Origin: Hoeflea sp. IMCC20628
GTDB lineage: Bacteria; Pseudomonadota; Alphaproteobacteria; Rhizobiales; Rhizobiaceae
Length of the DNA: 64,000 nt
Direction: 5' to 3'
NCBI RefSeq assembly: GCF_001011155.1
Contig: NZ_CP011479.1
Coordinates: 2,684,501 to 2,748,500, forward strand
The translations under genes were made by a program, and so were the position numbers. The notes beneath the pieces were generated by a model. The model ran no database searches. It had not been told where the DNA came from and saw nothing but the letters and a program-made list of their open reading frames with translations. Of this stretch, positions 1 to 64,000 are shown piece by piece; the first letter of the stretch is position 1, and the number at the start of each line of letters is the position of its first letter.

Positions 1-324
1 GTCTCGATAATAATCTATCTCAATACATTTATGCTCCCAAACATCTGATGGGCTTGAATTGGAATAATCAAAAAAACCGTCCCCAAGCCGACTTGCGTTG
101 TTTACTCCAAACGTAGCTTCCCATACGCGATAGAACATCTCTACAAAATCTGTCCTGACCTGAGCAGCAAAAAGCAGAGCTTGATTGTATTCCCGCGCCT
201 CTGACCAATCACATTCAATCATGTCATCACCATCCAATTTCCCAACCAGATCATCGACAGCGCTTCGGACTCTTTTGTTATTAATATACTCTTTCATCGA
301 GAGCGGTACTTCAAACTCAAGCAT
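1..324 (-). CDS. Unidentified protein, N-terminal 108 residues (runs off the window)
   Basis: The frame is open without a stop from an ATG at 324 to the window edge, so the 3' part is missing. An AGAGG ribosome binding site lies 6 bases before the ATG, and the start is only 17 bases after the stop of the nuclease-like gene, so the two are probably one operon. The visible part is acidic and soluble, has no signal peptide or membrane segment, and contains aromatic stretches such as DFVEMFYRVWEATFG. Base composition is AT-rich like its neighbour and unlike the rest of the window. I do not recognise the family; a defence or toxin-antitoxin partner is possible but not shown. Confidence 0.6.
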   Translation of the reverse strand, partial: MLEFEVPLSMKEYINNKRVRSAVDDLVGKLDGDDMIECDWSEAREYNQALLFAAQVRTDFVEMFYRVWEATFGVNNASRLGDGFFDYSNSSPSDVWEHKCIEIDYYRD

Positions 325-341
325 TCGATACCTCTTGGATT

Positions 342-1130
342 TTACAAATTTATTCTGCGCCAAAGCCAATTCAAGAAAATTTTCAAACTGGGATCATCCT
401 CGGCAGGCCGTGTCCGCTCGAACCGTAGCCATAGGTCACGCCAAGAGACAAACCGCCAATTTGTCCATTGACGCCCTTTTAACCCATGCATGGCGCTATC
501 ATCGAGACCGAGAACCACCAATTTGGTCGAAGCATTGTCAATATCCCGGTCTTTTTGAACGATTTTCGTATAATTCGCCAACTGTCCACGTGTAATTATG
601 TGACCAAATTTGGCCTCAATTACTAGGGCCGAATACATTTTTTCTTTTCCGGTCTTTTGATATTTGAGCATCAGATCGATGCGGTTCACCTCTGCTTCCA
701 CAACCGCGCTCTTCGCTTCTTGAAGTGTCGGCACGTCCGAAGACTTCAATGCTTTGTAAAAGGCAATCAGTCTTTCCGCCCGGACATCATCTGGTCCTCT
801 ATTGAGAAGGTGAGCGATGGTTCTTGTTGCTTGCGGTTCAGTTAGTTCAAAACCCCAATCCAAGCATGGTGCATCAAAAGAGTGATGAGCCTTGGTTAAT
901 CCATAAATTGCATTCAAGCCTTTACAATCAACCGGTGTTTGCTTCTGGGCCAGCGCTGAGAGTTGCGCCATCTTATCAAGCAGGAAATTAGTACGCCTCT
1001 GGTCGTACCTTCTCAGCACAGCCCCATCAAATGCACCACGATTTGCCCGCGCTTGCATGGCCAAATACCGATAGGGGGTCGACGTTAATTCGGAGTTTTC
1101 TGCTCTTATAATTAAATACTTGCCCGCCAA
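342..1130 (-). CDS. PD-(D/E)XK nuclease-like protein
   Basis: A 262-residue soluble protein. The central part has the arrangement typical of PD-(D/E)XK nucleases: E147, then D152 in a hydrophobic strand (RIDLML), a gap of about 20 residues, then E172-A-K174 at the end of another strand (ALVIEAKFG), followed by a Q183-x3-Y187 helix motif. This pattern is known for the PDDEXK_4-like and related restriction/repair nuclease families; the assignment is by motif only. The start is a TTG at 1130 with an in-frame stop two codons upstream and no clear ribosome binding site, so the true start is uncertain. The AT-rich composition suggests transfer. It is followed at 17 bases by a second AT-rich gene. 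Confidence 0.6.
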   Translation of the reverse strand: MAGKYLIIRAENSELTSTPYRYLAMQARANRGAFDGAVLRRYDQRRTNFLLDKMAQLSALAQKQTPVDCKGLNAIYGLTKAHHSFDAPCLDWGFELTEPQATRTIAHLLNRGPDDVRAERLIAFYKALKSSDVPTLQEAKSAVVEAEVNRIDLMLKYQKTGKEKMYSALVIEAKFGHIITRGQLANYTKIVQKDRDIDNASTKLVVLGLDDSAMHGLKGRQWTNWRFVSWRDLWLRFERTRPAEDDPSLKIFLNWLWRRINL

Positions 1131-1287
1131 AAACTACAAACACAAAAATATGCGCCGCGCCCCAAAGCATATTTACCCGGACACCTCAAAAGTGTCAGCA
1201 AGACATCCATAGGCCTCTTTCCATCCTCAGCCACCCGAAGCAACGATACCTGTCATCATCGCCTCAGATAGTGACAGAAAATTTGAA

Positions 1288-1860
1288 TCACATCCCCTGC
1301 GGGCCGCGGTTCATGGCGGCGATGCCGGTGCGGCAAATTTCGACCAGACCGAGCGGTTTCATGATCGAGATGAACTGTTCGATCTTGGACACCCGGCCGG
1401 TGATTTCGAAAATGAAATGCTCCGTATTGGCGTCGATCACCTGGGCGCGGAAGGCCTCGGCGAGGCGCAACGCCTCGACCCGGTTCTCGCCGGTGCCGGT
1501 CACCTTGACCAGCGCAAGTTCCCGCTCCAGCGGCTTGTCATGACCAAGCTCGACAGACCGCACCGTCAAGTCAACCACGCGGTGGACCGGAATGATGCGT
1601 GATAGATGCGCCTTGACCTGTTCAAGCACATTCGGGGTTGCGGTGGTGACGATGGTGATGCGCGAGAGATGCGCCTCATGCTCTGTTTCCGAGACCGTCA
1701 GACTTTCGATGTTGTAGCCACGGCCGGAAAACAGGCCGATGACGCGGGCAAGAACGCCCGGCTCGTTGTCGACCAGAACCGATAGGGTGTGGGTTTCCGG
1801 AAGAGCGGTTTCGGCGGTCATGAAATAGGCCGAACCGGTGGGTTGATACTGAGCGTTCAT
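1288..1860 (-). CDS. ilvH: Acetolactate synthase small (regulatory) subunit
   Basis: Regulatory subunit of acetohydroxyacid synthase, which makes 2-acetolactate and 2-aceto-2-hydroxybutyrate for valine, leucine and isoleucine. The 190 residues include an N-terminal ACT domain starting near residue 24 (THTLSVLVDNEPGVLARVIG, then GRGYNIESLTV), which in this family binds valine for feedback inhibition, and the usual C-terminal ACT-like domain. Length matches rhizobial IlvH. The ATG is preceded by GAGGAA at 9 bases. It lies 27 bases after ilvI and is surely cotranscribed, under the leader at 3721-3834. Confidence 0.96.
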   Translation of the reverse strand: MNAQYQPTGSAYFMTAETALPETHTLSVLVDNEPGVLARVIGLFSGRGYNIESLTVSETEHEAHLSRITIVTTATPNVLEQVKAHLSRIIPVHRVVDLTVRSVELGHDKPLERELALVKVTGTGENRVEALRLAEAFRAQVIDANTEHFIFEITGRVSKIEQFISIMKPLGLVEICRTGIAAMNRGPQGM

Positions 1861-1887
1861 GTGATCAGTTCCTCTAACAGGCGCGGC

Positions 1888-3663
1888 TCAAACGAGCGCG
1901 CGGCCTTTGGCATCAATGGCGTTGGCGACAGCTTCGTCGGTGGCTTCGTCAGGCAGCAGCATATCGTTATGCGCCTTGCCTGACGGGATCATCGGGAAGC
2001 AGTTTGCGAGTGCCGCCACCCGGCAATCGAAGATCACCGGTCCTGGCGTGTCGATCATCTTGGTGATCGCATCGTCGAGATCGGCAGGCTTGTCGCAACG
2101 GATGCCGACGCCACCATAGGCTTCGGCCAGCTTGACGAAGTCAGGCATCGATTCCGTGTAGGAATGCGACAGCCGGTTGCCATGCAGCAATTGCTGCCAC
2201 TGCCGGACCATGCCCATGTACTGGTTGTTGAGGATGAAAATCTTCACCGGCAGGCCGTATTGCACAGCACAGGACATTTCCTGGATGCACATCTGGATCG
2301 AGGCATCGCCGGCAATGTCGATGACCAGACTGTCGCGGTGCGCGACCTGCACGCCGATTGCCGCGGGGAAGCCATAGCCCATGGTGCCCAGACCGCCCGA
2401 CGTCATCCAGCGGTTGGGTTCCTCGAAGCCGTAAAACTGTGCCGCCCACATCTGGTGCTGGCCAACCTCGGTGGTGATGTAGGTGTCGCGCTCCTTGGTC
2501 AGCTCATAGAGCCGCTGGATCGCGTATTGCGGCATGATCACATCCCTGTTGTCCGGATAGGCCAGCGAATTGCGCGCCCGCCACTTGTCGATCTGGGTCC
2601 ACCAGTCGGCGAGCTGGCTGCGGTCGGTCTTTTTCGACGCACGCCACAACCGGACCATGTCCTCAAGCACATGGCCGATGTCACCGATAATGCCGATATC
2701 GGTGCGGACATTCTTGTTGATCGAAGACGGATCGATGTCGATGTGGATTTTCTTCGAATTCGGCGAGAAGGCGTCGAGACGGCCAGTGATGCGGTCATCG
2801 AAGCGTGCACCGATGCAGATCATGACGTCGCAATCATGCATCGCCATGTTGGCTTCATAGGTGCCGTGCATGCCCAGCATGCCCATCCAGTTCGTGCCCG
2901 ATGCCGGATAAGCGCCCAGCCCCATCAAGGTTGAGGTGATCGGCGCGGCGGTCAGTTCAACCAGTTCGCGCAGCAACTGACAGGCTTCCCGGCCGGAATT
3001 GATCACACCGCCGCCCGAATAGATGATCGGGCGCTTGGCAGTGGCCATCAGGTCGACCGCGGCGCGGATTGTGTCGAGATCGCCCGAGAGTTTCGGCTGG
3101 TAGCTCTTCTGCTCGATCACCGGTGACGGCGGCGTATAGATGCCGGTTGCAAACTGAACATCCTTGGGGATGTCGACAACGACAGGTCCGGGGCGTCCGG
3201 TGGTGGCGACACGGAAGGCTTCATGAATGACGCGGGAAAGCTGATTGACGTCCTTGACCAGCCAGTTGTGCTTGGTGCACGGCCGGGTGATACCGACGGT
3301 GTCGCACTCCTGGAAGGCGTCGGAGCCGATCAGCGATGTGGGGACCTGGCCGGTGAGGCAGACGATCGGGATTGAATCCATCAAAGCGTCCTGAAGTGCG
3401 GTGACCACATTGGTCGCACCCGGTCCCGAAGTCACAAGCACGACGCCGGGCTTGCCGGTCGAGCGGGCATAGCCTTCTGCCATGTGACCGGCGCCCTGCT
3501 CGTGGCGAACCAGAATGTGCTCGATATCGTCCTGCTGATGCAGTTCGTCGTAAATCGGCAGGACCGCGCCGCCGGGATAGCCGAACATGTGCTTGACGCC
3601 ATTGTCTCTGAGCGCCTGCAGAACCATTTCCGCGCCCGTCATTTCCATTTGCTTGCCGGCCAT
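1888..3663 (-). CDS. ilvI: Acetolactate synthase large (catalytic) subunit
   Basis: Thiamine-diphosphate and FAD-dependent catalytic subunit of acetohydroxyacid synthase, first common step of branched-chain amino acid synthesis. The 591 residues have the normal three-domain plan: N-terminal ThDP pyrimidine domain with the catalytic glutamate E55 (VRHEQGAGHMAEGYA), central domain, and C-terminal ThDP diphosphate domain with GDAS at about 452 and NN at about 479 (FILNNQYMGM). Full length. The start at 3663 follows an AGGCGAT-type binding site. It is the first structural gene of ilvI-ilvH and is preceded by a leader peptide and terminator that predict control by branched-chain amino acid supply. 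Confidence 0.97.
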   Translation of the reverse strand: MAGKQMEMTGAEMVLQALRDNGVKHMFGYPGGAVLPIYDELHQQDDIEHILVRHEQGAGHMAEGYARSTGKPGVVLVTSGPGATNVVTALQDALMDSIPIVCLTGQVPTSLIGSDAFQECDTVGITRPCTKHNWLVKDVNQLSRVIHEAFRVATTGRPGPVVVDIPKDVQFATGIYTPPSPVIEQKSYQPKLSGDLDTIRAAVDLMATAKRPIIYSGGGVINSGREACQLLRELVELTAAPITSTLMGLGAYPASGTNWMGMLGMHGTYEANMAMHDCDVMICIGARFDDRITGRLDAFSPNSKKIHIDIDPSSINKNVRTDIGIIGDIGHVLEDMVRLWRASKKTDRSQLADWWTQIDKWRARNSLAYPDNRDVIMPQYAIQRLYELTKERDTYITTEVGQHQMWAAQFYGFEEPNRWMTSGGLGTMGYGFPAAIGVQVAHRDSLVIDIAGDASIQMCIQEMSCAVQYGLPVKIFILNNQYMGMVRQWQQLLHGNRLSHSYTESMPDFVKLAEAYGGVGIRCDKPADLDDAITKMIDTPGPVIFDCRVAALANCFPMIPSGKAHNDMLLPDEATDEAVANAIDAKGRALV

Positions 3664-3720
3664 ATCGCCTGACCCCTTATTTCAGTCTGTTTGTCGGGCT
3701 CAATAGCCCGGATTAAGCCA

Positions 3721-3745
3721 TAAAAAAAGGCCCCCGGAGGAGCCT
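3721..3745 (-). terminator. ilvIH attenuator (intrinsic terminator in the leader)
   Basis: On the minus strand an AGGCTCC / GGGGGCCT stem (3728-3745, 7 pairs including one T-G, 4-base loop) runs directly into seven T residues (3722-3728). It lies between the leader peptide stop and the ilvI start, which is the position of an amino-acid-operon attenuator. Confidence 0.8.
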
Positions 3746-3751
3746 GTGTTT

Positions 3752-3800
3752 CGCGCATGGGAGCTTTCGCCGGGTGGCTACGCCACCCTGCCCATGCGCG
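3752..3800 (-). promoter_or_regulatory. Nested leader RNA hairpins of the ilv attenuator
   Basis: CGCGCATGGG (minus strand 3800-3791) pairs perfectly with CCCATGCGCG (3761-3752), and inside it GGGTGGC pairs with GCCACCC (positions 3772-3788, 3-base loop). The left arm of the outer stem lies inside the leader peptide codons just after the Ile-Leu-Val-Val run, so a stalled ribosome would mask it. The exact antiterminator pairing is not settled; CCCGG next to the inner hairpin could pair with CCGGG of the terminator. Confidence 0.65.
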
Positions 3801-3834
3801 GTCCTACCACGAGAATGTTCGCGAAGTTGTTCAT
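3778..3834 (-). CDS. ilv operon leader peptide (18 residues)
   Basis: The ORF reads MNNFANILVVGPRMGRVA and ends in TAG. It has consecutive Ile, Leu, Val, Val codons (ATT CTC GTG GTA) at positions 7-10, i.e. exactly the amino acids whose synthesis the downstream ilvI-ilvH operon supports. It is followed by the nested hairpins and a T-tailed terminator before ilvI. This is the classical layout of ribosome-mediated transcription attenuation. There is hardly any 5' leader: a good promoter ends 7 bases before the ATG, so the peptide is probably translated from a leaderless transcript, as is known for trpL of Sinorhizobium. Confidence 0.82.
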   Translation of the reverse strand: MNNFANILVVGPRMGRVA

Positions 3835-3841
3835 AACAACT

Positions 3842-3870
3842 CTCGTATCGCCTCGCAAAGGCCGGGTCAA
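3842..3870 (-). promoter_or_regulatory. Probable promoter of the ilv leader/operon
   Basis: On the minus strand TTGACC (3870-3865), a spacer of exactly 17 bases, and TACGAG (3847-3842). The -10 is followed by 7 bases (AGTTGTT) and then the ATG of the leader peptide at 3834, which puts the predicted transcription start at or next to the A of that ATG. The -10 matches the consensus in only three positions, so this is a prediction. Confidence 0.55.
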
Positions 3871-3882
3871 CGGCTTTTTTCG

Positions 3883-5895
3883 ATGATTGATGCCAAACAG
3901 ACGTCAAAAACAGGCGCGAGCAACATCCCATTAACTCTGGAGTGCGATGCTGCTGCTGTGGAAAATATGCAGAACATGGATGCCGGGATGACTTCATCGA
4001 GCCCAGACGCCGAGAACGACGCCGATCGTCGCGGTTCTTTCGCGCCCGGAAACAGGTTGATGGGGCGCGTCATCGGCTGCTCCGGCTCCAAAGCGATGAT
4101 CAGCGCGCTTGCCGGAAAAGACGGCAACGGGCTGGCCGAATTGTGGTCCGTCGGACGGCTGATTTCGATCAGTGTCGGTGACAACCGGGTTGTTGCACTT
4201 GTCTGCTCCATGGCGACAGATACAACGGCATGGTCGGAAACCACAGACAACGTCATGCATATCGAAGTCGAACTGGTCGGAGAGATCCGTCTTGGCGTGA
4301 CAGGAAAAGCCGAGTTCAGCGCAGGCATAACGCAATACCCCTACCTCGGCGCGATCGTTCACCGCATGCGCTCCGCCGACCTCGCAGTGATTTATGATCC
4401 GGGCGTCAGCGATACAGCGGTCATTGGCCGGTTGACCCAGGACACATCGCTGGGTGCGCTTGTTCACGTGCCGTCCCTGTTGTCACGGCATTTCGCCGTG
4501 GTCGGAACCACTGGCGTGGGCAAGACCACCGCAGTCACGCTGCTGCTGCACAAGGCACTGCAGTCAGATCCGGCCTTGCGGGTGCTGATTCTTGATCCGC
4601 ACAACGAATTCGCCGCAGCCTTTCCAACCCAATCGGTCGTCATCGATACCGATACGCTTGACCTGCCGTTCTGGCTGTTCCGGCTTGAGGAATTCACCGA
4701 GGTCCTGTTTCGCGGTCGCCCGTCGATCCCCGACGAGATCGACGTTCTGCGCGATATGATCCCGGAAGCCAAGCGGATGTTCAAGGGCAGCACCGACAGC
4801 GTTCTGATGCGCCGTGCACCGGAAAAATCCTCGCTGACCGCAGACACGCCTGTGCCCTACAGGATTGCGGATCTGCTGGCGCTGATCGACGAGCGTATCG
4901 GAAAGCTCGAGGGGCGCGCCGAAAAACCACATCTGCGCGCGCTCAAGGTGCGCATCCAGGCGGCAGTCAATGATCCGCGCTATGAGTTCATGTTCTCATC
5001 CAACACGATCCATGACACGATCCTGACCACGATCAGCCACATCTTCCGCATTCCAGGCGACGGAAAGCCCGTCACCACATTCCAGTTGGCAGGCATTCCT
5101 TCCGAAGTGGTGAATTCGGTTGCCTCCATCCTGTGCCGCATGGCTTTCGAGATCGCGCTGTGGAGCGCAGGAGGGGTGAGAATCCTTGTGGTCTGCGAAG
5201 AAGCCCACCGCTATGTTCCTGCCGACCCGGAGCTTGGCTTTTTTCCGACCCGGCAAGCCATCTCGCGCATTGCCAAGGAGGGCCGTAAATACGGCGTCAG
5301 CCTTGGCGTGATCACCCAGCGTCCCGGCGAACTTGACCCGACGATTCTGTCTCAATGCTCGACGGTCTTCGCCATGCGGCTGTCCAACGACAAGGATCAG
5401 GAAATCATTCGCTCGGCTATTCCGGATTCGTCCGCTTCGACCATGAGTTTCCTGTCTTCGATCGGCAATGGCGAGGCCATTGCCTTCGGCGAAGCCGTGG
5501 CCGTGCCGATGCGCATGGTGTTCGAACGCGTCCCCGAGGACATTTTGCCACGCGCGAATTCCGGATTGCAGCCGGTTCATCGTGGGGATCCGAACACTGT
5601 CGACCTGGGCAAAATTGTCATGCGCATGCGCCATATTGACGAAGGCACAAAGCCTGATGCGCAGGCGCCCAAAACCTTCGCACCGCAGTCGCCGTCCATC
5701 GAGCCGCCGGATTACAGCAGCCCCGCCCCGCCGATGCGCCGGGTCAGCGACGTTCCTGTTCAATCGCATTCGCCAGATCGTGATTACGGCACCTACGAAG
5801 CGCCGGCTGTCGAAACGACTACCCAGCGGCAGGAACTCACAGCACTTCGCTCTAGCCTGCTGAAAAAGCCACTGTCCTCGCTCCTGAAGTCCTGA
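3883..5895 (+). CDS. HerA-like ATPase / DUF87 helicase
   Basis: Predicted hexameric DNA-translocating ATPase of the FtsK-HerA superfamily. From the start used here (670 residues) it has an N-terminal HAS-barrel-like segment (GRVIGCSGSKAMISALAG, from about residue 61), a Walker A GTTGVGKTT at about 208-216, Walker B in LVVCEEAHRYVP, and the HerA-type sensor region ITQRPGELDPTILSQCSTVF. The C-terminal 80 residues are Pro-rich and variable. The frame opens as far back as 3757, but that start lies inside the ilv leader on the other strand; ATG 3883 or ATG 3967 (after GGAAAAT) is more likely. No nurA, sir2 or other usual HerA partner is adjacent, so its job here is open. Confidence 0.85.
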   Translation: MIDAKQTSKTGASNIPLTLECDAAAVENMQNMDAGMTSSSPDAENDADRRGSFAPGNRLMGRVIGCSGSKAMISALAGKDGNGLAELWSVGRLISISVGDNRVVALVCSMATDTTAWSETTDNVMHIEVELVGEIRLGVTGKAEFSAGITQYPYLGAIVHRMRSADLAVIYDPGVSDTAVIGRLTQDTSLGALVHVPSLLSRHFAVVGTTGVGKTTAVTLLLHKALQSDPALRVLILDPHNEFAAAFPTQSVVIDTDTLDLPFWLFRLEEFTEVLFRGRPSIPDEIDVLRDMIPEAKRMFKGSTDSVLMRRAPEKSSLTADTPVPYRIADLLALIDERIGKLEGRAEKPHLRALKVRIQAAVNDPRYEFMFSSNTIHDTILTTISHIFRIPGDGKPVTTFQLAGIPSEVVNSVASILCRMAFEIALWSAGGVRILVVCEEAHRYVPADPELGFFPTRQAISRIAKEGRKYGVSLGVITQRPGELDPTILSQCSTVFAMRLSNDKDQEIIRSAIPDSSASTMSFLSSIGNGEAIAFGEAVAVPMRMVFERVPEDILPRANSGLQPVHRGDPNTVDLGKIVMRMRHIDEGTKPDAQAPKTFAPQSPSIEPPDYSSPAPPMRRVSDVPVQSHSPDRDYGTYEAPAVETTTQRQELTALRSSLLKKPLSSLLKS

Positions 5896-6094
5896 GGACT
5901 ACAGCGCCGCGCATCCAATTGGATGGAACATGGATTATCTCCGCCCGAACGATTTCTTGTTCGTCGGTTGGCGCAGCATGGGTCTCGTTAATGCACGTTG
6001 TGGCAACGGTACATATGAACCCTGATTTGATCACAGCCTTTCAAGCCTCGAAGTCAGGCGCACCAGCGTATCGGTCAATCTGATTGATGATTTC

Positions 6095-6868
6095 TCAGGC
6101 CGCGCAAACGCGGTTTCGGCCCTTGCGTTTGGCTTCGTAGAGCTGCTTGTCGGCGCGGCGATAAAGGTCTTCACCGGTTTCGGCTCCATCCCAGATCGCC
6201 AATCCGGCGCTGACGGTCACTTTCAGCGTGACGTTGCCGTTCTTGATCTTGAGCTCCGAGATGGCCTGGCGAATCCGGTCCGACAGATTGTAGAGCTGGC
6301 GTTCGGTGATGTTGGGCGACAGGATCGCAAACTCCTCGCCACCAAGCCGGGCAAGCACATCATGGTATCGTGTGAACACCTGCAGGCACTCCGCAACCTG
6401 GCGCAGGACTTCATCGCCAACATCGTGGCCATGGGTGTCGTTGACTATCTTGAAGTGATCAAGATCGAGGATGACCATGCCGATCGGCTTTCCGATCTGG
6501 CCAAACGCATTGAGATATTCGCTCAACGCATCATCAAAATAGCGGCGATTGTACATGCCGGTCAGTCCATCGGTGACGGCAGCATGTTCCAAAGACAACG
6601 ACCGCACGGACAGGGATTCCGTCATTTCCTGGAGTTTGCCGCGTTCGCGCAAACCGCGCGACATGATCGGGTAAATCAGGCACAAACCACAAACCACCGA
6701 CAGCATTGCCAGCACCAGGCCCATGAAGGCAAACTTTGCAGAGGTATCCATTCCGCCGACCACAAGGCCGCCCGTCGCGGCGGAAAATGCCGCCCACGAA
6801 AACACGCCGCCGAGACCAACAAGCCCCATCAGCAAAAAGAAAAACAGCTCGGCCTTGTGAAAGCGCAT
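6095..6868 (-). CDS. Membrane-anchored diguanylate cyclase (GGDEF)
   Basis: Makes cyclic di-GMP from two GTP. The 257 residues begin with two membrane segments (KAELFFFLLMGLVGLGGVFS and a second around KFAFMGLVLAMLSVVCGLCL), followed by a short helical linker and a GGDEF domain with the intact active-site motif GGEEF (ARLGGEEFAILSP) and the usual TDGLTGMYNRRYFD opening. There is no periplasmic sensor of any size. The start at 6868 is chosen because AGGA stands 5 bases before the ATG; an upstream GTG at 6916 has no binding site. An I-site RxxD upstream of GGEEF is not evident (FTRYHDVLARLGGEEF), so product inhibition may be absent. Confidence 0.9.
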   Translation of the reverse strand: MRFHKAELFFFLLMGLVGLGGVFSWAAFSAATGGLVVGGMDTSAKFAFMGLVLAMLSVVCGLCLIYPIMSRGLRERGKLQEMTESLSVRSLSLEHAAVTDGLTGMYNRRYFDDALSEYLNAFGQIGKPIGMVILDLDHFKIVNDTHGHDVGDEVLRQVAECLQVFTRYHDVLARLGGEEFAILSPNITERQLYNLSDRIRQAISELKIKNGNVTLKVTVSAGLAIWDGAETGEDLYRRADKQLYEAKRKGRNRVCAA

Positions 6869-6968
6869 GAATCCTAACCGAATGAAATGACGGCGTAGGA
6901 AGAACTTACCCCCCACAAGTTATATTTGGCTTAACGCGATAGCCCTCCAGCGGTTGCATGGCAACCGA

Positions 6969-7877
6969 TTATCCCACTTTCGGGTGTACTCTTTCCCATT
7001 GCTCGTCGAGTTGGTTTCGAAACCAGGTCATCTGGCGTTTGGCGTATTGCCGGGTGGCTGTGCTTGCCAGTTCTACAGCTTGATCGAGGGATTGGCGTCC
7101 GGCAAGATAATCGGCGAGTTGGCTCACGCCGATCGCCTTCATGCCGGGATGTTGAGGCGGGACATTCAGCGACATCAGTTTTCTGACCTCATCAAGAGCC
7201 CCCTGCTCCACCATTTTCTCGAAGCGCTGGTTGATCCGTGCGTGCAACTGGGCGCGGTCTGGCTCGATGACGACGCAATGCGCGGTTCGGGGATCGACGA
7301 TCTGCACGCCGCCACGGCCCTGAAACCGCGTGATGGATTGCCCGGTCGCAACCACGACTTCCAGCGCACGCAAGATCCGCTGGCGGTCGGCGGGCCGGAG
7401 CCTTGCGCCCATGTCGGGGTCCAGCCGGAAAAGCTCCGCATGCAATGCCTCAACGCCTTCGCTCTCCAGCCGGGCGCGCAATTCGTTGCGTATCGGGTCA
7501 GGAATCACCGGCATGTCAGAAAGCCCGCCTGTCAGCGCACGGAAATACAGACCGGTGCCGCCCACAACCACTGGAAGGGCGCCACGGGCGCGTATCCCGG
7601 CAATGGTCTGCGTGGCCTGATCCAGCCACAATCCGGTGGAATAGGCGGTTTCTGGCGAAACATGGCCGTAGAGATGGTGCGGCGCCAACGCGAGATCCTG
7701 CTGATCGGGGCGCGCGGTCAAGCGGTCGAGCACGGAATAGACCTGCATGGAATCGGCGTTGACGATCTCGCCGCCGAGATCGCGCGCCATCTCAAGCGCC
7801 AGCGCGGACTTGCCGCTGGCGGTTGGCCCGGCTATCAGGATTGCCGAGATATCTTGTCGCCGGAGTATTTGTTTCAT
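6969..7877 (-). CDS. miaA: tRNA dimethylallyltransferase
   Basis: Transfers a dimethylallyl group to N6 of adenosine 37 in tRNAs that read codons beginning with U. The 302-residue protein has the P-loop LIAGPTASGKSALALEMA near its N terminus, the substrate motif ADSMQVY, and the tRNA-binding segment ending RQYAKRQMTWFRNQ, all normal for MiaA. The start at 7877 is preceded by GAGGGCC; a GTG or other start further up would lie deep inside serB. The start codon is the reverse complement of the serB start: both genes begin at one CATG palindrome (7875-7878), so each promoter must lie within the other gene. Confidence 0.95.
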   Translation of the reverse strand: MKQILRRQDISAILIAGPTASGKSALALEMARDLGGEIVNADSMQVYSVLDRLTARPDQQDLALAPHHLYGHVSPETAYSTGLWLDQATQTIAGIRARGALPVVVGGTGLYFRALTGGLSDMPVIPDPIRNELRARLESEGVEALHAELFRLDPDMGARLRPADRQRILRALEVVVATGQSITRFQGRGGVQIVDPRTAHCVVIEPDRAQLHARINQRFEKMVEQGALDEVRKLMSLNVPPQHPGMKAIGVSQLADYLAGRQSLDQAVELASTATRQYAKRQMTWFRNQLDEQWERVHPKVG

Positions 7878-8766
7878 GGCCCTCGTTGCCACGCTTGTCG
7901 CCAATCCGTCAAATCCTGTTGTGTCGCCAAAGCTGGGCGAAGCGGCTTTCGACGCTGTGAACGGAGTTGGCCTCTACTGGCTCGCCGATGGCGTGGCCTG
8001 TGATATCGCGCTCAGGGATGGAACCGATGTCGCAGAAACGCTTGCCCTCCTCAGGGCCGTCATCGGCGACCTGCCGGTGGATGTTGCGGTTCAGATTGCC
8101 GAAACCCGGCGCAAGAAAATCCTCATCGCAGACATGGATTCCACCATGATCGGCCAGGAGTGCATTGACGAGCTCGCAGCCGAAGTCGGATTGAAGGACA
8201 AGGTTTCCGCGATCACCGCGCGGGCGATGAACGGCGAGATCGCCTTCGAGCCGGCGCTGAGGGAGCGGGTCGGCCTGCTCAAAGGCCTGCCAGTCGGTGT
8301 CATTGCCAAGGTGATTGATAGCCGCATCACACTGACGCCGGGGGGCCGCGAACTGGTCGCAACCATGCGCGCCAATGGCCACTACACAGCCCTGGTGTCG
8401 GGTGGCTTCACCTCGTTTACGTCTGAAGTTGCCGCCAAGCTGGGGTTTGATGAAAACCGCGCCAACATTCTCGAAAGCGACAATGGCGTGCTCAGTGGCA
8501 CCGTGCGCGAGCCGATCCTCGGCAAGCAGGCGAAAGTCGATGCGCTGGAGGACATTGCGGCCCGTCTGGGGCTCGATCCGACTGACGCGATTGCTGTGGG
8601 CGACGGCGCCAATGATCTCGGCATGCTTTCCTGCGCCGGCACGGGCGTTGCGCTGCACGCCAAGCCGTCGGTCGCGGCCCAGGCCGATATACGCATCGAC
8701 CATGGCGATCTGACGGCGCTCTTGTATCTGCAAGGCTACCGCCGAAGCGATTTCGTGACGTCATGA
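7876..8766 (+). CDS. serB: Phosphoserine phosphatase
   Basis: Last step of serine synthesis, hydrolysis of O-phosphoserine. The 296-residue HAD-family enzyme has the nucleophile motif DMDSTMI (DxDST), the SGGFTSF motif II, and the GDGANDLGML metal motif. The N-terminal 90 residues form the rhizobial-type regulatory extension (start MALVATLVANPSNPV). The ATG at 7876 shares the CATG with miaA and has GGAG 10 bases upstream. The gene overlaps the next acetyltransferase gene by 4 bases (ATGA). Confidence 0.96.
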   Translation: MALVATLVANPSNPVVSPKLGEAAFDAVNGVGLYWLADGVACDIALRDGTDVAETLALLRAVIGDLPVDVAVQIAETRRKKILIADMDSTMIGQECIDELAAEVGLKDKVSAITARAMNGEIAFEPALRERVGLLKGLPVGVIAKVIDSRITLTPGGRELVATMRANGHYTALVSGGFTSFTSEVAAKLGFDENRANILESDNGVLSGTVREPILGKQAKVDALEDIAARLGLDPTDAIAVGDGANDLGMLSCAGTGVALHAKPSVAAQADIRIDHGDLTALLYLQGYRRSDFVTS

Positions 8767-9335
8767 AAATCGGCAGCCTGCTGATCACCGATCGCCAGCG
8801 AATTCGGCACTGGGAAGATACCGAAGCAGATCGCAGCTTCTTTCACCGGATGAATTCCGAAGACGAAATTCTGAAATATTTCCCATTCCGCCGCAGTCGC
8901 GCAGAGGCGGACGAGGTGTTGGACAGGTTGCGTGCCCAAGCCTCCTCCAACGGGTTTGGCTGGGCACTCGCGGAAGATCGCGTCAGCGGCAAGCCAATCG
9001 GTTTTACCGGACTTGCGAAGATCCGCGACGAGGACGAGGAGGCAATTTGCCCCGGCGTTGAGATCGGCTGGCGCTATGTCCCGGAAGCCTGGGGCAAGGG
9101 ATTGGCCAGCGAAGCCGCCCGCGCACTGCTTGCGCACGGGTTTGACGAGATCGGGCTTGATCACATCTCAGCCTTCGCCGTCGCAGACAACCAGCCATCT
9201 ATTGCGGTGATGCGGCGTATCGGGATGACCGCACGGCCTGATCTGGATTTTGACCATCCCGGCGTCCCCGATGAGATGCCGCATCTCAAACGCCATGTCA
9301 TCTACCAGATGCACGCAACCGATCCCCGGCCCTGA
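8763..9335 (+). CDS. GNAT N-acetyltransferase (RimJ/RimL type)
   Basis: A 190-residue acetyltransferase of the GNAT fold, Acetyltransf_3 type. Recognisable are the N-terminal pattern TDRQRIRHWEDTEADRSFFH, the acetyl-CoA loop region GWRYVPEAWGKGLASEAARA (motif A with Q/RxxGxG-like WGKGLA), and the C-terminal SIAVMRRIGM. Such enzymes acetylate protein N termini, antibiotics or small amines; the substrate cannot be told from the sequence. Its ATG overlaps the serB stop, so it is translationally coupled to serB and probably a constitutive companion. Confidence 0.88.
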   Translation: MKIGSLLITDRQRIRHWEDTEADRSFFHRMNSEDEILKYFPFRRSRAEADEVLDRLRAQASSNGFGWALAEDRVSGKPIGFTGLAKIRDEDEEAICPGVEIGWRYVPEAWGKGLASEAARALLAHGFDEIGLDHISAFAVADNQPSIAVMRRIGMTARPDLDFDHPGVPDEMPHLKRHVIYQMHATDPRP

Positions 9336-9356
9336 AACCAAGTCAGCCACAGAGAC

Positions 9357-9380
9357 AAAAAAGGCGGCCCGAAAGCCGCC
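9357..9380 (-). terminator. Terminator of the degP operon
   Basis: GGCGGC/GCCGCC stem (9363-9368 with 9375-9380, 6-base loop) followed on the minus strand by six T (9362-9357). It sits between the convergent acetyltransferase and protease genes and could also slow plus-strand transcripts. Confidence 0.8.
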
Positions 9381-9412
9381 TGATTGTTTTCAATCGCTTG
9401 AGCGCGACCGGA

Positions 9413-10891
<1,479 letters not shown>

Positions 10892-10995
10892 CAAGACGGT
10901 CTCCTTGAACGACAATGCCCATTGGCAGTGATCACAATTTATGGCGCTGTTCCGGCACGTCCAGTCACACTTGCGTCATGGCGCATCGGCGCAAT

Positions 10996-11184
10996 TTACA
11001 GATGCTGAGCCAGATAGACGAGCCCGACCCCGATCGCGAGCGCGGCAACTCCGAAGATGCGCAGATACTCATCCGCAAGCTTGGGCAATTCTTCCGCCAT
11101 GCGGCGGATAAAGGAAGGGGCCAGCGCATAGGCCAGCCCCTCCACAACCAGTACAAGTCCAATCGCCAGAAAGATCGTGCTCAC
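10996..11184 (-). CDS. DUF2065 small inner-membrane protein
   Basis: A 62-residue protein with two membrane helices (IFLAIGLVLVVEGLAYALAP and FGVAALAIGVGLVYLAQHL) joined by a short loop with IRRMAEELPKLADEYLR; this is the DUF2065/YjeT pattern. It starts with GTG at 11184 after GAAGGG, 17 bases after hflC, and members of the family commonly follow hflC. Function unknown; by position it may act with the HflKC complex. Confidence 0.85.
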   Translation of the reverse strand: MSTIFLAIGLVLVVEGLAYALAPSFIRRMAEELPKLADEYLRIFGVAALAIGVGLVYLAQHL

Positions 11185-11201
11185 TGGCGATCACCCTTCA
11201 A

Positions 11202-12128
11202 TCAGTTGGCCGGAACAGCAGGAGCCACCGCTGGAGCGGCTGGCTTCACGTCGGCAGCACTGTTGTTGAAATAGCGGAAGAACTCGGATGTCGGCGACAG
11301 CACCATGGTGGTGCCGGTGTCGGCAAGCGCTTCGCTGTAGGCGTTCATCGAACGGTAGAATTCAAAGAATTCCGCGTCTTTCGAAAATGCCTCGGCGAAG
11401 ATGCGGTTACGTTCACCGTCGCCTTCACCCCGGATCAGTTCGGCATCACGCGCGGCTTCAGACACTATCTCGACAACCTGACGGTCGGCGATAGCGCGAA
11501 TACGCTGTGCTGCTTCGTTGCCTCGTGCACGGATCAGTTCGGCTTCGGCCAGACGTTCAGCCTTCATCCGTTCAAAGGTCTGCTGCGAGACTTCCTGAGT
11601 GAGATCGGTGCGGCGGATACGCACGTCGTCGATCTGCAAACCGAGCGATGTGGCTTCGGGACGAAGCTGATCGCGCACTTCACGCATCATCGAAGTACGT
11701 TCTTCCGACAATGCTGCCTCAAACCCGCGCAGACCGTAAACGGTACGCAGAGCCGAGTTCAGACGAGTCCGGAGCCGGGATTCGACAGCCACCAGATCGC
11801 CGGAGACAGTTTGACGGAAGACCTCTGCATTGGCGATCCTGTAGAGCACGAATGCGTCGACTTCGTAGAACTTGCCGCCCGAGACCTGCACACGGATGTT
11901 TTCGAGGTCGAAGCGCAAGGCCCGGTCCTCGACATATTGCACCGTGTCGGCCTCGATGAAGGCAAACGGCAGTTTGAAGTAAAGACCGGGTTCGGTCTTC
12001 ACACTCTGAATCTCACCGAAGCGGACGACGATTGCCTGCTGACGTTCGTTGACGACAAACAGCGACGACCAGACGAGAAAGGCGACGACGGCCAGAAGAC
12101 CGATGATAATTGGAAGACGATTACCCAT
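11202..12128 (-). CDS. hflC: HflC, SPFH-domain modulator of FtsH
   Basis: Partner of HflK in a large membrane complex that encloses and restrains the FtsH protease. The 308 residues have an N-terminal membrane anchor (IIIGLLAVVAFLVWSSLFVV), the SPFH/band-7 domain starting at NERQQAIVVRFGEI, a long charged helix (FERMKAERLAEAELIRARGN) and an Ala/Pro-rich tail. The ATG overlaps the hflK stop by one base (TAATG), so translation is coupled. Confidence 0.95.
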   Translation of the reverse strand: MGNRLPIIIGLLAVVAFLVWSSLFVVNERQQAIVVRFGEIQSVKTEPGLYFKLPFAFIEADTVQYVEDRALRFDLENIRVQVSGGKFYEVDAFVLYRIANAEVFRQTVSGDLVAVESRLRTRLNSALRTVYGLRGFEAALSEERTSMMREVRDQLRPEATSLGLQIDDVRIRRTDLTQEVSQQTFERMKAERLAEAELIRARGNEAAQRIRAIADRQVVEIVSEAARDAELIRGEGDGERNRIFAEAFSKDAEFFEFYRSMNAYSEALADTGTTMVLSPTSEFFRYFNNSAADVKPAAPAVAPAVPAN

Positions 12129-13237
12129 TAGTTGGTGCCTCCTGCATTCTTGCGGACTTCAGGCAGGGGCAGATAGGGCACGACGCCGGAGCCGTTGCCA
12201 TCCTGACCGATGATGACCTTGTCAGATCCGCCGAGGACCTTTTCAAGGGTTTCGAGATAGAGCCGTGACCGGGTCACGTCCGGTGCCTTGGCATATTCCG
12301 CATAGACCGAAAGGAAGCGGCCTGCTTCACCGGTCGCCTCATTGACGACGCGATCCTTGTAAGCAGAGGCTTCTTCACGGCGCTGGGCGCCTTCACCACG
12401 AGCCTGACCAAGTTTCTGGTTGGCGTACTGGTTGGATTCCTCAACGAAACGGTCTTCGTCCTGCTCGGCGCGCTGCACCTCGTCAAAGGCATCAGCCACT
12501 TCGCGCGGCGGTGCGGCGTCTTCGATCGAGACCTGGTTGACCACGATGCCTGACGGGAAAGCGTCCATAACGGTTTGCATGATGGTCTGGACTTCCGTTG
12601 CAATCACTTCACGATTGTCGCGGAAAATGTCCTGCGCCGGCCTGCGGCCAACAACTTCGCGCATGGCGCTTTCGGCAACCTGGCGCAGCGTGTCTTCAGG
12701 ACGTGCAACATTGAACAGGAACGCCTTGGGATCCTGAACGGCATAGAGCACCTTGAATTCGACATCGACGATGTTCTGATCGCCGGACAGCATCAAGCCG
12801 TCGCTGGAACCTGTGCGGGAAGAACCGCCGGTGTCCATTTCGCGCTCGACGATCCGGGCCAGTTCGACCGTTTCGAAGGGCCAGAAAATCATGTGCAGGC
12901 CAGGCTGGGAAACTTCGTCCTTGGGCTTGCCGAAGCGCAGTTCAACGCCGCGCTCGTCCGGCTGGACCGTGTAGACCGACTGCATCAGCCAAAGGCCGGC
13001 CAATCCTAAAATGACCAGACCGATGATTGCCTTGTTGCTGCCCGAACCGGGGCCACCGCCGCCGCCGGGAAGCACCTGGCGCAGCTTGTCCTGGCCGCGC
13101 CGGATCAATTCTTCAAGATCGGGTGGGTTGCCGCCATTGCGTGGCGGTTGAGGACCCTTGCCCCATGGTCCCTGATTGTTATCTCCGCCGCCGCCCCATG
13201 GACCGCCGCCGCCTCCGTTTTGATTACTCCAGGGCAT
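12128..13237 (-). CDS. hflK: HflK, SPFH-domain modulator of FtsH
   Basis: The 369-residue protein has a Gly/Asn/Pro-rich cytoplasmic N terminus (MPWSNQNGGGGGPW...), a membrane helix around IIGLVILGLAGLWLMQSVYT, the SPFH domain (VQPDERGVELRFGKP) and a helical region with the expected EDRFVEESNQYANQKLGQAR. The start at 13237 is set by AGAGGT 6 bases upstream; the frame opens further back but without a signal. First gene of hflK-hflC-DUF2065, probably expressed with degP downstream. Confidence 0.95.
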   Translation of the reverse strand: MPWSNQNGGGGGPWGGGGDNNQGPWGKGPQPPRNGGNPPDLEELIRRGQDKLRQVLPGGGGGPGSGSNKAIIGLVILGLAGLWLMQSVYTVQPDERGVELRFGKPKDEVSQPGLHMIFWPFETVELARIVEREMDTGGSSRTGSSDGLMLSGDQNIVDVEFKVLYAVQDPKAFLFNVARPEDTLRQVAESAMREVVGRRPAQDIFRDNREVIATEVQTIMQTVMDAFPSGIVVNQVSIEDAAPPREVADAFDEVQRAEQDEDRFVEESNQYANQKLGQARGEGAQRREEASAYKDRVVNEATGEAGRFLSVYAEYAKAPDVTRSRLYLETLEKVLGGSDKVIIGQDGNGSGVVPYLPLPEVRKNAGGTN

Positions 13238-13259
13238 CAATACCTCTTTTCGAACCGTG

Positions 13260-13370
13260 TTATGGCGCGCCCCGGTGGATTTCCACCAGAACGCGCACGC
13301 TGTCCTCGTTATAGGTATCGTACCGGCCGCTTTCAACGCGGCATTGTACAATCGGGCCCAGTTTAGCCAT
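13260..13370 (-). CDS. Candidate 36-residue small protein between folA and hflK
   Basis: An ATG at 13370 lies 13 bases after the folA stop and opens a 36-codon frame ending in TAA 22 bases before the hflK start. The product is MAKLGPIVQC...VLVEIHRGAP and would fill most of the gap between two real genes in the same direction. Only a weak GGAA precedes the ATG. There is no family I recognise; it may be chance or merely part of the hflK leader. Confidence 0.3.
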   Translation of the reverse strand: MAKLGPIVQCRVESGRYDTYNEDSVRVLVEIHRGAP

Positions 13371-13383
13371 TATTCCGGTCGAA

Positions 13384-13923
13384 TTATCGCTCTCGCCGCT
13401 GCCAGAGGGCAAAGCGGACGGGATGGCTGTCTTTTTCTGACTGCACCGGATCCGACAGGCTGACCTTTTGCCACTGGTTCGAATCAATCGCCGGAAACAC
13501 CGTATCGCCGTCGATCTCTGCATCGACCTCTGTGAGACAGAGTTCATCGGCCAGGCCAATAGCCTGCGCATAGATTTCACCGCCGCCGATCACAGAGACC
13601 TGGCTGCCGCCCGCGTTGCGGGCATGGTCGCGCGCCAGTTCCAGTGCGGCCTCCACGCTGTCCACGGTTTGCACGCCATCGGCCGAAAAGCCTGATCGCG
13701 AGACCACAATATTGGCGCGACCGGGCAGCGGCCTTCCAATCGAGAGATAGGTCTTGCGTCCCATGATCACTGGAGTCCCCAGGGTCACGGCTTTGAAATG
13801 TTTCAGATCAGACGGCAACCGCCAGGGCATATCGCCGTCACGGCCGATCACGCCGTTGCGGGCATGAGCGGCGACCAGGACAATTTTCACATCGGGTTGC
13901 TCGTTTGTCATCATCATGATCAC
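13384..13923 (-). CDS. folA: Dihydrofolate reductase
   Basis: Reduces dihydrofolate to tetrahydrofolate with NADPH, regenerating the cofactor that thymidylate synthase oxidises. The 179 residues carry the substrate and NADPH motifs [38 protein letters not shown], and [12 protein letters not shown]. The frame starts with GTG at 13923 overlapping the thyA stop (GTGA); ATGs at 13917, 13914 and 13911 are alternatives and the exact start is open. Downstream of thyA, the usual functional pairing. Confidence 0.95.
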
Positions 13924-14714
13924 ACCGCGATCGGAGCTGAAATGGCCGGATGCGGGTCGTAGCCTTCGAGCTTGAAATCCTCATAGGCAAAGGCGAACAG
14001 ATCGCTGACATCGGGATTGATCCGCATCACCGGCAGAGCCTTCGGCTTCCGGCTCAACAGAAGATCAGCCTGGTCAAAATGATTCTTGTAGATATGCGCG
14101 TCACCCAGAGTGTGAACGAAATCGCCCGGCTTGAGGCCGGTGACCTGCGCTACCATCATGGTCAGCAGCGCGTAGGAGGCGATGTTGAACGGTACGCCCA
14201 GGAAAATATCGGCGGAACGCTGATAGAGCTGACAGGACAGTTTGCCGTCGGCGACATAGAACTGGAACAGGCAGTGGCATGGCGGCAGCGCCATCTGGTC
14301 GACTTCCGCAGGGTTCCAGGCCGAAACGATGAGCCGACGCGATGACGGGTTGGCCTTGATCTGTTTCAGCACGCCGGCGATCTGGTCGATCGTGGTGCCA
14401 TCCTGTACCGGCCAGGATCGCCATTGCGCGCCGTAGACCGGCCCAAGATCGCCGTTCTCGTCGGCCCATTCATCCCAGATCGAAACACCGTTGGCCTTGA
14501 GATAGGCGATGTTGGTGTCGCCTTTCAAAAACCACAGCAGTTCGTGGATGATCGAGCGGAGGTGCAGTTTCTTGGTGGTCAACGCCGGAAAACCCGCCGC
14601 CAGATCGAACCGCATCTGGTGGCCGAACAGACTGCGCGTGCCGGTGCCGGTGCGGTCGTCGCGGTCAAACCCCTGGTCGAGAACAAGGCGTAATAGGTCG
14701 TGATATTGCTGCAT
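13920..14714 (-). CDS. thyA: Thymidylate synthase
   Basis: Converts dUMP to dTMP using methylenetetrahydrofolate. The 264 residues match the classical ThyA length, with the catalytic cysteine in [12 protein letters not shown], the dUMP-binding [20 protein letters not shown], and the C-terminal [11 protein letters not shown]. Coupled to folA by a 4-base overlap. The ribosome binding site is weak (GCGGCGG). Confidence 0.97.
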
Positions 14715-14799
14715 GGCCGCCGCTTGATGATTCGAGGAGCCGCAACCCTAACCGGTTTGGGCATCCGCTTAAACGCCAGCTTCCGGTTATCCCCGCTGC

Positions 14800-15960
14800 T
14801 TAAGCGCGATCGAGAACCTCAACGGCCAGAATCGTCGGCAGGTGCCGGGCGATCTCTTCCCAGCTGTCGCCTTCATCAAGGCTGGCGAAAACCGAACCGC
14901 TGTTGGTGCCGAAATAGATGCCGGCCGGATCGCGTGCGTCGCCTGCCATGGCTTGGCGCAAAACGGTGAAATAGCAGCTTTTCTGGGGCAATCCTTGGCG
15001 CAAATCCTGCCAGCTTTCGCCACCATCCTGCGTGCGCCTGACCGCGGCGGCCGCATCAGGCGGAAACCGGCCAGCGCTGTCGCCATTGAGTGGCAGCGTC
15101 CAGATCGTGTCGGGGTCGCGCGGATGCACCCGGATCGGGAAACCGAAGGTGGAAGGCAGTCCAGCGGTAATATCGTCCCAGTTGCGGCCGCCATCAACCG
15201 AGCGCCAGACCCCGTGGTGGTTTTGCTGATAGAGCAGATCGGCGGTGCCCGGCGCGCGCATCATGTTGTGGACGCAGTGGCCGATTTCACCGTCGCGTGG
15301 AGCAGCCGGATGGTCGTGATGCGCGCAACTGTCTGCATTGGAAAGCCGGTTGCGGCGCTCCCAGGTCGCACCGCCATCTTCGGTGGCAAAGACACCTGCG
15401 GCCGAGATGCCGACCCAGAGTTTTTTCGGATCGGAGGGATCTGAAACAATGGTGTGCAACACCAGACCGGCGGCGCCGGGGTTCCAGCTGTCGGAGGATG
15501 GATGGTCGGTCAGGCCTTGCACCCTCTCCCAGGTTTCACCGCCATCATCGCTGGCCAAGAGACTGGCCGGCTTGGTCCCTGCATAGAGTGTACCGTGCGC
15601 ATAGCCGACCGACCAGATCTGCGAAAAGCCGTCCGCGAACGGCAATGGCTCATCAGTCCAGTTGATCATGGCGGCAAAGTCCGGGTCGTTGGCGGCCCAA
15701 TCGTCCATCCTGCCCCTGGTCAGGCGGGTGACGGTCCAGTTCTCGCCGCCATCGCCGGAACGCCAGACCCCGGCGCCGTGCCAGTCACCGCCGCCCGCGG
15801 CCCAGATCGTGCCGGTCACCGGATCGCCAATCATGTGATTGATCGGCCAGCCATCGCAGAACGGCCCGGTGACAGACCAGCCATCGCGATCTTTGCCAGC
15901 GTTGATGCGAAAGGCACCCTTGGTGGTGCCGATGAGGACTGTCACGCTTTTTGAAGACAT
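14800..15960 (-). CDS. BNR/Asp-box repeat beta-propeller protein
   Basis: A 386-residue protein with at least six Asp-box (BNR) repeats of the SxDxGxTW type: RSGDGGENW, ASDDGGETW, ATEDGGATW, RSVDGGRNW, RTQDGGESW and ASLDEGDSW, evenly spaced as in a six- or seven-bladed propeller of the sialidase/VPS10 type. There is no signal peptide, and sialidase catalytic residues such as the Arg triad are not evident, so it is probably not a sialidase. Start chosen at ATG 15960 (GGAG 10 bases upstream) over a TTG at 15978. Stands alone between thyA and a 0.4-kb gap; function unknown. Confidence 0.75.
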   Translation of the reverse strand: MSSKSVTVLIGTTKGAFRINAGKDRDGWSVTGPFCDGWPINHMIGDPVTGTIWAAGGGDWHGAGVWRSGDGGENWTVTRLTRGRMDDWAANDPDFAAMINWTDEPLPFADGFSQIWSVGYAHGTLYAGTKPASLLASDDGGETWERVQGLTDHPSSDSWNPGAAGLVLHTIVSDPSDPKKLWVGISAAGVFATEDGGATWERRNRLSNADSCAHHDHPAAPRDGEIGHCVHNMMRAPGTADLLYQQNHHGVWRSVDGGRNWDDITAGLPSTFGFPIRVHPRDPDTIWTLPLNGDSAGRFPPDAAAAVRRTQDGGESWQDLRQGLPQKSCYFTVLRQAMAGDARDPAGIYFGTNSGSVFASLDEGDSWEEIARHLPTILAVEVLDRA

Positions 15961-16353
15961 CAGGGTGCGCTCCGTCAAACCGATTTCAGTTTATCACCGG
16001 AACGGGCCGGAGAAAAGACGGGGACGATGGCCTGGCTCAGACGAGCAGCACTCGCTTGCTGCAACAGCCCAGCCGGCCAATCCAGCGATTACGGCGCTTA
16101 TCCGCCACTTCAACTCAGTCGGAACATTCGATTAAACCGTCATGCCATCTCCGCGCGGTTTGCAACGGCAAGCCATCCCGCCTACGGTCCGGCTGCACCT
16201 CCGGAGAAGTCCATGGAATAAAAGCAATTTTTCGCCGCGAGCCAGAATAATTTTAGTGATGCGACTACGGTAACGGCGAAGCTTTCAAGCACCGTGCCAC
16301 TGACGCGTCGTGCGATTGATTTGAAACTTAACATTACTTGATTGGGAACAGAC
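15961..16353 (+). other. Intergenic region, nothing identified
   Basis: 393 bases between divergent genes. It must hold the promoters of the propeller protein (leftward) and of the small exported protein (rightward), but I can pick no convincing -35/-10 pair, repeat or RNA. The short open frames here lack binding sites. Confidence 0.5.
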
Positions 16354-16767
16354 ATGACACGATACTCAACGATCCGCGCCTTTACCCTCCTGTCAGGAAC
16401 CATCCTGGCAACTGCGGTTGCGCTGCCTGCACTGGCTCAGAGCGACGAACTGTTCGACAGCCGCGATCAGTACACGACCTATGCGAAGACAGCCGGCGGC
16501 TGCAAATCGGGAGACCTGATCAATTGGTCGCCGACCAGCATCTCCGGGACTGACTTCCAGTGCGTTCTCGAAACGAGGGTCCCTGGTGCCGGATCCGGCC
16601 TTGATGCCATTGACAGCACATGCATGATCAAAGGTGAAAAGGTCTCCGCTCGAGTCGTATTGGGCCTCGGTGTTCGTCCCGATCACTTCAGTGTGGAAAT
16701 CCCGGATTTCCTGTTTGCAGACATGTACCCCTGCACGCCGGTCGAAGGCCTTGAAGGCACCAATTAA
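16354..16767 (+). CDS. Small exported protein of unknown function
   Basis: A 137-residue protein with a clear Sec signal peptide (RAFTLLSGTILATAVALPALA, cleavage after ALA-Q) and a mature part of about 110 residues with four cysteines (GGCKSGD, FQCVLE, DSTCMIKGE, MYPCTPVE), which suggests disulfide bonds in the periplasm. The start at 16354 has GGGAA 7 bases upstream. It is single-gene and ends at a bidirectional terminator. No family recognised. Confidence 0.7.
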   Translation: MTRYSTIRAFTLLSGTILATAVALPALAQSDELFDSRDQYTTYAKTAGGCKSGDLINWSPTSISGTDFQCVLETRVPGAGSGLDAIDSTCMIKGEKVSARVVLGLGVRPDHFSVEIPDFLFADMYPCTPVEGLEGTN

Positions 16768-16769
16768 AC

Positions 16770-16810
16770 AAAAAACCCGCCCGAACTGTCTCAGCAAGGG
16801 CGGGACTTTT
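16770..16810. terminator. Bidirectional intrinsic terminator
   Basis: CCCGCCC (16776-16782) pairs with GGGCGGG (16798-16804), loop of 15 bases. It is followed by ACTTTT on the plus strand and by at least five T on the minus strand (16775-16770), serving both the exported protein gene and the convergent DUF2853 gene. Confidence 0.75.
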
Positions 16811-16832
16811 ATGATTCAGGCTTGGACTGATC

Positions 16833-17141
16833 TTACAACGAACCGAGTTTGCCGAGTTGCTTGGCCACCAGATAATAGAATGTGACGCGGGCCTTGGAAT
16901 TGTCGGCCTTCATCATCTCGCAGACCGCTGCAACCGCATCTTCAGCAGTGGCGCCGCTCACGCCGAGCTTCTTGCCGCACCATTTTTCGACGACACGGCC
17001 CAGTTCCTTTGGATCAGAACAGGCAACCATCGACGCATCGCGGCTTCTCAGCGCGATGCCGAGGTGCCTGACGATCTTGCCGATGATCTCATCGGAGGCG
17101 CCGGCATCATATTTTTTTACATCGGATGCGTAGTCAGTCAT
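16833..17141 (-). CDS. DUF2853 family protein
   Basis: A 102-residue soluble protein matching the DUF2853 pattern: N-terminal MTDYASDVKKYD, an internal HLGIALRSRDASMVACSDP, and VTFYYLVAKQLGKL at the end. Families of this type are small all-helical proteins of unknown role, common in alphaproteobacteria. The start at 17141 is marked by AAGGGG 7 bases upstream; a longer reading to 17195 has no such site. Shares the terminator at 16770-16810. Confidence 0.8.
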   Translation of the reverse strand: MTDYASDVKKYDAGASDEIIGKIVRHLGIALRSRDASMVACSDPKELGRVVEKWCGKKLGVSGATAEDAVAAVCEMMKADNSKARVTFYYLVAKQLGKLGSL

Positions 17142-17299
17142 GGAATTCCCCTTATCCTCATTTTGTCCCGGAGCCCGGCAAGACCAGAGCTTCACCCCGA
17201 TGGCATGGCAATCGCCGCATGTTTCGCGCTGGCGTTAGCACTGTCAATAGCGTTTTATTGACCACAGACTGCTCAAGCCCTTTTCATTGTCAGCTGCTG

Positions 17300-17655
17300 A
17301 CCCTATATTGGGGATGCTGCGCAAGCAGATATGACAATAAACGAGCGTTGAAATAAACCATTCGGACCCGGGGGCGGTACCCGGCGCCTCCACCATGATC
17401 CGGCGACTATGCCGAGACGGCCAAACGGCCGGATGATGATGGGGGCGAAACAGGATCGACGAGGGTGTAAAGAGCGACTTTTTGTTCGGTATTGTACCAC
17501 CGTTATCGGGCTAAACTTGTAGTTGCAAATGACAACTATGCGGAAGCTCGTCTCGCTGCTTAATTGCGGTGTGACACTTCAAATCAAGTCCTAGAGGGTC
17601 GCACTTCTGGGCGGGGTTCGGAGGTACCTGGCAACAGAAACCTCCACTTTTTTTC
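17300..17655 (+). ncRNA. ssrA: tmRNA (SsrA), circularly permuted two-piece form
   Basis: Rescues stalled ribosomes and adds a degradation tag. The acceptor piece comes first and ends in CGCCTCCACCA at 17395, with a T-arm CCGGG/CCCGG around 17368-17386; the 5' boundary near 17300 is approximate. A spacer (17396-17440) removed in the mature RNA follows. The coding piece begins GGGGGCGAAACAGG at 17441, and GGGGGCG pairs with CGCCTCC to form the acceptor stem. The tag frame at 17525-17563 reads ANDNYAEARLAA then TAA, giving (A)ANDNYAEARLAA. The T-loop GGCGGTA differs from the usual TTCGAAT. Immediately upstream of sspB. Confidence 0.95.
17620..17654 (+). terminator. Terminator of ssrA
   Basis: GGAGGT (17620-17625) pairs with ACCTCC (17640-17645), followed after two bases by seven T (17648-17654). 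Confidence 0.75.
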
Positions 17656-17961
17656 AAGACTGCGGTAGCCCGGCGACAGACCTTTTTAGTTCAAAATCGG
17701 CAATACCGTAGCTGTGGTCACCACAGACCACATCTCCAATGCATGAGGCAAAGGGCGTTACCGCCCATTGAAATGACGTATTTGCGTTGAAATCCCCGGA
17801 ATTCCGCACGATCATTGCTGCCGTGAAGCTTTATCCCGCAACACCGCTTTCAAGGTCACTGCCTTTCCGGTTATAAAGACAGTGAATCGGGGGCGTTGAT
17901 CGCATTCGTAAACAGGAGTTTGCTTCAAACTCCGGGAACCCAGACAGGAAAGACCGCGCTG
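17655..17961 (+). other. Intergenic region between ssrA and sspB
   Basis: 307 bases. It must contain the sspB promoter. The frame of sspB extends back to an ATG at 17896, but the residues there are not typical of the family. I see no RNA gene or clear promoter match. Confidence 0.5.
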
Positions 17962-18534
17962 ATGCCGCAAGACCACATTCGATATGACATCCTTGCCCAG
18001 GACGCCTTGCGCGGCGTGATCCGCAAGGTGCTGTCCGAAGTGGCGGCCACCGGTTACCTGCCGGGCGACCATCATTTCTTCATCACCTTCCTGACCGAAG
18101 CGCCTGGCGTGCGGATCTCCACCGCGCTCAAGGAACGCTATCCGGAACAGATGACCATCGTGGTGCAGCATCAGTTCTGGGAAATGAAGGTCACCGAATC
18201 GCTGTTCGAGATCGGCCTGTCGTTCTCTGACAAACCCGAGAAGCTGGTGGTGCCGTTTGCCGCCGTGCGCGGGTTTTATGATCCGTCGGTCAATTTCGAA
18301 CTGGAATTCGACACTGCACTCGAAAACGCGGCCAATGATGGCGGCGAAGCTGACGAAGACGGCCGCGTTGAACTGGCCGGTACAATCGAACGGCTCGTCG
18401 AGCCTGCGGCCAAAACCGAGAAGACAGACGCGGCAGAAGCCGCCGACGGTGAAGCTGTGGCAGGCGAAGACGGAGCCGAGAAAAAGCCCGGTGCAGATGT
18501 CGTCTCGCTTGATTCTTTCCGCAAGAAGAGCTGA
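17962..18534 (+). CDS. sspB: ClpXP adaptor SspB (alpha type)
   Basis: Delivers ssrA-tagged proteins to the ClpXP protease. The 190-residue protein has the conserved SspB core (LPGDHHFFITFLTEAPGVRI, TIVVQHQFWEMKV, VPFAAVRGFYDPSVNFELEF), then an acidic linker rich in Glu/Ala, and a C-terminal VVSLDSFRKKS that corresponds to the ClpX-docking tail. ATG 17962 is chosen over an upstream ATG at 17896: AGGAAAG lies 9 bases before it and the family starts there. Followed by DUF4169 and RHH genes in the same direction. Confidence 0.93.
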   Translation: MPQDHIRYDILAQDALRGVIRKVLSEVAATGYLPGDHHFFITFLTEAPGVRISTALKERYPEQMTIVVQHQFWEMKVTESLFEIGLSFSDKPEKLVVPFAAVRGFYDPSVNFELEFDTALENAANDGGEADEDGRVELAGTIERLVEPAAKTEKTDAAEAADGEAVAGEDGAEKKPGADVVSLDSFRKKS

Positions 18535-18546
18535 CGGACCTGTCGG

Positions 18547-18741
18547 ATGAGCGGTGACGTCGTCAATCTGCGCATGGCCCGCAAACGCCGCGACCGCACC
18601 GCCAAGGAAGCGGACGCGGAGCGAAACCGTTTCGAGCACGGCCGCAGCAAGGCCGAGCGCGAGCTGGCCCGCGCCCGCAATGACAAAGCCACACGCGAGC
18701 ACGAGGCTTCGCGCCGCGAGCCCGGCGACAGCGGCACCTGA
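18547..18741 (+). CDS. DUF4169 family protein
   Basis: A 64-residue, highly charged protein rich in Arg, Glu and Ala (starting MSGDVVNLRMARKRRDRTAK). This is the DUF4169 pattern, known in rhizobia and relatives, usually located just after sspB as here (12-base gap). No catalytic features; probably helical. Its stop is two bases from the start of the next gene, so the three genes form an operon. Confidence 0.85.
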   Translation: MSGDVVNLRMARKRRDRTAKEADAERNRFEHGRSKAERELARARNDKATREHEASRREPGDSGT

Positions 18742-18743
18742 AA

Positions 18744-19010
18744 GTGCCGTTGCCTGCGCCAGGCGGACAGATCCGCAAACACTCTGTCAGCATTCGCGGG
18801 CATCGGACCAGCATCACGCTCGAAGACGCCTTCATGGACGGGCTCAAACGCATGGCGGATGAGCGCGGCATGGCGCTGGCTGCACTGATTGCCGAAATCG
18901 ACAGTGCCCACGACGCGCCGGTCAACCTGTCCTCGGCGATCCGCGTGGCGGTGCTTGACTGGGCGATGGGCGCCTCTGGTGAACCAACTTCAGGTCATGA
19001 CGACGATTGA
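18744..19010 (+). CDS. Ribbon-helix-helix domain protein
   Basis: An 88-residue small DNA-binding protein of the RHH_4 type: RKHSVSIRGHRTSITLEDAF forms the strand, followed by two helices (MDGLKRMADERGMALAALIA and NLSSAIRVAVLDWAM). GTG start two bases after the DUF4169 stop. The operon partner suggests a small repressor; its targets are unknown and no operator was identified. Confidence 0.82.
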   Translation: MPLPAPGGQIRKHSVSIRGHRTSITLEDAFMDGLKRMADERGMALAALIAEIDSAHDAPVNLSSAIRVAVLDWAMGASGEPTSGHDDD

Positions 19011-19035
19011 CGCATAGGTTGGCGTTGTCGGCATC

Positions 19036-21540
19036 CTATCGATTGATCAGTTTTTCCAGAGCCTCGACAACAGAATGCGAGATTGATTGGCTTGCGGCCA
19101 TCGCTTGCAGTGGACAGGGGAGATCCAGACGTTTGAGCGCCTTGGGGATTTCGAATGAGTTTGCCGATGACAGCCGCGCAAGTTGCGGCCATGTCACTGG
19201 GATTGCCACCGGTGCACCTTGGCGGGCGCGGATTGAATAGGGCGCGACCGCCGTTGCGCCGCGCTCATTGCGTAACCAGTCGATGAAGATCTTGCCCTTG
19301 CGCTTGGCCTTCGACATCGTCGCGACATAGCGGTCGGGATGGCGCTCTGCGAGATGGGTGGCGATGGTGCGGGCGAAAAAGGCCACCGTCTCCCATTCGG
19401 CAATGCGCCGCAACGGCACGATCACATGAACGCCCTTGCCGCCGGTGACCATTGGCAGACTGTCGAGGCCGATTTCGGCGAGCATCTTTCTGAGCTGTTT
19501 GGCAGCGGTCTTGACCTCGGCAAAATCCAGTCCTTCGTCGGGGTCTAGATCGAAGACGAGACGGTCGGGCTTTTCCAGCGCATCGGTGCGTGATCCCCAG
19601 ATGTGAAACTCGATCGAGCCCATCTGTGCTGCGGCAACGAATCCCTCCGGTTTCTCGATCACCATATAGGGCTCGGTCTTGCCCGAACTTTCCTCGATAT
19701 CGACACTGCCGATGCCATCGGGAAAGCCCTGGCCGGCATGTTTCTGGAAGAAGCAATCGCCATCGGTTCCGTCCGGGCAGCGCAGCAGCGAGACTGGCCG
19801 GTTGCCGGCAAAGCCCAGCATCCGCTCTGCTGCCTTGGCGTAATAGCTTGCGACGTCGCCCTTGGTGTAACCGTTATCAGCAAACACCACCCGGTCTGGA
19901 TGGCTGATCCGCACTCCGAGGAAACTCCCGTCCTCATGTTCCGAGGTGGCCGGTTCTTTCGGCATGTCCGGTTTTTCGAGCTTGACCATGGAGGCCTCCT
20001 TGTCTTCGCGGACGCCACGGAAAATACCGTGGCGGATACTGCCCTGATCAGTCAGTTCGGCATAATCGACCTCGATCACCAGATCGGGGGTGAGCCAATG
20101 TGCGGCCCGGGCAATGTCGGCAGGCACTTCGTCGAACGGGCTCGTCTGGCGCGTGCGCGTTCCCATCAGGGATGACAGCTTGTCGAGATCGCGTTCACCC
20201 AGGCCGCCGCCAACACGTCCGCGGTAACGCAGAACTCCATTTTCGAGCGAACCAACCAGCAGCGATGCAAACGGCCGGCCCTTGGCTTGCGACGGCGAAT
20301 AGCCGCCAACAATGAATTCCTGGCGCAGCCTGGTCTTGATCTTCAACCAGCTGCCGCTTCGGCTTCCCGCATAAACGCTGTCACACGCCTTGGAGATGAT
20401 CCCCTCGCCGCCCGCTTTCTCGATCGCCTTGAACACTTCCGGACCGTGCCCGACCACATGTTCCGAGTAGCGGATCGGTGTGTCCTTGGATTGTTCTGCA
20501 AGCAGCGACGCCAGTGCCTCCTTGCGCTCGATCAGCGGGCGCTTGTCGAGTTTTTCGCCATCAAGCTCAAGCAGGTCGAAGGCCATGAAGATAACCGGCC
20601 TCCCCTGCTCCAGATCGCGCTGAAGCGCGGAGAAATTCGAGCCCTTGCCATTGCTGACGGACACCACCTCGCCGTCGATCAGGGCACTGCGGCAATCGAG
20701 CTCGGCAAAGGCCTCGTCCAGTCCGGCATAGCGGTCTGTCCAGTCCAGCCCGGAGCGGGTGTAGAGTTTGGTCCCGCCCTTTCCCAGTGCCGCCAGGCAG
20801 CGATAGCCGTCGAACTTGGTTTCGTGCAGCCAGTCATCGCCCTCGGGAACATGATCGGAAAGCTTGGCAAGCTGCGGCTTGCGGAATTTTGGCGTGGCCA
20901 GGTTGAATCCGGGCTTGGCCTTCGCCTTGCTGGGTTTCTTCGGCTTAGGTTTGGCAGCAGCTTTGCCGGCCGCGATGTCAACCATGCTGCGCCCGGTTGC
21001 GATGCTGGTGTCATAGCGTTCAATGAGGCCGTCTTCGGTGTCCTCTTCGAGCGAATCGTGTTCCTTGATGAGCAGCCAGTTCTCGCGCTTTTCCTTCGTG
21101 TGCATGCGCACCAAGGTCCACTTGCCCTGCATTCTCTGACCATGCAGAACGAATTTCAGTTTTCCTGACTTCAGGCCTTCGGCGAAATCATCTTGCGGCT
21201 GCCACCAGCCCTGATCCCACAGCATCACCGTGCCGGCGCCATATTGCTTGGCCGGAATGGTGCCTTCGAAACTGCCATAATCGAGCGGATGGTCCTCGGT
21301 GCGAACCGCCAGCCGTTTGACCGATGGATCGGCGCTTGGCCCCTTGGTGACGGCCCAGCTGAGCAGCACGCCGTCCCATTCCAGCCGGAAATCATAATGC
21401 AGTCGGCGCGCGTCATGTTTCTGCACGACAAAGACCGGCCGACCGGAGGTCTTGGGCGGGCTGTCGCCGCTTGGCTCGGCGGTTTTGGAAAAGTCGCGCT
21501 TGGCTGCATAGTCAGCAAGTCTTTTGGCAGACACCGCCAT
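19036..21540 (-). CDS. ligD: Multidomain DNA ligase LigD
   Basis: End-joining ligase. The 834 residues are ordered phosphoesterase, ligase, polymerase. The 3'-phosphoesterase domain has VVQKHDARRLHYDFRLEWDG and HPLDYGSFEGTIP. The ATP-dependent ligase domain has the nucleotidyl-lysine motif ETKFDGYR, near residue 245. The C-terminal primase-polymerase domain has VFDLDPDEGLDF, GGKGVHVIVPL and DWLRNERGATAVAPYSIRAR. A Lys/Pro-rich linker (KPKPKKPSKAKAK) separates the first two. Start overlaps the ku stop (TGATG), so Ku and LigD are made together. Confidence 0.95.
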   Translation of the reverse strand: MAVSAKRLADYAAKRDFSKTAEPSGDSPPKTSGRPVFVVQKHDARRLHYDFRLEWDGVLLSWAVTKGPSADPSVKRLAVRTEDHPLDYGSFEGTIPAKQYGAGTVMLWDQGWWQPQDDFAEGLKSGKLKFVLHGQRMQGKWTLVRMHTKEKRENWLLIKEHDSLEEDTEDGLIERYDTSIATGRSMVDIAAGKAAAKPKPKKPSKAKAKPGFNLATPKFRKPQLAKLSDHVPEGDDWLHETKFDGYRCLAALGKGGTKLYTRSGLDWTDRYAGLDEAFAELDCRSALIDGEVVSVSNGKGSNFSALQRDLEQGRPVIFMAFDLLELDGEKLDKRPLIERKEALASLLAEQSKDTPIRYSEHVVGHGPEVFKAIEKAGGEGIISKACDSVYAGSRSGSWLKIKTRLRQEFIVGGYSPSQAKGRPFASLLVGSLENGVLRYRGRVGGGLGERDLDKLSSLMGTRTRQTSPFDEVPADIARAAHWLTPDLVIEVDYAELTDQGSIRHGIFRGVREDKEASMVKLEKPDMPKEPATSEHEDGSFLGVRISHPDRVVFADNGYTKGDVASYYAKAAERMLGFAGNRPVSLLRCPDGTDGDCFFQKHAGQGFPDGIGSVDIEESSGKTEPYMVIEKPEGFVAAAQMGSIEFHIWGSRTDALEKPDRLVFDLDPDEGLDFAEVKTAAKQLRKMLAEIGLDSLPMVTGGKGVHVIVPLRRIAEWETVAFFARTIATHLAERHPDRYVATMSKAKRKGKIFIDWLRNERGATAVAPYSIRARQGAPVAIPVTWPQLARLSSANSFEIPKALKRLDLPCPLQAMAASQSISHSVVEALEKLINR

Positions 21541-22436
21541 CAGGCAGATTTCTTTCTGGCCGAGGCCTTCTTGCCGCTGGCCGTTGATTTGGTTGAGCGC
21601 GTGGGTGATTTCTTGCCGGATCCGGTGGAGGCCTTGCCACCCTCGGCTTTGGCAAGGCTCTGCTTCAGCGCCGCCATCAGATCGATCACATTGCCGCCAC
21701 CGCCGCTGTCGCTGCTGGTGTCATCGGTCTGGACCCGCTTGGTTGATTTGCTTTTGGTCTTGCGGTCGATCAGATCCCTGAGTGCTGCGGTGTAATTGTC
21801 CTTGAAAGCGTCAGCCTTGAAGGCAGCCGTCTTGCGCTTGATCAGCGATTTGGCAACGTCGAGCAGATCCTCGTCGGCGGTGTCGTCCTCGATTTCGGAA
21901 AACAGCGGATCGGCATCGCGGATCTCGTCCGCATAATGCAGGGTTTCGAGCAGCAGACCATCGCCGCTGGGCTTGACCGCAGCCAGATATTCCTTGCCGC
22001 GCATGGTCACCTGCCCCAGCCCGATCATCTTGGTTTCGCGCAAGGCGTCGCGAACGACCCGGTAGGCATCTTCGGCAAGATCGTCGGTAGGCACAAGGTA
22101 ATAAGGCTTGTTGAAATAGAGCGGGGATATTTCGCAGGCGTCAACGAACTGAACCAGCTCAAGGGTTTTCTTGGTTTCGAGCTTGATGTCATCAACGTCG
22201 TCGGGATCGATCAGCAGATACTGATCCTTCTCATATTCAAACCCCTTCATGATATCGTCGGCATCAACCGGGCCAACACCGGGCACAGTCTTCTCGTAGC
22301 GGACCGGCTTTCCCGATGGTCCGTGAATCTGCCTGAAACTGATGCGCGCACCTGTCTTGGTGGCGGAATACATTTCCACGGGAATCGACACCAGGGACAA
22401 CCGCAATTGTCCTTTCCATATCGGTCGCGCTGCCAT
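21540..22436 (-). CDS. ku: Ku DNA-end-binding protein
   Basis: Bacterial Ku, a homodimer that threads onto double-strand ends and recruits LigD. The 298 residues start MAARPIWKGQLRLSLVSIPV as expected, with the Ku core through LETLHYADEIRD, then a Lys/Ser-rich C-terminal extension (KKSPTRSTKSTASGKKASAR) that in this family promotes DNA binding and LigD interaction. GGGAGG precedes the ATG at 5 bases. Located 165 bases from the AsmA-like gene, first in the ku-ligD operon. Confidence 0.95.
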   Translation of the reverse strand: MAARPIWKGQLRLSLVSIPVEMYSATKTGARISFRQIHGPSGKPVRYEKTVPGVGPVDADDIMKGFEYEKDQYLLIDPDDVDDIKLETKKTLELVQFVDACEISPLYFNKPYYLVPTDDLAEDAYRVVRDALRETKMIGLGQVTMRGKEYLAAVKPSGDGLLLETLHYADEIRDADPLFSEIEDDTADEDLLDVAKSLIKRKTAAFKADAFKDNYTAALRDLIDRKTKSKSTKRVQTDDTSSDSGGGGNVIDLMAALKQSLAKAEGGKASTGSGKKSPTRSTKSTASGKKASARKKSA

Positions 22437-22601
22437 TACTCCCTCCCACTGCGTTAGCCGGGTCTGGAAGATCGCTTCAGCGCCCCCAACTATCCCGTCA
22501 ATGGTTCAACGATTGAGACCGGCATGGGTTCCATGGTGGAGAAAAGCAGGGGGTATGCGAAGAGCGATCGGCCTAGGACCAGAGCTCAAAAGCGCGGTGG
22601 C

Positions 22602-25600
22602 TTATTGTCCACCAGCAGCAAAATTGAAGAAGGCATAGGCGTGGTCGATGGCCTCACCACTGGTCTGAGCTGCCCGGGCCAGTTTGGGCAAAAGCGTGGC
22701 CGCCAGTTCGACATCTTCCGGCACCGAGGCAAGGAAGCGATCATTGCCCGAAACCACCAGAATGGCCTGTAAATCAGCCTTTCTTTCAGTCATTTCCACC
22801 AGCTTGATTTCGAATACCGCCTGACCGCCGGATCGCTTGACGAACTGGTCAATCCGGTAGCAGAAGCCATCGCTGTCGATCAAATAGAAGACGGCGGTGC
22901 TGCTGGACGCGCCGGTGAGCACGCCGCGCAATGTTTCACCGCTGTTGATGCGATCATTGTCCAACGTCAGAGCCAGCTCGGACTTGCCGGAAATCGCCGA
23001 CTGCTCGAGAAAATCGGGCAGTGGACATTGTGCGCTGGACAGCAGTCTGACCTGAAGGTCAGGCTCGAAACCGAAGGCAGACTTGAAGTGATTGTAGAAG
23101 ATCTGGAAGGCTTCGACCTTGTCGCCCATTCCTTCCAGCGCCATGCTGTCGGGCGTTTTTGACACCAACCGGACTTGAAAACAGGCATTGTCCTGGTGGT
23201 CTTCAACCCATTGCACGCGTGGATCCGCCGTTTCCGAAACCGGCTCGGCTGGCGTCTGCGGCTCGACTGCCTCTGCAGCGGCCACCTCATTCTGCTTTGC
23301 CCTGGCCGCAGCCTCCATCTCGTCCGCCCTGGCCGCTTCCGATGCCGCCTGGCGTTCTATAATGGCTTTCAATTCAGCTTCATCAGCTGCGGCTTGGCGT
23401 TCGGCAGCCGCTTGCAATTCAGCGACTTCCGCTGCCGCCTGACGCTCCGCTGCGGCTTTCTGTTCAGCGGCTTCCGCGGCTGCCTGGCGCTCTGCAGCTG
23501 CTTTCTGTTCAGCGGCTTCAGCTGCTGCCTGACGTTCCGCTGCGGCTTTCACTTCAGCGAAGCGGACTTGTTCCGCTTGTTTTTCGGCCAATTCCGCAGC
23601 CAGGTCTTCCGCCAACTTTGCTGCGGCTGCAGCGGCCTCTGCCTCACGCGCCTGGCGGGCTTCTTCGGCAACCCGCTTGGCTTCTTCCGCCGCGCGCAAG
23701 GCCGCGGCCTTCTCTTCGGCAATGCGGGCTTTCTCGGCTTCTTCCGCCGCCAACTTTGCGGCAGCCGCTTCCGCCTTTCGAATTTTCTCTGCTTCTTCCG
23801 CTGCAAGTTTGGCGGCCGCAATCTCAGCTTCTCGCGCAGCCTCCGCAGCAATCTTGGCCTCGGCCTCCTGCTGCAGCCTTGCTTCTTCGGCCAGGCGTGC
23901 TGATTCTTCGGCTTGCAGCCGCGCCGCCTCCTCGGCTTCGACCCGCGCCCGTTCTGCGGCCTCACGCTGGCTGGCGCGTTCGGTCAGAAGTGCGATTTCG
24001 CGCCTGAGCCGCTGCTTTTCAACAACTCCGGCCTGCAGCAGTTCGACCTTGCGCCGTTCCCGTTCAAAATTCCGCATCGAGAGATAGGTGGTCATCTGGC
24101 TGGCGTCGATGGACACTGCCGGGTCAACCAGAAGGCCGCCAATACCGAACACCACAGATGGGTCTGCGCCGGCGATCGCCTCAACGCCGGGCTCGAAGGT
24201 CATCCGCCAATTCGCATCGAGATGAAGGTCGGTCAGGTCGACGCGGGCATCACCAGCCAGACGGGTCTGGTCATCCTGGATTTCGGCGTTGGAAAACCGA
24301 ATGATTCCACCGGTCAGGGTGAAAGGCAGACGCAGCGACTCTGCGCCCAATTCGCCACCGGGCATCAACCCGGCAATCATTTCGGTCACCGGTTCGACCT
24401 CAATTTCAAATCCTTCGCGATCGGTCACTCCGAGAATGCGGGGGAAAGCATCGGGATCGAGGCCGGATATCGTCAGATCATCGACCAGCAGTTCTCCACC
24501 CCCGGCCAGTGACGTGACCAGTTCGCGGATGGATTTGCCGGTACCTTCCAGGCTGACGCTGGCCCCGGCCCGGCCGGCCAGTACGGAAGAGCCGCGAACC
24601 GCCCGATCAAGGGCAGCCAGATCGGATCCAGATGCCGAAATGCGGCCGGACATGAACACCGTTCCATCGGTGTTGGACAGAGACAGAGTGCCGCCCAGAC
24701 GGCCGCCAAACCAGTCGGCTTCGGCCTGATCGAGAACCATCGTTCCCGTGCCGGTCGACAGATCAGCCGTCAGATTTTGCGCGGTCCCACCCCGCCCGAG
24801 ATCAAACTCGCCGGCTTGCAAGGCAATTGTCATATCCGGCTGCCCGGGCGCAGGCGGCAGGAACCGGTCGTCGCTCCAGCTTGCGCCATCCGTGCCAGCC
24901 AAGTGAGAGCCCAGAGCCTTTTCGCCCAGCCAGCCAAGGCCTATGCGGTCGAACCGCAAGCTGCCGGTGCCGGTTATTCCGGAGGCCGAACGGTCAAACT
25001 CCAGCTCGCCCGAAAATCCGTTGTCTACTGCCTTGCCGGTGATCTCGGACAGCAACACCTGCTGATCATTCATGGCCAGAAACGCGGTCATCGATAGCGG
25101 CAATCCTGCGCCAGACTGCGGTAGTGACTGACCCAGCATGATGGCGAAAGGCTCGATATCGGCGGCGTCGATTTCGAGATTGAACAGACCCGTGGCCGCC
25201 TCACTTGCCGGGATGCTTCCATTGCCCTTGAGGGTGACCATCGAAGCGCCCGAGGTCAACGTTGCGTCAATTTCGAGGTCGCCGTCATCGTCTCCGCCAG
25301 AGACGTTCAACCTCAATGCTGCCGGGCCCTCGCCTTCAAGCGGCAGAACGTCCACACCGGCCTGTTCGAGAATCTGGTAGGCCTCGGGGTTGTCCGCAGC
25401 AACATCAATGGTGCGCGGGCCATCGCCTCCAGGCATGAAACCGGTTCCTGCGGCACGAATCCTGAACGTACTGCCACCGGCGGTGCCGGTGACAGTGAGA
25501 TCCGGTCCCGATTCCGGATCGAGGGCAAGATTGATATCGGCAGACAAGGCGTCGAACGCAAAGCTGTTGGCGGCAAGACGGCGGACAATCTGGTGATCGC

Positions 25601-27416
25601 CGGTCGCCTGCGCGGCCAGATCAAACAGACCGCTGGCTTCAGCAGCGCCGAGCTGACCGCTGATCGTTCCGCCGGGATTTGCCACCGGTCCTTGCAGCGA
25701 TGCGGAAAACGAGCCTGATGCGCCTCCGAAATCGGCGAATTTGAGACTGTCGACCGTCAAGCGGCTGTCGCGCCACAGCAGCGATGTCTCAAAACCGTTG
25801 AGGCGATAAGCGCCAGCGGTAAGAGTGTCGGCCTTGATCCGGGCAGCCAGGTTGTAATCGACAAGCGGACGCACCGAACTGGTCTCGCCGCCCGCAAGCA
25901 GCGCCAGCGCCCGAACCGCGTCGACATCGAGCGTGTCGCCGGATAGCTCCACCGAGAGCGACGGTGGTCCTTCGGCCGGCACTTCGCGCTCCAAACGGCC
26001 TTTGAGAATTGCGGGACCGACCGCGACTTCCAGCGTTTCGAACCGCTGCAGTGCCGGCGACAGACTGACATTGGCGGAAAAACCGGCAGCACCAAGCCGC
26101 CGGATCACAGGATCAACATCTCCGACAAGCCAGTTGGCCAATCCCGACGGCTGGGTCGAGGCGACGGTCAGCGTGCCGTTGAAACTGGCATCCTTGCCCG
26201 ACACCAGCCGGCCGCGCGCCTCAACGGTTGTGCGTCCGGGCAGATTGGCGGAAAATCCGTCGATCAGCCAGGCGTCGCCATCGGGCCGGGCGTCCAGCGT
26301 GATTTCGCGCAATGTCGTGTCTCCGGCAACGATGGCCGGCAGATTGAGCGATACACGCCCTGGCAATGGCGGTGGCGGCAGCCGGTCTATCAGCGCATTG
26401 ATCACAGCCAGCCGTTCTGCTGCAGGAACAGCCACAGCCCTGTCGCCGGGTGAGGCTGTTTCGTCGCCGATCTGGTCCATGTTGATTTGCTGGCCATCGG
26501 CGATCAGCAGGAATTCGGGATTAGGACCGGTGTCGACTGTGGCCTGTCCGGTCACCACATAAGGATCAGCCGACATTCCCATTTCCGCGCGCCACTCCTG
26601 GATCGTCAGACGCTCATTGGTGGCGGCAAAATCGCCCTTGGCCACAATCAATGGCCGTTCCGGCGCACTGCCTCCCGCATCGGTATCCGCCAGCGCGGTG
26701 AACGTGAAAAGCCCATCATAGTGCGGTTTGTCACCTTCAATCCGCGCTTCGCCCTCCGTCTCCAGAAGCACCGGCCAGGTATCAGGCGCCAGCCGCATGC
26801 GCATCCGGATGGCGCCATTGCTTTGGGCAATGCCAGTGGAGATCGACACGCCGCCACGCTGGCCGGCAATCTCGCCTTCGGCTTCAATGGACCACGGACC
26901 GGATAGTGATTTCGCGGACACCAGAGCATTAACGTTCTTAATGCGGTGGGTGCGCCCGTTCTGCTCATCGATGACGGTGATATCGGCGTTCTGGATGGTG
27001 ACGTGCTCAAGCACCACCAGATCCCCCGGTGGTGTCGGTTTGCGCTTGAGCGCCCAATCCAGCGTGCCATCATCAAGAATCCGCACGACAGCCTGGGGAG
27101 CTTCCACCCGCATATCGAAGATCCGCACTTCGCCGCTGAGGAACGGTGCCAGTTCAGCATCCATCGAGAATTTGCTGACCGTCATCGCCGGTTGTGCCTC
27201 GTCACCGACGGTGACGTCCGAGAAGGTGACTGACGGGAACGGCAACAGCCGCGCATCGGCCTCGCCACGAACCTTCACCGGCTGGCCAATAATGCGCCCC
27301 GCCTCGGCCTCAAAAGCGGTCCGATAGCTGCTCCAGTCAATAAAATAGGGAGCGATCAGCGCTGCAAACAGCGCCAACACCAGCAATCCACCAAGACCGA
27401 CAAATACACGAACCAG
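22602..27416 (-). CDS. Giant AsmA-like protein with coiled-coil insert and extra C-terminal domain
   Basis: About 1,604 residues. The N terminus is a signal anchor (VGLGGLLVLALFAALIAPYF), followed by an AsmA domain (QPVKVRGEADARLLPFPSVT; AsmA C-terminal-like segments to about residue 1,100). AsmA-family proteins bridge the periplasm and move lipids. A 250-residue Ala/Glu/Lys-rich coiled coil follows (about 1,115-1,365), including five 15-residue repeats, and then a 210-residue globular end (from PRVQWVEDHQDNACF) that I do not identify. The frame has no ATG, GTG or TTG near the binding site: GGAGG at 27426-27430 is 9 bases before an in-frame CTG at 27416, which restores the signal anchor. TTG at 27386 is the alternative. 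Confidence 0.82.
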   Translation of the reverse strand: MVRVFVGLGGLLVLALFAALIAPYFIDWSSYRTAFEAEAGRIIGQPVKVRGEADARLLPFPSVTFSDVTVGDEAQPAMTVSKFSMDAELAPFLSGEVRIFDMRVEAPQAVVRILDDGTLDWALKRKPTPPGDLVVLEHVTIQNADITVIDEQNGRTHRIKNVNALVSAKSLSGPWSIEAEGEIAGQRGGVSISTGIAQSNGAIRMRMRLAPDTWPVLLETEGEARIEGDKPHYDGLFTFTALADTDAGGSAPERPLIVAKGDFAATNERLTIQEWRAEMGMSADPYVVTGQATVDTGPNPEFLLIADGQQINMDQIGDETASPGDRAVAVPAAERLAVINALIDRLPPPPLPGRVSLNLPAIVAGDTTLREITLDARPDGDAWLIDGFSANLPGRTTVEARGRLVSGKDASFNGTLTVASTQPSGLANWLVGDVDPVIRRLGAAGFSANVSLSPALQRFETLEVAVGPAILKGRLEREVPAEGPPSLSVELSGDTLDVDAVRALALLAGGETSSVRPLVDYNLAARIKADTLTAGAYRLNGFETSLLWRDSRLTVDSLKFADFGGASGSFSASLQGPVANPGGTISGQLGAAEASGLFDLAAQATGDHQIVRRLAANSFAFDALSADINLALDPESGPDLTVTGTAGGSTFRIRAAGTGFMPGGDGPRTIDVAADNPEAYQILEQAGVDVLPLEGEGPAALRLNVSGGDDDGDLEIDATLTSGASMVTLKGNGSIPASEAATGLFNLEIDAADIEPFAIMLGQSLPQSGAGLPLSMTAFLAMNDQQVLLSEITGKAVDNGFSGELEFDRSASGITGTGSLRFDRIGLGWLGEKALGSHLAGTDGASWSDDRFLPPAPGQPDMTIALQAGEFDLGRGGTAQNLTADLSTGTGTMVLDQAEADWFGGRLGGTLSLSNTDGTVFMSGRISASGSDLAALDRAVRGSSVLAGRAGASVSLEGTGKSIRELVTSLAGGGELLVDDLTISGLDPDAFPRILGVTDREGFEIEVEPVTEMIAGLMPGGELGAESLRLPFTLTGGIIRFSNAEIQDDQTRLAGDARVDLTDLHLDANWRMTFEPGVEAIAGADPSVVFGIGGLLVDPAVSIDASQMTTYLSMRNFERERRKVELLQAGVVEKQRLRREIALLTERASQREAAERARVEAEEAARLQAEESARLAEEARLQQEAEAKIAAEAAREAEIAAAKLAAEEAEKIRKAEAAAAKLAAEEAEKARIAEEKAAALRAAEEAKRVAEEARQAREAEAAAAAAKLAEDLAAELAEKQAEQVRFAEVKAAAERQAAAEAAEQKAAAERQAAAEAAEQKAAAERQAAAEVAELQAAAERQAAADEAELKAIIERQAASEAARADEMEAAARAKQNEVAAAEAVEPQTPAEPVSETADPRVQWVEDHQDNACFQVRLVSKTPDSMALEGMGDKVEAFQIFYNHFKSAFGFEPDLQVRLLSSAQCPLPDFLEQSAISGKSELALTLDNDRINSGETLRGVLTGASSSTAVFYLIDSDGFCYRIDQFVKRSGGQAVFEIKLVEMTERKADLQAILVVSGNDRFLASVPEDVELAATLLPKLARAAQTSGEAIDHAYAFFNFAAGGQ
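23327..23551 (-). repeat. Five tandem 45-bp repeats within the AsmA-like gene
   Basis: Five consecutive 15-residue units: AAAERQAAAEAAEQK twice, then AAAERQAAAEVAELQ, AAAERQAAADEAELK and a diverged AIIERQAASEAARAD. They lie at the end of the coiled coil. The decay toward the 3' end and near-identity of the first two suggest recent duplication; copy number may vary between strains. Confidence 0.8.
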
Positions 27417-27461
27417 TTTCTTAATCCTCCGCCGCGATCAGCATGACCACTCTGTTACGTC

Positions 27462-28871
27462 TTAGCCGTTGAATGGAAAAATCTTGCCCGGGTTCATGAT
27501 GTTCATCGGATCAAGCGCCTGTTTGATCTGCCGCATCACGGACACGCTCTCTCCCATTTCAAGGGGTAGATAAGGCCGCTTGCCCTGACCTATACCATGT
27601 TCACCGGTGCAGGTTCCATCCATCCCCAGCGCCCGCGCATTGAGCCGTCCGACGAAGGCTTCGGCTGCCGCCACTTCTGCTGGAACGTCGGTATCCATCA
27701 ACACCAGCACATGAAAATTGCCGTCTCCGGCATGACCGACGATCGGCGCAACAAGGCCGGACGAAGCGATGTCTTCCTGCGTCTGCACAACACATTCGGC
27801 GAGCCGCGAAATCGGCACGCAGACATCGGTGGAAAGCCCCTTGGCGCCAGGTCTGAGCAGCAGCGATGCCCAATAGGCGTTGTGGCGCGCCTTCCACAAT
27901 TCGGTACGGCGTTCGGGGTTAGTGGTCCACAAGAACTCCCCGCCACCGCAGTCGGCGGCGATCTCGGCAAACATCGAAGCCTGCTCGGCAACGCTCGCCT
28001 CGGTGCCGTGAAATTCCAGAAACAGCGACGGGCTTTCCGGATTGGAAAGGTTCGAATAGGCGTTGCAGGCTTTCATCTGAAGCGCGTCGAGAAGTTCGAT
28101 ACGGGCAACCGGGATGCCCATCTGGATGGTCATGATCACCGCGTTACAGGCGGCTTCGACGCTCGGGAAAGGGCAGACGCCGCCCGAGATTGCCTGCGGG
28201 ATGCCCTGCAGTTTCAGCGTCACGGACGTGAGAACCCCCAGAGTGCCCTCCGAGCCGACAAACAGCCGGGTGAGATCGTATCCGGCCGAGGATTTGCGGG
28301 CGCGGCGGGCGGTGCGGATTTCCTCGCCGTTGGCAGTCACCGCCGTGACCGCGATGACATTTTCGCGCATGGTGCCATAACGCACCGCATTGGTGCCCGA
28401 GGCGCGGGTTGCGGTCATTCCACCGATCGAGGCATTGGCACCGGGATCAATGGGGAAAAACAGACCGGTGTCACGCAGATAAGCATTCAGTTGCTCGCGT
28501 GTCACACCCGGCTCAACCGTGCAATCAAGGTCTTCGGCATTGACCTCGAGCACCTTGTCGAGCCGCGCCATATCAATCGAAATGCCCCCATGGGGCGCAT
28601 TGACCTGGCCTTCAAGCGAACTGCCGGTGCCGAACGGAATGATCGGAACCTTGTGGTCAGCGCAAGCGCGCACGATCAGCTTGATGTCATCAGCGGTATT
28701 GGGAAACACCACGGCGTCCGGCAACTGTGCTTTTATATAGGTGGTGGTGTGGGCATGCTGGCCCCGCAACGCCTCGCCGGTTTGCACCTGGTCGCCGAAC
28801 CGCTGGCGCAATACGCCGACAACAGCGGCGATGCCCTCTTCGTTGCGAAGGCCAGTTTCGACATCACCCAT
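27462..28871 (-). CDS. FAD-linked oxidase (D-lactate dehydrogenase / GlcD type)
   Basis: A 469-residue flavoprotein of the vanillyl-alcohol-oxidase fold. The FAD_binding_4 domain covers the N-terminal half (VVFPNTADDIKLIVRACADH, PFGTGSSLEGQVNAPHGGIS), and the C-terminal substrate half ends with DGTCTGEHGIGQGKRPYL and LDPMNIMNPGKIF, as in D-lactate or glycolate dehydrogenases. The electron acceptor is probably a cytochrome or quinone; the substrate (D-lactate or another 2-hydroxyacid) is inference. The ATG at 28871 follows GGGAGAG. Single gene, divergent from the thioesterase. Confidence 0.88.
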   Translation of the reverse strand: MGDVETGLRNEEGIAAVVGVLRQRFGDQVQTGEALRGQHAHTTTYIKAQLPDAVVFPNTADDIKLIVRACADHKVPIIPFGTGSSLEGQVNAPHGGISIDMARLDKVLEVNAEDLDCTVEPGVTREQLNAYLRDTGLFFPIDPGANASIGGMTATRASGTNAVRYGTMRENVIAVTAVTANGEEIRTARRARKSSAGYDLTRLFVGSEGTLGVLTSVTLKLQGIPQAISGGVCPFPSVEAACNAVIMTIQMGIPVARIELLDALQMKACNAYSNLSNPESPSLFLEFHGTEASVAEQASMFAEIAADCGGGEFLWTTNPERRTELWKARHNAYWASLLLRPGAKGLSTDVCVPISRLAECVVQTQEDIASSGLVAPIVGHAGDGNFHVLVLMDTDVPAEVAAAEAFVGRLNARALGMDGTCTGEHGIGQGKRPYLPLEMGESVSVMRQIKQALDPMNIMNPGKIFPFNG

Positions 28872-29111
28872 TCGATACTCTCCCGTCAGTCGCGTTTACC
28901 GCAATCGGTGGCAAATGCTTGCCGCATCAGTTTGATGAGGTAATGTGCAAACTGCGGCGCACTTGTCCAGTGCGGGCAAGGCCGCAGACATGCTTTCCAG
29001 CGCCGCGCGTCGCAAATGACGCACAAAACAGCTGTAACGCATTCAGACGCCGAATGATTTCTGCATTGTCGACTGCGATGCGGAGACCGAGAAAACCGAA
29101 AAGGAGACGCC

Positions 29112-29609
29112 ATGTTGTTTGATGCTCCAGTGATCGCGCCCGCGCGCGGACTGGATCCCGCTTGGCTGGATTTCAACGGCCATCTCAACATGGCCTATTA
29201 CAATGTGCTGTTTGACGAGGCGGCCGATAATGCCTTCGAATTGATCGGTTGCGGACCCGGCTATCGGGCTGCACGCAACCTGAGCTTTTTCACAGCCGAA
29301 TCGCATGTGTGCTACCTGCGCGAACTCAAACCCGATGCGATGGTCACCGCAAGCGTGCAGATTCTCGATTTCGACGCCAAACGGGTGCTTTTGTTTCAGG
29401 AACTCAGACATGTGGACGGCTGGCTGTCTGCAACATCGGAGACACTGCAGCTGCATGTCGACATGACCGGGCCGCGCGTTACGCCGATGCCCGACGACAT
29501 CCTTGCCAATGTCACCGAAATGGCAGCGGCACACAAAGACTTGCCGCGCCCCGACCAGGCCGGCCGGTCGATCGCGATAAAGCGCGGCCAACCGAGCAGG
29601 ACTGACTGA
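29112..29609 (+). CDS. Hotdog-fold acyl-CoA thioesterase
   Basis: A 165-residue protein of the 4-hydroxybenzoyl-CoA thioesterase-like hotdog family. The active-site region DPAWLDFNGHLNMAYYNVLF (D and N at the usual positions) and a long helix follow. Relatives act on betainyl-CoA or other acyl-CoAs; the substrate is unknown here. AAAGGAG precedes the ATG. Three bases separate it from the chloride-channel gene, so they are probably cotranscribed although no functional link is apparent. Confidence 0.78.
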   Translation: MLFDAPVIAPARGLDPAWLDFNGHLNMAYYNVLFDEAADNAFELIGCGPGYRAARNLSFFTAESHVCYLRELKPDAMVTASVQILDFDAKRVLLFQELRHVDGWLSATSETLQLHVDMTGPRVTPMPDDILANVTEMAAAHKDLPRPDQAGRSIAIKRGQPSRTD

Positions 29610-29612
29610 TTC

Positions 29613-31247
29613 ATGCTCGAAATTCTCCGCGCCCTGCCCTCCCTCATCCGACAATGGGTGACGCCCAACATCCGCGCCTATCTTGACAACCGGCAGCCGA
29701 TCATCTGGCTACTGTCGCTGTTTATCGGTCTGTCAGTTGCCGGTGCCGCCATCTGTTTCCGGTTGCTCATCGGCGTGGCCCAGCTCTACTGGCTCGGAGA
29801 CACCACCGAGCAGGTGCTGACGGTAGTCCGTTATACGCCGTGGTACATGATCCTGGCCGGCCCGCTGATTGGAGGCATAGTGGTCGGCTTTGTGATCACC
29901 CGTTTTCTTCCCTCGCGCCGCACAGCAGGCGTCGCCGATGTGATCGAGGCGCGGGCAATGACAGGCCGCCGTCTGGGGCTGCGGGAGGGTATCATTGGTT
30001 CGCTGACGACTGCGTTTTCGCTTGGCGCGGGCGCAAGTGCGGGCCGCGAGGGCCCGGTCATTCATCTGGGCGCGACACTGGCCAGCGCCGTCGGCCGGCG
30101 GTTTCTGCTGCCCGACTGGTCGCGCCGGACGCTGCTGGCCGCCGGTGTCGCCTCGGCTATATCAGCCAGCTTCAACGCGCCCATCGCCGGCGTGCTTTTT
30201 GCGCATGAGGTGATCCTCGGCCATTACGCCATGCGCGCCTTCGTACCGATCGTGATCTCCTCTTCCGTCGGCGCGATCGTCTCGCGCATCTGGTTCGGCG
30301 ACACGGCCTCTTTCATTGTGCCGGTTTACCAGATCACCTCCTATTACGAGTTTCCGGCCTTTGCGCTTCTGGGCGCCGTTTGTGCTTTTGTCGCGGTGCT
30401 GTTCCAATTCGCTCTGTTTGGCGCGGATTTTCTGGCGCGGCGTTCACCCATCCCGGTCTGGGCGCTTCCGGTGTGTGGTGGATTGATTGTCGGGTTGATG
30501 GGCATCGCCTTCCCGCAAATTCTCGGCGTCGGCTACGAGACCACCGACCTGGCGCTCTGGGGGCAATTGCCGCTTGCTCTGATGCTGACGCTGATCGTGA
30601 TGAAAACACTTGCCACCGCAGTCACGCTGGCGGCGCGGTTTGGCGGCGGAATATTTTCACCAGCGCTCTATCTCGGCGCCATGACCGGCGGGGCTTTCGG
30701 CATTATCGCTGCCAGCTTGTTTCCGGAACTCGCCTCCAGCCAGGCGCTGTATTCGATTCTCGGCATGGGTGCTGTGGCCGGCGCCGTGCTTGGTGCGCCG
30801 ATTTCGACCACGGTGATCGTGTTCGAGCTGACCGGCGGTTACGCGCTGTCGATCGCCTTGCTGCTCACCGTCGCCATTGCCCACGGCATTGCTCAGGCGC
30901 TGCATGGTCATTCCTATTTCCAGTGGCAACTGGAGATGCGCGGCCTGTTCGTCAAGGACGGCCCGCACCGGACAGTCTTGCGCAATGCACGGGTGATGGA
31001 TTTCATGACCCTGCCCGAGGATGGCGCCGAACCGGAGTATCTTGACCCCGACCAGCCAGCAGTCACACTCAAGCCTACCGACACACTGGAAGCAGCGTTG
31101 CGCGTCTTTGATACCGGCGGTCACACGCGCTTGCCGGTGGTCACCGAGGGCGAGTCCAGGCAGATTATCGGCTGGGCCGAGCAGGTCAAAGCGCTCAGCC
31201 ATTTCAACCGCCGCCTGATCGCTGCCAGCGAGGAAGAGCACCGTTGA
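29613..31247 (+). CDS. ClC-family chloride channel/transporter
   Basis: Ten or more membrane segments over 544 residues with the ClC selectivity signatures: GAGASAGREGPVIHLG (the gating glutamate in GREGP) and GGGIFSPALYLGAMTGGAFG (GxFxP). The C-terminal cytoplasmic part, from about 430, carries a CBS-like region (PAVTLKPTDTLEAALRVFDT, HTRLPVVTEGES). Whether it is a channel or Cl-/H+ antiporter cannot be told without the proton glutamate; known roles include acid resistance. Confidence 0.9.
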   Translation: MLEILRALPSLIRQWVTPNIRAYLDNRQPIIWLLSLFIGLSVAGAAICFRLLIGVAQLYWLGDTTEQVLTVVRYTPWYMILAGPLIGGIVVGFVITRFLPSRRTAGVADVIEARAMTGRRLGLREGIIGSLTTAFSLGAGASAGREGPVIHLGATLASAVGRRFLLPDWSRRTLLAAGVASAISASFNAPIAGVLFAHEVILGHYAMRAFVPIVISSSVGAIVSRIWFGDTASFIVPVYQITSYYEFPAFALLGAVCAFVAVLFQFALFGADFLARRSPIPVWALPVCGGLIVGLMGIAFPQILGVGYETTDLALWGQLPLALMLTLIVMKTLATAVTLAARFGGGIFSPALYLGAMTGGAFGIIAASLFPELASSQALYSILGMGAVAGAVLGAPISTTVIVFELTGGYALSIALLLTVAIAHGIAQALHGHSYFQWQLEMRGLFVKDGPHRTVLRNARVMDFMTLPEDGAEPEYLDPDQPAVTLKPTDTLEAALRVFDTGGHTRLPVVTEGESRQIIGWAEQVKALSHFNRRLIAASEEEHR

Positions 31248-31356
31248 TCAGCTGCTTACATTGCCAAGGCCGGAGCGAATTTGCTTGTGTCGCGCAGCGT
31301 CACTGCTACAGCAGCGTGTATCACTTGAAAGCAAAGCAATTTGATGGAGACAAACA

Positions 31357-31773
31357 ATGCAAGCTTTGACCCCAGCCCTTTCGGCTGTCGGCATTTATGC
31401 GGCACTCAACATGATCGTATTGATCTGGATCAGCATTGAAACCGGTCGCCTGCGCGTCAAGTACAAGGTCTCGATCGGCGATGGCGGCGTCAAGCATCTG
31501 GTCCGCATCATGCGTGGCCACGCCAATGCGGTGGAGAACATGCCGATGTTTTTCGTTCTGATGATCATCGCGACGCTTCTGGGCATGCCGTTGCTGGCAG
31601 CGCATGTGCTGGGTGCCGGCTTTACCATCGGGCGTGCCTTGCATGCCTGGCACTTCATCCAGGAAGACGCTCCCGGCTGGCAGCGCGGCGGCGGTTTCAC
31701 CCTGTCATTCATGGCGCAACTGGTACTGCTGGTCGGATTGTTCGGCCACGGTGTCTGGATGATGATCGGCTAA
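31357..31773 (+). CDS. MAPEG family membrane protein
   Basis: A 138-residue protein with four membrane helices and the MAPEG pattern: VKHLVRIMRGHANAVENMPM followed by FFVLMIIATLLGMPLLAAHV and GAGFTIGRALHAWHFI. Family members are glutathione-dependent membrane enzymes; here the exact substrate is unknown. GGAGACAAACA precedes the ATG. Single gene. Confidence 0.9.
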   Translation: MQALTPALSAVGIYAALNMIVLIWISIETGRLRVKYKVSIGDGGVKHLVRIMRGHANAVENMPMFFVLMIIATLLGMPLLAAHVLGAGFTIGRALHAWHFIQEDAPGWQRGGGFTLSFMAQLVLLVGLFGHGVWMMIG

Positions 31774-31806
31774 CAAAGCGGTCGCCCTCGACCATAGCTC
31801 TGCTGA

Positions 31807-32394
31807 TTACCGGTCGCCGCCCATGCACATGCCGGCGGCGGCCTCTACAGCGCCGGAGCGGAGCAATTCGCAGCGGTTGGGGAACATCTGCGCTTTGCTG
31901 CCAAGCTGGCCGCAGACAGGTTGTATCACCGATGAGCAGCCCCCTGTGACGGTGGCCGGACGAGCCGGTTTGTTCGGGCGAACCGGCGTCTGTGTCCGGT
32001 CGGGCCGGTTGCGATCACGCGGGGTCTGGTTGTCATAACGGTTGCGATCATTGTCGCGGCGGCTATCCCGGCTATCAGGGTTGCGGCTATCCCGGTTACG
32101 GTCGTCGCGGTCGCGGCGATAATCGCCATACTTCGTTGCCTCGCATCGGCCGCTGGAAACAATACGCCAATCAGATTGACGCGCCTGACAGGCATTGGAA
32201 AAGGTGCGCTCCTCGCCGCGCCGTTCGGCGCAGACCGGATTGTAATTGGCAGGACACATCGGGCCGGCGTTGTAATTGCCGCTGGTTTCTGTGACTTCGC
32301 AGCCGGTCAGGGTCAAAGCAGCCGCAGTCAGCACCGCTGCACCCAGCAAGGTGGACAATCGTGTGGTTCGTCCGGCTTCGGCAACGTGACGCAT
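31807..32394 (-). CDS. Kazal-domain lipoprotein
   Basis: A 195-residue predicted lipoprotein: N-terminal hydrophobic segment ending in the lipobox LTGC, then a Kazal-type serine protease inhibitor module (CPANYNPVCAERR...TFSNACQ...VSSGRC, four cysteines), a low-complexity Arg/Asp/Asn/Pro stretch of about 65 residues, and a second, weaker Kazal-like module (CSSVIQPVCG...FPNRC...AAAGMC). Start at 32394 with GGAG 6 bases upstream. Kazal modules are mostly eukaryotic but occur in bacteria as envelope inhibitors; the target protease is not known. Confidence 0.82.
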   Translation of the reverse strand: MRHVAEAGRTTRLSTLLGAAVLTAAALTLTGCEVTETSGNYNAGPMCPANYNPVCAERRGEERTFSNACQARQSDWRIVSSGRCEATKYGDYRRDRDDRNRDSRNPDSRDSRRDNDRNRYDNQTPRDRNRPDRTQTPVRPNKPARPATVTGGCSSVIQPVCGQLGSKAQMFPNRCELLRSGAVEAAAGMCMGGDR

Positions 32395-32504
32395 GGCAAC
32401 TCCTCGTGTTGTACGAAACAAGATCACCGTGGACGTTTCCGGTCAAGCAGGAAGTCGCTGCGGCGGGGGTCGATCCGCGCTTTTCGCAGCGTGCTGCTTC
32501 TGCT

Positions 32505-35003
32505 TTACCCCACCCGCTCCACAAACCCGTCCAGCACCCTTTTCTGTCCGGCCTTGTCGAAATCGATGGTCAGCTTGTTGCCGTCGATGACGGCGATGTT
32601 GCCGTTGCCGAATTTCATATGAAAGACGCGGTCGCCGACTGTGTATGCCGAGGTGGTGCCGGTGGATTTGGCCACCAGTTCGCCATCGATAGTGGAGCCG
32701 CCGCGCGGGCCGCTTTCACCATAGGCGATGCGTTCAACCGAGGGGCCCGAACGGGTCCCCCAATTGTCGCGCGCGGCATCGGTCTTGTTGGCTTGGGCGC
32801 GTTTCCAGCCCGGGGTGTTGTAATTGCCGGAGAACGGTTCTGCGCGGTCAAAGCGCGAGGCACCATAGGGGCCGCCGGACTGGCCGCCAAATCCGCCGCC
32901 CCGGCCATAGCCGCCATAGCCGGTGTCGACATCGGCGACTTCGACATGGGCTTCGGGCAATTCATCGAGGAAGCGCGAGGGCAGCGTCGATTGCCACAGC
33001 CCGTGAATGCGGCGGTTGGAGACAAACCAGATGTGGCAATAGAGTTTTGCGCGGGTCAGCCCGACATAGGCGAGACGACGCTCTTCCTCCAGTCCTGAAC
33101 GGCCGCCTTCATCCAGCGCGCGCTGGTGCGGGAACAGGCCTTCTTCCCAGCCGGGCAGAAACACGGTCTCGAATTCCAGCCCCTTGGCGGAATGCAGCGT
33201 CATGATCGAGACCGCATCGAGATCGGGGTTGTTGTCCTTGTCCATCACCAGCGCAACATGCTCGAGAAAGGCGCGCATGGATTCAAAGCCGGAGATGGTC
33301 TGGACGAGTTCCTTGAGGTTTTCGAGCCGGGTCGGGGCATCGGCGGCGCGGTCGTTCTGCCACATCTCGGTGTAGCCGGATTCTTCCAAAATGGTTTCGG
33401 CCACTTCATGGCCCGGCCTGGTCTCGAGCATGCCCTGCCAGCGGGTGAACATCTCGACCACATCGGTCAAGGATTTGCGCGGCCGGGGTTTGAGTTCGTC
33501 GGTAAGGATCAGGTCGCGGGCGGCGGCCAGCATCGGGATGCCACGGCCACGGGCGACGTCATGGACCTGACGCACTGCCGCTTCACCAAGGCCGCGCTTG
33601 GGAACATTGATGATACGCTCGAAGGCCAGATCGTCGGCGGGCTGGCTGACGACGCGGAAAAACGCCATGGCGTCGCGGATTTCCTGTCGTTCATAAAACC
33701 GAGGACCGCCGACAACCCGGTAATTCAAACCCAGGGTGACAAAACGTTCCTCGAATTCGCGCATCTGGAACGAGGCGCGGACCAGAATGGCCATGGTGTT
33801 GAGCGACCGACCCTTGTTCTGCGCCTGCTCGATTTCCTCGCCGACGGCGCGGGCCTCCTCCTCCGAGTCCCAGCCGGCATGTACATGCACGCGCTCATGA
33901 TCGGGATCGGATTGCTCGGTGAACAGCGTCTTGCCGAGCCGGCCTTCATTGTGGGAAATCAGATGCCCGGCAGCGCCGAGAATGTGTTCGGTGGAGCGGT
34001 AGTTTCGCTCCAGCCGGATCACCTTGGCACCGGGAAAATCCTTGTCGAAGCGCAGGATGTTTTCAACTTCGGCGCCGCGCCAGCCATAGATCGACTGATC
34101 ATCATCACCGACGCAGCAGATGTTTGGGCGCTCGGGCGCTGTGCGCTGCGCCAGCAGCCTGAGCCACATATATTGGGCGGTGTTGGTGTCCTGGTACTCG
34201 TCGACCAGTATGAAGCGGAATTTCTGCTGATATTCCTTCAGCACATCGGGATGGGCGCGAAACATGCGGATCGGCAGGCACAAAAGATCGCCGAAATCGG
34301 CGGCGTTCAAGGTCTGCAGCCGCGCCTGATAGGCGGTGTAGAGCGCCCTGCCCTTGCCATTGGCAAAGCCACGGCTGTCGCCTTCGGGAATTTCCGCCGG
34401 ACCAAGCCCCTTGTTCTTCCAGCCGTCGATCATCTGGGCGAACTGCCGCGCCGGCCAGCGCTTGTCGTCAATGCCCTCGGCCTGGATCAGCTGTTTGCAG
34501 AGCCGCACCACATCATCGGTGTCCAGAATGGTGAAATCGGAGCGCAGTCCCACCAGTTCGGCATGACGGCGCAACAGCTTGACGCCGATCGAGTGGAAGG
34601 TGCCGAGCCATGGCATACCCTCGACCGCGCCACCGACCAGCACGCTGACGCGTTCCTTCATCTCGCGCGCCGCCTTGTTGGTGAAGGTGACGGAGAGAAT
34701 CTGCGACGGGAAAGCCAGGCCCAGATTGAGGATATGGGCAATGCGGGTGGTCAGAACCCGGGTCTTGCCGGTGCCGGCCCCGGCCAGCACCAGCACAGGA
34801 CCTTCTATGGATTCAACCGCATCGGCTTGCTCCGGATTGAGGCCCGAAAGATAATTCGGCGTTGGCCGCGAGGCATTGCGCGCAGCAACAGCGCGTGCCG
34901 CAATCGACCCGCCCTGGCTTGCCGGTGGGTTGGCTGCAGGCGGGGGAGCGGGCGCCGGATCGTCGTCGCCGAAAAACGGAATGTCATCATCTGCTGGGTT
35001 CAT
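32505..35003 (-). CDS. uvrD: ATP-dependent DNA helicase UvrD/PcrA
   Basis: Superfamily 1A 3'-5' helicase in nucleotide excision and mismatch repair. The 832 residues have a flexible Asp/Pro-rich N terminus, Walker A LAGAGTGKTRVL, VDEYQDTN (motif II), GDDDQSIYGWRGA (III), and TLHSAKGLEFETVFLPGWEE (V). The C-terminal 60 residues (VGDRVFHMKFGNGNIAVID) form the Tudor-like RNA polymerase-binding domain. The ATG at 35003 is chosen because the upstream 72 residues are not family-like and there is only a weak ACGGGT before it. Divergent from the desaturase. Confidence 0.95.
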   Translation of the reverse strand: MNPADDDIPFFGDDDPAPAPPPAANPPASQGGSIAARAVAARNASRPTPNYLSGLNPEQADAVESIEGPVLVLAGAGTGKTRVLTTRIAHILNLGLAFPSQILSVTFTNKAAREMKERVSVLVGGAVEGMPWLGTFHSIGVKLLRRHAELVGLRSDFTILDTDDVVRLCKQLIQAEGIDDKRWPARQFAQMIDGWKNKGLGPAEIPEGDSRGFANGKGRALYTAYQARLQTLNAADFGDLLCLPIRMFRAHPDVLKEYQQKFRFILVDEYQDTNTAQYMWLRLLAQRTAPERPNICCVGDDDQSIYGWRGAEVENILRFDKDFPGAKVIRLERNYRSTEHILGAAGHLISHNEGRLGKTLFTEQSDPDHERVHVHAGWDSEEEARAVGEEIEQAQNKGRSLNTMAILVRASFQMREFEERFVTLGLNYRVVGGPRFYERQEIRDAMAFFRVVSQPADDLAFERIINVPKRGLGEAAVRQVHDVARGRGIPMLAAARDLILTDELKPRPRKSLTDVVEMFTRWQGMLETRPGHEVAETILEESGYTEMWQNDRAADAPTRLENLKELVQTISGFESMRAFLEHVALVMDKDNNPDLDAVSIMTLHSAKGLEFETVFLPGWEEGLFPHQRALDEGGRSGLEEERRLAYVGLTRAKLYCHIWFVSNRRIHGLWQSTLPSRFLDELPEAHVEVADVDTGYGGYGRGGGFGGQSGGPYGASRFDRAEPFSGNYNTPGWKRAQANKTDAARDNWGTRSGPSVERIAYGESGPRGGSTIDGELVAKSTGTTSAYTVGDRVFHMKFGNGNIAVIDGNKLTIDFDKAGQKRVLDGFVERVG

Positions 35004-35155
35004 ACCCGTGAATGTAGTGATTCGGGGGCGAAAGACCAGTGTTCGCGGTTCATTCCGGCTGTTGATCCCCGCAAACCGGGCCTTGATGGGGCAAGCTGCT
35101 GCTTTCGCCTGGCAACGGCTTTGGTTACAGTCGGTTTCCACCACAGGAAGACCGC

Positions 35156-36073
35156 ATGGATCACAAGAGCTTTCTCGCCAGCCTGTCGGCCGAGCAATGC
35201 CGCGACCTGACCGAAACATCGGACCGGCGCGGGCTTGCGCATCTGGCCTTGCATTTTGGCGCCATCGCGCTGGTCGGGACGCTGATCGTTGCGCAGGTGC
35301 CGTTCTGGCCTGTGCTGATGCTGCCGCAGGGCATTTTTCTGGTGTTCCTGTTCACGCTGCTGCACGAGGCCAGCCACCAGACTCCGTTCCGCTCGCCTTG
35401 GCTGAACACTTTTGTGGCTCAGATCAGCGGGTTCCTGACCCTGTTGCCGCCGCGCTGGTTTCGCTATTTCCATTTCGCCCATCACCGCTACACCCAGATA
35501 CCAGGCAAGGACCCGGAACTGGCGACGCCAAAACCCGAGGGCTGGCGGCAATATCTCGTCCATGTCTCTGGCATGCCGGTGTGGATCAGCCATATCGGCA
35601 CGCTCATTCGCAATGCCGCGGGGCGGTGCGAGGATGCGTTCGTGCCTGTGGGAAAACGCCGCGCCGTGCGGAATGAGGCGCGGATGATGCTTGGCGCCTA
35701 TATGGCGCTGCTGCTAGCCTGTCTGGCGCTCAGGTCACCTGTGTTGATTTACGTCTGGATTGTACCGGCGCTTTTGGGCCAGCCGTTCCTGCGGCTATAT
35801 CTGCTGGCCGAACATGGCCGCTGCGCCTATGTCGCCAACATGCTGGAGAACTCGCGCACAACCTTCACCAATGCGGCCGTGCGACGACTGGCCTGGAACA
35901 TGCCCTATCACGCCGAACACCACGCTTATCCGACGGTACCGTTTCACAAGCTGCCGGATTTGCACAAGCTGACTGCGGAGCATCTGAAGGTGACCGAACC
36001 GGGCTATGCGAGCTTTCACGCCAGATATGCGCCGCAGCTTTCTGGCCCGGTGCAAACCGACCCGGCAGAGTGA
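35156..36073 (+). CDS. Membrane fatty acid desaturase / hydroxylase
   Basis: A 305-residue diiron membrane enzyme. It has hydrophobic helices near residues 30-70 and 175-215 and three histidine boxes: HEASH, HFAHHR and HAEHH (MPYHAEHHAYPTVPFHKLP), as in fatty-acid desaturases and carotenoid hydroxylases. The substrate, lipid or carotenoid, cannot be told. The ATG has AGGAAG at 6 bases. The stop is only 4 bases from that of the convergent SEC-C gene, without a clear terminator between them. Confidence 0.85.
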   Translation: MDHKSFLASLSAEQCRDLTETSDRRGLAHLALHFGAIALVGTLIVAQVPFWPVLMLPQGIFLVFLFTLLHEASHQTPFRSPWLNTFVAQISGFLTLLPPRWFRYFHFAHHRYTQIPGKDPELATPKPEGWRQYLVHVSGMPVWISHIGTLIRNAAGRCEDAFVPVGKRRAVRNEARMMLGAYMALLLACLALRSPVLIYVWIVPALLGQPFLRLYLLAEHGRCAYVANMLENSRTTFTNAAVRRLAWNMPYHAEHHAYPTVPFHKLPDLHKLTAEHLKVTEPGYASFHARYAPQLSGPVQTDPAE

Positions 36074-36077
36074 GACG

Positions 36078-36560
36078 TCAGGTGCCGGCGCCGCAGCACT
36101 TCTTGTATTTCTTGCCCGATCCACAAGGACACGGATCATTGCGGCCAACGCTGGCTGCGCGGTGTAGCAAAGCATTGGCGGCGCGACCCCAATAGACCCA
36201 GGCCCCGTCCAGACGCCGGAATTCGGATGTCTCGGTGTGCGCGGCGTCCTCGCCATTGTGGCGATAGCGCGCAACAAAACTGACCGTGCCTTCGCCATCG
36301 CTCTCCCTGCCCTTGGCTGTGGCAATGATCTCAAGCCCGAGCCAGCGCATGCCCAGTTGCGATATCTCCGCCTCCGCCCGATCAAAGGCAAGTGCAGCAG
36401 GCCCGGCGCAGGTGGCTTCGATGTAACCGAGATTGCCGGTGGCATAGGCCGCATAGCGCGACCGCATCAGCGCTTCCGCTGTCGGCGCAGGGGTGCCGGC
36501 ATGGTAGCGGCCGCAGCAGGCGGCAAGGTCAAGATTTGAGCCGCAGGGGCATTGGGACAT
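36078..36560 (-). CDS. YchJ-family SEC-C motif protein
   Basis: A 160-residue protein bounded by two zinc-type SEC-C motifs, N-terminal [13 protein letters not shown] and C-terminal [15 protein letters not shown]. The middle NTF2-like part ([39 protein letters not shown]) is the YchJ domain. SEC-C fingers bind zinc and often contact protein partners such as SecB; the function of YchJ is unclear. The start at 36560 has AGGA 9 bases upstream. Confidence 0.88.
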
Positions 36561-36648
36561 GTGTGTGGTTCCTGGGGTGGCAGCAATTGGCATGAGTAAG
36601 ATCTCGGCATTGAATATGGCGGAATCGATGACACGTATAATCTCCTCT

Positions 36649-37638
36649 CTAAAACCACCCCTTGCGCTTGAACCACAAATACGGGCCCAGCGCCGAAGTC
36701 GCCATCACGGCAAGTGCGATCGGATAGGCCCAGGGCTGGCTGAGTTCGGGCATGTTCTGAAAGTTCATGCCGTAGACGGTGCCGATGAAGGTTGGCGGCA
36801 GGAACACCATTGCCGCCACCGAGAGCACCTTCATCACCTGGTTTTGCTGCACCGAAATCAGGCCGAGCGAGGCATCGAGCAGGAAGATGATGTTTTCAGA
36901 AATGAAGTCGGCGTGTTCGGACAGCGACTGGACGTCACCGGCCATCGAGCGGCAGCGCTGCTTGAGCGTCTTGTCGCCCATGATCTCCGGCAGGGTCTGC
37001 AGAAAGCTGGCAATGCGGGCCAGCGACATCAGGCTTTCGCGCACCTTGGCAATGGTGCGCTGGTGGCTGGCGATTACGGTAAGCGTCGCCTCGAGATCGC
37101 GGGTGACGGCTTCGGGATTGCTGACTGCGCCGCGCGAAAATACCTCGGTCGACAGCGCATCAATGCGGCGCGAGCGGTGCTCGAGCACTTCGGCGCTGCG
37201 GTCGATCATCGCCTCGATCAACCGGGTCATGACATCATGGCCGCCATGCGAGACCAATTCACGATGGGCAAGTTCGCGATGGGCGTTGGCCGCGAACATG
37301 GTGAAAGCCTTGGGCTCGGCATAGCGGATGGTGATGAGACGACCACCAGCCAGCACAAAGCCGATATCGGCGATCTCGGCGAAATCGCTGTCGGCTTTCC
37401 AGACAACGCTGGCGGTCAGGTAAGCCGCGCCATTCTCGATATAGAGCCGGCTCGAAGGCTCGATATCGTGCAATTCGTCGCGGCTTGGCACCTCGACGCC
37501 GATCAGTGCCTCGACCTGCGCTTCCTCGGCGGGCGTGGGATGCAGCAGGTCTATCCAGCAGGCGGAGTCCGCAAGTGGTTGAGCAAGGGTTTGGGGAGCG
37601 TCGAGACAGACGCCGGCGCCATCATATGACCGGATCAT
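36649..37638 (-). CDS. corA: CorA-type magnesium transporter
   Basis: A 329-residue CorA-family protein: large N-terminal cytoplasmic region with long helices and two C-terminal membrane helices. The signature loop appears as YGMNFQNMP, the canonical YGMNF, right after [12 protein letters not shown] basic tail (WFKRKGWF) ends it. The start is 6 bases beyond the stop of the AhpD-like gene, so they form a pair. Confidence 0.93.
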
Positions 37639-37644
37639 TTTCGC

Positions 37645-38055
37645 TCAGCTCTGCTGGCCAGCGTCGAAGGCGGCATCGACAGGGATCTGCATGGCGGTGG
37701 CCAGCTGGTTGGTCTTGCCCGCCAGCCCGATGATGGCCAGCAACTCGCCATATTGCTCGCCGCTCATGCCCTTGGCGCGGGCGGCGGCGGTGTGGGAATG
37801 GACGCAATAGGTGCAGTTGTTGGCCACCGACACGGCGATGTAGATCATCTCCTTGGTCAGCGGGTCGATCGAAGATGGCTTGCCGACCACCTCTTTGACT
37901 TCCGTCCAGGTACGCTCCAGCAGCGCCGGATCAAAGGCCAGCCAGCGCCACATATTGTTGATGAAATCGGTTCCGCGGGTCAGCCGGATATCGTCGAACA
38001 CGGCCTTGACGCGCGCGTCGGATTCCAGATCGGGGCTCGGTAATATTGTAGTCAC
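37645..38055 (-). CDS. AhpD-like / carboxymuconolactone decarboxylase family protein
   Basis: A 136-residue alkylhydroperoxidase-D-type protein with the redox motif CxxC in context (NNCTYCVHSHTAAARAKGM), the two cysteines and the HxxxA helix typical of the family. It can be a peroxidase or reductase partner; the substrate is not known. GTG at 38055 (GGAG at 8 bases) is favoured over ATG at 38076, which has no binding site. First gene of a pair with corA, divergent from the dienelactone hydrolase. Confidence 0.85.
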   Translation of the reverse strand: MTTILPSPDLESDARVKAVFDDIRLTRGTDFINNMWRWLAFDPALLERTWTEVKEVVGKPSSIDPLTKEMIYIAVSVANNCTYCVHSHTAAARAKGMSGEQYGELLAIIGLAGKTNQLATAMQIPVDAAFDAGQQS

Positions 38056-38264
38056 GAGGTCATCTCCGTGGATCATGCGAGGGGAAAGGTGCGAACACGC
38101 ACCGCCGGGGTTGAACTGAGTCTAGCATGGCGGATTCGGCTTGGCGACGCGGATCGCGGGCACCCCAGATATGGATAAGCAAACCGCCCTTTAATTGCCG
38201 CAAGATGGGCCTAACTGAGAACCAGTGGTTTTCACGCACCGAGTGCACATGAGGGAGAACGGGC

Positions 38265-39155
38265 ATGACAGATCAACCAACGACCAAGCCGGCTATCACC
38301 CAGGCCATGATCAAGGCTTATGATGACTACACCCACCTGACGCTGGACCGTCGCGGCTTCATGAACCGCCTGACCAAGCTGGCTGGCTCGGGTGCAGCTG
38401 CGGCAGCCATCGCGCCGCTGCTCGCCGCCAACAGCGCCCGCGCGGCGATCGTGCCCGCCGACGACACGCGGCTGCAGATCTCACAGGTCAGTTTCCCAGG
38501 CGCGGACTGGGAGATGACTGGCTATCTGGCCATGCCGGCGGACATGTCCGCTCCCCTGCCCGCGGTGATTGTCATTCATGAAAACCGTGGACTCAACGAC
38601 CATATCCGCGATGTCGCACGGCGGCTGGCGCTGGAAGGCTTCGTGGCGCTAGCAGTGGACTTTCTATCGCCATTGGGTGGTACGCCCGCTGATGAAGACA
38701 AGGCACGCGAAATGATCGGCCAGCTTGAGGGTGGTGAGACCACGGCCAATGCGATGGCGGCGCGGGCCTGGCTCGCCGGGCATGACAAGACCAATGGCAA
38801 GGTCGGCGCGGTTGGATTCTGCTGGGGCGGCGGGCTGGTCAATCAGCTGGCAGTGGCCGATCCCGAGCTTGGCGCCGGCGTCGCCTATTACGGCCGGCAG
38901 CCCGAGGCTGGCGACGTGCCGTCGATCAAGGCGCCGATGCTGCTGCATTATGCCGGCCTCGATGAGCGCATCAATGCCGGCATCGCCGATTATCGCGCGG
39001 CGCTGAAATCCAACGGCAAAACATTTGCCATGCATGTCTATGACGACGTCAATCACGCTTTCAACAACGACACATCGGCTGCACGCTATAACAAACCGGC
39101 GGCGGATCTGGCATGGGCACGCACCGTGGCGTTTTTCAAAGGAGTGTTGAATTGA
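38265..39155 (+). CDS. Tat-exported dienelactone hydrolase family protein
   Basis: A 296-residue alpha/beta hydrolase. The N terminus carries a twin-arginine signal (LDRRGFMNRLTKLAGSGAAA, region 25-60) after an unusual 25-residue N-terminal extension. The hydrolase domain has the DLH-type nucleophile Cys in GFCWGGG, Asp in AGLDERI and His in DDVNHAF. Start ATG at 38265 after AGGGAG. The family cleaves dienelactone in aromatic degradation, but many exported members have unknown substrates. Confidence 0.87.
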   Translation: MTDQPTTKPAITQAMIKAYDDYTHLTLDRRGFMNRLTKLAGSGAAAAAIAPLLAANSARAAIVPADDTRLQISQVSFPGADWEMTGYLAMPADMSAPLPAVIVIHENRGLNDHIRDVARRLALEGFVALAVDFLSPLGGTPADEDKAREMIGQLEGGETTANAMAARAWLAGHDKTNGKVGAVGFCWGGGLVNQLAVADPELGAGVAYYGRQPEAGDVPSIKAPMLLHYAGLDERINAGIADYRAALKSNGKTFAMHVYDDVNHAFNNDTSAARYNKPAADLAWARTVAFFKGVLN

Positions 39156-39314
39156 TCGCCGACGGATCCCGTCATACGGATGCGTCCCTGCCGGGGTAGT
39201 GTGGTGCGGGGGTTGGCGCCGACAAAAGCATCCGGAAAACCCATGCGCCCCGCTTGCAAAGCCGAAATCGCCCGTTTACGCTTACGTTAACGTTATACTC
39301 TTGGAGAACCCACC

Positions 39315-39671
39315 ATGGACGAACTCATCAACCGCATCACCACCAATGTCGGCATTGACGCCGATACAGCCAAGCAAGCCGTTGGCGCCATCCTGGCGTT
39401 CCTTCAGTCCGAAGGCCCTGCCGACAAGGTCAAGGAATTGCTGGCCTCTGTCCCCGGCGCCGATGCGCTGATCGCCCAGGCACCGGCCGGCGGCATGCTG
39501 TCGATGGGCGGCGTGATGGGGCTGGGCCAGAAGCTGATGGGCATGGGTCTCGGCATGGGCGAAATTTCCAGCACAGCCAAGGAAACCATGGGCTTTGCCC
39601 GCGAAAATGGCGCTGGCGACGCGATCGATGAAATCGTCGCTTCGATCCCCGGCCTGTCGCAGTTCGTCTGA
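39315..39671 (+). CDS. DUF2267-like small protein
   Basis: A 118-residue protein with an N-terminal helical DUF2267-like part (MDELINRITTNVGIDADTAK) and a Gly/Met-rich middle (GGMLSMGGVMGLGQKLMGMG, GLGMGEISS) before a last helix (VASIPGLSQFV). The glycine-rich stretch is typical of this group of rhizobial small proteins. TTGGAG stands before the ATG. Function unknown. It ends in a strong terminator. Confidence 0.75.
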   Translation: MDELINRITTNVGIDADTAKQAVGAILAFLQSEGPADKVKELLASVPGADALIAQAPAGGMLSMGGVMGLGQKLMGMGLGMGEISSTAKETMGFARENGAGDAIDEIVASIPGLSQFV

Positions 39672-39704
39672 TCTCGGCCGACTTCAAATGCTAAACGATA
39701 TCAG

Positions 39705-39731
39705 CCCGGCGGCTTGCTCCGCCGGGTTTTT
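39705..39731 (+). terminator. Strong intrinsic terminator
   Basis: CCCGGCGG (39705-39712) pairs with CCGCCGGG (39719-39726), six-base loop, followed by five T. It closes the transcript of the DUF2267-like gene. Confidence 0.9.
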
Positions 39732-39773
39732 GTTTGGCATGTAGACGATGAAACGCTGCCCGAAGATGATGCT

Positions 39774-41294
39774 TCAGGCCGCTACTTCGTCTCTTGCTGC
39801 TTCACTGTTTACAACTGCTGGTCTGCGGCGATCGGTGGCCTCGGGCTCGGCTTCGCCGCTGTCACCGGCAAACCAGGCCTGGCCACGACCATTGTCCTTG
39901 GCACGGTAGAGCGCTTCGTCGGCACTGCGTATGATGTTCTTGGCCGTCAGAGCATCGTCCGGCCACCAGGCGACCCCGATGCTGGCGCCGATGCGGGCCA
40001 CGCCACCATCAAAAGCGATGTCCTCGCAGACGCTGGCGATCATCCGGTCGCAGCGGGCGAGCACACTGGCACGATCAAGCTTGTCCCAAAGCAGGATGAT
40101 GAATTCGTCACCGCCAACGCGTGCGGCCATACCGGCATCGCCGACGGCGTCCGCAATGCGGCGGGCGGCGGTGGTGATCACCAGATCGCCGACCTGATGG
40201 CCATGGGTGTCGTTGACCGCCTTGAACTTGTCGAGGTCGAGGCAAAGGATCGCGCATCGATCCTGGCGGTGTTCAGCGACGATGGCGTCAAGCGCATCAT
40301 CGAACTGCAAACGGTTGGGCAGCCCGGTCAGGTTATCGTGCATGGCCCGGTGGCGGTTGCGCGCTTCGCTCAGTTGCAGCGCCTTGAGAGCGCGGCCATA
40401 GCGCAACGAAACCAGCAACAACGCCACGCTCACCAGGACGAACGAGCCGGCAAGCGCGCCGATCGAGCGTTTCCAGATGATCACGGAAGGTTGTTCCACC
40501 TTCCAACTGGCAGCCAGCGGCGGCTGGCCGGTGACTTGGCTGATTACCATCGTGCTGCGACCTTCGACCGGGGCTGCAACCGGCGCGACGCTCAAATCCT
40601 CAAGACCGACCTTTTCTCCGATGTTTGAAAGGATAGGCTGGTTCAACGGCTTGAAGGTCAGCAACACCTGCGGCATTCCGTCGGGAAGAACCTCGACGTC
40701 GTCCGGGATGATGGCTTGCGCGATGACCACTCCGAACTGTCCATCGACGATGCGCACATCTGCCGCATGAAGCGGCGGAGAAAAGCGCGCAGGCTGACCG
40801 GTGATCACATAACCACCATTGCGCGGAGTGCGGCGGGCGAGATAATTCTGGCGGGCGGCTTCGACAAGATCGCGGTTGCGGACGACATAGGGAAACCCGG
40901 CTGCAGGATCCATCACCAAGGACCGAAACACAGCCACCAACGGCGTACCGTCGGGCTGAACCACGACAGAGGATTCGATATCGAAATCCTCCCACAGCCA
41001 GTCGGCGATTTCATTCTCAATGAATTCCTCATCCACAGGGCCGCGCAAGGCTTTGACCGTCTTGTCCCAATAGGAAATCTGCGACTGATCGCGGACGAGC
41101 ACGTCGATCTGGCGCTCGAACTCGGCCTGTACCAGGTGCTGTTCGACCTCGCTGCGAACATCATCGGCAACGCCACCGGCAAAAGACAGAATTTGCAAAT
41201 TGGAAACCGCGAAGGCCGCCAGCACGGCAATGCAGAGCGCGTAGACACCGATTGCGATGTTGGGCCGGGCGGTGTGGTTTAACATCTTCTTCAT
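39774..41294 (-). CDS. CHASE4-GGDEF diguanylate cyclase
   Basis: Membrane sensor that makes cyclic di-GMP. The 506 residues comprise a first membrane segment (NIAIGVYALCIAVLAAFAVS), a 220-residue periplasmic CHASE4-like domain, a second membrane helix (SIGALAGSFVLVSVALLLVS) and a GGDEF domain with ARVGGDEFIIL (intact catalytic motif). The start is supported by AGAGGT 4 bases before the ATG. The extracytoplasmic signal is unknown. Confidence 0.88.
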   Translation of the reverse strand: MKKMLNHTARPNIAIGVYALCIAVLAAFAVSNLQILSFAGGVADDVRSEVEQHLVQAEFERQIDVLVRDQSQISYWDKTVKALRGPVDEEFIENEIADWLWEDFDIESSVVVQPDGTPLVAVFRSLVMDPAAGFPYVVRNRDLVEAARQNYLARRTPRNGGYVITGQPARFSPPLHAADVRIVDGQFGVVIAQAIIPDDVEVLPDGMPQVLLTFKPLNQPILSNIGEKVGLEDLSVAPVAAPVEGRSTMVISQVTGQPPLAASWKVEQPSVIIWKRSIGALAGSFVLVSVALLLVSLRYGRALKALQLSEARNRHRAMHDNLTGLPNRLQFDDALDAIVAEHRQDRCAILCLDLDKFKAVNDTHGHQVGDLVITTAARRIADAVGDAGMAARVGGDEFIILLWDKLDRASVLARCDRMIASVCEDIAFDGGVARIGASIGVAWWPDDALTAKNIIRSADEALYRAKDNGRGQAWFAGDSGEAEPEATDRRRPAVVNSEAARDEVAA

Positions 41295-41508
41295 TGCGAC
41301 CTCTTGAGGTTTCGTGCCTCCTTTTAAAGGAAATCGCTGAAAGTTGGCCTAACCGGTATGGTTCCCGGAGCGTTAACGCCAATCCGGGCAGCCGGTGCGC
41401 AACCCTGTCATCGGCCGTACCGGTTTGCCAGCAGGTGCCAGATGTCGCAGGCTGGACCCGTGCGTGATTCCCCCACAGTCGGGGACAGGCGCCAGAGCGA
41501 GGTAAACG

Positions 41509-42885
41509 ATGCGAAAGCCTGCCCCTGCATTGGCGTTTGACCGCCGCCGTTTCCTGCGGTTGACCGCTGCGTCCGCGCTCACCGCAAGCCTGGCCGCACC
41601 CACTGCGGCCCGGGCCGCATCCGCCGATGTCGACGTCATCGTCATTGGCGCAGGTGTGGCCGGACTGACGGCCGCGCGGCAACTTACCGATCTCGGCTAT
41701 GAGGTGCTGGTGCTTGAAGCAGCAGACCGCATCGGCGGCAGGCTGCACACGGACTGGTCGCTGGACGCGCCGTTCGAACTGGGCGCCGGATGGGTTCATG
41801 GCCCGAAGGGCAATCCGGTCACTGATCTGGTTGCCGCCGCCGGGGGCAAGACCTTCGTCACGGAAGACGACAGCCTGATGGTGCTCTCCGGGGACGGAAA
41901 CCGCCAGAAAGATGCGGTGATCGAGCGCAAGGAAAAGCAGCTCGCCGCGCTCTACGAGCGCATTGATTCGACCTTTGATGCTGACCAGCCGCTGAAATCG
42001 GCTATCGCGCGCCTGGCGCCAAAGGCCCTCGCTGATCCTGTGACGGCATGGATGCTGTCGGCCTATACCGAGTTCGACGCAGGCGGTCCGCTGGAATCGC
42101 TGTCAGCTTACCATTTTGACGAGGACGATGCGTTTGACGGCGCAGATGTCATCGTCTCCAACGGCTATGACCGGATTCTCACCCCCCTTGCCGCCGGCCT
42201 CGATATCCGGCTTGGCCATCCGGTCGAGATTGTTGAATATGAGGAAGGCGACGGGGCCACGGTGCGAGCAAATGGCCGCGATTTCGAGGCTGATTTTGTC
42301 GTCTGCACCTGTCCGCTCGGTGTGTTGCAGGCTGACGGAGTCAGCTTCGATCCGCCGTTGCCGAAGACATATCGCAACGCCATCAGTCGCATCGGCATGG
42401 GCAATGTCACCAAGCTGGCGTTGAAATTTGCACAACCGTTCTGGCCAGTCGGCACACAATATTTCGGGCTGACCGGCGAGCCGATGGGACGCTGGGCCTC
42501 GTTTTTGAATTACCGGACGTTTTCGGATCAGAACATTCTGGTTGGCTTCAGCGTTGGCAGCTATGCGGAACGGGCCGAGGCGATGAGTGACGCGGAGATG
42601 ACGGCGGACGCCATGGACGCGTTGCGCTCGATGTTCGGCGCAACCGCACCGGACCCGGTTGCCGTGCTTCCCACGCGCTGGTCGAAAAATCCATGGAGCC
42701 ATGGCGCCTATTCCTACGCCAAGGCCGGATCGAAACCGGCGGATTTCAACCTCCTGGCCGAACCGGTGGCCGGCACGCTGCTGCTGGCGGGCGAACACAC
42801 GCTGTTTGATTACCATGCCACCGTGCATGGCGCGCATCTAAGCGGGCTGGCCGCCGCGCGCCGCATCGACGACGATCTGGCCTGA
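41509..42885 (+). CDS. Tat-exported flavin monoamine oxidase
   Basis: A 458-residue FAD amine oxidase. A twin-arginine signal (FDRRRFLRLTAASALTASLA) precedes the Rossmann motif VIVIGAGVAGLTAARQL, and the body shows FELGAGWVHG and a C-terminal FAD-binding TLLLAGEHTLFDYHATVHGA. Relatives oxidise polyamines or biogenic amines to aldehydes with release of ammonia and peroxide; the substrate is not known. GAGGTAAACG precedes the ATG. Confidence 0.9.
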   Translation: MRKPAPALAFDRRRFLRLTAASALTASLAAPTAARAASADVDVIVIGAGVAGLTAARQLTDLGYEVLVLEAADRIGGRLHTDWSLDAPFELGAGWVHGPKGNPVTDLVAAAGGKTFVTEDDSLMVLSGDGNRQKDAVIERKEKQLAALYERIDSTFDADQPLKSAIARLAPKALADPVTAWMLSAYTEFDAGGPLESLSAYHFDEDDAFDGADVIVSNGYDRILTPLAAGLDIRLGHPVEIVEYEEGDGATVRANGRDFEADFVVCTCPLGVLQADGVSFDPPLPKTYRNAISRIGMGNVTKLALKFAQPFWPVGTQYFGLTGEPMGRWASFLNYRTFSDQNILVGFSVGSYAERAEAMSDAEMTADAMDALRSMFGATAPDPVAVLPTRWSKNPWSHGAYSYAKAGSKPADFNLLAEPVAGTLLLAGEHTLFDYHATVHGAHLSGLAAARRIDDDLA

Positions 42886-42939
42886 ATGTGGCGGGGCGGC
42901 CACCTCCCGGCCAGCCCCGCGCTCCTTCCCGTCCCGAAG

Positions 42940-43134
42940 TCAGGCCGGGCGGATGGCTTTATTGAGTTTTGTGGCGACGAACCAGGACACCGGCAGCGCC
43001 ACCAAAGCACCGATCACGGCGGCGACGGAAATGGAAACCGCGTCCATACGGCCCATCGTCAATGCCGCAATGATGCAACTGCCCGCAAGCATGGAGCCGG
43101 CGATGATGTAGACCATGGCTGTGAGTTTGAGCAT
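42940..43134 (-). CDS. 64-residue membrane protein
   Basis: Two membrane helices (LKLTAMVYIIAGSMLAGSCI, and AVIGALVALPVSWFVATKL) joined by a short loop. A GGGGGG run lies before the ATG at 43134. Similar tiny proteins are common in rhizobia, some under the doubtful database name CTP synthetase (from memory), which nothing here supports. It lies opposite to its two neighbours, so it has its own promoter. Confidence 0.65.
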   Translation of the reverse strand: MLKLTAMVYIIAGSMLAGSCIIAALTMGRMDAVSISVAAVIGALVALPVSWFVATKLNKAIRPA

Positions 43135-43353
43135 GACGCCCCCCTGAGCATTCGGCCCCGCACCTCCACTGGCGCGGATCCCGCTTGAGGGGCAATCTAG
43201 CGTGGGTGCCGCGCAGCACTCTTGATCTGGCTCAATAAGTTCGCAGATTTTTGACCCCGCACGACGCCTGATATCTGCCTCGAATGGCAACCGCGCGCAG
43301 CTGTCCCAATCTGGCACAACTGCATCTGGCATGGTTCGTGCAACACATCAGGC

Positions 43354-44742
43354 ATGAGCACCAACCGTCCCAGTTTGAGCCGCCGCAGCCTTCTCGCCAG
43401 CCTTGCCGGCGCAGGTGCGGCCAGTCTTTTGATCCCGCAGGCAACCGCCGGCGAGTTGTTCAGCCAGGTTGGCCTGCGTGGTGGCCACGATGGAGATCTC
43501 GCCGGACTGCTGCCCGATGCGGTCGATGACCAGAGCCGGATGTTCCAATATGCAATCGACGACGCCGCTGCCAATGGCCGGGTCCTGCATCTGCCGCGGG
43601 GCAGTTTTGTGATTTCCAATATCAATCTGCCCGACGGAGCCCGGATTTCCGGGGTGCCCGGCGCCACACGGCTGATCTATGGCGGCCGCGGCCACGGATT
43701 CCTCAGCGAAGGGGCGCGGCGGGTGGAGCTGTCGGGTCTGGTGCTCGACGGCGCCAACCAGCGGATGGGCGAGCATGTGTCGGGGCTTCTGCACCTGCGC
43801 GGTGTGACCGAGGTCATTATCGACGAGCTCACGGTGTCAGGCGCCGACGGCTATGGCATCACGCTGGAAGCATGCGGCGGACGCATCAGCCACTGTGAGG
43901 TTTCTGGCGCACGGCTGGCGGGCATTTATGCCATTGAGAGCCGTGGGCTGGCGATCAGCCGCAATGTGGTACGCGACTGCGCCAATGGCGGCATTCTGGT
44001 GCATCGCTGGTCGGTCGGTGAGGACGCGACGCTGGTTGACGGCAACCGGGTGATGCGGATTTCGGCGCGGGCCGGCGGCACCGGCCAGAACGGCAACGGC
44101 ATCAATATCTTTCGCGCCGGCAATGTGATGGTGACGGGCAATCATGTGTCGGATTGCGCGTTTTCGGCGATACGCGCCAATTCCGCCAGCAACATCCAGA
44201 TTGTCTCCAACCAGGCGATCCGCTCCGGAGAAACCGCGATCTATGCCGAATTCTCGTTTGAGGGCGCGGTGATCGCATCGAACCTGATCGATGGCGGCAC
44301 GGTGGGGATCTCGGTGGCCAATTTCAACGAGGGCGGGCGGCTGGCATCCGTCACCGGCAACATCATCCGCAACCTGACCACGCACGGCCCCTACCCGGCC
44401 GAATATGCCGGATTCGGCATCGGCATGGCGATCGAGGCGGATGCGGCGGTCAGCGGCAATGTCATCGAGGGCGCGCCGAAATGGGGCGTGCTGATGGGCT
44501 GGGGTCCGTTTTTGCGAGCGGTCAATTTTACCGGCAACACGCTGCGCGACTGCGGCGCCGGCATCGCCGTCTCAGTGGTCGAGGGTGCTGGTGCTGCGCT
44601 GATCTCGGGCAATATGTTCAACGCCACGCCAGGCGGCGCCATTCTCGGCTGCCGCTGGAACGAGGTGGTGACAAAGGATCTGGCCAAGGCTGGCGCGGGC
44701 AAGTTTTCGCATCTGACGCTGGAGCGCAATGTGGTGGCGTGA
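43354..44742 (+). CDS. TIGR03808-type Tat-exported beta-helix repeat protein
   Basis: A 462-residue protein with a twin-arginine signal (LSRRSLLASLAGAGAASLLI). The mature part is a right-handed beta-helix built of short repeats with polygalacturonase-like spacing (e.g. NGINIFRAGNVMVTGNHVSD, ASNIQIVSNQAIRSGETAIY, VSGNVIEGAPKWGVLMGWG). This matches the TIGR03808 group of rhizobial proteins of unknown function. No pectinase catalytic residues are obvious. It directly precedes an intergenic region rich in repeat-like sequence. Confidence 0.87.
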   Translation: MSTNRPSLSRRSLLASLAGAGAASLLIPQATAGELFSQVGLRGGHDGDLAGLLPDAVDDQSRMFQYAIDDAAANGRVLHLPRGSFVISNINLPDGARISGVPGATRLIYGGRGHGFLSEGARRVELSGLVLDGANQRMGEHVSGLLHLRGVTEVIIDELTVSGADGYGITLEACGGRISHCEVSGARLAGIYAIESRGLAISRNVVRDCANGGILVHRWSVGEDATLVDGNRVMRISARAGGTGQNGNGINIFRAGNVMVTGNHVSDCAFSAIRANSASNIQIVSNQAIRSGETAIYAEFSFEGAVIASNLIDGGTVGISVANFNEGGRLASVTGNIIRNLTTHGPYPAEYAGFGIGMAIEADAAVSGNVIEGAPKWGVLMGWGPFLRAVNFTGNTLRDCGAGIAVSVVEGAGAALISGNMFNATPGGAILGCRWNEVVTKDLAKAGAGKFSHLTLERNVVA

Positions 44743-45332
44743 GGGGGAACTAGCTTCTGCTTGCGTGATCGTGGGACGCCCCCAGGCTTCGTCATGCCGG
44801 ACTCCGATCCGGCATCCATACCGCCCAAGTGGTGACCAGTGACTATGACTTCAATCGCACGTGAAGTTAATCGACAACAGTCTACCGCAATTGCTGCGCT
44901 TTGGTGCGGAGGACATCGCGAGGCGCATGCAGTTTGCCGGATCGATCTTGCCAACGCGATGCCACTTGGGTGATTCGCGCCAATTCCAAGCTCCAAACCT
45001 GCCAAAAGACCACCGCGTCGCGTATGAACTGCCAAGTATGGGCGGCCTTTGATCCCAATTTCAACAGGCAGCCGGGTTGGAATTCAGCTCCAATCATCAG
45101 GAAAATCCTTTTGTCCCGCCGCTTCCCAGCAAAAGCTGGATTTCGATGTGCAGCGGGCGAGCGCATCAAAGGTCTTTACCAGGCGCCCTAACTGTTCCAC
45201 ACTTAACTTCAAAGACTTAGTGGGCCGCAACGCAGCAATCCATGATCTACCCGATCATGTTGGTTTCTGGCTGTGAGTGCAGCCTTCACGCTGAATTGGC
45301 TATTCATGCCGCAGGAAAACAAGGATGCGACA
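44743..45332. other. Intergenic region with repeat-like sequence
   Basis: 590 bases between the TIGR03808 gene and the hexaheme cytochrome. It holds a perfect palindrome at 44794-44815 and a CCCAGC-AAAA-GCTGG hairpin near 45130, a kind of small repeat common in alphaproteobacterial genomes. Open frames here (for example on the minus strand 44882-45169) read into these repeats (PAFAGKRR) and are not likely genes. It should also contain the cytochrome promoter. Confidence 0.55.
44794..44815. repeat. Palindromic repeat element
   Basis: ATGCCGGA, a 6-base loop, TCCGGCAT, a perfect 8-bp inverted repeat flanked by GTC and CCATA. Repeats of this form occur in many copies in rhizobial chromosomes; the copy number elsewhere in this genome cannot be seen. 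Confidence 0.65.
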
Positions 45333-48272
45333 ATGCGCTGGCTCAAAAGCACAATCATCGGCACGGTTCTATCGGCGCTGACCGCAAGTGCGGCGTTGGC
45401 TGGAAGTTGCGCGGCCGAACGCGCCGAAGCGCTGGTGCCGACGGATCTGGCTCTGTGCAAGTCTCTGGCCGACGACATTCGCAATCCCAGCGGTTTCCCG
45501 CTTGATGTGTACGAGGACAAGTTCAACAGATTTGTGGGCGGCTATTGCCATCGCGACGCTGATTCGGGCTGGGAGCGCGACAAATTTGTGCGGGACACGG
45601 GCCCGTTTACCGCCGTGTTCAGTGAAGGCAGCTGGCAGGGCAGCTATCACGGCACACACACCCCGGTGGTGATCTGGTATTCGCCCGAAATGGTCGAATG
45701 GCTCGTCACCAATCGTGGGGCAACACCGCCCGCGCTGGATGCAACTCCGGAGGTGCCGAAGGGCGCCATCATGATCAAGGAAATGTTCCCCTCACCGGCT
45801 GCTGACTGTGCTGGCGTCGATCCCTTGCACCTCTTCCCCACCAGCGGCGCAGCCATAATGGTGCGCGACCCTGCGGCCTCGTTCGATGGCTGGTTCTGGG
45901 GCTGGTATGGCTTTGCGCCCGACAGCTGGGCGCCCGACTGGCCAGCCGGTGCCAGCAACTCCATCCCCAATATGGGCTTTGCCCAATACTGCATGAATTG
46001 CCATGCCTCGGCGGAAAACAATCTCACCTTCGCCACGCCCGACAATATCGAGGGCCAGCCGGGCCAGCCACGGGCCTATCTCAGCCAGAATTTCTTTACG
46101 GCCACCCCCGCGCCCGTGCACCACGAAACAGTACACACCCCCGATGGCGCCCTGCAGCTCACCAAACCCCACGACAAGGCCGACAGTGCGGTCATCAACG
46201 ACCTGCGGGCCTATACCCAGGCCCTGCCGTCGCCAGACACCAACCACGCCATGCCCTCGCAGACCTATGACAACACCTGGGTGGCCGCAGGCGGGCCGAC
46301 GGCCGCTGATACCTTTTTGACGTCCAGCCAATGCCTTGGCTGCCATGACGCGGGGAGCACTGGCCTGCAGTTCGACATGACCCAGCCCAATCCACATGGC
46401 GATGATCTGTCCAATCTGTCGCCTTACGCAACCTGGCGCACCTCGCCCATGGGCCTGGCCGGGCGCGACCCTTTCTTCTTTGCCCAGCTCGCCAGCGAGA
46501 TGCAGAGCTTTCATCCTGAATCCAAGGACCTGGTGCAGACCACCTGTCTGGGCTGCCACGGCATTGCCGGCGAACGGCAGTTCAATATCGACACCGTGGC
46601 CGCCGGCGACGCCTGCGCCCCCTTCCCCCGCACCGCGCTCGATACCCTGCCATGGACTGAAGCCGGCGATGGCCCGGATTTTGCCAAATATGGCATGCTG
46701 GGCCGCGATGGCATTACCTGCACCGCATGCCATCGCATCGCGCTGGGCGACCGTGCCACCGCGGCGCAGGCTGCCGCGCCTGAAAATGCCTGCGTCAGCG
46801 AGCGTCAGGAGCTTCTCAATCCCGGTGCCACCGGCTTTGCCCGCACCTTTACCGGCAGCTTCCTGGTAGGCCCGCCCGACAGCCTGATCGGGCCGTTCGA
46901 GGCACCGAAAACCAAACCCATGCAAAACGCCATGGGCATCAAGCCCGACCACCACGAGACCGTCACCAGTTCCGAGATTTGCGGCAGTTGCCACACGGTT
47001 CATCTGCCCGTCCTGAACAAGGGCAAGACGCTCGGTTACGTCTATGAGCAGACCACCTATCCCGAATGGGCCTTCAGTGCCTATCGCACCGGGGTCAGCC
47101 CTGATGGTCCGCTGCCGTCTGGACCGGGCGCCAACCCGACCTCGTGTCAGTCGTGCCATATGCCGAGCCGGGACGCAGATGGCGTGCCCTATAAGTCGAA
47201 GATCGCCAGTATTCAGGAGTTTTCCAACTTTCCGGCGGCCGATCATCCCTTGCCGCCCGAAGACATCGATCTGGCCGTGCGCGATGGCTTTGCCCAGCAC
47301 ACGCTGGTTGGCCTGAACATCTTCCTGATCGAGGTAGCCCAGCAGTTTTCCGATATTTTGGGCATTCCCACCAGCGACCCCATGCTGGGCAGCAAGGGGA
47401 CCGATCCCCTGCTGCGAACCGAACAGGCCATGGTCGACCAGGCGCGGCTGCATACCGCTGATCTGGCCATCTCCGATGTTGCCATCACGGATGACAAACT
47501 CAATGCCACCGTCACTGTGACCAACAAGGCCGGACACAAATTCCCATCCGGTGTTGGTTTCCGGCGGGCCTTTGTCGAGTTCTCCGTGCTTGATGCCAAG
47601 GGCGCTGTGCTCTGGCAGTCCGGACGTACAAATGCCGCCGGTGCTCTGGTGGATGCCGATGCCAAACCGCTGGATGGCGAGTATTGGTGGAAAGACGACT
47701 GCTCGGCGCGTCTTGCGCCCGAGAGCCGCCTGCACCAGCCCCACTTCGCCACTGTTACCAGCCAGTCACAGGCTCAGATTTATCAGGAACTGGTCTCCAC
47801 CCCCGGCAGTGACGCGGCGGTGTGTGGCCCGGCCAGCACGCCGAGCGGTCACCTGACCACCAGCTTCCTGTCGATCTGCAGCACCATCAAGGACAATCGC
47901 ATCCTCCCCGACGGGTATCTGCCGCTGGCTGAGCGCCAGACCATCGCCGCAGCATTCGGCGCTGGTAAGGACCTGGCCCTTGAGACGGGATCGTTCGCCG
48001 TCGACGGCGATCCAGCCTATGAGCAGGGCGGTTTTGACAGCGTGAGCTACGCCATTGATCGCGCCGAGTTCGAGGGCACCCCATCCAGCGTGCAGGCAAA
48101 GCTCTACTATCAGGCGACGCCGCCATTCTATCTGCAGGACCGGTTCTGTACTGCCAAAGGACCGGACACCGAGCGCCTCTACGACATGGTCGGACGCCTC
48201 AACCTTGACGACACTCCCGCGGCGGGCTGGAAGCTTCAGGTGGCCGGAACGGCAACAATGGCTGTGCAATAG
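45333..48272 (+). CDS. Exported hexaheme c-type cytochrome
   Basis: A 979-residue secreted protein with a signal peptide (LKSTIIGTVLSALTASAALA) and six CxxCH haem motifs at about residues 220 (CMNCH), 334 (CLGCH), 404 (CLGCH), 463 (CTACH), 550 (CGSCH) and 605 (CQSCH). An N-terminal 200 residues contain no haem. The C-terminal 350 residues (including NKAGHKFPSGVGFRRAF) resemble a beta-rich domain found in large multihaem cytochromes. ATG 45333 is chosen because AAGGA lies 8 bases upstream and the signal peptide begins there; the frame extends back to 45273. The redox partner and substrate are unknown. Confidence 0.85.
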   Translation: MRWLKSTIIGTVLSALTASAALAGSCAAERAEALVPTDLALCKSLADDIRNPSGFPLDVYEDKFNRFVGGYCHRDADSGWERDKFVRDTGPFTAVFSEGSWQGSYHGTHTPVVIWYSPEMVEWLVTNRGATPPALDATPEVPKGAIMIKEMFPSPAADCAGVDPLHLFPTSGAAIMVRDPAASFDGWFWGWYGFAPDSWAPDWPAGASNSIPNMGFAQYCMNCHASAENNLTFATPDNIEGQPGQPRAYLSQNFFTATPAPVHHETVHTPDGALQLTKPHDKADSAVINDLRAYTQALPSPDTNHAMPSQTYDNTWVAAGGPTAADTFLTSSQCLGCHDAGSTGLQFDMTQPNPHGDDLSNLSPYATWRTSPMGLAGRDPFFFAQLASEMQSFHPESKDLVQTTCLGCHGIAGERQFNIDTVAAGDACAPFPRTALDTLPWTEAGDGPDFAKYGMLGRDGITCTACHRIALGDRATAAQAAAPENACVSERQELLNPGATGFARTFTGSFLVGPPDSLIGPFEAPKTKPMQNAMGIKPDHHETVTSSEICGSCHTVHLPVLNKGKTLGYVYEQTTYPEWAFSAYRTGVSPDGPLPSGPGANPTSCQSCHMPSRDADGVPYKSKIASIQEFSNFPAADHPLPPEDIDLAVRDGFAQHTLVGLNIFLIEVAQQFSDILGIPTSDPMLGSKGTDPLLRTEQAMVDQARLHTADLAISDVAITDDKLNATVTVTNKAGHKFPSGVGFRRAFVEFSVLDAKGAVLWQSGRTNAAGALVDADAKPLDGEYWWKDDCSARLAPESRLHQPHFATVTSQSQAQIYQELVSTPGSDAAVCGPASTPSGHLTTSFLSICSTIKDNRILPDGYLPLAERQTIAAAFGAGKDLALETGSFAVDGDPAYEQGGFDSVSYAIDRAEFEGTPSSVQAKLYYQATPPFYLQDRFCTAKGPDTERLYDMVGRLNLDDTPAAGWKLQVAGTATMAVQ

Positions 48273-48596
48273 CGCGGGGCCATTGTCCCGCGCATGAAGC
48301 GGCCATTGAGACCCGATTACCCCATCCCGGGCCGCGTTTGCATGTAACAATAGCGCAATTCTGCGATGACCTTTGCGATCGCTCGAACAGGGGCGGCCGC
48401 ATCGTCAATTGCCGCTCAGGCATCGATATGTTCACAAACCCCATCGCAGCGATCGGCGAACACCTCCGGCGCCTGTTCGTTCAGCGAGCGGTCTAAAGAT
48501 CATTTTAAGGTCTGACTGGCAGTTTCAACGCGCCCGCCCTGGCGACTGCCGCCATGGCTGTCGGGCTTGTCGAACACCTGAAAGGCACTGAACACG
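48273..48596 (+). other. Intergenic region, nothing identified
   Basis: 324 bases between the cytochrome and the MFS gene, same direction. A 22-codon frame beginning at ATG 48428 (MFTNPIAAIGEHLRRLFVQR...) lacks a convincing binding site. No terminator or repeat of note. Confidence 0.45.
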
Positions 48597-50012
48597 ATGA
48601 CCAAGGCCTCCCTCCCCCTGCTGCTGGTTCTGGTCCTGTTCGGCAACGGGTTGCGATCCGTGGTCACGTCGACCGTGTTTGTTTCCGAGGGGGCTTTTTC
48701 CAGCTTTTTGGGGATTTCGGTCACGCAAACCTCGGCGGTCATCGAGCTGTTGCTCGGCGCCGTTCTGGTGGCACTGCTGATCGCCCCACGACTGATCGCA
48801 CGATTTCAACCGCGGCAGCTCGCAGGCGTCATGTGCCTTGTTGCGGGCATGGCCAGTCTGGGACTGGCGCTGGTATTCTGGCTGTCGCCGCCGCTGGCCA
48901 TGCGCGAGGCCAGTGTGTTTGTGTTGTTTCCATTGCTGGGCTTTTCATTGGCCACCTTGGCGCCGGTGGCGCAACTCATGACCGGCTGGGGCAGCGAAAA
49001 ACATACCAAGCTGTTGACCGGCGCATGGGCCGTTGCCATGCCGTTGGCCTTTCTGGTGACCCCCCAACTGATCCGTGCCATCGCCCCGCACTATGGGCTG
49101 GAAGTTTTCTTCACCGGTTTTGCTTCGGTGGTTTTTCTGCTGATTGCCGGACTTCTCCTGGTCAAGCCGCCGGCCGCCAGTGTTGCCGACATGGGCGATC
49201 AACAGCAACGCGCCGCTGTCGGCGGGAGCCTGCTCCCCGTGCTGGCGGCGCTGGTCAGCTTCGAGGTCGCAACCATGCTCGTAACGCTGACGGGTATCAC
49301 ATCGCTCTACACCCTCCTGGCGGCAGCGGTGTTCGTTCTGGCGCTGGGTTATTTTCTCGTGACCATGCGCCGTCAGAAGTCGGTGGCCGCCGGCTCAAGC
49401 CAGGCTCCGGACGTCGAGGTGCTTGGCATCTTTGCCTTCATGTTTCTGGTCAACATCGCCACAAACGGATTTTATGACACCGCCTATCTGTTCGAGCACC
49501 TGAAGTCCGACACGCTGATTACCAACCGGGCAACGCTGAGCGCGCTGACCCAGGTCGCAGCAGCCATGGGCACAACCACCATTCTGGCCCGTTACGATCT
49601 GCAACGCCCGCTGATGCTCATCGGCGCGATCATCACGGCGATCGGCCTGGGCTCATTCCTGCTCTATGAACCCCTTCCCTCTGCCGAAGTGTTTATCGGC
49701 TCCAAAATGGTCTCCAGTTTTGGCGCGGGGATGCTGATAACCGCGGCGATATTTGCGTGCTCCAACAGCGCCTCCAAGAGCAGCGCACTGACGTTTTTTA
49801 TCGCCTTTGTCATTGTAATCGGCACAGAAGTGGGCCTGGAGGGCTTCGAGATCATGACGTCCATAATGCGATTGATCGGCGTGCCCTCGGGCCAGATCTA
49901 TTCGACCATTTTTCTGATGCAGTGCCTGCTCGTCCTGGTTGCCATCCCCTTCATCTTCATGCGCTCCGCAGCCCGCCAGCGGCCAAGCATGAAACAGGAG
50001 AGCGTTGCCTGA
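48597..50012 (+). CDS. MFS transporter
   Basis: A 471-residue hydrophobic protein with 12 to 14 membrane helices, beginning LPLLLVLVLFGNGLRSVVTS and with a long run of alternating hydrophobic segments to IFLMQCLLVLVAIPFIFMRS. It is of the major facilitator type by topology and length, but no substrate-specific signature is clear. A short loop with basic residues (RRQKSVAAGSSQ) divides the halves. The nearest purine-rich site is AAAGG, some 11 bases before the ATG. Confidence 0.75.
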   Translation: MTKASLPLLLVLVLFGNGLRSVVTSTVFVSEGAFSSFLGISVTQTSAVIELLLGAVLVALLIAPRLIARFQPRQLAGVMCLVAGMASLGLALVFWLSPPLAMREASVFVLFPLLGFSLATLAPVAQLMTGWGSEKHTKLLTGAWAVAMPLAFLVTPQLIRAIAPHYGLEVFFTGFASVVFLLIAGLLLVKPPAASVADMGDQQQRAAVGGSLLPVLAALVSFEVATMLVTLTGITSLYTLLAAAVFVLALGYFLVTMRRQKSVAAGSSQAPDVEVLGIFAFMFLVNIATNGFYDTAYLFEHLKSDTLITNRATLSALTQVAAAMGTTTILARYDLQRPLMLIGAIITAIGLGSFLLYEPLPSAEVFIGSKMVSSFGAGMLITAAIFACSNSASKSSALTFFIAFVIVIGTEVGLEGFEIMTSIMRLIGVPSGQIYSTIFLMQCLLVLVAIPFIFMRSAARQRPSMKQESVA

Positions 50013-50047
50013 GCAGCAAAGACAAGCCAGTCCGGGCACCAATGCCA

Positions 50048-50737
50048 TCAAAAACCCACCAAAACCCCGGACGCATCGCGGTAGGCTTGAAACGTCAGCG
50101 ATGACAGCATCACACCGGCAAAGGTTTTGGCCAGTTCGTCGGGACCGGCAAGGCCCATTTCATCCCGCATCGTCTGTTGCACAAAAATGACGACGTCGGT
50201 TTGGTTCGGCGCGATCACACCGACTATGCGCGCGGCCACGGGACCCTGTTCTGGATGAGTAAACAGCGACACGAACTCGACGGCCGGATGGCCGGCAATT
50301 TTCGTAATGCGTCCGCCCAAAATCTTGGCCGTAGGCGGCGGTGTCAGCGACGGGTAGACCTGTTCATCGATCAGCGCAAACAGCCTTTTCAGGCGCTCAT
50401 CTGCTGTTTCAGCGTCGACTTTCCCCACTAAGATCGTGACATATTCCAGCAACGTCTTGTCGAGAGATAGAAACTGCATTTCGCCCAGGTTTCCCGTCTG
50501 TTTCGGGAATCGCGTGCGGGTGAGCAACTTGCCCTTTGAAAACGGCACGCCCATTGTGAAATGAACCGGCACCACGCGTTCTTTGGAAACCTCGAATTCG
50601 GCATTTATCTTCATCTGCACTTTTACCGACTGGCCAATGACTGCGCGCCAGTCATAGTCTGGTGCCGTGTCTTGAGCGGTGGCCATAGTTCCAAGCGGCA
50701 GCGCCAACACGATGGCCAATGCAATCTTACGCAACAT
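50048..50737 (-). CDS. Exported protein of unknown function
   Basis: A 229-residue protein with a signal peptide (LRKIALAIVLALPLGTMATA, cleavage before QDTAP). The mature part (about 205 residues) has no cysteines and no motif I recognise; it is rich in beta-type hydrophobic alternation (EFVSLFTHPEQGPVAARIVG). ATG 50737 is used (GAGAGGAT at 8 bases) rather than TTG 50740. Convergent with the MFS gene. Conserved partners not evident. Confidence 0.65.
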   Translation of the reverse strand: MLRKIALAIVLALPLGTMATAQDTAPDYDWRAVIGQSVKVQMKINAEFEVSKERVVPVHFTMGVPFSKGKLLTRTRFPKQTGNLGEMQFLSLDKTLLEYVTILVGKVDAETADERLKRLFALIDEQVYPSLTPPPTAKILGGRITKIAGHPAVEFVSLFTHPEQGPVAARIVGVIAPNQTDVVIFVQQTMRDEMGLAGPDELAKTFAGVMLSSLTFQAYRDASGVLVGF

Positions 50738-50949
50738 CAATAAATCCTCTCAATTCGCTAACTGTCAGCCAGCCGTCGATCGTCGATGGGGGGATTTCGC
50801 GCGGTCATCCGGGACTGCGGTTGGAAGGGGGTGTTTGTCCACCAATGAGTGCGCCAAGAACTGCCCGCAGTGAACGGACGACAGGGACTCAGCAAGGCCT
50901 GGGCGGCAGAGCTCGAAGCCCCGCTCAACCCTTGCCGGTCAGAGTTGGC

Positions 50950-51291
50950 TCAATAGGGGGAGCGGCAAAGCCGCCGTCCGCCATGGTAAGGCTGGTAGGT
51001 GTTGTCATATTCCCGGTAGGACCGGTACCTGTTGTAGCAGTAGTTCACATGACGGCGGCTCATGTGACGCGGCTTGTGGCCGTTATAATGGCGCGGGACA
51101 TGCCGCTTCTTGCGGTAAACCCGGTAGCCGTGTTTCCGGTGTTTCTTCTTCACCTCGATGACATCCGCGCGTTGGGCGGCGGGCTGTTCGATCGCCGTGA
51201 CGAACGGCATGGTCGGCAAGGCAGCGGCCGGCATCAGCCCGGAAAGAACGAAAGCAGCTGACAGCAAGGTTTTGATGGCGATATTTGACAT
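50950..51291 (-). CDS. BA14K-like exported protein
   Basis: A 113-residue protein with a signal peptide ([10 protein letters not shown] at the cleavage region) and a basic, His/Tyr/Arg-rich mature part ending [20 protein letters not shown] then [13 protein letters not shown], the end pattern of the BA14K family (two cysteines around a YRSYD-like segment). Brucella BA14K is a lectin-like immunogen. GAGGAG lies about 10 bases before the ATG. Single gene. Confidence 0.75.
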
Positions 51292-51424
51292 GATTTAATA
51301 CTCCTCTTTTTCAAAAATTTCTGTTCGGTTGCGAGGCCCACAGGATACCCCCCAGTGACGGGCCTAGATTATTGTTCTGATGGGGAGATTCAGACGCTCT
51401 AGACTTAATTCGTCTCCCCTTTTT

Positions 51425-51799
51425 TCACGAGGCCAGCCTGAATGAGTGAGGTGCAGTGTCTCGCTGAATTTCGAGACAGGGCTCAGGCTGTTCATCGTGG
51501 AAAGGCCTGGGGCCAACCGTTTCGTCTCGCTTGCTCGAAAACTGCCGTCCCAATCCCACCAATCCAAAGGTGATAAAGCCCACCTGAATGATGAATGCCC
51601 CAAGGTTGAACGCGCCAACAAGGCTGATTAACACCAGAATGGCTGCTATAACTTTGCTTGCGGAATAGAGTGGTCCATTGCCACAGGTCCGCCCTGACTG
51701 AACGAGCGCAAAACCGCTGATGTAAATGATGGATCCAACAACCCCGCTCGCACTGAGCAGGTCGGGATAGGCGCGCATGGTGTCGAATAAGTCCGACAT
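51425..51799 (-). CDS. CBU_0592-like small membrane protein
   Basis: A 124-residue protein with three membrane helices (ASGVVGSIIYISGFALVQSG, SKVIAAILVLISLVGAFNLG, IIQVGFITFGLVGLGRQF) matching the CBU_0592 family of unknown function. The C-terminal 35 residues are hydrophilic and extra. GGAG lies 7 bases before the ATG at 51799; a longer reading to 51952 is unlikely. Confidence 0.72.
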   Translation of the reverse strand: MSDLFDTMRAYPDLLSASGVVGSIIYISGFALVQSGRTCGNGPLYSASKVIAAILVLISLVGAFNLGAFIIQVGFITFGLVGLGRQFSSKRDETVGPRPFHDEQPEPCLEIQRDTAPHSFRLAS

Positions 51800-51955
51800 G
51801 GTGACACTCCAAAACAGAAAGCCTTCAACGCATGAAAAGTTGCGAGGCTGGCCTACTCCCGAAATTAAAAAAATCGAATATTCAGGGTACGAGGCGGTAT
51901 AATCCAGTCCTAGGTGATGGCTATGCCTTGCAATATCCCCAGTTGGGGACAATCG

Positions 51956-53707
51956 CTAACTATCGGGAATTATATACTTGGGGATTACATAGGTGTCCTC
52001 CCCGACACTCACGTCACTTCCGACGGCACGCGCCAGAAGCCAAGGCCACCCGGTCAGATGATGATAATGACCATGCTCAGGCAATTCGGTCAGAATGCCA
52101 TTGGGAAGGCGGCTCACCATCAGCGCCGCTCCGGCCAGCGGCGCCACGTTGTCGAGCGCGCCATGATAGATTTCCACGGGCACCGTGATATTGGCCACGT
52201 CGAAATCCCAACCCTGGGCATTGAGCACATTTTCCTCGACCATGCCCGACATCCCCGCAGCAGTACGTTCGGCGAGCATCTCGGCCATTCGTGACCTGAT
52301 AAACGGGTTTGACAGGGCGGCCACATCATAAGCACTTTTGGTTTTACTGATGTAGCGGTCAAAATAACGATCGACGTTCTGCATGATTGACCGGATCAGA
52401 AAGGGCAGCATCTGCCGCAACATCGCCGGCCATTTCCGGCCCAGCACACCCGACATCTGATAAAACAGGTCCAGGTCGCGCCAATTGGGCGGAAGGTATT
52501 CAGGATATGGCGCCGCCGACAGAACCACACGGTCGATACGGGCCTGCATTTCATGTGCAACGGCCATGGCAGAGCCCGCACCAAATGACACGGCAAAGAC
52601 GGTAAACCGATCCACCTCGAGGTGATCGAGCAATTCCACCACATCGCCGCTGAAATCGCGCAAGCTCGTCATTGTCTTGGGGCTGGACCTGAATCCACCC
52701 GGGCGACACGGGGTGATCAGGCGGATGTTGTATTTTTCGAGATGGGTCAGCACGCCAGCAGGGTTGCCGACAATATCGACCGTAATCCCTGCCAGGGCAT
52801 CGAAATGCACCACCGGCCTGCCGGTTTTAGGGCCAAGGATGAAATATTCCAGGATGCGCCCGTCTTTGAGTTGCATAAGCCTGCGCACCCTGTGCTGTTC
52901 TTCTTCCAGGGTGCGGCGTTTACGCAGCACGCTCAGCGGGCCTTTGTGCAAATTCTGGATCAGGTCGACCTGTGATCGGCTGCCGGTCTTGTTGTAAATC
53001 CGCTTCAGATATGTGCGCGCGCTCTCATAGGACAATTCAATTTCGGCGGCGGCCTGCTTAAGGTCGCTTTTCTGGGTGATCGCGGCGAGCAGGTCAGTCT
53101 CCCGTTTGGTCAGGCCGTGTTCGGCGGCAAAGGCCCGTATGCCATCGTTTTCGCCCACATTTGTAACCAGCAAAACAGCCGCAGCCTTGGGTGGGAAACC
53201 CATGCGGACGGCCTCGCGGCGGGGCAACATCAGCAGGTTAGCCGCGCCTTTGGTCGGCAGGGCCAAGGCGCTGGGTTCGTCGGTACGGTTGATTTGACTG
53301 ACCCACTGTTTCATCGATTGTTCGGTTTCGGTGAGCGGACAGCGCAACAATGGTGTCGTCGTTTTGTCAAAAAGCCGCGCAATCTTCGGCTGAGCCATCA
53401 TCGCGCTGTTTTTCATAATCGTCTCGCCTTGTTCGTTGATCAGGGCAAGCCCGAACGAAAAGGTATTGAGGACCGCACGGTGCTGCCCTTCCCGTTCCTG
53501 CAAGTCCACAATGCGTTCGGAAATACTGAACGCGCGCAGAAAATGCTGCGCCATGTTGAAGATTGAGGATTGCTGTTCTGATGCAGGCAGAGTTTCGCGT
53601 GCGCTTTCGAGCTGCTCAGCAAGTGTGAGCACCAATTCCGGCCAAAGTGAATTGTCCAGAGAAGCTTCATAAACCAGATGAATAAGTTGCTCGGAGTGGT
53701 CGGGCAT
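51956..53707 (-). CDS. LuxR-type HTH fused to an alpha/beta hydrolase
   Basis: A 583-residue two-part protein. The N-terminal 190 residues are PAS-like with a helical start (LIHLVYEASLDNSLWPELVL) often seen in LuxR-type regulators. A GerE/LuxR helix-turn-helix follows at 199-254 (LTKRETDLLAAITQKSDLKQ, YESARTYLKRIYNKTGSRSQ). Then comes an alpha/beta hydrolase fold: nucleophile S374 in FAVSFGAGS (the first Gly of GxSxG is replaced by Ala), D519 in YHGALDN and H545 or H547 in PEHGHYHH. All three catalytic residues seem present. ATG at 53707 is preceded only by a weak GAGA. A regulator with a built-in hydrolase is unusual. Confidence 0.82.
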   Translation of the reverse strand: MPDHSEQLIHLVYEASLDNSLWPELVLTLAEQLESARETLPASEQQSSIFNMAQHFLRAFSISERIVDLQEREGQHRAVLNTFSFGLALINEQGETIMKNSAMMAQPKIARLFDKTTTPLLRCPLTETEQSMKQWVSQINRTDEPSALALPTKGAANLLMLPRREAVRMGFPPKAAAVLLVTNVGENDGIRAFAAEHGLTKRETDLLAAITQKSDLKQAAAEIELSYESARTYLKRIYNKTGSRSQVDLIQNLHKGPLSVLRKRRTLEEEQHRVRRLMQLKDGRILEYFILGPKTGRPVVHFDALAGITVDIVGNPAGVLTHLEKYNIRLITPCRPGGFRSSPKTMTSLRDFSGDVVELLDHLEVDRFTVFAVSFGAGSAMAVAHEMQARIDRVVLSAAPYPEYLPPNWRDLDLFYQMSGVLGRKWPAMLRQMLPFLIRSIMQNVDRYFDRYISKTKSAYDVAALSNPFIRSRMAEMLAERTAAGMSGMVEENVLNAQGWDFDVANITVPVEIYHGALDNVAPLAGAALMVSRLPNGILTELPEHGHYHHLTGWPWLLARAVGSDVSVGEDTYVIPKYIIPDS

Positions 53708-54002
53708 TTCAAAAATCTCGTTAAGTGCAAGAACATATAGCTTTACACTGAACCTTACTACAGTTTTGCCAGTGCCCCGGTGTCGCCTCTGTGTTCTACA
53801 TGGACTGGCAGATGTGGCGCGAAACCGGGGCGCTGGTGCCGCTCCGCGCACGGCGATTTCAGCGGCGGCGCCAAAGTGGCACCTGGCCTGAAACCGGAAC
53901 CTTTTTGACGCTGCCCCGTTGCCTGACAGAGACCGCGCGCCTATGTTCGGGCGACGTTGCGGAATTATCCCGCCGCTCATCCAATTCAAGAGGAGAATTC
54001 TC

Positions 54003-54605
54003 ATGGCCCTCGAACTGCCAAAACTGCCCTATGACTACGACGCGCTTGCGCCTTACATGTCGCGCGAGACGCTGGAATTTCACCACGACAAGCATCATCA
54101 GGCCTATGTCACCAACGGCAACAAGGCGCTCGAAGGCTCTCCGCTTGAAGGCAAGTCGCTCGAAGAGATCTGCAAGGCGGCCTATGCCGAGAAGAATGCA
54201 CCGCTGATCAACAATGTCGGCCAGCACTACAACCACCTGCATTTCTGGAACTGGATGAAGAAGGGCGGCGGCGGAACATCGCTTCCCGGCGCGCTGGCCA
54301 AGGCAGTCGAGTCCGATCTCGGCGGCTATGACAAGTTCCGCGCTGATTTCATCAATGCCGGTACGACCCAGTTCGGCTCGGGCTGGGCATGGCTTGCGGT
54401 CAAGGACGGCAAGCTTGCGGTGATGAAGACCGCCAATGGCGAAAATCCGCTGATGCATGGCGCTTCGCCGATTCTGGGCTGCGACGTGTGGGAGCACAGC
54501 TACTACATCGATTACCGCAACGCGCGTCCGAAATATCTCGAAGCCTTCGTCGACAACATGATCAATTGGGATTATGTGGCTGAAATGTACGAAGCCGCCC
54601 GCTGA
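54003..54605 (+). CDS. sodB: Iron-type superoxide dismutase
   Basis: Converts superoxide to peroxide and oxygen. The 200 residues have metal ligands H27, H78, D161 and H165 (FHHDKHH, GQHYNHLHFW, DVWEHSYY). The Gln74 in GQHYNH is at the position that marks Fe-type enzymes, and GTTQFGSGWAWL is typical. AGAGGAG lies before the ATG at 54003; an upstream ATG at 53919 has no support. Terminated by a strong hairpin; cytochrome genes follow. Confidence 0.95.
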   Translation: MALELPKLPYDYDALAPYMSRETLEFHHDKHHQAYVTNGNKALEGSPLEGKSLEEICKAAYAEKNAPLINNVGQHYNHLHFWNWMKKGGGGTSLPGALAKAVESDLGGYDKFRADFINAGTTQFGSGWAWLAVKDGKLAVMKTANGENPLMHGASPILGCDVWEHSYYIDYRNARPKYLEAFVDNMINWDYVAEMYEAAR

Positions 54606-54630
54606 GGGTCAGACAAGACAGAAATCGGAA

Positions 54631-54662
54631 AAACCCGGCGTTATTCATCGCCGGGTTTTTTA
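54631..54662 (+). terminator. sodB terminator
   Basis: ACCCGGCG (54633-54640) pairs with CGCCGGGT, 8-base loop, followed by six T (54656-54661). Confidence 0.88.
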
Positions 54663-54811
54663 TTGCCAGCGGCCGGCACTGGCTGCAGCCGAGCGCTGGC
54701 CGGGTGCGCCAAATGATAACGCTGTGTTCACAATCTTGTTACTTCCCAGACATCACCAGCGTGCAATCATGTCGCAGGGGAAATTGTTCATTGATCAACA
54801 GGAGAGACCTC

Positions 54812-55258
54812 ATGAAATTTCGGACTTTATTTGCCGCCGCCGTGATCGGCGCTGCCGGGATTGCACCGGCAATTGCCGCTGACGAGCCGCAGGTGGTTCG
54901 CCAGGAAATGATGAAGAAGGTTGGCGGAGCGACCGGCGCCATGGCCAAGATGGTCAAGGGTGAGGTCGATTACGACGCTGCCGCAGCTCTTGCAGCATTG
55001 TCCACAATCAGTGAAGTGGCGGGTACAATCGGCGCATATTTCCCTGAAGGATCCGAAACCGGGTTTGAAACCGAAGCCGCACCGGCGATCTGGGCCGATA
55101 TGGACGGATTCAAGGCCAAGCTCGCCGCCTTCAAGGCCGACGCCGATGCCGGCGTTGCTGCAGCACCGGCTGATCTCGATGGCCTGAAGGCTGTGTTCGG
55201 CCCGCTGACCAAGAACTGCGGCACCTGCCATGAGACCTTCCGCCTGAAGAAGAGCTGA
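54812..55258 (+). CDS. Cytochrome c-prime
   Basis: A 148-residue periplasmic cytochrome. Signal peptide (FAAAVIGAAGIAPAIAA), then a helical body and a C-terminal single haem motif CGTCHETFRLKK, the position characteristic of cytochrome c-prime. Family members bind NO or CO at a five-coordinate haem and protect against nitrosative stress. AGGAG precedes the ATG. Lies 40 bases before a diheme cytochrome and is probably co-transcribed with it. Confidence 0.92.
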   Translation: MKFRTLFAAAVIGAAGIAPAIAADEPQVVRQEMMKKVGGATGAMAKMVKGEVDYDAAAALAALSTISEVAGTIGAYFPEGSETGFETEAAPAIWADMDGFKAKLAAFKADADAGVAAAPADLDGLKAVFGPLTKNCGTCHETFRLKKS

Positions 55259-55298
55259 TGGGTTCAAACAATCATTTAACATCCACCGGGCGCCGGTC

Positions 55299-56222
55299 GT
55301 GAAACGGCTGGCGCTCGGTCTTGGCGTTTTGGCAGCAGCTGGTGCTGCGGTCGGTCTGTGGCTGACCGCGCCGGTTCCTGTGGCTGCCGAGCGGCTGCAG
55401 CGCATTGCAGCGCTTGACGGCGATGCGGCGGCGGGAGAGATGCTGTTCTGGGCCGGCGGTTGCGCCTCCTGCCATGCAGCACCCGGCGCGAAAGACGATG
55501 CCCGCTTGCTGCTGTCAGGCGGGGTTCGGCTGACAAGCGATTTCGGCACCTTCATTGCGCCCAATATTTCGCCTGATCCGCAAGCCGGGATCGGCAGTTG
55601 GTCGATTTCGGATTTTGCCAATGCGATGCTGGCCGGCGTTTCGCCCGATGGCAGGCATTATTATCCGGCGTTTCCTTATGGCTCCTACACGCGGATGACC
55701 GACGGCGATATCGCTGATCTGTTTGCCTTCATGAAAACGCTGCCTGAAAGCCAGGTCGCATCGCTGCCCCACGAAGTCGGATTCCCGTTCAATATCAGGC
55801 GGTCGCTGGGCGGCTGGAAATTGCTGTTCTTTACAGATGCGCCACGCGAAAACGTCAACAGCGACGATCCGCTGATCGCGCGCGGGCAATATCTGGTGGA
55901 AGGCCCCGGCCATTGCGGCGAATGCCACACGCCGCGCAATCCGGTTGGCGGCTTTGTCACCAATGCCTGGCTGTCGGGGGCGCAAAATCCCGAGGGCGAA
56001 GGGGTGATCCCCAATCTCACACCCGGCGGCAAGTCTATCGGCGGCTGGAGTGCTGCCGATATCGCCTATTATCTGGAAAGTGGTTTCACACCGGATTTCG
56101 ACAGTGTCGGCGGATCGATGGTGGAAGTGCAAGCCAATATGGCGAAACTGAAAAGCGGCGACCGGGATGCGATCGCCGCCTATCTCAAGGCACTGCCCGA
56201 GCGGGCCAACGGCTGGGAGTAG
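55299..56222 (+). CDS. Diheme c-type cytochrome
   Basis: A 307-residue periplasmic diheme cytochrome c. Signal peptide, then haem motifs CASCH (about residue 56) and CGECH (about 209), each followed by a class I cytochrome fold with a methionine ligand segment. Of the type found as electron-transfer subunit of alcohol or aldehyde dehydrogenases, though no dehydrogenase gene is adjacent. GTG start at 55299 with no strong ribosome binding site. Confidence 0.87.
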   Translation: MKRLALGLGVLAAAGAAVGLWLTAPVPVAAERLQRIAALDGDAAAGEMLFWAGGCASCHAAPGAKDDARLLLSGGVRLTSDFGTFIAPNISPDPQAGIGSWSISDFANAMLAGVSPDGRHYYPAFPYGSYTRMTDGDIADLFAFMKTLPESQVASLPHEVGFPFNIRRSLGGWKLLFFTDAPRENVNSDDPLIARGQYLVEGPGHCGECHTPRNPVGGFVTNAWLSGAQNPEGEGVIPNLTPGGKSIGGWSAADIAYYLESGFTPDFDSVGGSMVEVQANMAKLKSGDRDAIAAYLKALPERANGWE

Positions 56223-56257
56223 ACCCCAGCCTGCCAATCCCGCTTCTCGCGATCGCT

Positions 56258-57454
56258 TTAGCTGGTAAGCCGCGTGACCTGTTTGACCGCTTCTTCGCCA
56301 ATATCCTTGAACGCCTTGGTCAAATCGTCGGCGCTATCGGCGTCATAGTAAAAGCTGCTGCCGGAGGAACAGGCGGCCAGCAGATCCTTGCCGCGCTTTG
56401 GCGCCTGGAAGGCAACTGCGAAAACCGTCACGCCTTCGTCCTTGGCCTTGTCGCAATATTTGATCGTCTGCTTGTCGGCGTAGTCATTTTCCCAGTCAGA
56501 ACCTGTGGAGTTCTCACCATCTGTCATGAAGACAATGAACTTCGACGGGTTCTTCGATTCATTGACCGAATAATGGGCGTTGATTTCAGTCGAGCTGGTG
56601 ATCTGCTCGTAACCCCACTTCATCGCATCTTCGGAATTCGTTCCACCAGTAGCTTCAAGCGCGGCGGCAAAAGCCGTCACCAATGGCTTTGTCCAAGTCA
56701 TGGTTCGCTTGTCGCCGCTTTTGGTTTCGGAATTGTAGCTGACTGCCCCCATCCGGGTGTACTCGTTGGTCAGGTCTGCTGTCTGCAGATGCACAGTCAG
56801 AAGCCCGACCGCTTCCTTCAGGACATCGATCTTGGGAACATCGACCTCCTGGGTGGTGGTTCCGCACTGATACTTACGCCATCCCCGGCCGCAGTATTTG
56901 GCAACGGTCTCGAATTTGGTCCTGCCGGACGCCCAATCCATTGACCCGGAGCGGTCCAGCACAAGCATCATCGACAGCGGATTGGAGCCATCACGGGCGG
57001 ATTCCGATGTACCGCTGATGGTGACATCAATGGTCTCCTTGCCCATGAACCTTGCCAGTCCGCTCAAATCCTGAGATCCGTTGGCTACAACCTCAACGGT
57101 CCAGACCGTCTTTGAGCCGGTTCCCGTCTGGGTGACGGTGACAGTCGGGGTGGCTGCAAAACCGGAAAACGCATTGGCATCGTCCGCAATCTGGCCATTG
57201 AAGAAGTTTATGGCGTAGGCTTTTGCTTCGCTCTCGACGATCTTTTCTTCGGCGAGCTGGCTGGTGGTGGCCAGCGCCGCGCTGTCAGCGGCGTTCTGGA
57301 GCCGGGTTTTCATCGACAACGCATTGGTCGTGTCCAAAGCGAGACTTCCCGCCACGAACATGACCGGCAACATGATGCTGGCCATCATGGCAAAGTTGCC
57401 ATCGGTATTGCCCAGCAAATTGGCAATTTTGCGTGTTATCCGGGACTTGGCCAT
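56258..57454 (-). CDS. TadG-like pilus-associated protein with VWA domain
   Basis: A 398-residue protein of the Tad/Flp pilus accessory type. The N-terminal TadE/G-like hydrophobic segment (GNFAMMASIMLPVMFVAGSL) anchors it, followed by a von Willebrand A domain with the metal-ion site in MLVLDRSGSM (DxSGS). It has several cysteines in the VWA loop (CGRGWRKYQCG). No other tad genes are in the window, so it is probably a stand-alone copy. ATG 57454 has GAGGT upstream. Confidence 0.85.
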   Translation of the reverse strand: MAKSRITRKIANLLGNTDGNFAMMASIMLPVMFVAGSLALDTTNALSMKTRLQNAADSAALATTSQLAEEKIVESEAKAYAINFFNGQIADDANAFSGFAATPTVTVTQTGTGSKTVWTVEVVANGSQDLSGLARFMGKETIDVTISGTSESARDGSNPLSMMLVLDRSGSMDWASGRTKFETVAKYCGRGWRKYQCGTTTQEVDVPKIDVLKEAVGLLTVHLQTADLTNEYTRMGAVSYNSETKSGDKRTMTWTKPLVTAFAAALEATGGTNSEDAMKWGYEQITSSTEINAHYSVNESKNPSKFIVFMTDGENSTGSDWENDYADKQTIKYCDKAKDEGVTVFAVAFQAPKRGKDLLAACSSGSSFYYDADSADDLTKAFKDIGEEAVKQVTRLTS

Positions 57455-57649
57455 CACAGGACCTCGCATGCGTTAAATTTGTTCATAGGTACAAATACAA
57501 CGAGGTCTATGAGCATCACCTTAATCAGCTTGGTAAAATTTTAGCAAAGATCCTTTTGAGGCTATTTTTTCAAATTAGTCGCTGATTGCGAGCCTCCTCC
57601 CTAGCATCTCGGCCAGTATAGCCCGCATATATAAATACCTCTTTCAAGT

Positions 57650-59755
57650 TTAAATCTTGCCGGTCACCTTGAGCGCGAAAGCATATTCATAGGCGACCTC
57701 CTCCAGCCGTTGAAAACGGCCTGAAGCACCGGCATGACCGGCGGACATATTGATCTTGAACAGCACCGGCGCCGAACTGGTGGACATTTCGCGCAAGCGC
57801 GCCACCCATTTGGCAGGTTCCCAGTAGGTCACACGCGGATCTGTCAAACCCGCCACCGCCAGGATCGGCGGATAGGCCTGGGCTGTGACATTGTCATAGG
57901 GCGAGTAGCCGGCAATGGTCTGATAGTCCTTGAGCGAGACCACCGGGTTGCCCCATTCGGGCCATTCCGGCGGGGTCAAGGGCAGCGTGTCGTCGAGCAT
58001 GGTGTTGAGCACATCGACAAAGGGAACCGCGGCGATGATGGCGCCAAAGGCGTCAGGCGCCATGTTTACGACGGCGCCCATCAGCATGCCACCGGCAGAA
58101 CCGCCCTGAGCGACGATGCGGTCATGCGAGGTGAAGTTCTCAGTGTCGAGATAACGGGCGGCGGCAATGAAGTCGGTGAAGGTGTTGGTTTTGTTGCCGC
58201 GCTTGCCGGCCTCGTACCAGCCAAAGCCTTTTTCCTTGCCGCCGCGAATATGGGCGATGGCATAGACAAAGCCGCGATCGACCAGCGACAGGCAACTGGT
58301 GTTGAAGCTCGCCGGAATTGCGATGCCGTAGGAGCCATAGCCATAGAGCAGGCACGGTGCGGTTCCATCAAGCGGCGTGTCGCGGCGGTAAAGCAGCGTC
58401 ACCGGCACCTGTTCGCCATCTGCGGACGGGGCCATGACCCGGCGGGTGATGTAGTCGCCGGGGGTGTGACCGGACGGCACCTCGTCGCGCTTGAGCAGCG
58501 TGCGCTCGCGGGTCGACATGTTGTAATCATAGAGTTCGGATGGCGTCGTCATCGACGAATAGCTGAAGCGGACGATGTCGGTGTCGTATTCCATCGAGCC
58601 CTGGAAGCCGAGCGAATAGGCCTCTTCATCAAAGGCGATAGCATGTTCTTCGCCGCTGGTACGGTCATGGATAACAATCCGCGGCAGGCCGTTTTCGCGC
58701 TCCATCCAGACCAGATGATTGCGGTAGGCGCTGACCGACAGGATCAGCCGGCCCGGCTTGTGGCGCACGACTTCGCTCCAGTTGGCCGGCTCCGGCCTTT
58801 CAACCGGGGTCTGCATGATCTTGAAGTCCTTGGCGCCATCAGAATTGGTGAGAATGTAAAACACATCCCCGCCTTCGCTGAGCGAATATTCAACGCCGGT
58901 TTCGCGTCTGGCCACCAGCTTGGGCTTGGCCGCAGGATCGTCAGCCGGCATGATCCAGTATTCCGATGTCTCGTGATCATTGACGCCGATCATGATAAAA
59001 TCGTTCAACCGGGTGTCGGAGACGCCCATGAAGAAGCCGGAATCAGTCTCCTCATGGATCAGCACATCCTCGGCCTGTGCGGTGCCGAGGCGGTGATACA
59101 AGATCCGGTTGGGACGATGGTTGTCATCAACGGCTGTGTAGAAGAAACCGGTGCAATCAGCCGCCCAGGCAGCACCGCCACCGGTGTTCTCGATCAGGTC
59201 GGAACTGTCTTCACCGGTGGCAAGATCGCGCACCTTGAGGGTGAAGAATTCCGAGCCCTTGTCGTCATAGCCCCAGACCATCGCCGCATGATCGGGCGAA
59301 TGGTCGGCGCCTGCGAGCCGGAAATAAGCCTTGCCCTCGGCCTCGAGATCGCCATCGAGCATCATCTGCTCGTCGCCGCCGTCGCGCGGGATGCGGAAAT
59401 ATTTTGGCTGTTCGCCGCCGGTCACGAAGCGGACGCCGTAGAGCCAGGAACCATCGGGCGATGGCACCGAGCTGTCGTCTTCCTTGATGCGGCCGCGCAT
59501 TTCGGCAAACAGCGTCTTCTGCAGGGCTTCCGTGTCGGCCATGGCGGCTTGCTGGTAGGCATTTTCGGCTTCCAGATGGGTGCGGATCGCCGGATCGAGA
59601 AGGGCTGGATCCTTGAACATCGCCTGCCAGTTGCCATCGCGCATCCAGGCATAGTCATCGGTGCGGGTGACGCCATGGCGGGTATCACTGAGAGGGCGTT
59701 TTTCAGCGACGGGGGCAGCAGGCAAGTTTGAAAATGCGGACAAGAAGAACTCCAT
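57650..59755 (-). CDS. ptrB: Oligopeptidase B (S9 family)
   Basis: A 701-residue cytoplasmic serine peptidase that cleaves after basic residues in short peptides. The N-terminal beta-propeller (DTRHGVTRTDDYAWMRDGNW) is followed by the alpha/beta hydrolase domain with the nucleophile motif GGSAGGMLMG, an Asp in GLTDPRVTYWEPAKW, and a His in NMSAGHAGASGRF. ATG 59755 has no good binding site; a longer reading to 59926 would overlap the next gene and is not favoured. Nucleotides 57455-57649 upstream of TadG hold no gene. Confidence 0.9.
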   Translation of the reverse strand: MEFFLSAFSNLPAAPVAEKRPLSDTRHGVTRTDDYAWMRDGNWQAMFKDPALLDPAIRTHLEAENAYQQAAMADTEALQKTLFAEMRGRIKEDDSSVPSPDGSWLYGVRFVTGGEQPKYFRIPRDGGDEQMMLDGDLEAEGKAYFRLAGADHSPDHAAMVWGYDDKGSEFFTLKVRDLATGEDSSDLIENTGGGAAWAADCTGFFYTAVDDNHRPNRILYHRLGTAQAEDVLIHEETDSGFFMGVSDTRLNDFIMIGVNDHETSEYWIMPADDPAAKPKLVARRETGVEYSLSEGGDVFYILTNSDGAKDFKIMQTPVERPEPANWSEVVRHKPGRLILSVSAYRNHLVWMERENGLPRIVIHDRTSGEEHAIAFDEEAYSLGFQGSMEYDTDIVRFSYSSMTTPSELYDYNMSTRERTLLKRDEVPSGHTPGDYITRRVMAPSADGEQVPVTLLYRRDTPLDGTAPCLLYGYGSYGIAIPASFNTSCLSLVDRGFVYAIAHIRGGKEKGFGWYEAGKRGNKTNTFTDFIAAARYLDTENFTSHDRIVAQGGSAGGMLMGAVVNMAPDAFGAIIAAVPFVDVLNTMLDDTLPLTPPEWPEWGNPVVSLKDYQTIAGYSPYDNVTAQAYPPILAVAGLTDPRVTYWEPAKWVARLREMSTSSAPVLFKINMSAGHAGASGRFQRLEEVAYEYAFALKVTGKI

Positions 59756-59844
59756 GATCGAAAAAATGCGTCTCCCCGACATAGAGGCCGTGACAGGCGG
59801 GATCAAGGCAGCGCCGCGGGAAAACCGGCAGGCAGGGTAAACGC

Positions 59845-60330
59845 CTACCGGATGACAAGGGCTGCAAGGGTCAACCCGGATGCGAGCATGCAGGCAATCG
59901 TCCGCACAGTGTTGAGACTGACCCACCGCGTCATGTAGGCCTGCTTCCAGAACTCCAAAGCCTGCGGCGTTGCGGGAGCAAGGGCTGCCAGCTGGTTGTT
60001 GAGCGGCACATTGCCGGCGGCGGTGAGCGCGAAGACACCGACGAGGTAAAGACTACCGGCCAGCATCAACAGAAGCCGCGGCGTACCGGCGAGATTGACC
60101 GCCGCATAGACAACGATGATCAGCGAGACCAGCGTCAGCCCCATGAACAGCACCATGAAGATCGAGCGCATGATCTCGACATTAAGGACCTGCATGGATT
60201 CAATGCCGCCCTGACCGGTGACCAGATTGAACGATCGCATGAGGAAATCGGAAAACGCCAGTAACACGCCGCCAATGGCGGCATAGGCAAGGACGGATGC
60301 TGCACTAAGCAGGATGAACCATAAAGACAT
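59845..60330 (-). CDS. DUF1772 (anthrone oxygenase-like) membrane protein
   Basis: A 161-residue protein with four membrane helices (FILLSAASVLAYAAIGGVLL, FMVLFMGLTLVSLIIVVYAA, LLLMLAGSLYLVGVFALTAA, VRTIACMLASGLTLAALVIR) and the DUF1772 hallmark GNVPLNNQLAAL. Relatives act on anthrone-type or related compounds. It is 92 bases downstream of the NAD(P)-binding gene, same strand, probably one operon under the divergent AraC-type regulator. Confidence 0.87.
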   Translation of the reverse strand: MSLWFILLSAASVLAYAAIGGVLLAFSDFLMRSFNLVTGQGGIESMQVLNVEIMRSIFMVLFMGLTLVSLIIVVYAAVNLAGTPRLLLMLAGSLYLVGVFALTAAGNVPLNNQLAALAPATPQALEFWKQAYMTRWVSLNTVRTIACMLASGLTLAALVIR

Positions 60331-60422
60331 GAGCTTTGCTTTCAGTTGCGGGCGCTGGGCCCCGGGGTTTCAGACAGGTGAACTTCGACCGGCTGACGCG
60401 CAGCCGGTCGTCAGGGATGGTG

Positions 60423-61250
60423 TCAGGCCGCTTTTTTCCAGACACCGGAGGCTGCGGCGTTGCGGCAAAAGTCAGCGAAATCACGCGGCTTGCGGCCCAA
60501 TGCGCGCTCAACGCCATCGGTGAGATAGGCATTGTGGCCATCAAGGGTTTCGCGGCAGATTTCTGTAAAGACATCGGCGATGACTTGTCCGCCGATGCCA
60601 AGCATTGCTTCATGGAACTGCTCGAGCGTGATCGGCATGTAACGGACGGGAATTTCGGCGGCGGCGGAAATCTCGGCCGCAGCCTCAGCGAAGCTCAGAA
60701 GCCTGGGACCGGTGATCTCGTAGAGTTCGCCATTGTGGCGGTCATCGGTCAGCGCTGCGACGGCGACATCAGCGATGTCATCCACATCGGCAATCGGCTC
60801 CTTGATGTCACCGGCAGGCAGCGCCACCATACCGTCCAGAACCGGGGCCTGCAGATAGCCTTCGGAGAAATTCTGCGCGAACCAGGCGGCGCGGACGAGC
60901 GTGAACTCCAGGCCGGAATTGCGGATGATGTCTTCGCACTTGCGGGCGTGGGCTTCCCCCCTGCCCGACAGCAAGACCAGCTTGCGGACGCCGCTGGCCC
61001 TGGCGATTTTGGTCAGGGCCTCGATCTTGTCCGTAGCACCCGGAAAGGCAAGATCAGGGAAATAGGAGACGTAGGCGACATGCACGCCCGCAAGCGCTGC
61101 GGTCCAGGCTTCAGGCTGGTCCCAGTCGAAGGGAACAGCCGAATTGCGCGAGCCTTCGCGTACTGAATAGCCCTTGTCTCTGAGTGACTTGACGATGCGG
61201 CTGCCGGTCTTGCCGGTTGATCCGATGACGAGAATGGGTGGCTTTTGCAT
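60423..61250 (-). CDS. NAD(P)H-binding oxidoreductase (NmrA/SDR type)
   Basis: A 275-residue Rossmann-fold protein. The N terminus carries ILVIGSTGKTGSRIVKSLRD (GxxGxxG), and the middle has the extended SDR/NmrA pattern (LVLLSGRGEAHARKCEDIIR). Relatives are azoreductases, quinone reductases or redox sensors; the substrate is unknown. AGGAG lies 7 bases before ATG 61250. Divergent from the AraC regulator. Confidence 0.87.
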   Translation of the reverse strand: MQKPPILVIGSTGKTGSRIVKSLRDKGYSVREGSRNSAVPFDWDQPEAWTAALAGVHVAYVSYFPDLAFPGATDKIEALTKIARASGVRKLVLLSGRGEAHARKCEDIIRNSGLEFTLVRAAWFAQNFSEGYLQAPVLDGMVALPAGDIKEPIADVDDIADVAVAALTDDRHNGELYEITGPRLLSFAEAAAEISAAAEIPVRYMPITLEQFHEAMLGIGGQVIADVFTEICRETLDGHNAYLTDGVERALGRKPRDFADFCRNAAASGVWKKAA

Positions 61251-61389
61251 GGGTAGCTCCTTGCGCTCAATTAACGATGAGCAGGACCTAACCCCGCATC
61301 TCCGGATGAACAATGATTGAAAAACCGCGATGATATGCAGATCGTCCAGACTGATGGACAATTAGCAGATGGCTGACTAATCTGACCTC

Positions 61390-62394
61390 ATGACAACCTC
61401 TGAACCAAGCATTCCCGTCACCTCCGATCCTCTCGCCGAAACGCTGCACATGCTGCGGCTGACCGGCACGCTTTATTGCCGTGGCGAACTGACTGCGCCC
61501 TGGGCGATCGCCATTCCGCGGCTTGAAGGGGTGATGTCCTTCGTGGTGGCCACCTCCGGCGCCTTGTGGCTGGAACTTGAAGGGATGGAGCCTCGGCTGC
61601 TGTCGCAGGGATGCCTGGCGCTGATCCCGCACGGGACGCCGCATACAATCTCCAATGCTGCAGGGCTTGCGGGCGAACCGCTGTTTGACCTGCCGGTGGA
61701 GAAGGTCAGCCAACGCTACGAGATCATGCGCCATGGCGGCGGCGGCGCGATGACCCGCACCATGTATGGCGTGGTGCGGTTTGACGATGTCGCCGCCGAG
61801 CACCTGCTCAAGCTGCTTCCGCAAATCATCGGCATTGACGCCTGGGATGACCAGACCGGCGGCTGGCTGCAGAGCACGCTGCGGTTCATCGCCAGTGAAG
61901 CAGCCTCGCTGAAACCCGGCGGCGAGACAGTGATCACGCGGCTGTCGGATGTGGTGGTGATCCAGGCGATCCGGTCCTGGCTGGAAACAGCGCCGACGAC
62001 CGAGACCGGCTGGCTGGCAGCGCTACGCGATCCGCAGATCGGCAAGGCGCTGGCGCTGATGCACCGCCGCCCCGGCGAAGACTGGAGTGTGGATTCGCTG
62101 GCGGTCCATGTCGGCATGTCGCGCTCGGCCTTCGCGGCGCGCTTTGCCAACCTGGTGGGGCAAACGCCGCTGCGTTACCTGACCGACTGGCGCATGCGCA
62201 TGGCCCGCAGCCGGCTGATCGATACCACCGATGCGCTGGCGGCAATTTCAGGCGATCTCGGATATCAGTCGGAAGCAGCCTTCTGCCGGGCGTTCAAGCG
62301 TGTGTTCGGCAAACCGCCGGGCAGCATTCGCAGAGCCGAGCCCGGGCACGCGGGAGCGGTTATTCCGGATCTGCGGCCGGCCAAAACCGGATAG
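61390..62394 (+). CDS. AraC-family transcriptional regulator
   Basis: A 334-residue regulator. N-terminal cupin-type sensory domain (Cupin_6-like: GTLYCRGELTAPWAIAIPRL, LALIPHGTPHTISN), and a C-terminal AraC DNA-binding domain with two helix-turn-helix motifs (WSVDSLAVHVGMSRSAFAAR, and LAAISGDLGYQSEAAFCRAF). It diverges from the NAD(P)-binding/DUF1772 operon by 139 bases and by position is its likely activator; the inducer is unknown. Confidence 0.92.
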   Translation: MTTSEPSIPVTSDPLAETLHMLRLTGTLYCRGELTAPWAIAIPRLEGVMSFVVATSGALWLELEGMEPRLLSQGCLALIPHGTPHTISNAAGLAGEPLFDLPVEKVSQRYEIMRHGGGGAMTRTMYGVVRFDDVAAEHLLKLLPQIIGIDAWDDQTGGWLQSTLRFIASEAASLKPGGETVITRLSDVVVIQAIRSWLETAPTTETGWLAALRDPQIGKALALMHRRPGEDWSVDSLAVHVGMSRSAFAARFANLVGQTPLRYLTDWRMRMARSRLIDTTDALAAISGDLGYQSEAAFCRAFKRVFGKPPGSIRRAEPGHAGAVIPDLRPAKTG

Positions 62395-62417
62395 AGCTTG
62401 CCAAGATCTGCGTGTGG

Positions 62418-63422
62418 TCAGGCCAGTTCGCCTGCCGGGCGGATGGTGCCGACTTCAATGCCGTTCCAGTTTTTCATGGTTTTTTTCGACCAGTTGCCGA
62501 GCTTGGCGGAGAGATCCTGATCATCGGCAAACAGCTTGCCTAGAACCGCGCCGATCATCGCTTCGGCGCCACGGGTGGAACCGTCCTCGCATTTGAGCGC
62601 GATGCCGTAGCCTTTTTCCGGAATGGTGGCGCAGAAGACGCCCTCGGCGCCGGTCTTGGCGAAGATCTTGCCGGGCGCGATCTGCATGAGTTCGGTGCAG
62701 GCGCGGCGTGTGCCTGCGACATACCAGGGCTCGGCCATGCAGGCTGACATCAGCCGTTGTGCCGCCTTTGCGCGCTCAGACCCAAGGCCTGTGCCCGACG
62801 CCATGCGGGCAAAACCGTGGGCGATGCTTTTTAGAGGCGCTGCATAGGTCGGGATCGAGCAACCATCTGTGCCGCAATTGTCGTGACCGAGCGCGGTACC
62901 GGTGAGATCGGACATGACATCGCGGACCGATGACTGGACGAAATGATCATAGCCGACATAGCCGTGATGGTCGACGCCGGCGTGGCATGACAGGCAGAGG
63001 AAACCGGCATGTTTGCCGGAGCAATTGTTGCCGAGCTGGTTGGGTTTGCCGCCTGCACGGGCCTGATCGATCAGCACCTTTTGTTCGGAACTCCAGTGAC
63101 AGCCGCACTCGAAATCGGCTTCCGACAGACCGGCGCGGGCGACAATATCGCCGGCCAGCCGCATATGTTCAGATTCGCCGGAATGAGATGAACAGGCAAG
63201 CGCCAGTTCCATGTTGCCAAAACTGTAGCGGTCGGCTGCGCCGGTCTCGACCAGCGGCAGCGCCTGCATGGATTTCACCGCCGAGCGCGGAAACACCGGA
63301 GTTTCGACCTCGCCTAGGCTCATCACCACCGCGCCGTCGCCATCCACCACGACAGCCATGCCGCGATGCCGGCTTTCAACCATCTGGCCACGGGTGACTT
63401 CAACTAGAACGGGGTTTTGCAT
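62418..63422 (-). CDS. L-asparaginase, rhizobial Ser-Lys zinc type
   Basis: Hydrolyses asparagine to aspartate and ammonia. The 334-residue protein shows the residues known from Rhizobium etli ReAV shifted by one: S47-x-x-K50 (PRSAVKSMQ), S79, and zinc ligands C134, K137 and C188 (CSGKHAGFL, GHDNCGTDGCS). Another lysine lies in the conserved KTGAEG. This family is unrelated to the Escherichia coli enzymes and has no similarity to classical asparaginases. ATG at 63422 follows AGGAAA. Single gene. Confidence 0.93.
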   Translation of the reverse strand: MQNPVLVEVTRGQMVESRHRGMAVVVDGDGAVVMSLGEVETPVFPRSAVKSMQALPLVETGAADRYSFGNMELALACSSHSGESEHMRLAGDIVARAGLSEADFECGCHWSSEQKVLIDQARAGGKPNQLGNNCSGKHAGFLCLSCHAGVDHHGYVGYDHFVQSSVRDVMSDLTGTALGHDNCGTDGCSIPTYAAPLKSIAHGFARMASGTGLGSERAKAAQRLMSACMAEPWYVAGTRRACTELMQIAPGKIFAKTGAEGVFCATIPEKGYGIALKCEDGSTRGAEAMIGAVLGKLFADDQDLSAKLGNWSKKTMKNWNGIEVGTIRPAGELA

Positions 63423-63807
63423 GGGGTGTTTCCTGGAATCGGGTTGACGGTGGCTGACCGGCGGTTGTGGCCGGTTTGCTGGCCTGATTGATCGCAGAAG
63501 CGTGGGTTTTGGGCAAGAGGCGGAGACAAAACGAAGGCGGGACATCGAAAGGACGACCGTCCCGTGGTTTTTCCCGGCTAACGTATCTCGCGGATCTATC
63601 ATACGACAGCGCGTCCGTAGCGATCTGAAATTGCATTAATAATTACGGTCCGGAAAGCGATCACAAGCCTGCCGAGGCAGCTGAAACCCAGCAGCAACGT
63701 CCCTCGGGAAGGCCCAATCAACAGCGCCCAAACGTCCCCATCCTGGCAATCCCTGCCTAAACTCGGGCCCATGATCAAAACGGATCGTCTTGCAGATCGG
63801 AGACACC
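63423..63807 (+). other. Intergenic region, nothing identified
   Basis: 385 bases between divergent genes; should contain both promoters. A short AT-rich patch at 63640-63660 (GCATTAATAATTACGG) is a candidate promoter zone, but no reliable pair of boxes was found. Minus-strand frames here lack binding sites. Confidence 0.45.
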
Positions 63808-64000
63808 ATGGCTCGGCTTTCCTTTTTCAACAGCCTGATATCGTGGCTGACGCGGCGGACCGCGCCAGTGCCGGACACATCCAGCCCTGCCGCCTCTCCC
63901 GGTCCTATCGGCGCGGCGACGAGCCGCCCGCAGATGCCGGCCGCTGATGCCGACACAAACATCGCCTGGGGGGCGCGGGTCTCGGCACCATTCAAACACA
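63808..64000 (+). CDS. Partial gene, N-terminal 64 residues (peptidoglycan-lytic-like, tentative)
   Basis: An ATG at 63808 with GGAG 6 bases upstream opens a frame that runs off the window. It begins MARLSFFNSLISWLTRR, has a Pro/Ala/Ser-rich linker, and then NIAWGARVSAPFKH at the edge. The last segment resembles the start of lytic transglycosylase-like domains (AWGxKVSxxFR) as I remember them, but too little is visible to be firm. A long minus-strand frame over the same bases is a shadow. Confidence 0.55.
   Translation, partial: MARLSFFNSLISWLTRRTAPVPDTSSPAASPGPIGAATSRPQMPAADADTNIAWGARVSAPFKH

What the first reader, a model, noticed from the sequence alone, without database searches (positions are those of the whole stretch)
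3721..3870. Leaderless Ile-Leu-Val-Val leader peptide and attenuator for ilvI-ilvH
An 18-codon ORF with consecutive Ile, Leu, Val and Val codons lies directly upstream of ilvI and is followed by nested perfect hairpins and a T-tailed terminator. A promoter candidate (TTGACC, 17 bases, TACGAG) ends only 7 bases before the leader ATG, so transcription should start at the ATG itself. Ribosome-mediated attenuation is established, and a leaderless trpL is known in Sinorhizobium; leaderless initiation at an ilv leader is inferred. Because it starts with AUG at the 5' end, the leader peptide could also act in trans, as reported for the rhizobial trp leader.
Basis: partly seen in the sequence, partly recalled or inferred. 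Interest (0 to 1): 0.75.

Follow-up and report, generated by a model that had tools for sequence, protein, structure and literature searches.

The report
Leaderless branched-chain amino acid attenuator
Just before the genes that start making isoleucine, leucine and valine lies a tiny gene that probably begins at the very first base of its message and lets the ribosome sense these amino acids; the switch is kept in nearly all sampled relatives and, in many Rhizobium species, has been copied in front of a transporter gene.

Summary
An 18-codon ORF (3834-3778, minus) with Ile-Leu-Val-Val codons, nested hairpins and a T-tailed terminator precede ilvIH in a Hoeflea-like genome. The RNA is Rfam RF02502 'Atu_C8', filed as an sRNA; 193 of 199 sampled family genomes hold it. 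Leaderless start is well supported by comparison: TTGAC lies 35-39 nt before the leader ATG in 92 of 92 family loci examined and moves with the ATG when leaders differ by a codon. In other lineages the promoter lies further upstream; start mode changed at least three times. The sensor is constant: the last control codon ends 5 nt before the hairpin in 87 of 92. A textbook antiterminator was not found (less clear order-wide), so how stalling reaches the terminator is unsolved. A peptide acting in trans is not supported by conservation. In passing: 37 of 50 sampled Rhizobium genomes hold extra copies; 24 of 37 copies fetched precede an MFS transporter. New variant of a known kind.

The parts
3865..3870 (-). 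-35 element TTGACC of the leader promoter
   Evidence: TTGAC 35-39 nt 5' of the leader ATG in 92 of 92 family loci examined; at 35-38 nt in 70 of 18400 shuffles
3842..3847 (-). -10 element TACGAG, 7 bases before the ATG
   Evidence: sequence; TA of the -10 lies 23 or 24 nt after the first T of TTGAC in 84 of 92 family loci
3778..3834 (-). leader ORF ilvL, 18 codons plus TAG, MNNFANILVVGPRMGRVA, probably leaderless
3805..3816 (-). control codons ATT CTC GTG GTA (Ile Leu Val Val)
   Evidence: Ile/Leu/Val kept while codons vary in 92 family loci; last control codon ends 5 nt before P1 in 87 of 92
3791..3800 (-). P1 outer helix, 5' strand
   Evidence: 8 of 10 pairs with changes on both sides, 71 sequences
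3772..3788 (-). inner hairpin with the leader stop codon in its loop
   Evidence: 7 of 7 pairs with changes on both sides
3762..3771 (-). small third hairpin GGC-GAAA-GCT of the three-way junction
   Evidence: weak: 77.6% of cells paired, alignment uncertain
3752..3761 (-). P1 outer helix, 3' strand
   Evidence: strong covariation with the 5' strand
3722..3745 (-). intrinsic terminator with T tail
   Evidence: 98.4% of cells paired, 5 of 7 pairs with changes on both sides
3712..3832 (-). Rfam RF02502 Atu_C8 match, 117.9 bits
1888..3663 (-). ilvI, acetolactate synthase large subunit
   Evidence: NF006581 above cut-off
1288..1860 (-). ilvH, acetolactate synthase small subunit
   Evidence: NF008864 above cut-off

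Best explanation
This is the leader-peptide attenuator of ilvIH in a Hoeflea-like bacterium. Transcription starts at, or within about 2 nt of, the A of the leader ATG (inferred from promoter spacing), so ribosomes load on a leaderless message. They read four branched-chain codons that end 5 nt before a long hairpin, P1 (shown by sequence and conservation). With enough Ile, Leu and Val the ribosome runs into P1 and stops at the stop codon in the inner loop; RNA polymerase ends at the terminator and releases a ~113-nt RNA, the one Rfam calls Atu_C8 (inferred). When charged tRNAs run short, the ribosome halts just in front of P1 and read-through into ilvIH rises (inferred from the control codons and the genes, not shown). 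Unlike in the trp attenuators, no strand was found that pairs with a terminator arm in place of its own partner. My preferred, unproven output step is that the state of P1 itself, 1-9 nt upstream of the terminator, changes termination without a classical antiterminator.
For: The element is in 193 of 199 sampled family genomes. A long ilvI match follows in 89 of 92 family loci fetched; the other 3 are extra copies, two before an MFS gene (L059, L064) and one with a 182-residue ilvI match (L061). TTGAC to ATG is 35-39 nt in 92 of 92, sd 0.83, against sd 2.25 to the end of the control run and 2.21 to the RNA model. Leader lengths from ATG to the end of the control run are 24, 27, 30 or 33 nt, yet mean TTGAC to ATG stays at 37.5, 36.9, 36.7 and 36.9; slope 0.92, r 0.93, 0 of 5000 permutations as high. 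Control codons: second base T in 91, 92, 92 and 92 of 92, third bases vary. Gap to P1 5 nt in 87 of 92, 2 nt in 5. Covariation on 71 sequences: 347 cells with double changes against 101 shuffled. The same genome's trpL also has a promoter-like TTGAAG 36 nt before its first ATG.
Against: No mapped 5' end and no expression data. The -10 of the window is poor and the promoter scan misses it. No antiterminator was found, which weakens the claim that stalling at these codons controls this terminator at all. Order-wide the folding result is less clean: 8 of 71 have complementarity z below -0.9 and 9 of 71 a stall-minus-stop difference over 0.3. That a stalled ribosome leaves P1 shut rests on ribosome geometry recalled from memory, not tested. 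The 92 loci are related and mostly high-scoring matches; among 25 low-scoring family loci 14 are of the other, leadered type.
Confidence: 0.7

Rival explanations
1. Textbook attenuator: a weak or non-canonical antiterminator (strand 2 with strand 3) exists and was missed by equilibrium folding; stalling opens P1 and frees strand 2.
For: This is how known amino acid attenuators work (established knowledge); the same genome's trpL shows pairing of 0.73-0.78 on stalling and 0.39 at stop. In 36 of 92 family loci the best upstream partner of the terminator's 5' arm ends about 17 nt past the stop codon, near the small hairpin. 9 of 71 order-wide sequences show a stall-minus-stop difference over 0.3. 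The folding controls are themselves noisy (E. coli ilvL 0.29 at +12 and 0.66 at +6; own trpL 0.71 with no ribosome).
Against: Family mean 0.45 on stalling against 0.41 at stop; complementarity z mean +1.21, lowest -0.41, in 92 loci, while five known or presumed attenuators give -0.9 to -6.1; the top 12 covarying column pairs all lie inside P1, the inner hairpin or the terminator, and the best upstream partner of a terminator column has z 3.0 with 53% of the weight unpaired; control codons lie 5 nt before P1, not inside it.
Confidence: 0.27
2. The terminator is essentially constitutive and the product is a trans-acting small RNA or leaderless peptide mRNA, like rnTrpL and peTrpL of Sinorhizobium; ilvIH is served by basal read-through or another promoter.
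For: Rfam files it as an sRNA; the terminator's 5' arm is less complementary to upstream sequence than shuffles in the family; rnTrpL and peTrpL act in trans in a relative (passages of PMC7298713).
Against: Conserved control codons and the 5-nt gap to P1 point to sensing. Peptide positions 9 to 5 before the end of the control run are variable (2.2 to 3.3 bits), and the codons over P1 show little synonymous change, as expected from the RNA helix. Both strands of P1 drift together. RNA targets were not searched for.
Confidence: 0.12
3. The leader is not leaderless: transcription starts further upstream and an SD or 70S scanning loads the ribosome.
For: In 32 of 63 loci outside the high-scoring family set TTGAC lies 45-67 nt before the start, with a stronger SD-like duplex (mean -6.3 kcal/mol against -2.5 to -4.6 in the leaderless ones).
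Against: In the 92 family loci TTGAC keeps 35-39 nt to the ATG and moves with it; their SD duplex mean is only -2.6; the two genus mates L075 and L076 and Hoeflea alexandrii L178 keep 35-36 nt.
Confidence: 0.07
4. The ORF is chance; the RNA is a purely structural sRNA.
For: Rfam describes it as an sRNA.
Against: Second codon positions of the control codons nearly fixed with varying third positions; three different stop codons at the end of the ORF (TAA 73, TAG 13, TGA 6 of 92); leader lengths differ by whole codons while the promoter follows the ATG.
Confidence: 0.02

Closest known systems
Rfam RF02502 Atu_C8 (Rhizobiales sRNA)
   Same: Full-length match over positions 1-122 above the gathering score.
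   Different: Rfam describes an sRNA; here it is read as the terminated, translated leader of ilvIH. In ten literature searches I saw no paper that says so.
S. meliloti trpL / rnTrpL / peTrpL
   Same: Leaderless leader ORF in a rhizobial attenuator (passages of PMC7298713 and PMC10117765); the window's own genome has a trpL with the same promoter spacing.
   Different: The own trpL shows a predicted antiterminator; trans action of the ilv peptide is not supported by conservation.
Caulobacter ilvL-ilvIH attenuator
   Same: Leader CDS with Ile and Val codons before acetolactate synthase genes (passages of PMC4117421).
   Different: RF02502 finds nothing in the 14 control genomes, among which names Caulobacter vibrioides; the Caulobacter leader itself was not fetched or compared.
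E. coli ilvL, leuL, trpL, thrL
   Same: Control codons, terminator, biosynthetic operon.
   Different: Antiterminators that the same folding test detects; SD-led leaders and control codons within or beside strand 1 (recalled).
Corynebacterium and mycobacterial ilvB attenuators
   Same: Attenuators before ilv operons (search listing and starts of abstracts only).
   Different: Different phylum; not compared in sequence here.

Membership tests
Rfam RF02502 Atu_C8 | Covariance model score above 50 bits | tested here: met
   117.9 bits, positions 1-122
Ribosome-mediated transcription attenuator | Short ORF with codons for the pathway's amino acids upstream of the biosynthetic operon | tested here: met
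   ILVV codons before ilvIH; conserved with synonymous change
Ribosome-mediated transcription attenuator | Intrinsic terminator between leader and structural gene | tested here: met
   U run in 71 of 71 aligned sequences
Ribosome-mediated transcription attenuator | Antiterminator mutually exclusive with the terminator | tested here: inconclusive
   not found by truncated folding, complementarity or covariation, but order-wide 9 of 71 show a stall effect and the controls are noisy
Ribosome-mediated transcription attenuator | Read-through rises on starvation for the control amino acids | not testable with these tools
   needs expression data
Leaderless mRNA | Promoter placed so that transcription starts at the start codon | tested here: met
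   TTGAC to ATG 35-39 nt in 92 of 92; promoter tracks ATG
Leaderless mRNA | 5' end mapped at the A of AUG | not testable with these tools
peTrpL-type trans-acting leader peptide | Peptide sequence conserved beyond control codons and RNA structure | tested here: not met
   entropy 2.2-3.3 bits at positions 9 to 5 before the end of the control run
peTrpL-type trans-acting leader peptide | Effect of ectopic peptide or RNA | not testable with these tools
   needs experiment

The most novel reading that the evidence does not exclude
A distinct attenuator design: control codons placed 5 nt in front of a hairpin that a stalled ribosome leaves shut and a translating ribosome opens, acting on a terminator 1-9 nt downstream with no antiterminator strand; leaderless in one large lineage, leadered in others, and copied as a portable cassette in front of a Bcr/CflA-type transporter that would thereby answer to branched-chain amino acid supply or to slowed translation.
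Probability: 0.3. Interest if true: 0.75.

Novelty: new variant of a known kind. Interest (0 to 1): 0.5.

Why it matters
It re-reads a widespread Rhizobiales 'sRNA' as the translated leader of ilvIH, gives comparative evidence that it is leaderless, and shows that the start mode of one attenuator has changed repeatedly between leaderless and leadered initiation: a natural experiment on leaderless translation. The missing antiterminator makes a textbook mechanism testable. The copies before an MFS transporter suggest an inducer for an unassigned transporter in about half of the 50 Rhizobium genomes sampled (24 copies plus G187).

Tried and rejected
Classical antiterminator: sought by equilibrium folding with a ribosome mask at 20 positions (mean probability of the local terminator 0.96-0.99 throughout; at +12 only L063 of 92 is below 0.5), by truncated folding, by duplex energy against shuffles, by covariation and order-wide. 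Not found in the family; order-wide less clear. The strongest covariation outside the structure, columns 23 and 184 (z 6.8), does not pair in 86% of the weight. An alternative pairing of the 3' arm of the inner hairpin with the terminator's 3' arm appears in the window, among the edges tried, only with the ribosome edge at nt 54, which I judge too far downstream for the control codons; rejected. A pairing of the Val-Gly codons with UCC of the terminator around P1 is seen in some unmasked truncated folds, but 12 of 92 loci have no Gly there; rejected as general.

Element outside the order: 26 ilvI loci of other families of the class gave one forward match (L267, 30.9 bits, E 1e-5, with a weaker match on its other strand); not followed further. 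A leader-like ORF with TTGAC 39 nt upstream was seen in L262, which the RNA model does not match.

Trans-acting peptide: not supported by conservation. RNA targets in trans were not searched. The weak Rfam hit to an L2 ribosomal protein leader (23.4 bits, gathering 37.8) was taken as chance.

Rows dropped or doubtful: L151 (contig end shifted the coordinates) was left out of the weak family set, 25 of 26 used; 7 of 45 order loci had no ATG by my rule and were left out of the start-mode count, 38 of 45 used; L148 was labelled leaderless through an alternative GTG and is probably leadered; with it relabelled the tree needs 7 changes instead of 8 and still at least 3 by starred branches. The tree used 106 of 150 usable rows. 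In one search the ATG in the 80 named loci was chosen in favour of one with TTGAC at 35-39 where several were open, so 79 of 80 leans towards the leaderless reading; the same holds for the spacing count. L244 has only a weak RNA match (20.5 bits). Sampling: of the 193 family genomes with a match, loci of 92 mostly high-scoring and 26 low-scoring matches were examined.

Full report
What is there. On the minus strand, between ilvI (3663-1888) and a divergent HerA-like ATPase ORF, lies a leader of about 123 nt. The promoter TTGACC-17-TACGAG ends 7 bases before an ATG at 3834. The ORF reads MNNFANILVVGPRMGRVA, stop TAG. The RNA folds into a 10-bp outer helix (P1), which holds an inner hairpin with the stop codon in its loop and a small GAAA hairpin, followed by a terminator with a U run. 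ilvI and ilvH score above the curated cut-offs for acetolactate synthase large and small subunits. The best of the 80 named ilvI relatives kept is from Hoeflea alexandrii, 95% identical (records very near the window may be left out there).

Known identity. The RNA is Rfam RF02502, 'Rhizobiales sRNA Atu_C8', 117.9 bits. The Rfam model begins at the third base of the ATG. If the Rfam boundary reflects an RNA-seq 5' end, that is independent support for a start at the ATG; this is inference. I take the name to come from Wilms et al. 2012 (recalled; the paper was not held; passages of PMC3738593 describe that study). Ten literature searches showed no paper that links Atu_C8 with ilvI or calls an ilv leader of rhizobia leaderless; RF02502 itself was found in one paper, in a list of benchmark families (passages of PMC5913331), and the main text of a survey of Rhizobiales sRNAs does not contain 'ilv' (PMC3927594). 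Most subscription papers are not in that library. From memory, a 2004 comparative study by Vitreschak and colleagues predicted branched-chain attenuators for ilvIH in Alphaproteobacteria; I saw only its reference entry and it was not held. In Caulobacter an ilvL leader CDS and attenuation of ilvIH are described (passages of PMC4117421). So the general kind is known.

Distribution. The own genome has one copy. 193 of 199 sampled genomes of the same family have a match at E 0.001 or better, 187 of 199 above the Rfam cut-off; the six without are genomes of 1.2 to 2.0 Mb. In the order 100 of 199 match, 28 above cut-off. None of 14 control genomes matches. I examined 92 family loci (mostly the higher-scoring ones), 45 other loci of the order, and 26 low-scoring family loci. 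A long ilvI match follows in 89 of the 92 family loci; L059 and L064 have none within 1.5 kb, and L061 has a 182-residue match.

Leaderless start. The leader ATG was chosen by frame, control codons and nearness to the RNA model's start, not by the promoter. In 92 of 92 family loci TTGAC lies 35-39 nt before it (57 at 37); 70 of 18400 shuffled upstream stretches have it at 35-38. The distance has sd 0.83 to the ATG, but 2.25 to the end of the control run and 2.21 to the RNA model. Leaders differ in length by whole codons (24, 27, 30 or 33 nt from ATG to the end of the control run; 8, 33, 44 and 7 loci), and the promoter moves with the ATG: mean 37.5, 36.9, 36.7, 36.9 nt; slope 0.92, r 0.93, 0 of 5000 permutations as high. 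The loci are related, so the permutation count overstates the evidence, but a promoter that follows the ATG rather than the RNA element is what a leaderless message demands. The -10 TA lies mostly 13-14 nt before the ATG, which puts the start at the ATG or 1-2 nt before it. Of the 80 named relatives, 79 fit (the choice of ATG there leaned towards this). The same genome's trpL (MTMHVAQNNWWWVRF) has TTGAAG 36 nt before its first ATG; leaderless trpL is described for S. meliloti (passages of PMC7298713 and PMC10117765), and 171 leaderless start sites were mapped in that species (passages of PMC3616915).

The start mode changes. Outside the 92, 20 of 63 loci have TTGAC at 34-39 nt (one of them, L148, doubtful), 32 of 63 at 45-67 nt, and 11 of 63 neither. 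In the second class the SD-like duplex just before the start is stronger (mean -6.3 kcal/mol against -2.6 in the 92). Fourteen of the 25 low-scoring family loci are of this leadered class, so the leaderless mode is not universal in the family. On an ilvI tree of 106 rows the leaderless label needs 8 changes (7 with L148 relabelled), and well-supported branches force at least 3; shuffled labels need about 33 (quick method, many weak forks). The same attenuator has therefore been rewired between the two start modes more than once.

Translation. In the four control codons the second base is T in 91, 92, 92 and 92 of 92, while third bases vary, for example GTG 47 and GTA 42 in the last codon. The stop codon is TAA in 73, TAG in 13 and TGA in 6. 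By contrast the codons that overlap P1 show little synonymous change (CGC 81, GGC 87 of 92), as expected from the helix, and the residues between start and control run vary (2.2 to 3.3 bits). The peptide seems kept for what it senses, not for its own sequence.

Structure. On 23 family sequences 94.0% of cells pair. On 71 sequences (the window's locus, 45 loci of the order outside the family, 25 low-scoring family loci) 93.4% pair, with 347 double-change cells against 101 in shuffles and a covariation score of 0.506 against 0.182; P1 has 8 of 10 pairs with double changes, the inner hairpin 7 of 7, the terminator 5 of 7, the small hairpin 3 of 3 but only 77.6% paired. That alignment was fitted to the structure and leans towards it.

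Sensor geometry. The gap between the last control codon and the first pair of P1 is 5 nt in 87 and 2 nt in 5 of 92 family loci; on the 71-sequence alignment it is 5 nt in 58, 2 nt in 5, apparently 8 nt in 3 (two of them perhaps read out of frame), and 5 were not readable in frame. The distance from ATG to the control codons varies, so this gap is the constant of the system. By recalled ribosome geometry (unwinding about 11 nt downstream of the first P-site base), a ribosome with the last control codon in its A site sits at the foot of P1 without opening it. This was not tested.

Missing antiterminator. With the RNA truncated before the terminator's 3' arm, the 5' arm pairs upstream with mean probability 0.45 when the ribosome edge is 12 nt past the control run, 0.41 when it is 12 nt past the stop, and 0.38 with no ribosome (92 loci). 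E. coli thrL, leuL, trpL and ilvL give 0.29-0.67 at +12, 0.62-0.90 at +0 to +6, and at most 0.05 at stop; the own trpL gives 0.73-0.78 on stalling, 0.39 at stop and 0.71 with no ribosome. Complementarity of the 5' arm to the free upstream stretch is below that of shuffled sequence in the family (z mean +1.21, lowest -0.41), against -0.9 to -6.1 in the four E. coli attenuators and the own trpL; of these controls only thrL is strong. In the 71 sequences the top 12 covarying column pairs all belong to P1, the inner hairpin or the terminator, and the best upstream partner of a terminator column has z 3.0 with 53% of the weight unpaired; several terminator columns hardly vary, so covariation has little power there. 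In the same 71 complementarity is less clear: z mean 0.63, 8 of 71 below -0.9, and a stall-minus-stop difference over 0.3 in 9 of 71. I conclude that a conserved textbook antiterminator is unlikely but not excluded. P1 ends 1-9 nt before the terminator, so an effect of P1 itself is my preferred, unproven, output step.

Extra copies. I fetched 37 of these places: 24 precede an MFS transporter, 12 an ilvI paralogue, and 1 (L324) is a main ilvI copy; G187 and G023, fetched before, add one of each kind. Three MFS proteins tested score best with the Bcr/CflA efflux family TIGR00710, two below and one above its cut-off (162.5, 173.2, 216.7; cut-off 200.9). In 36 of the 37 places an ATG with a branched-chain run has TTGAC 36-38 nt upstream (ATG chosen in favour of that spacing); in L314 no such ORF was found. 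Many of these leaders carry longer runs such as VLVVVI. An MFS gene 47% identical follows a second copy in G127, of another family, where that copy scores 85 bits against 47.1 for the genome's own ilvI copy; transfer of leader plus transporter is a likely reading, not tested. The substrate is unknown.

Verdict. The finding is real, the leaderless reading is strengthened, the textbook mechanism is weakened at its output step, and the trans-peptide idea is not supported.

Noticed in passing
L164, L165, L288-L299, L305, L307, L313-L321, L323 (Rhizobium) and L167 (G127): Extra copies of the same leader and terminator lie before an MFS transporter of Bcr/CflA type: 24 of 37 places fetched, two fetched earlier, and one in another family whose protein is 47% identical.
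   Followed up: partly
L166, L168, L300-L304, L306, L308-L312, L322: Other extra copies precede an ilvI paralogue, 63-70% identical to the window's ilvI in the 12; in L168 only part of it matches. In L166 an ORF downstream looks like a siderophore-binding protein (read by eye, not searched).
   Followed up: partly
L177, ATG at locus base 464: The same genome's trpL (MTMHVAQNNWWWVRF) also has a promoter-like TTGAAG 36 nt before the ATG and a predicted antiterminator.
   Followed up: partly
window 3710-3695, minus strand: A second perfect hairpin CGGGCT-ATTG-AGCCCG lies between the terminator and the ilvI start; function unknown, it might shield or time ilvI translation.
   Followed up: no
window 3757-5895, plus strand: A divergent ORF with matches to HerA-type ATPases, all below cut-off, whose mechanical start overlaps the leader; the likelier start is near 3882 (by eye), so the two genes probably share the intergenic promoter region.
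   Followed up: no
window 17277-17648, plus strand: Alphaproteobacterial tmRNA (RF01849, 295.4 bits).
   Followed up: no
L262 and L267 (other alphaproteobacterial families): ilvI leaders outside the order: L267 matches the RNA model (30.9 bits), L262 has a 16-codon ORF with TTGAC 39 nt upstream but no model match.
   Followed up: no
family loci, codon after the control run: The codon after the control run is GGA in 70 of 92 loci, unusually constant for a synonymous choice; no pairing partner could be shown.
   Followed up: partly
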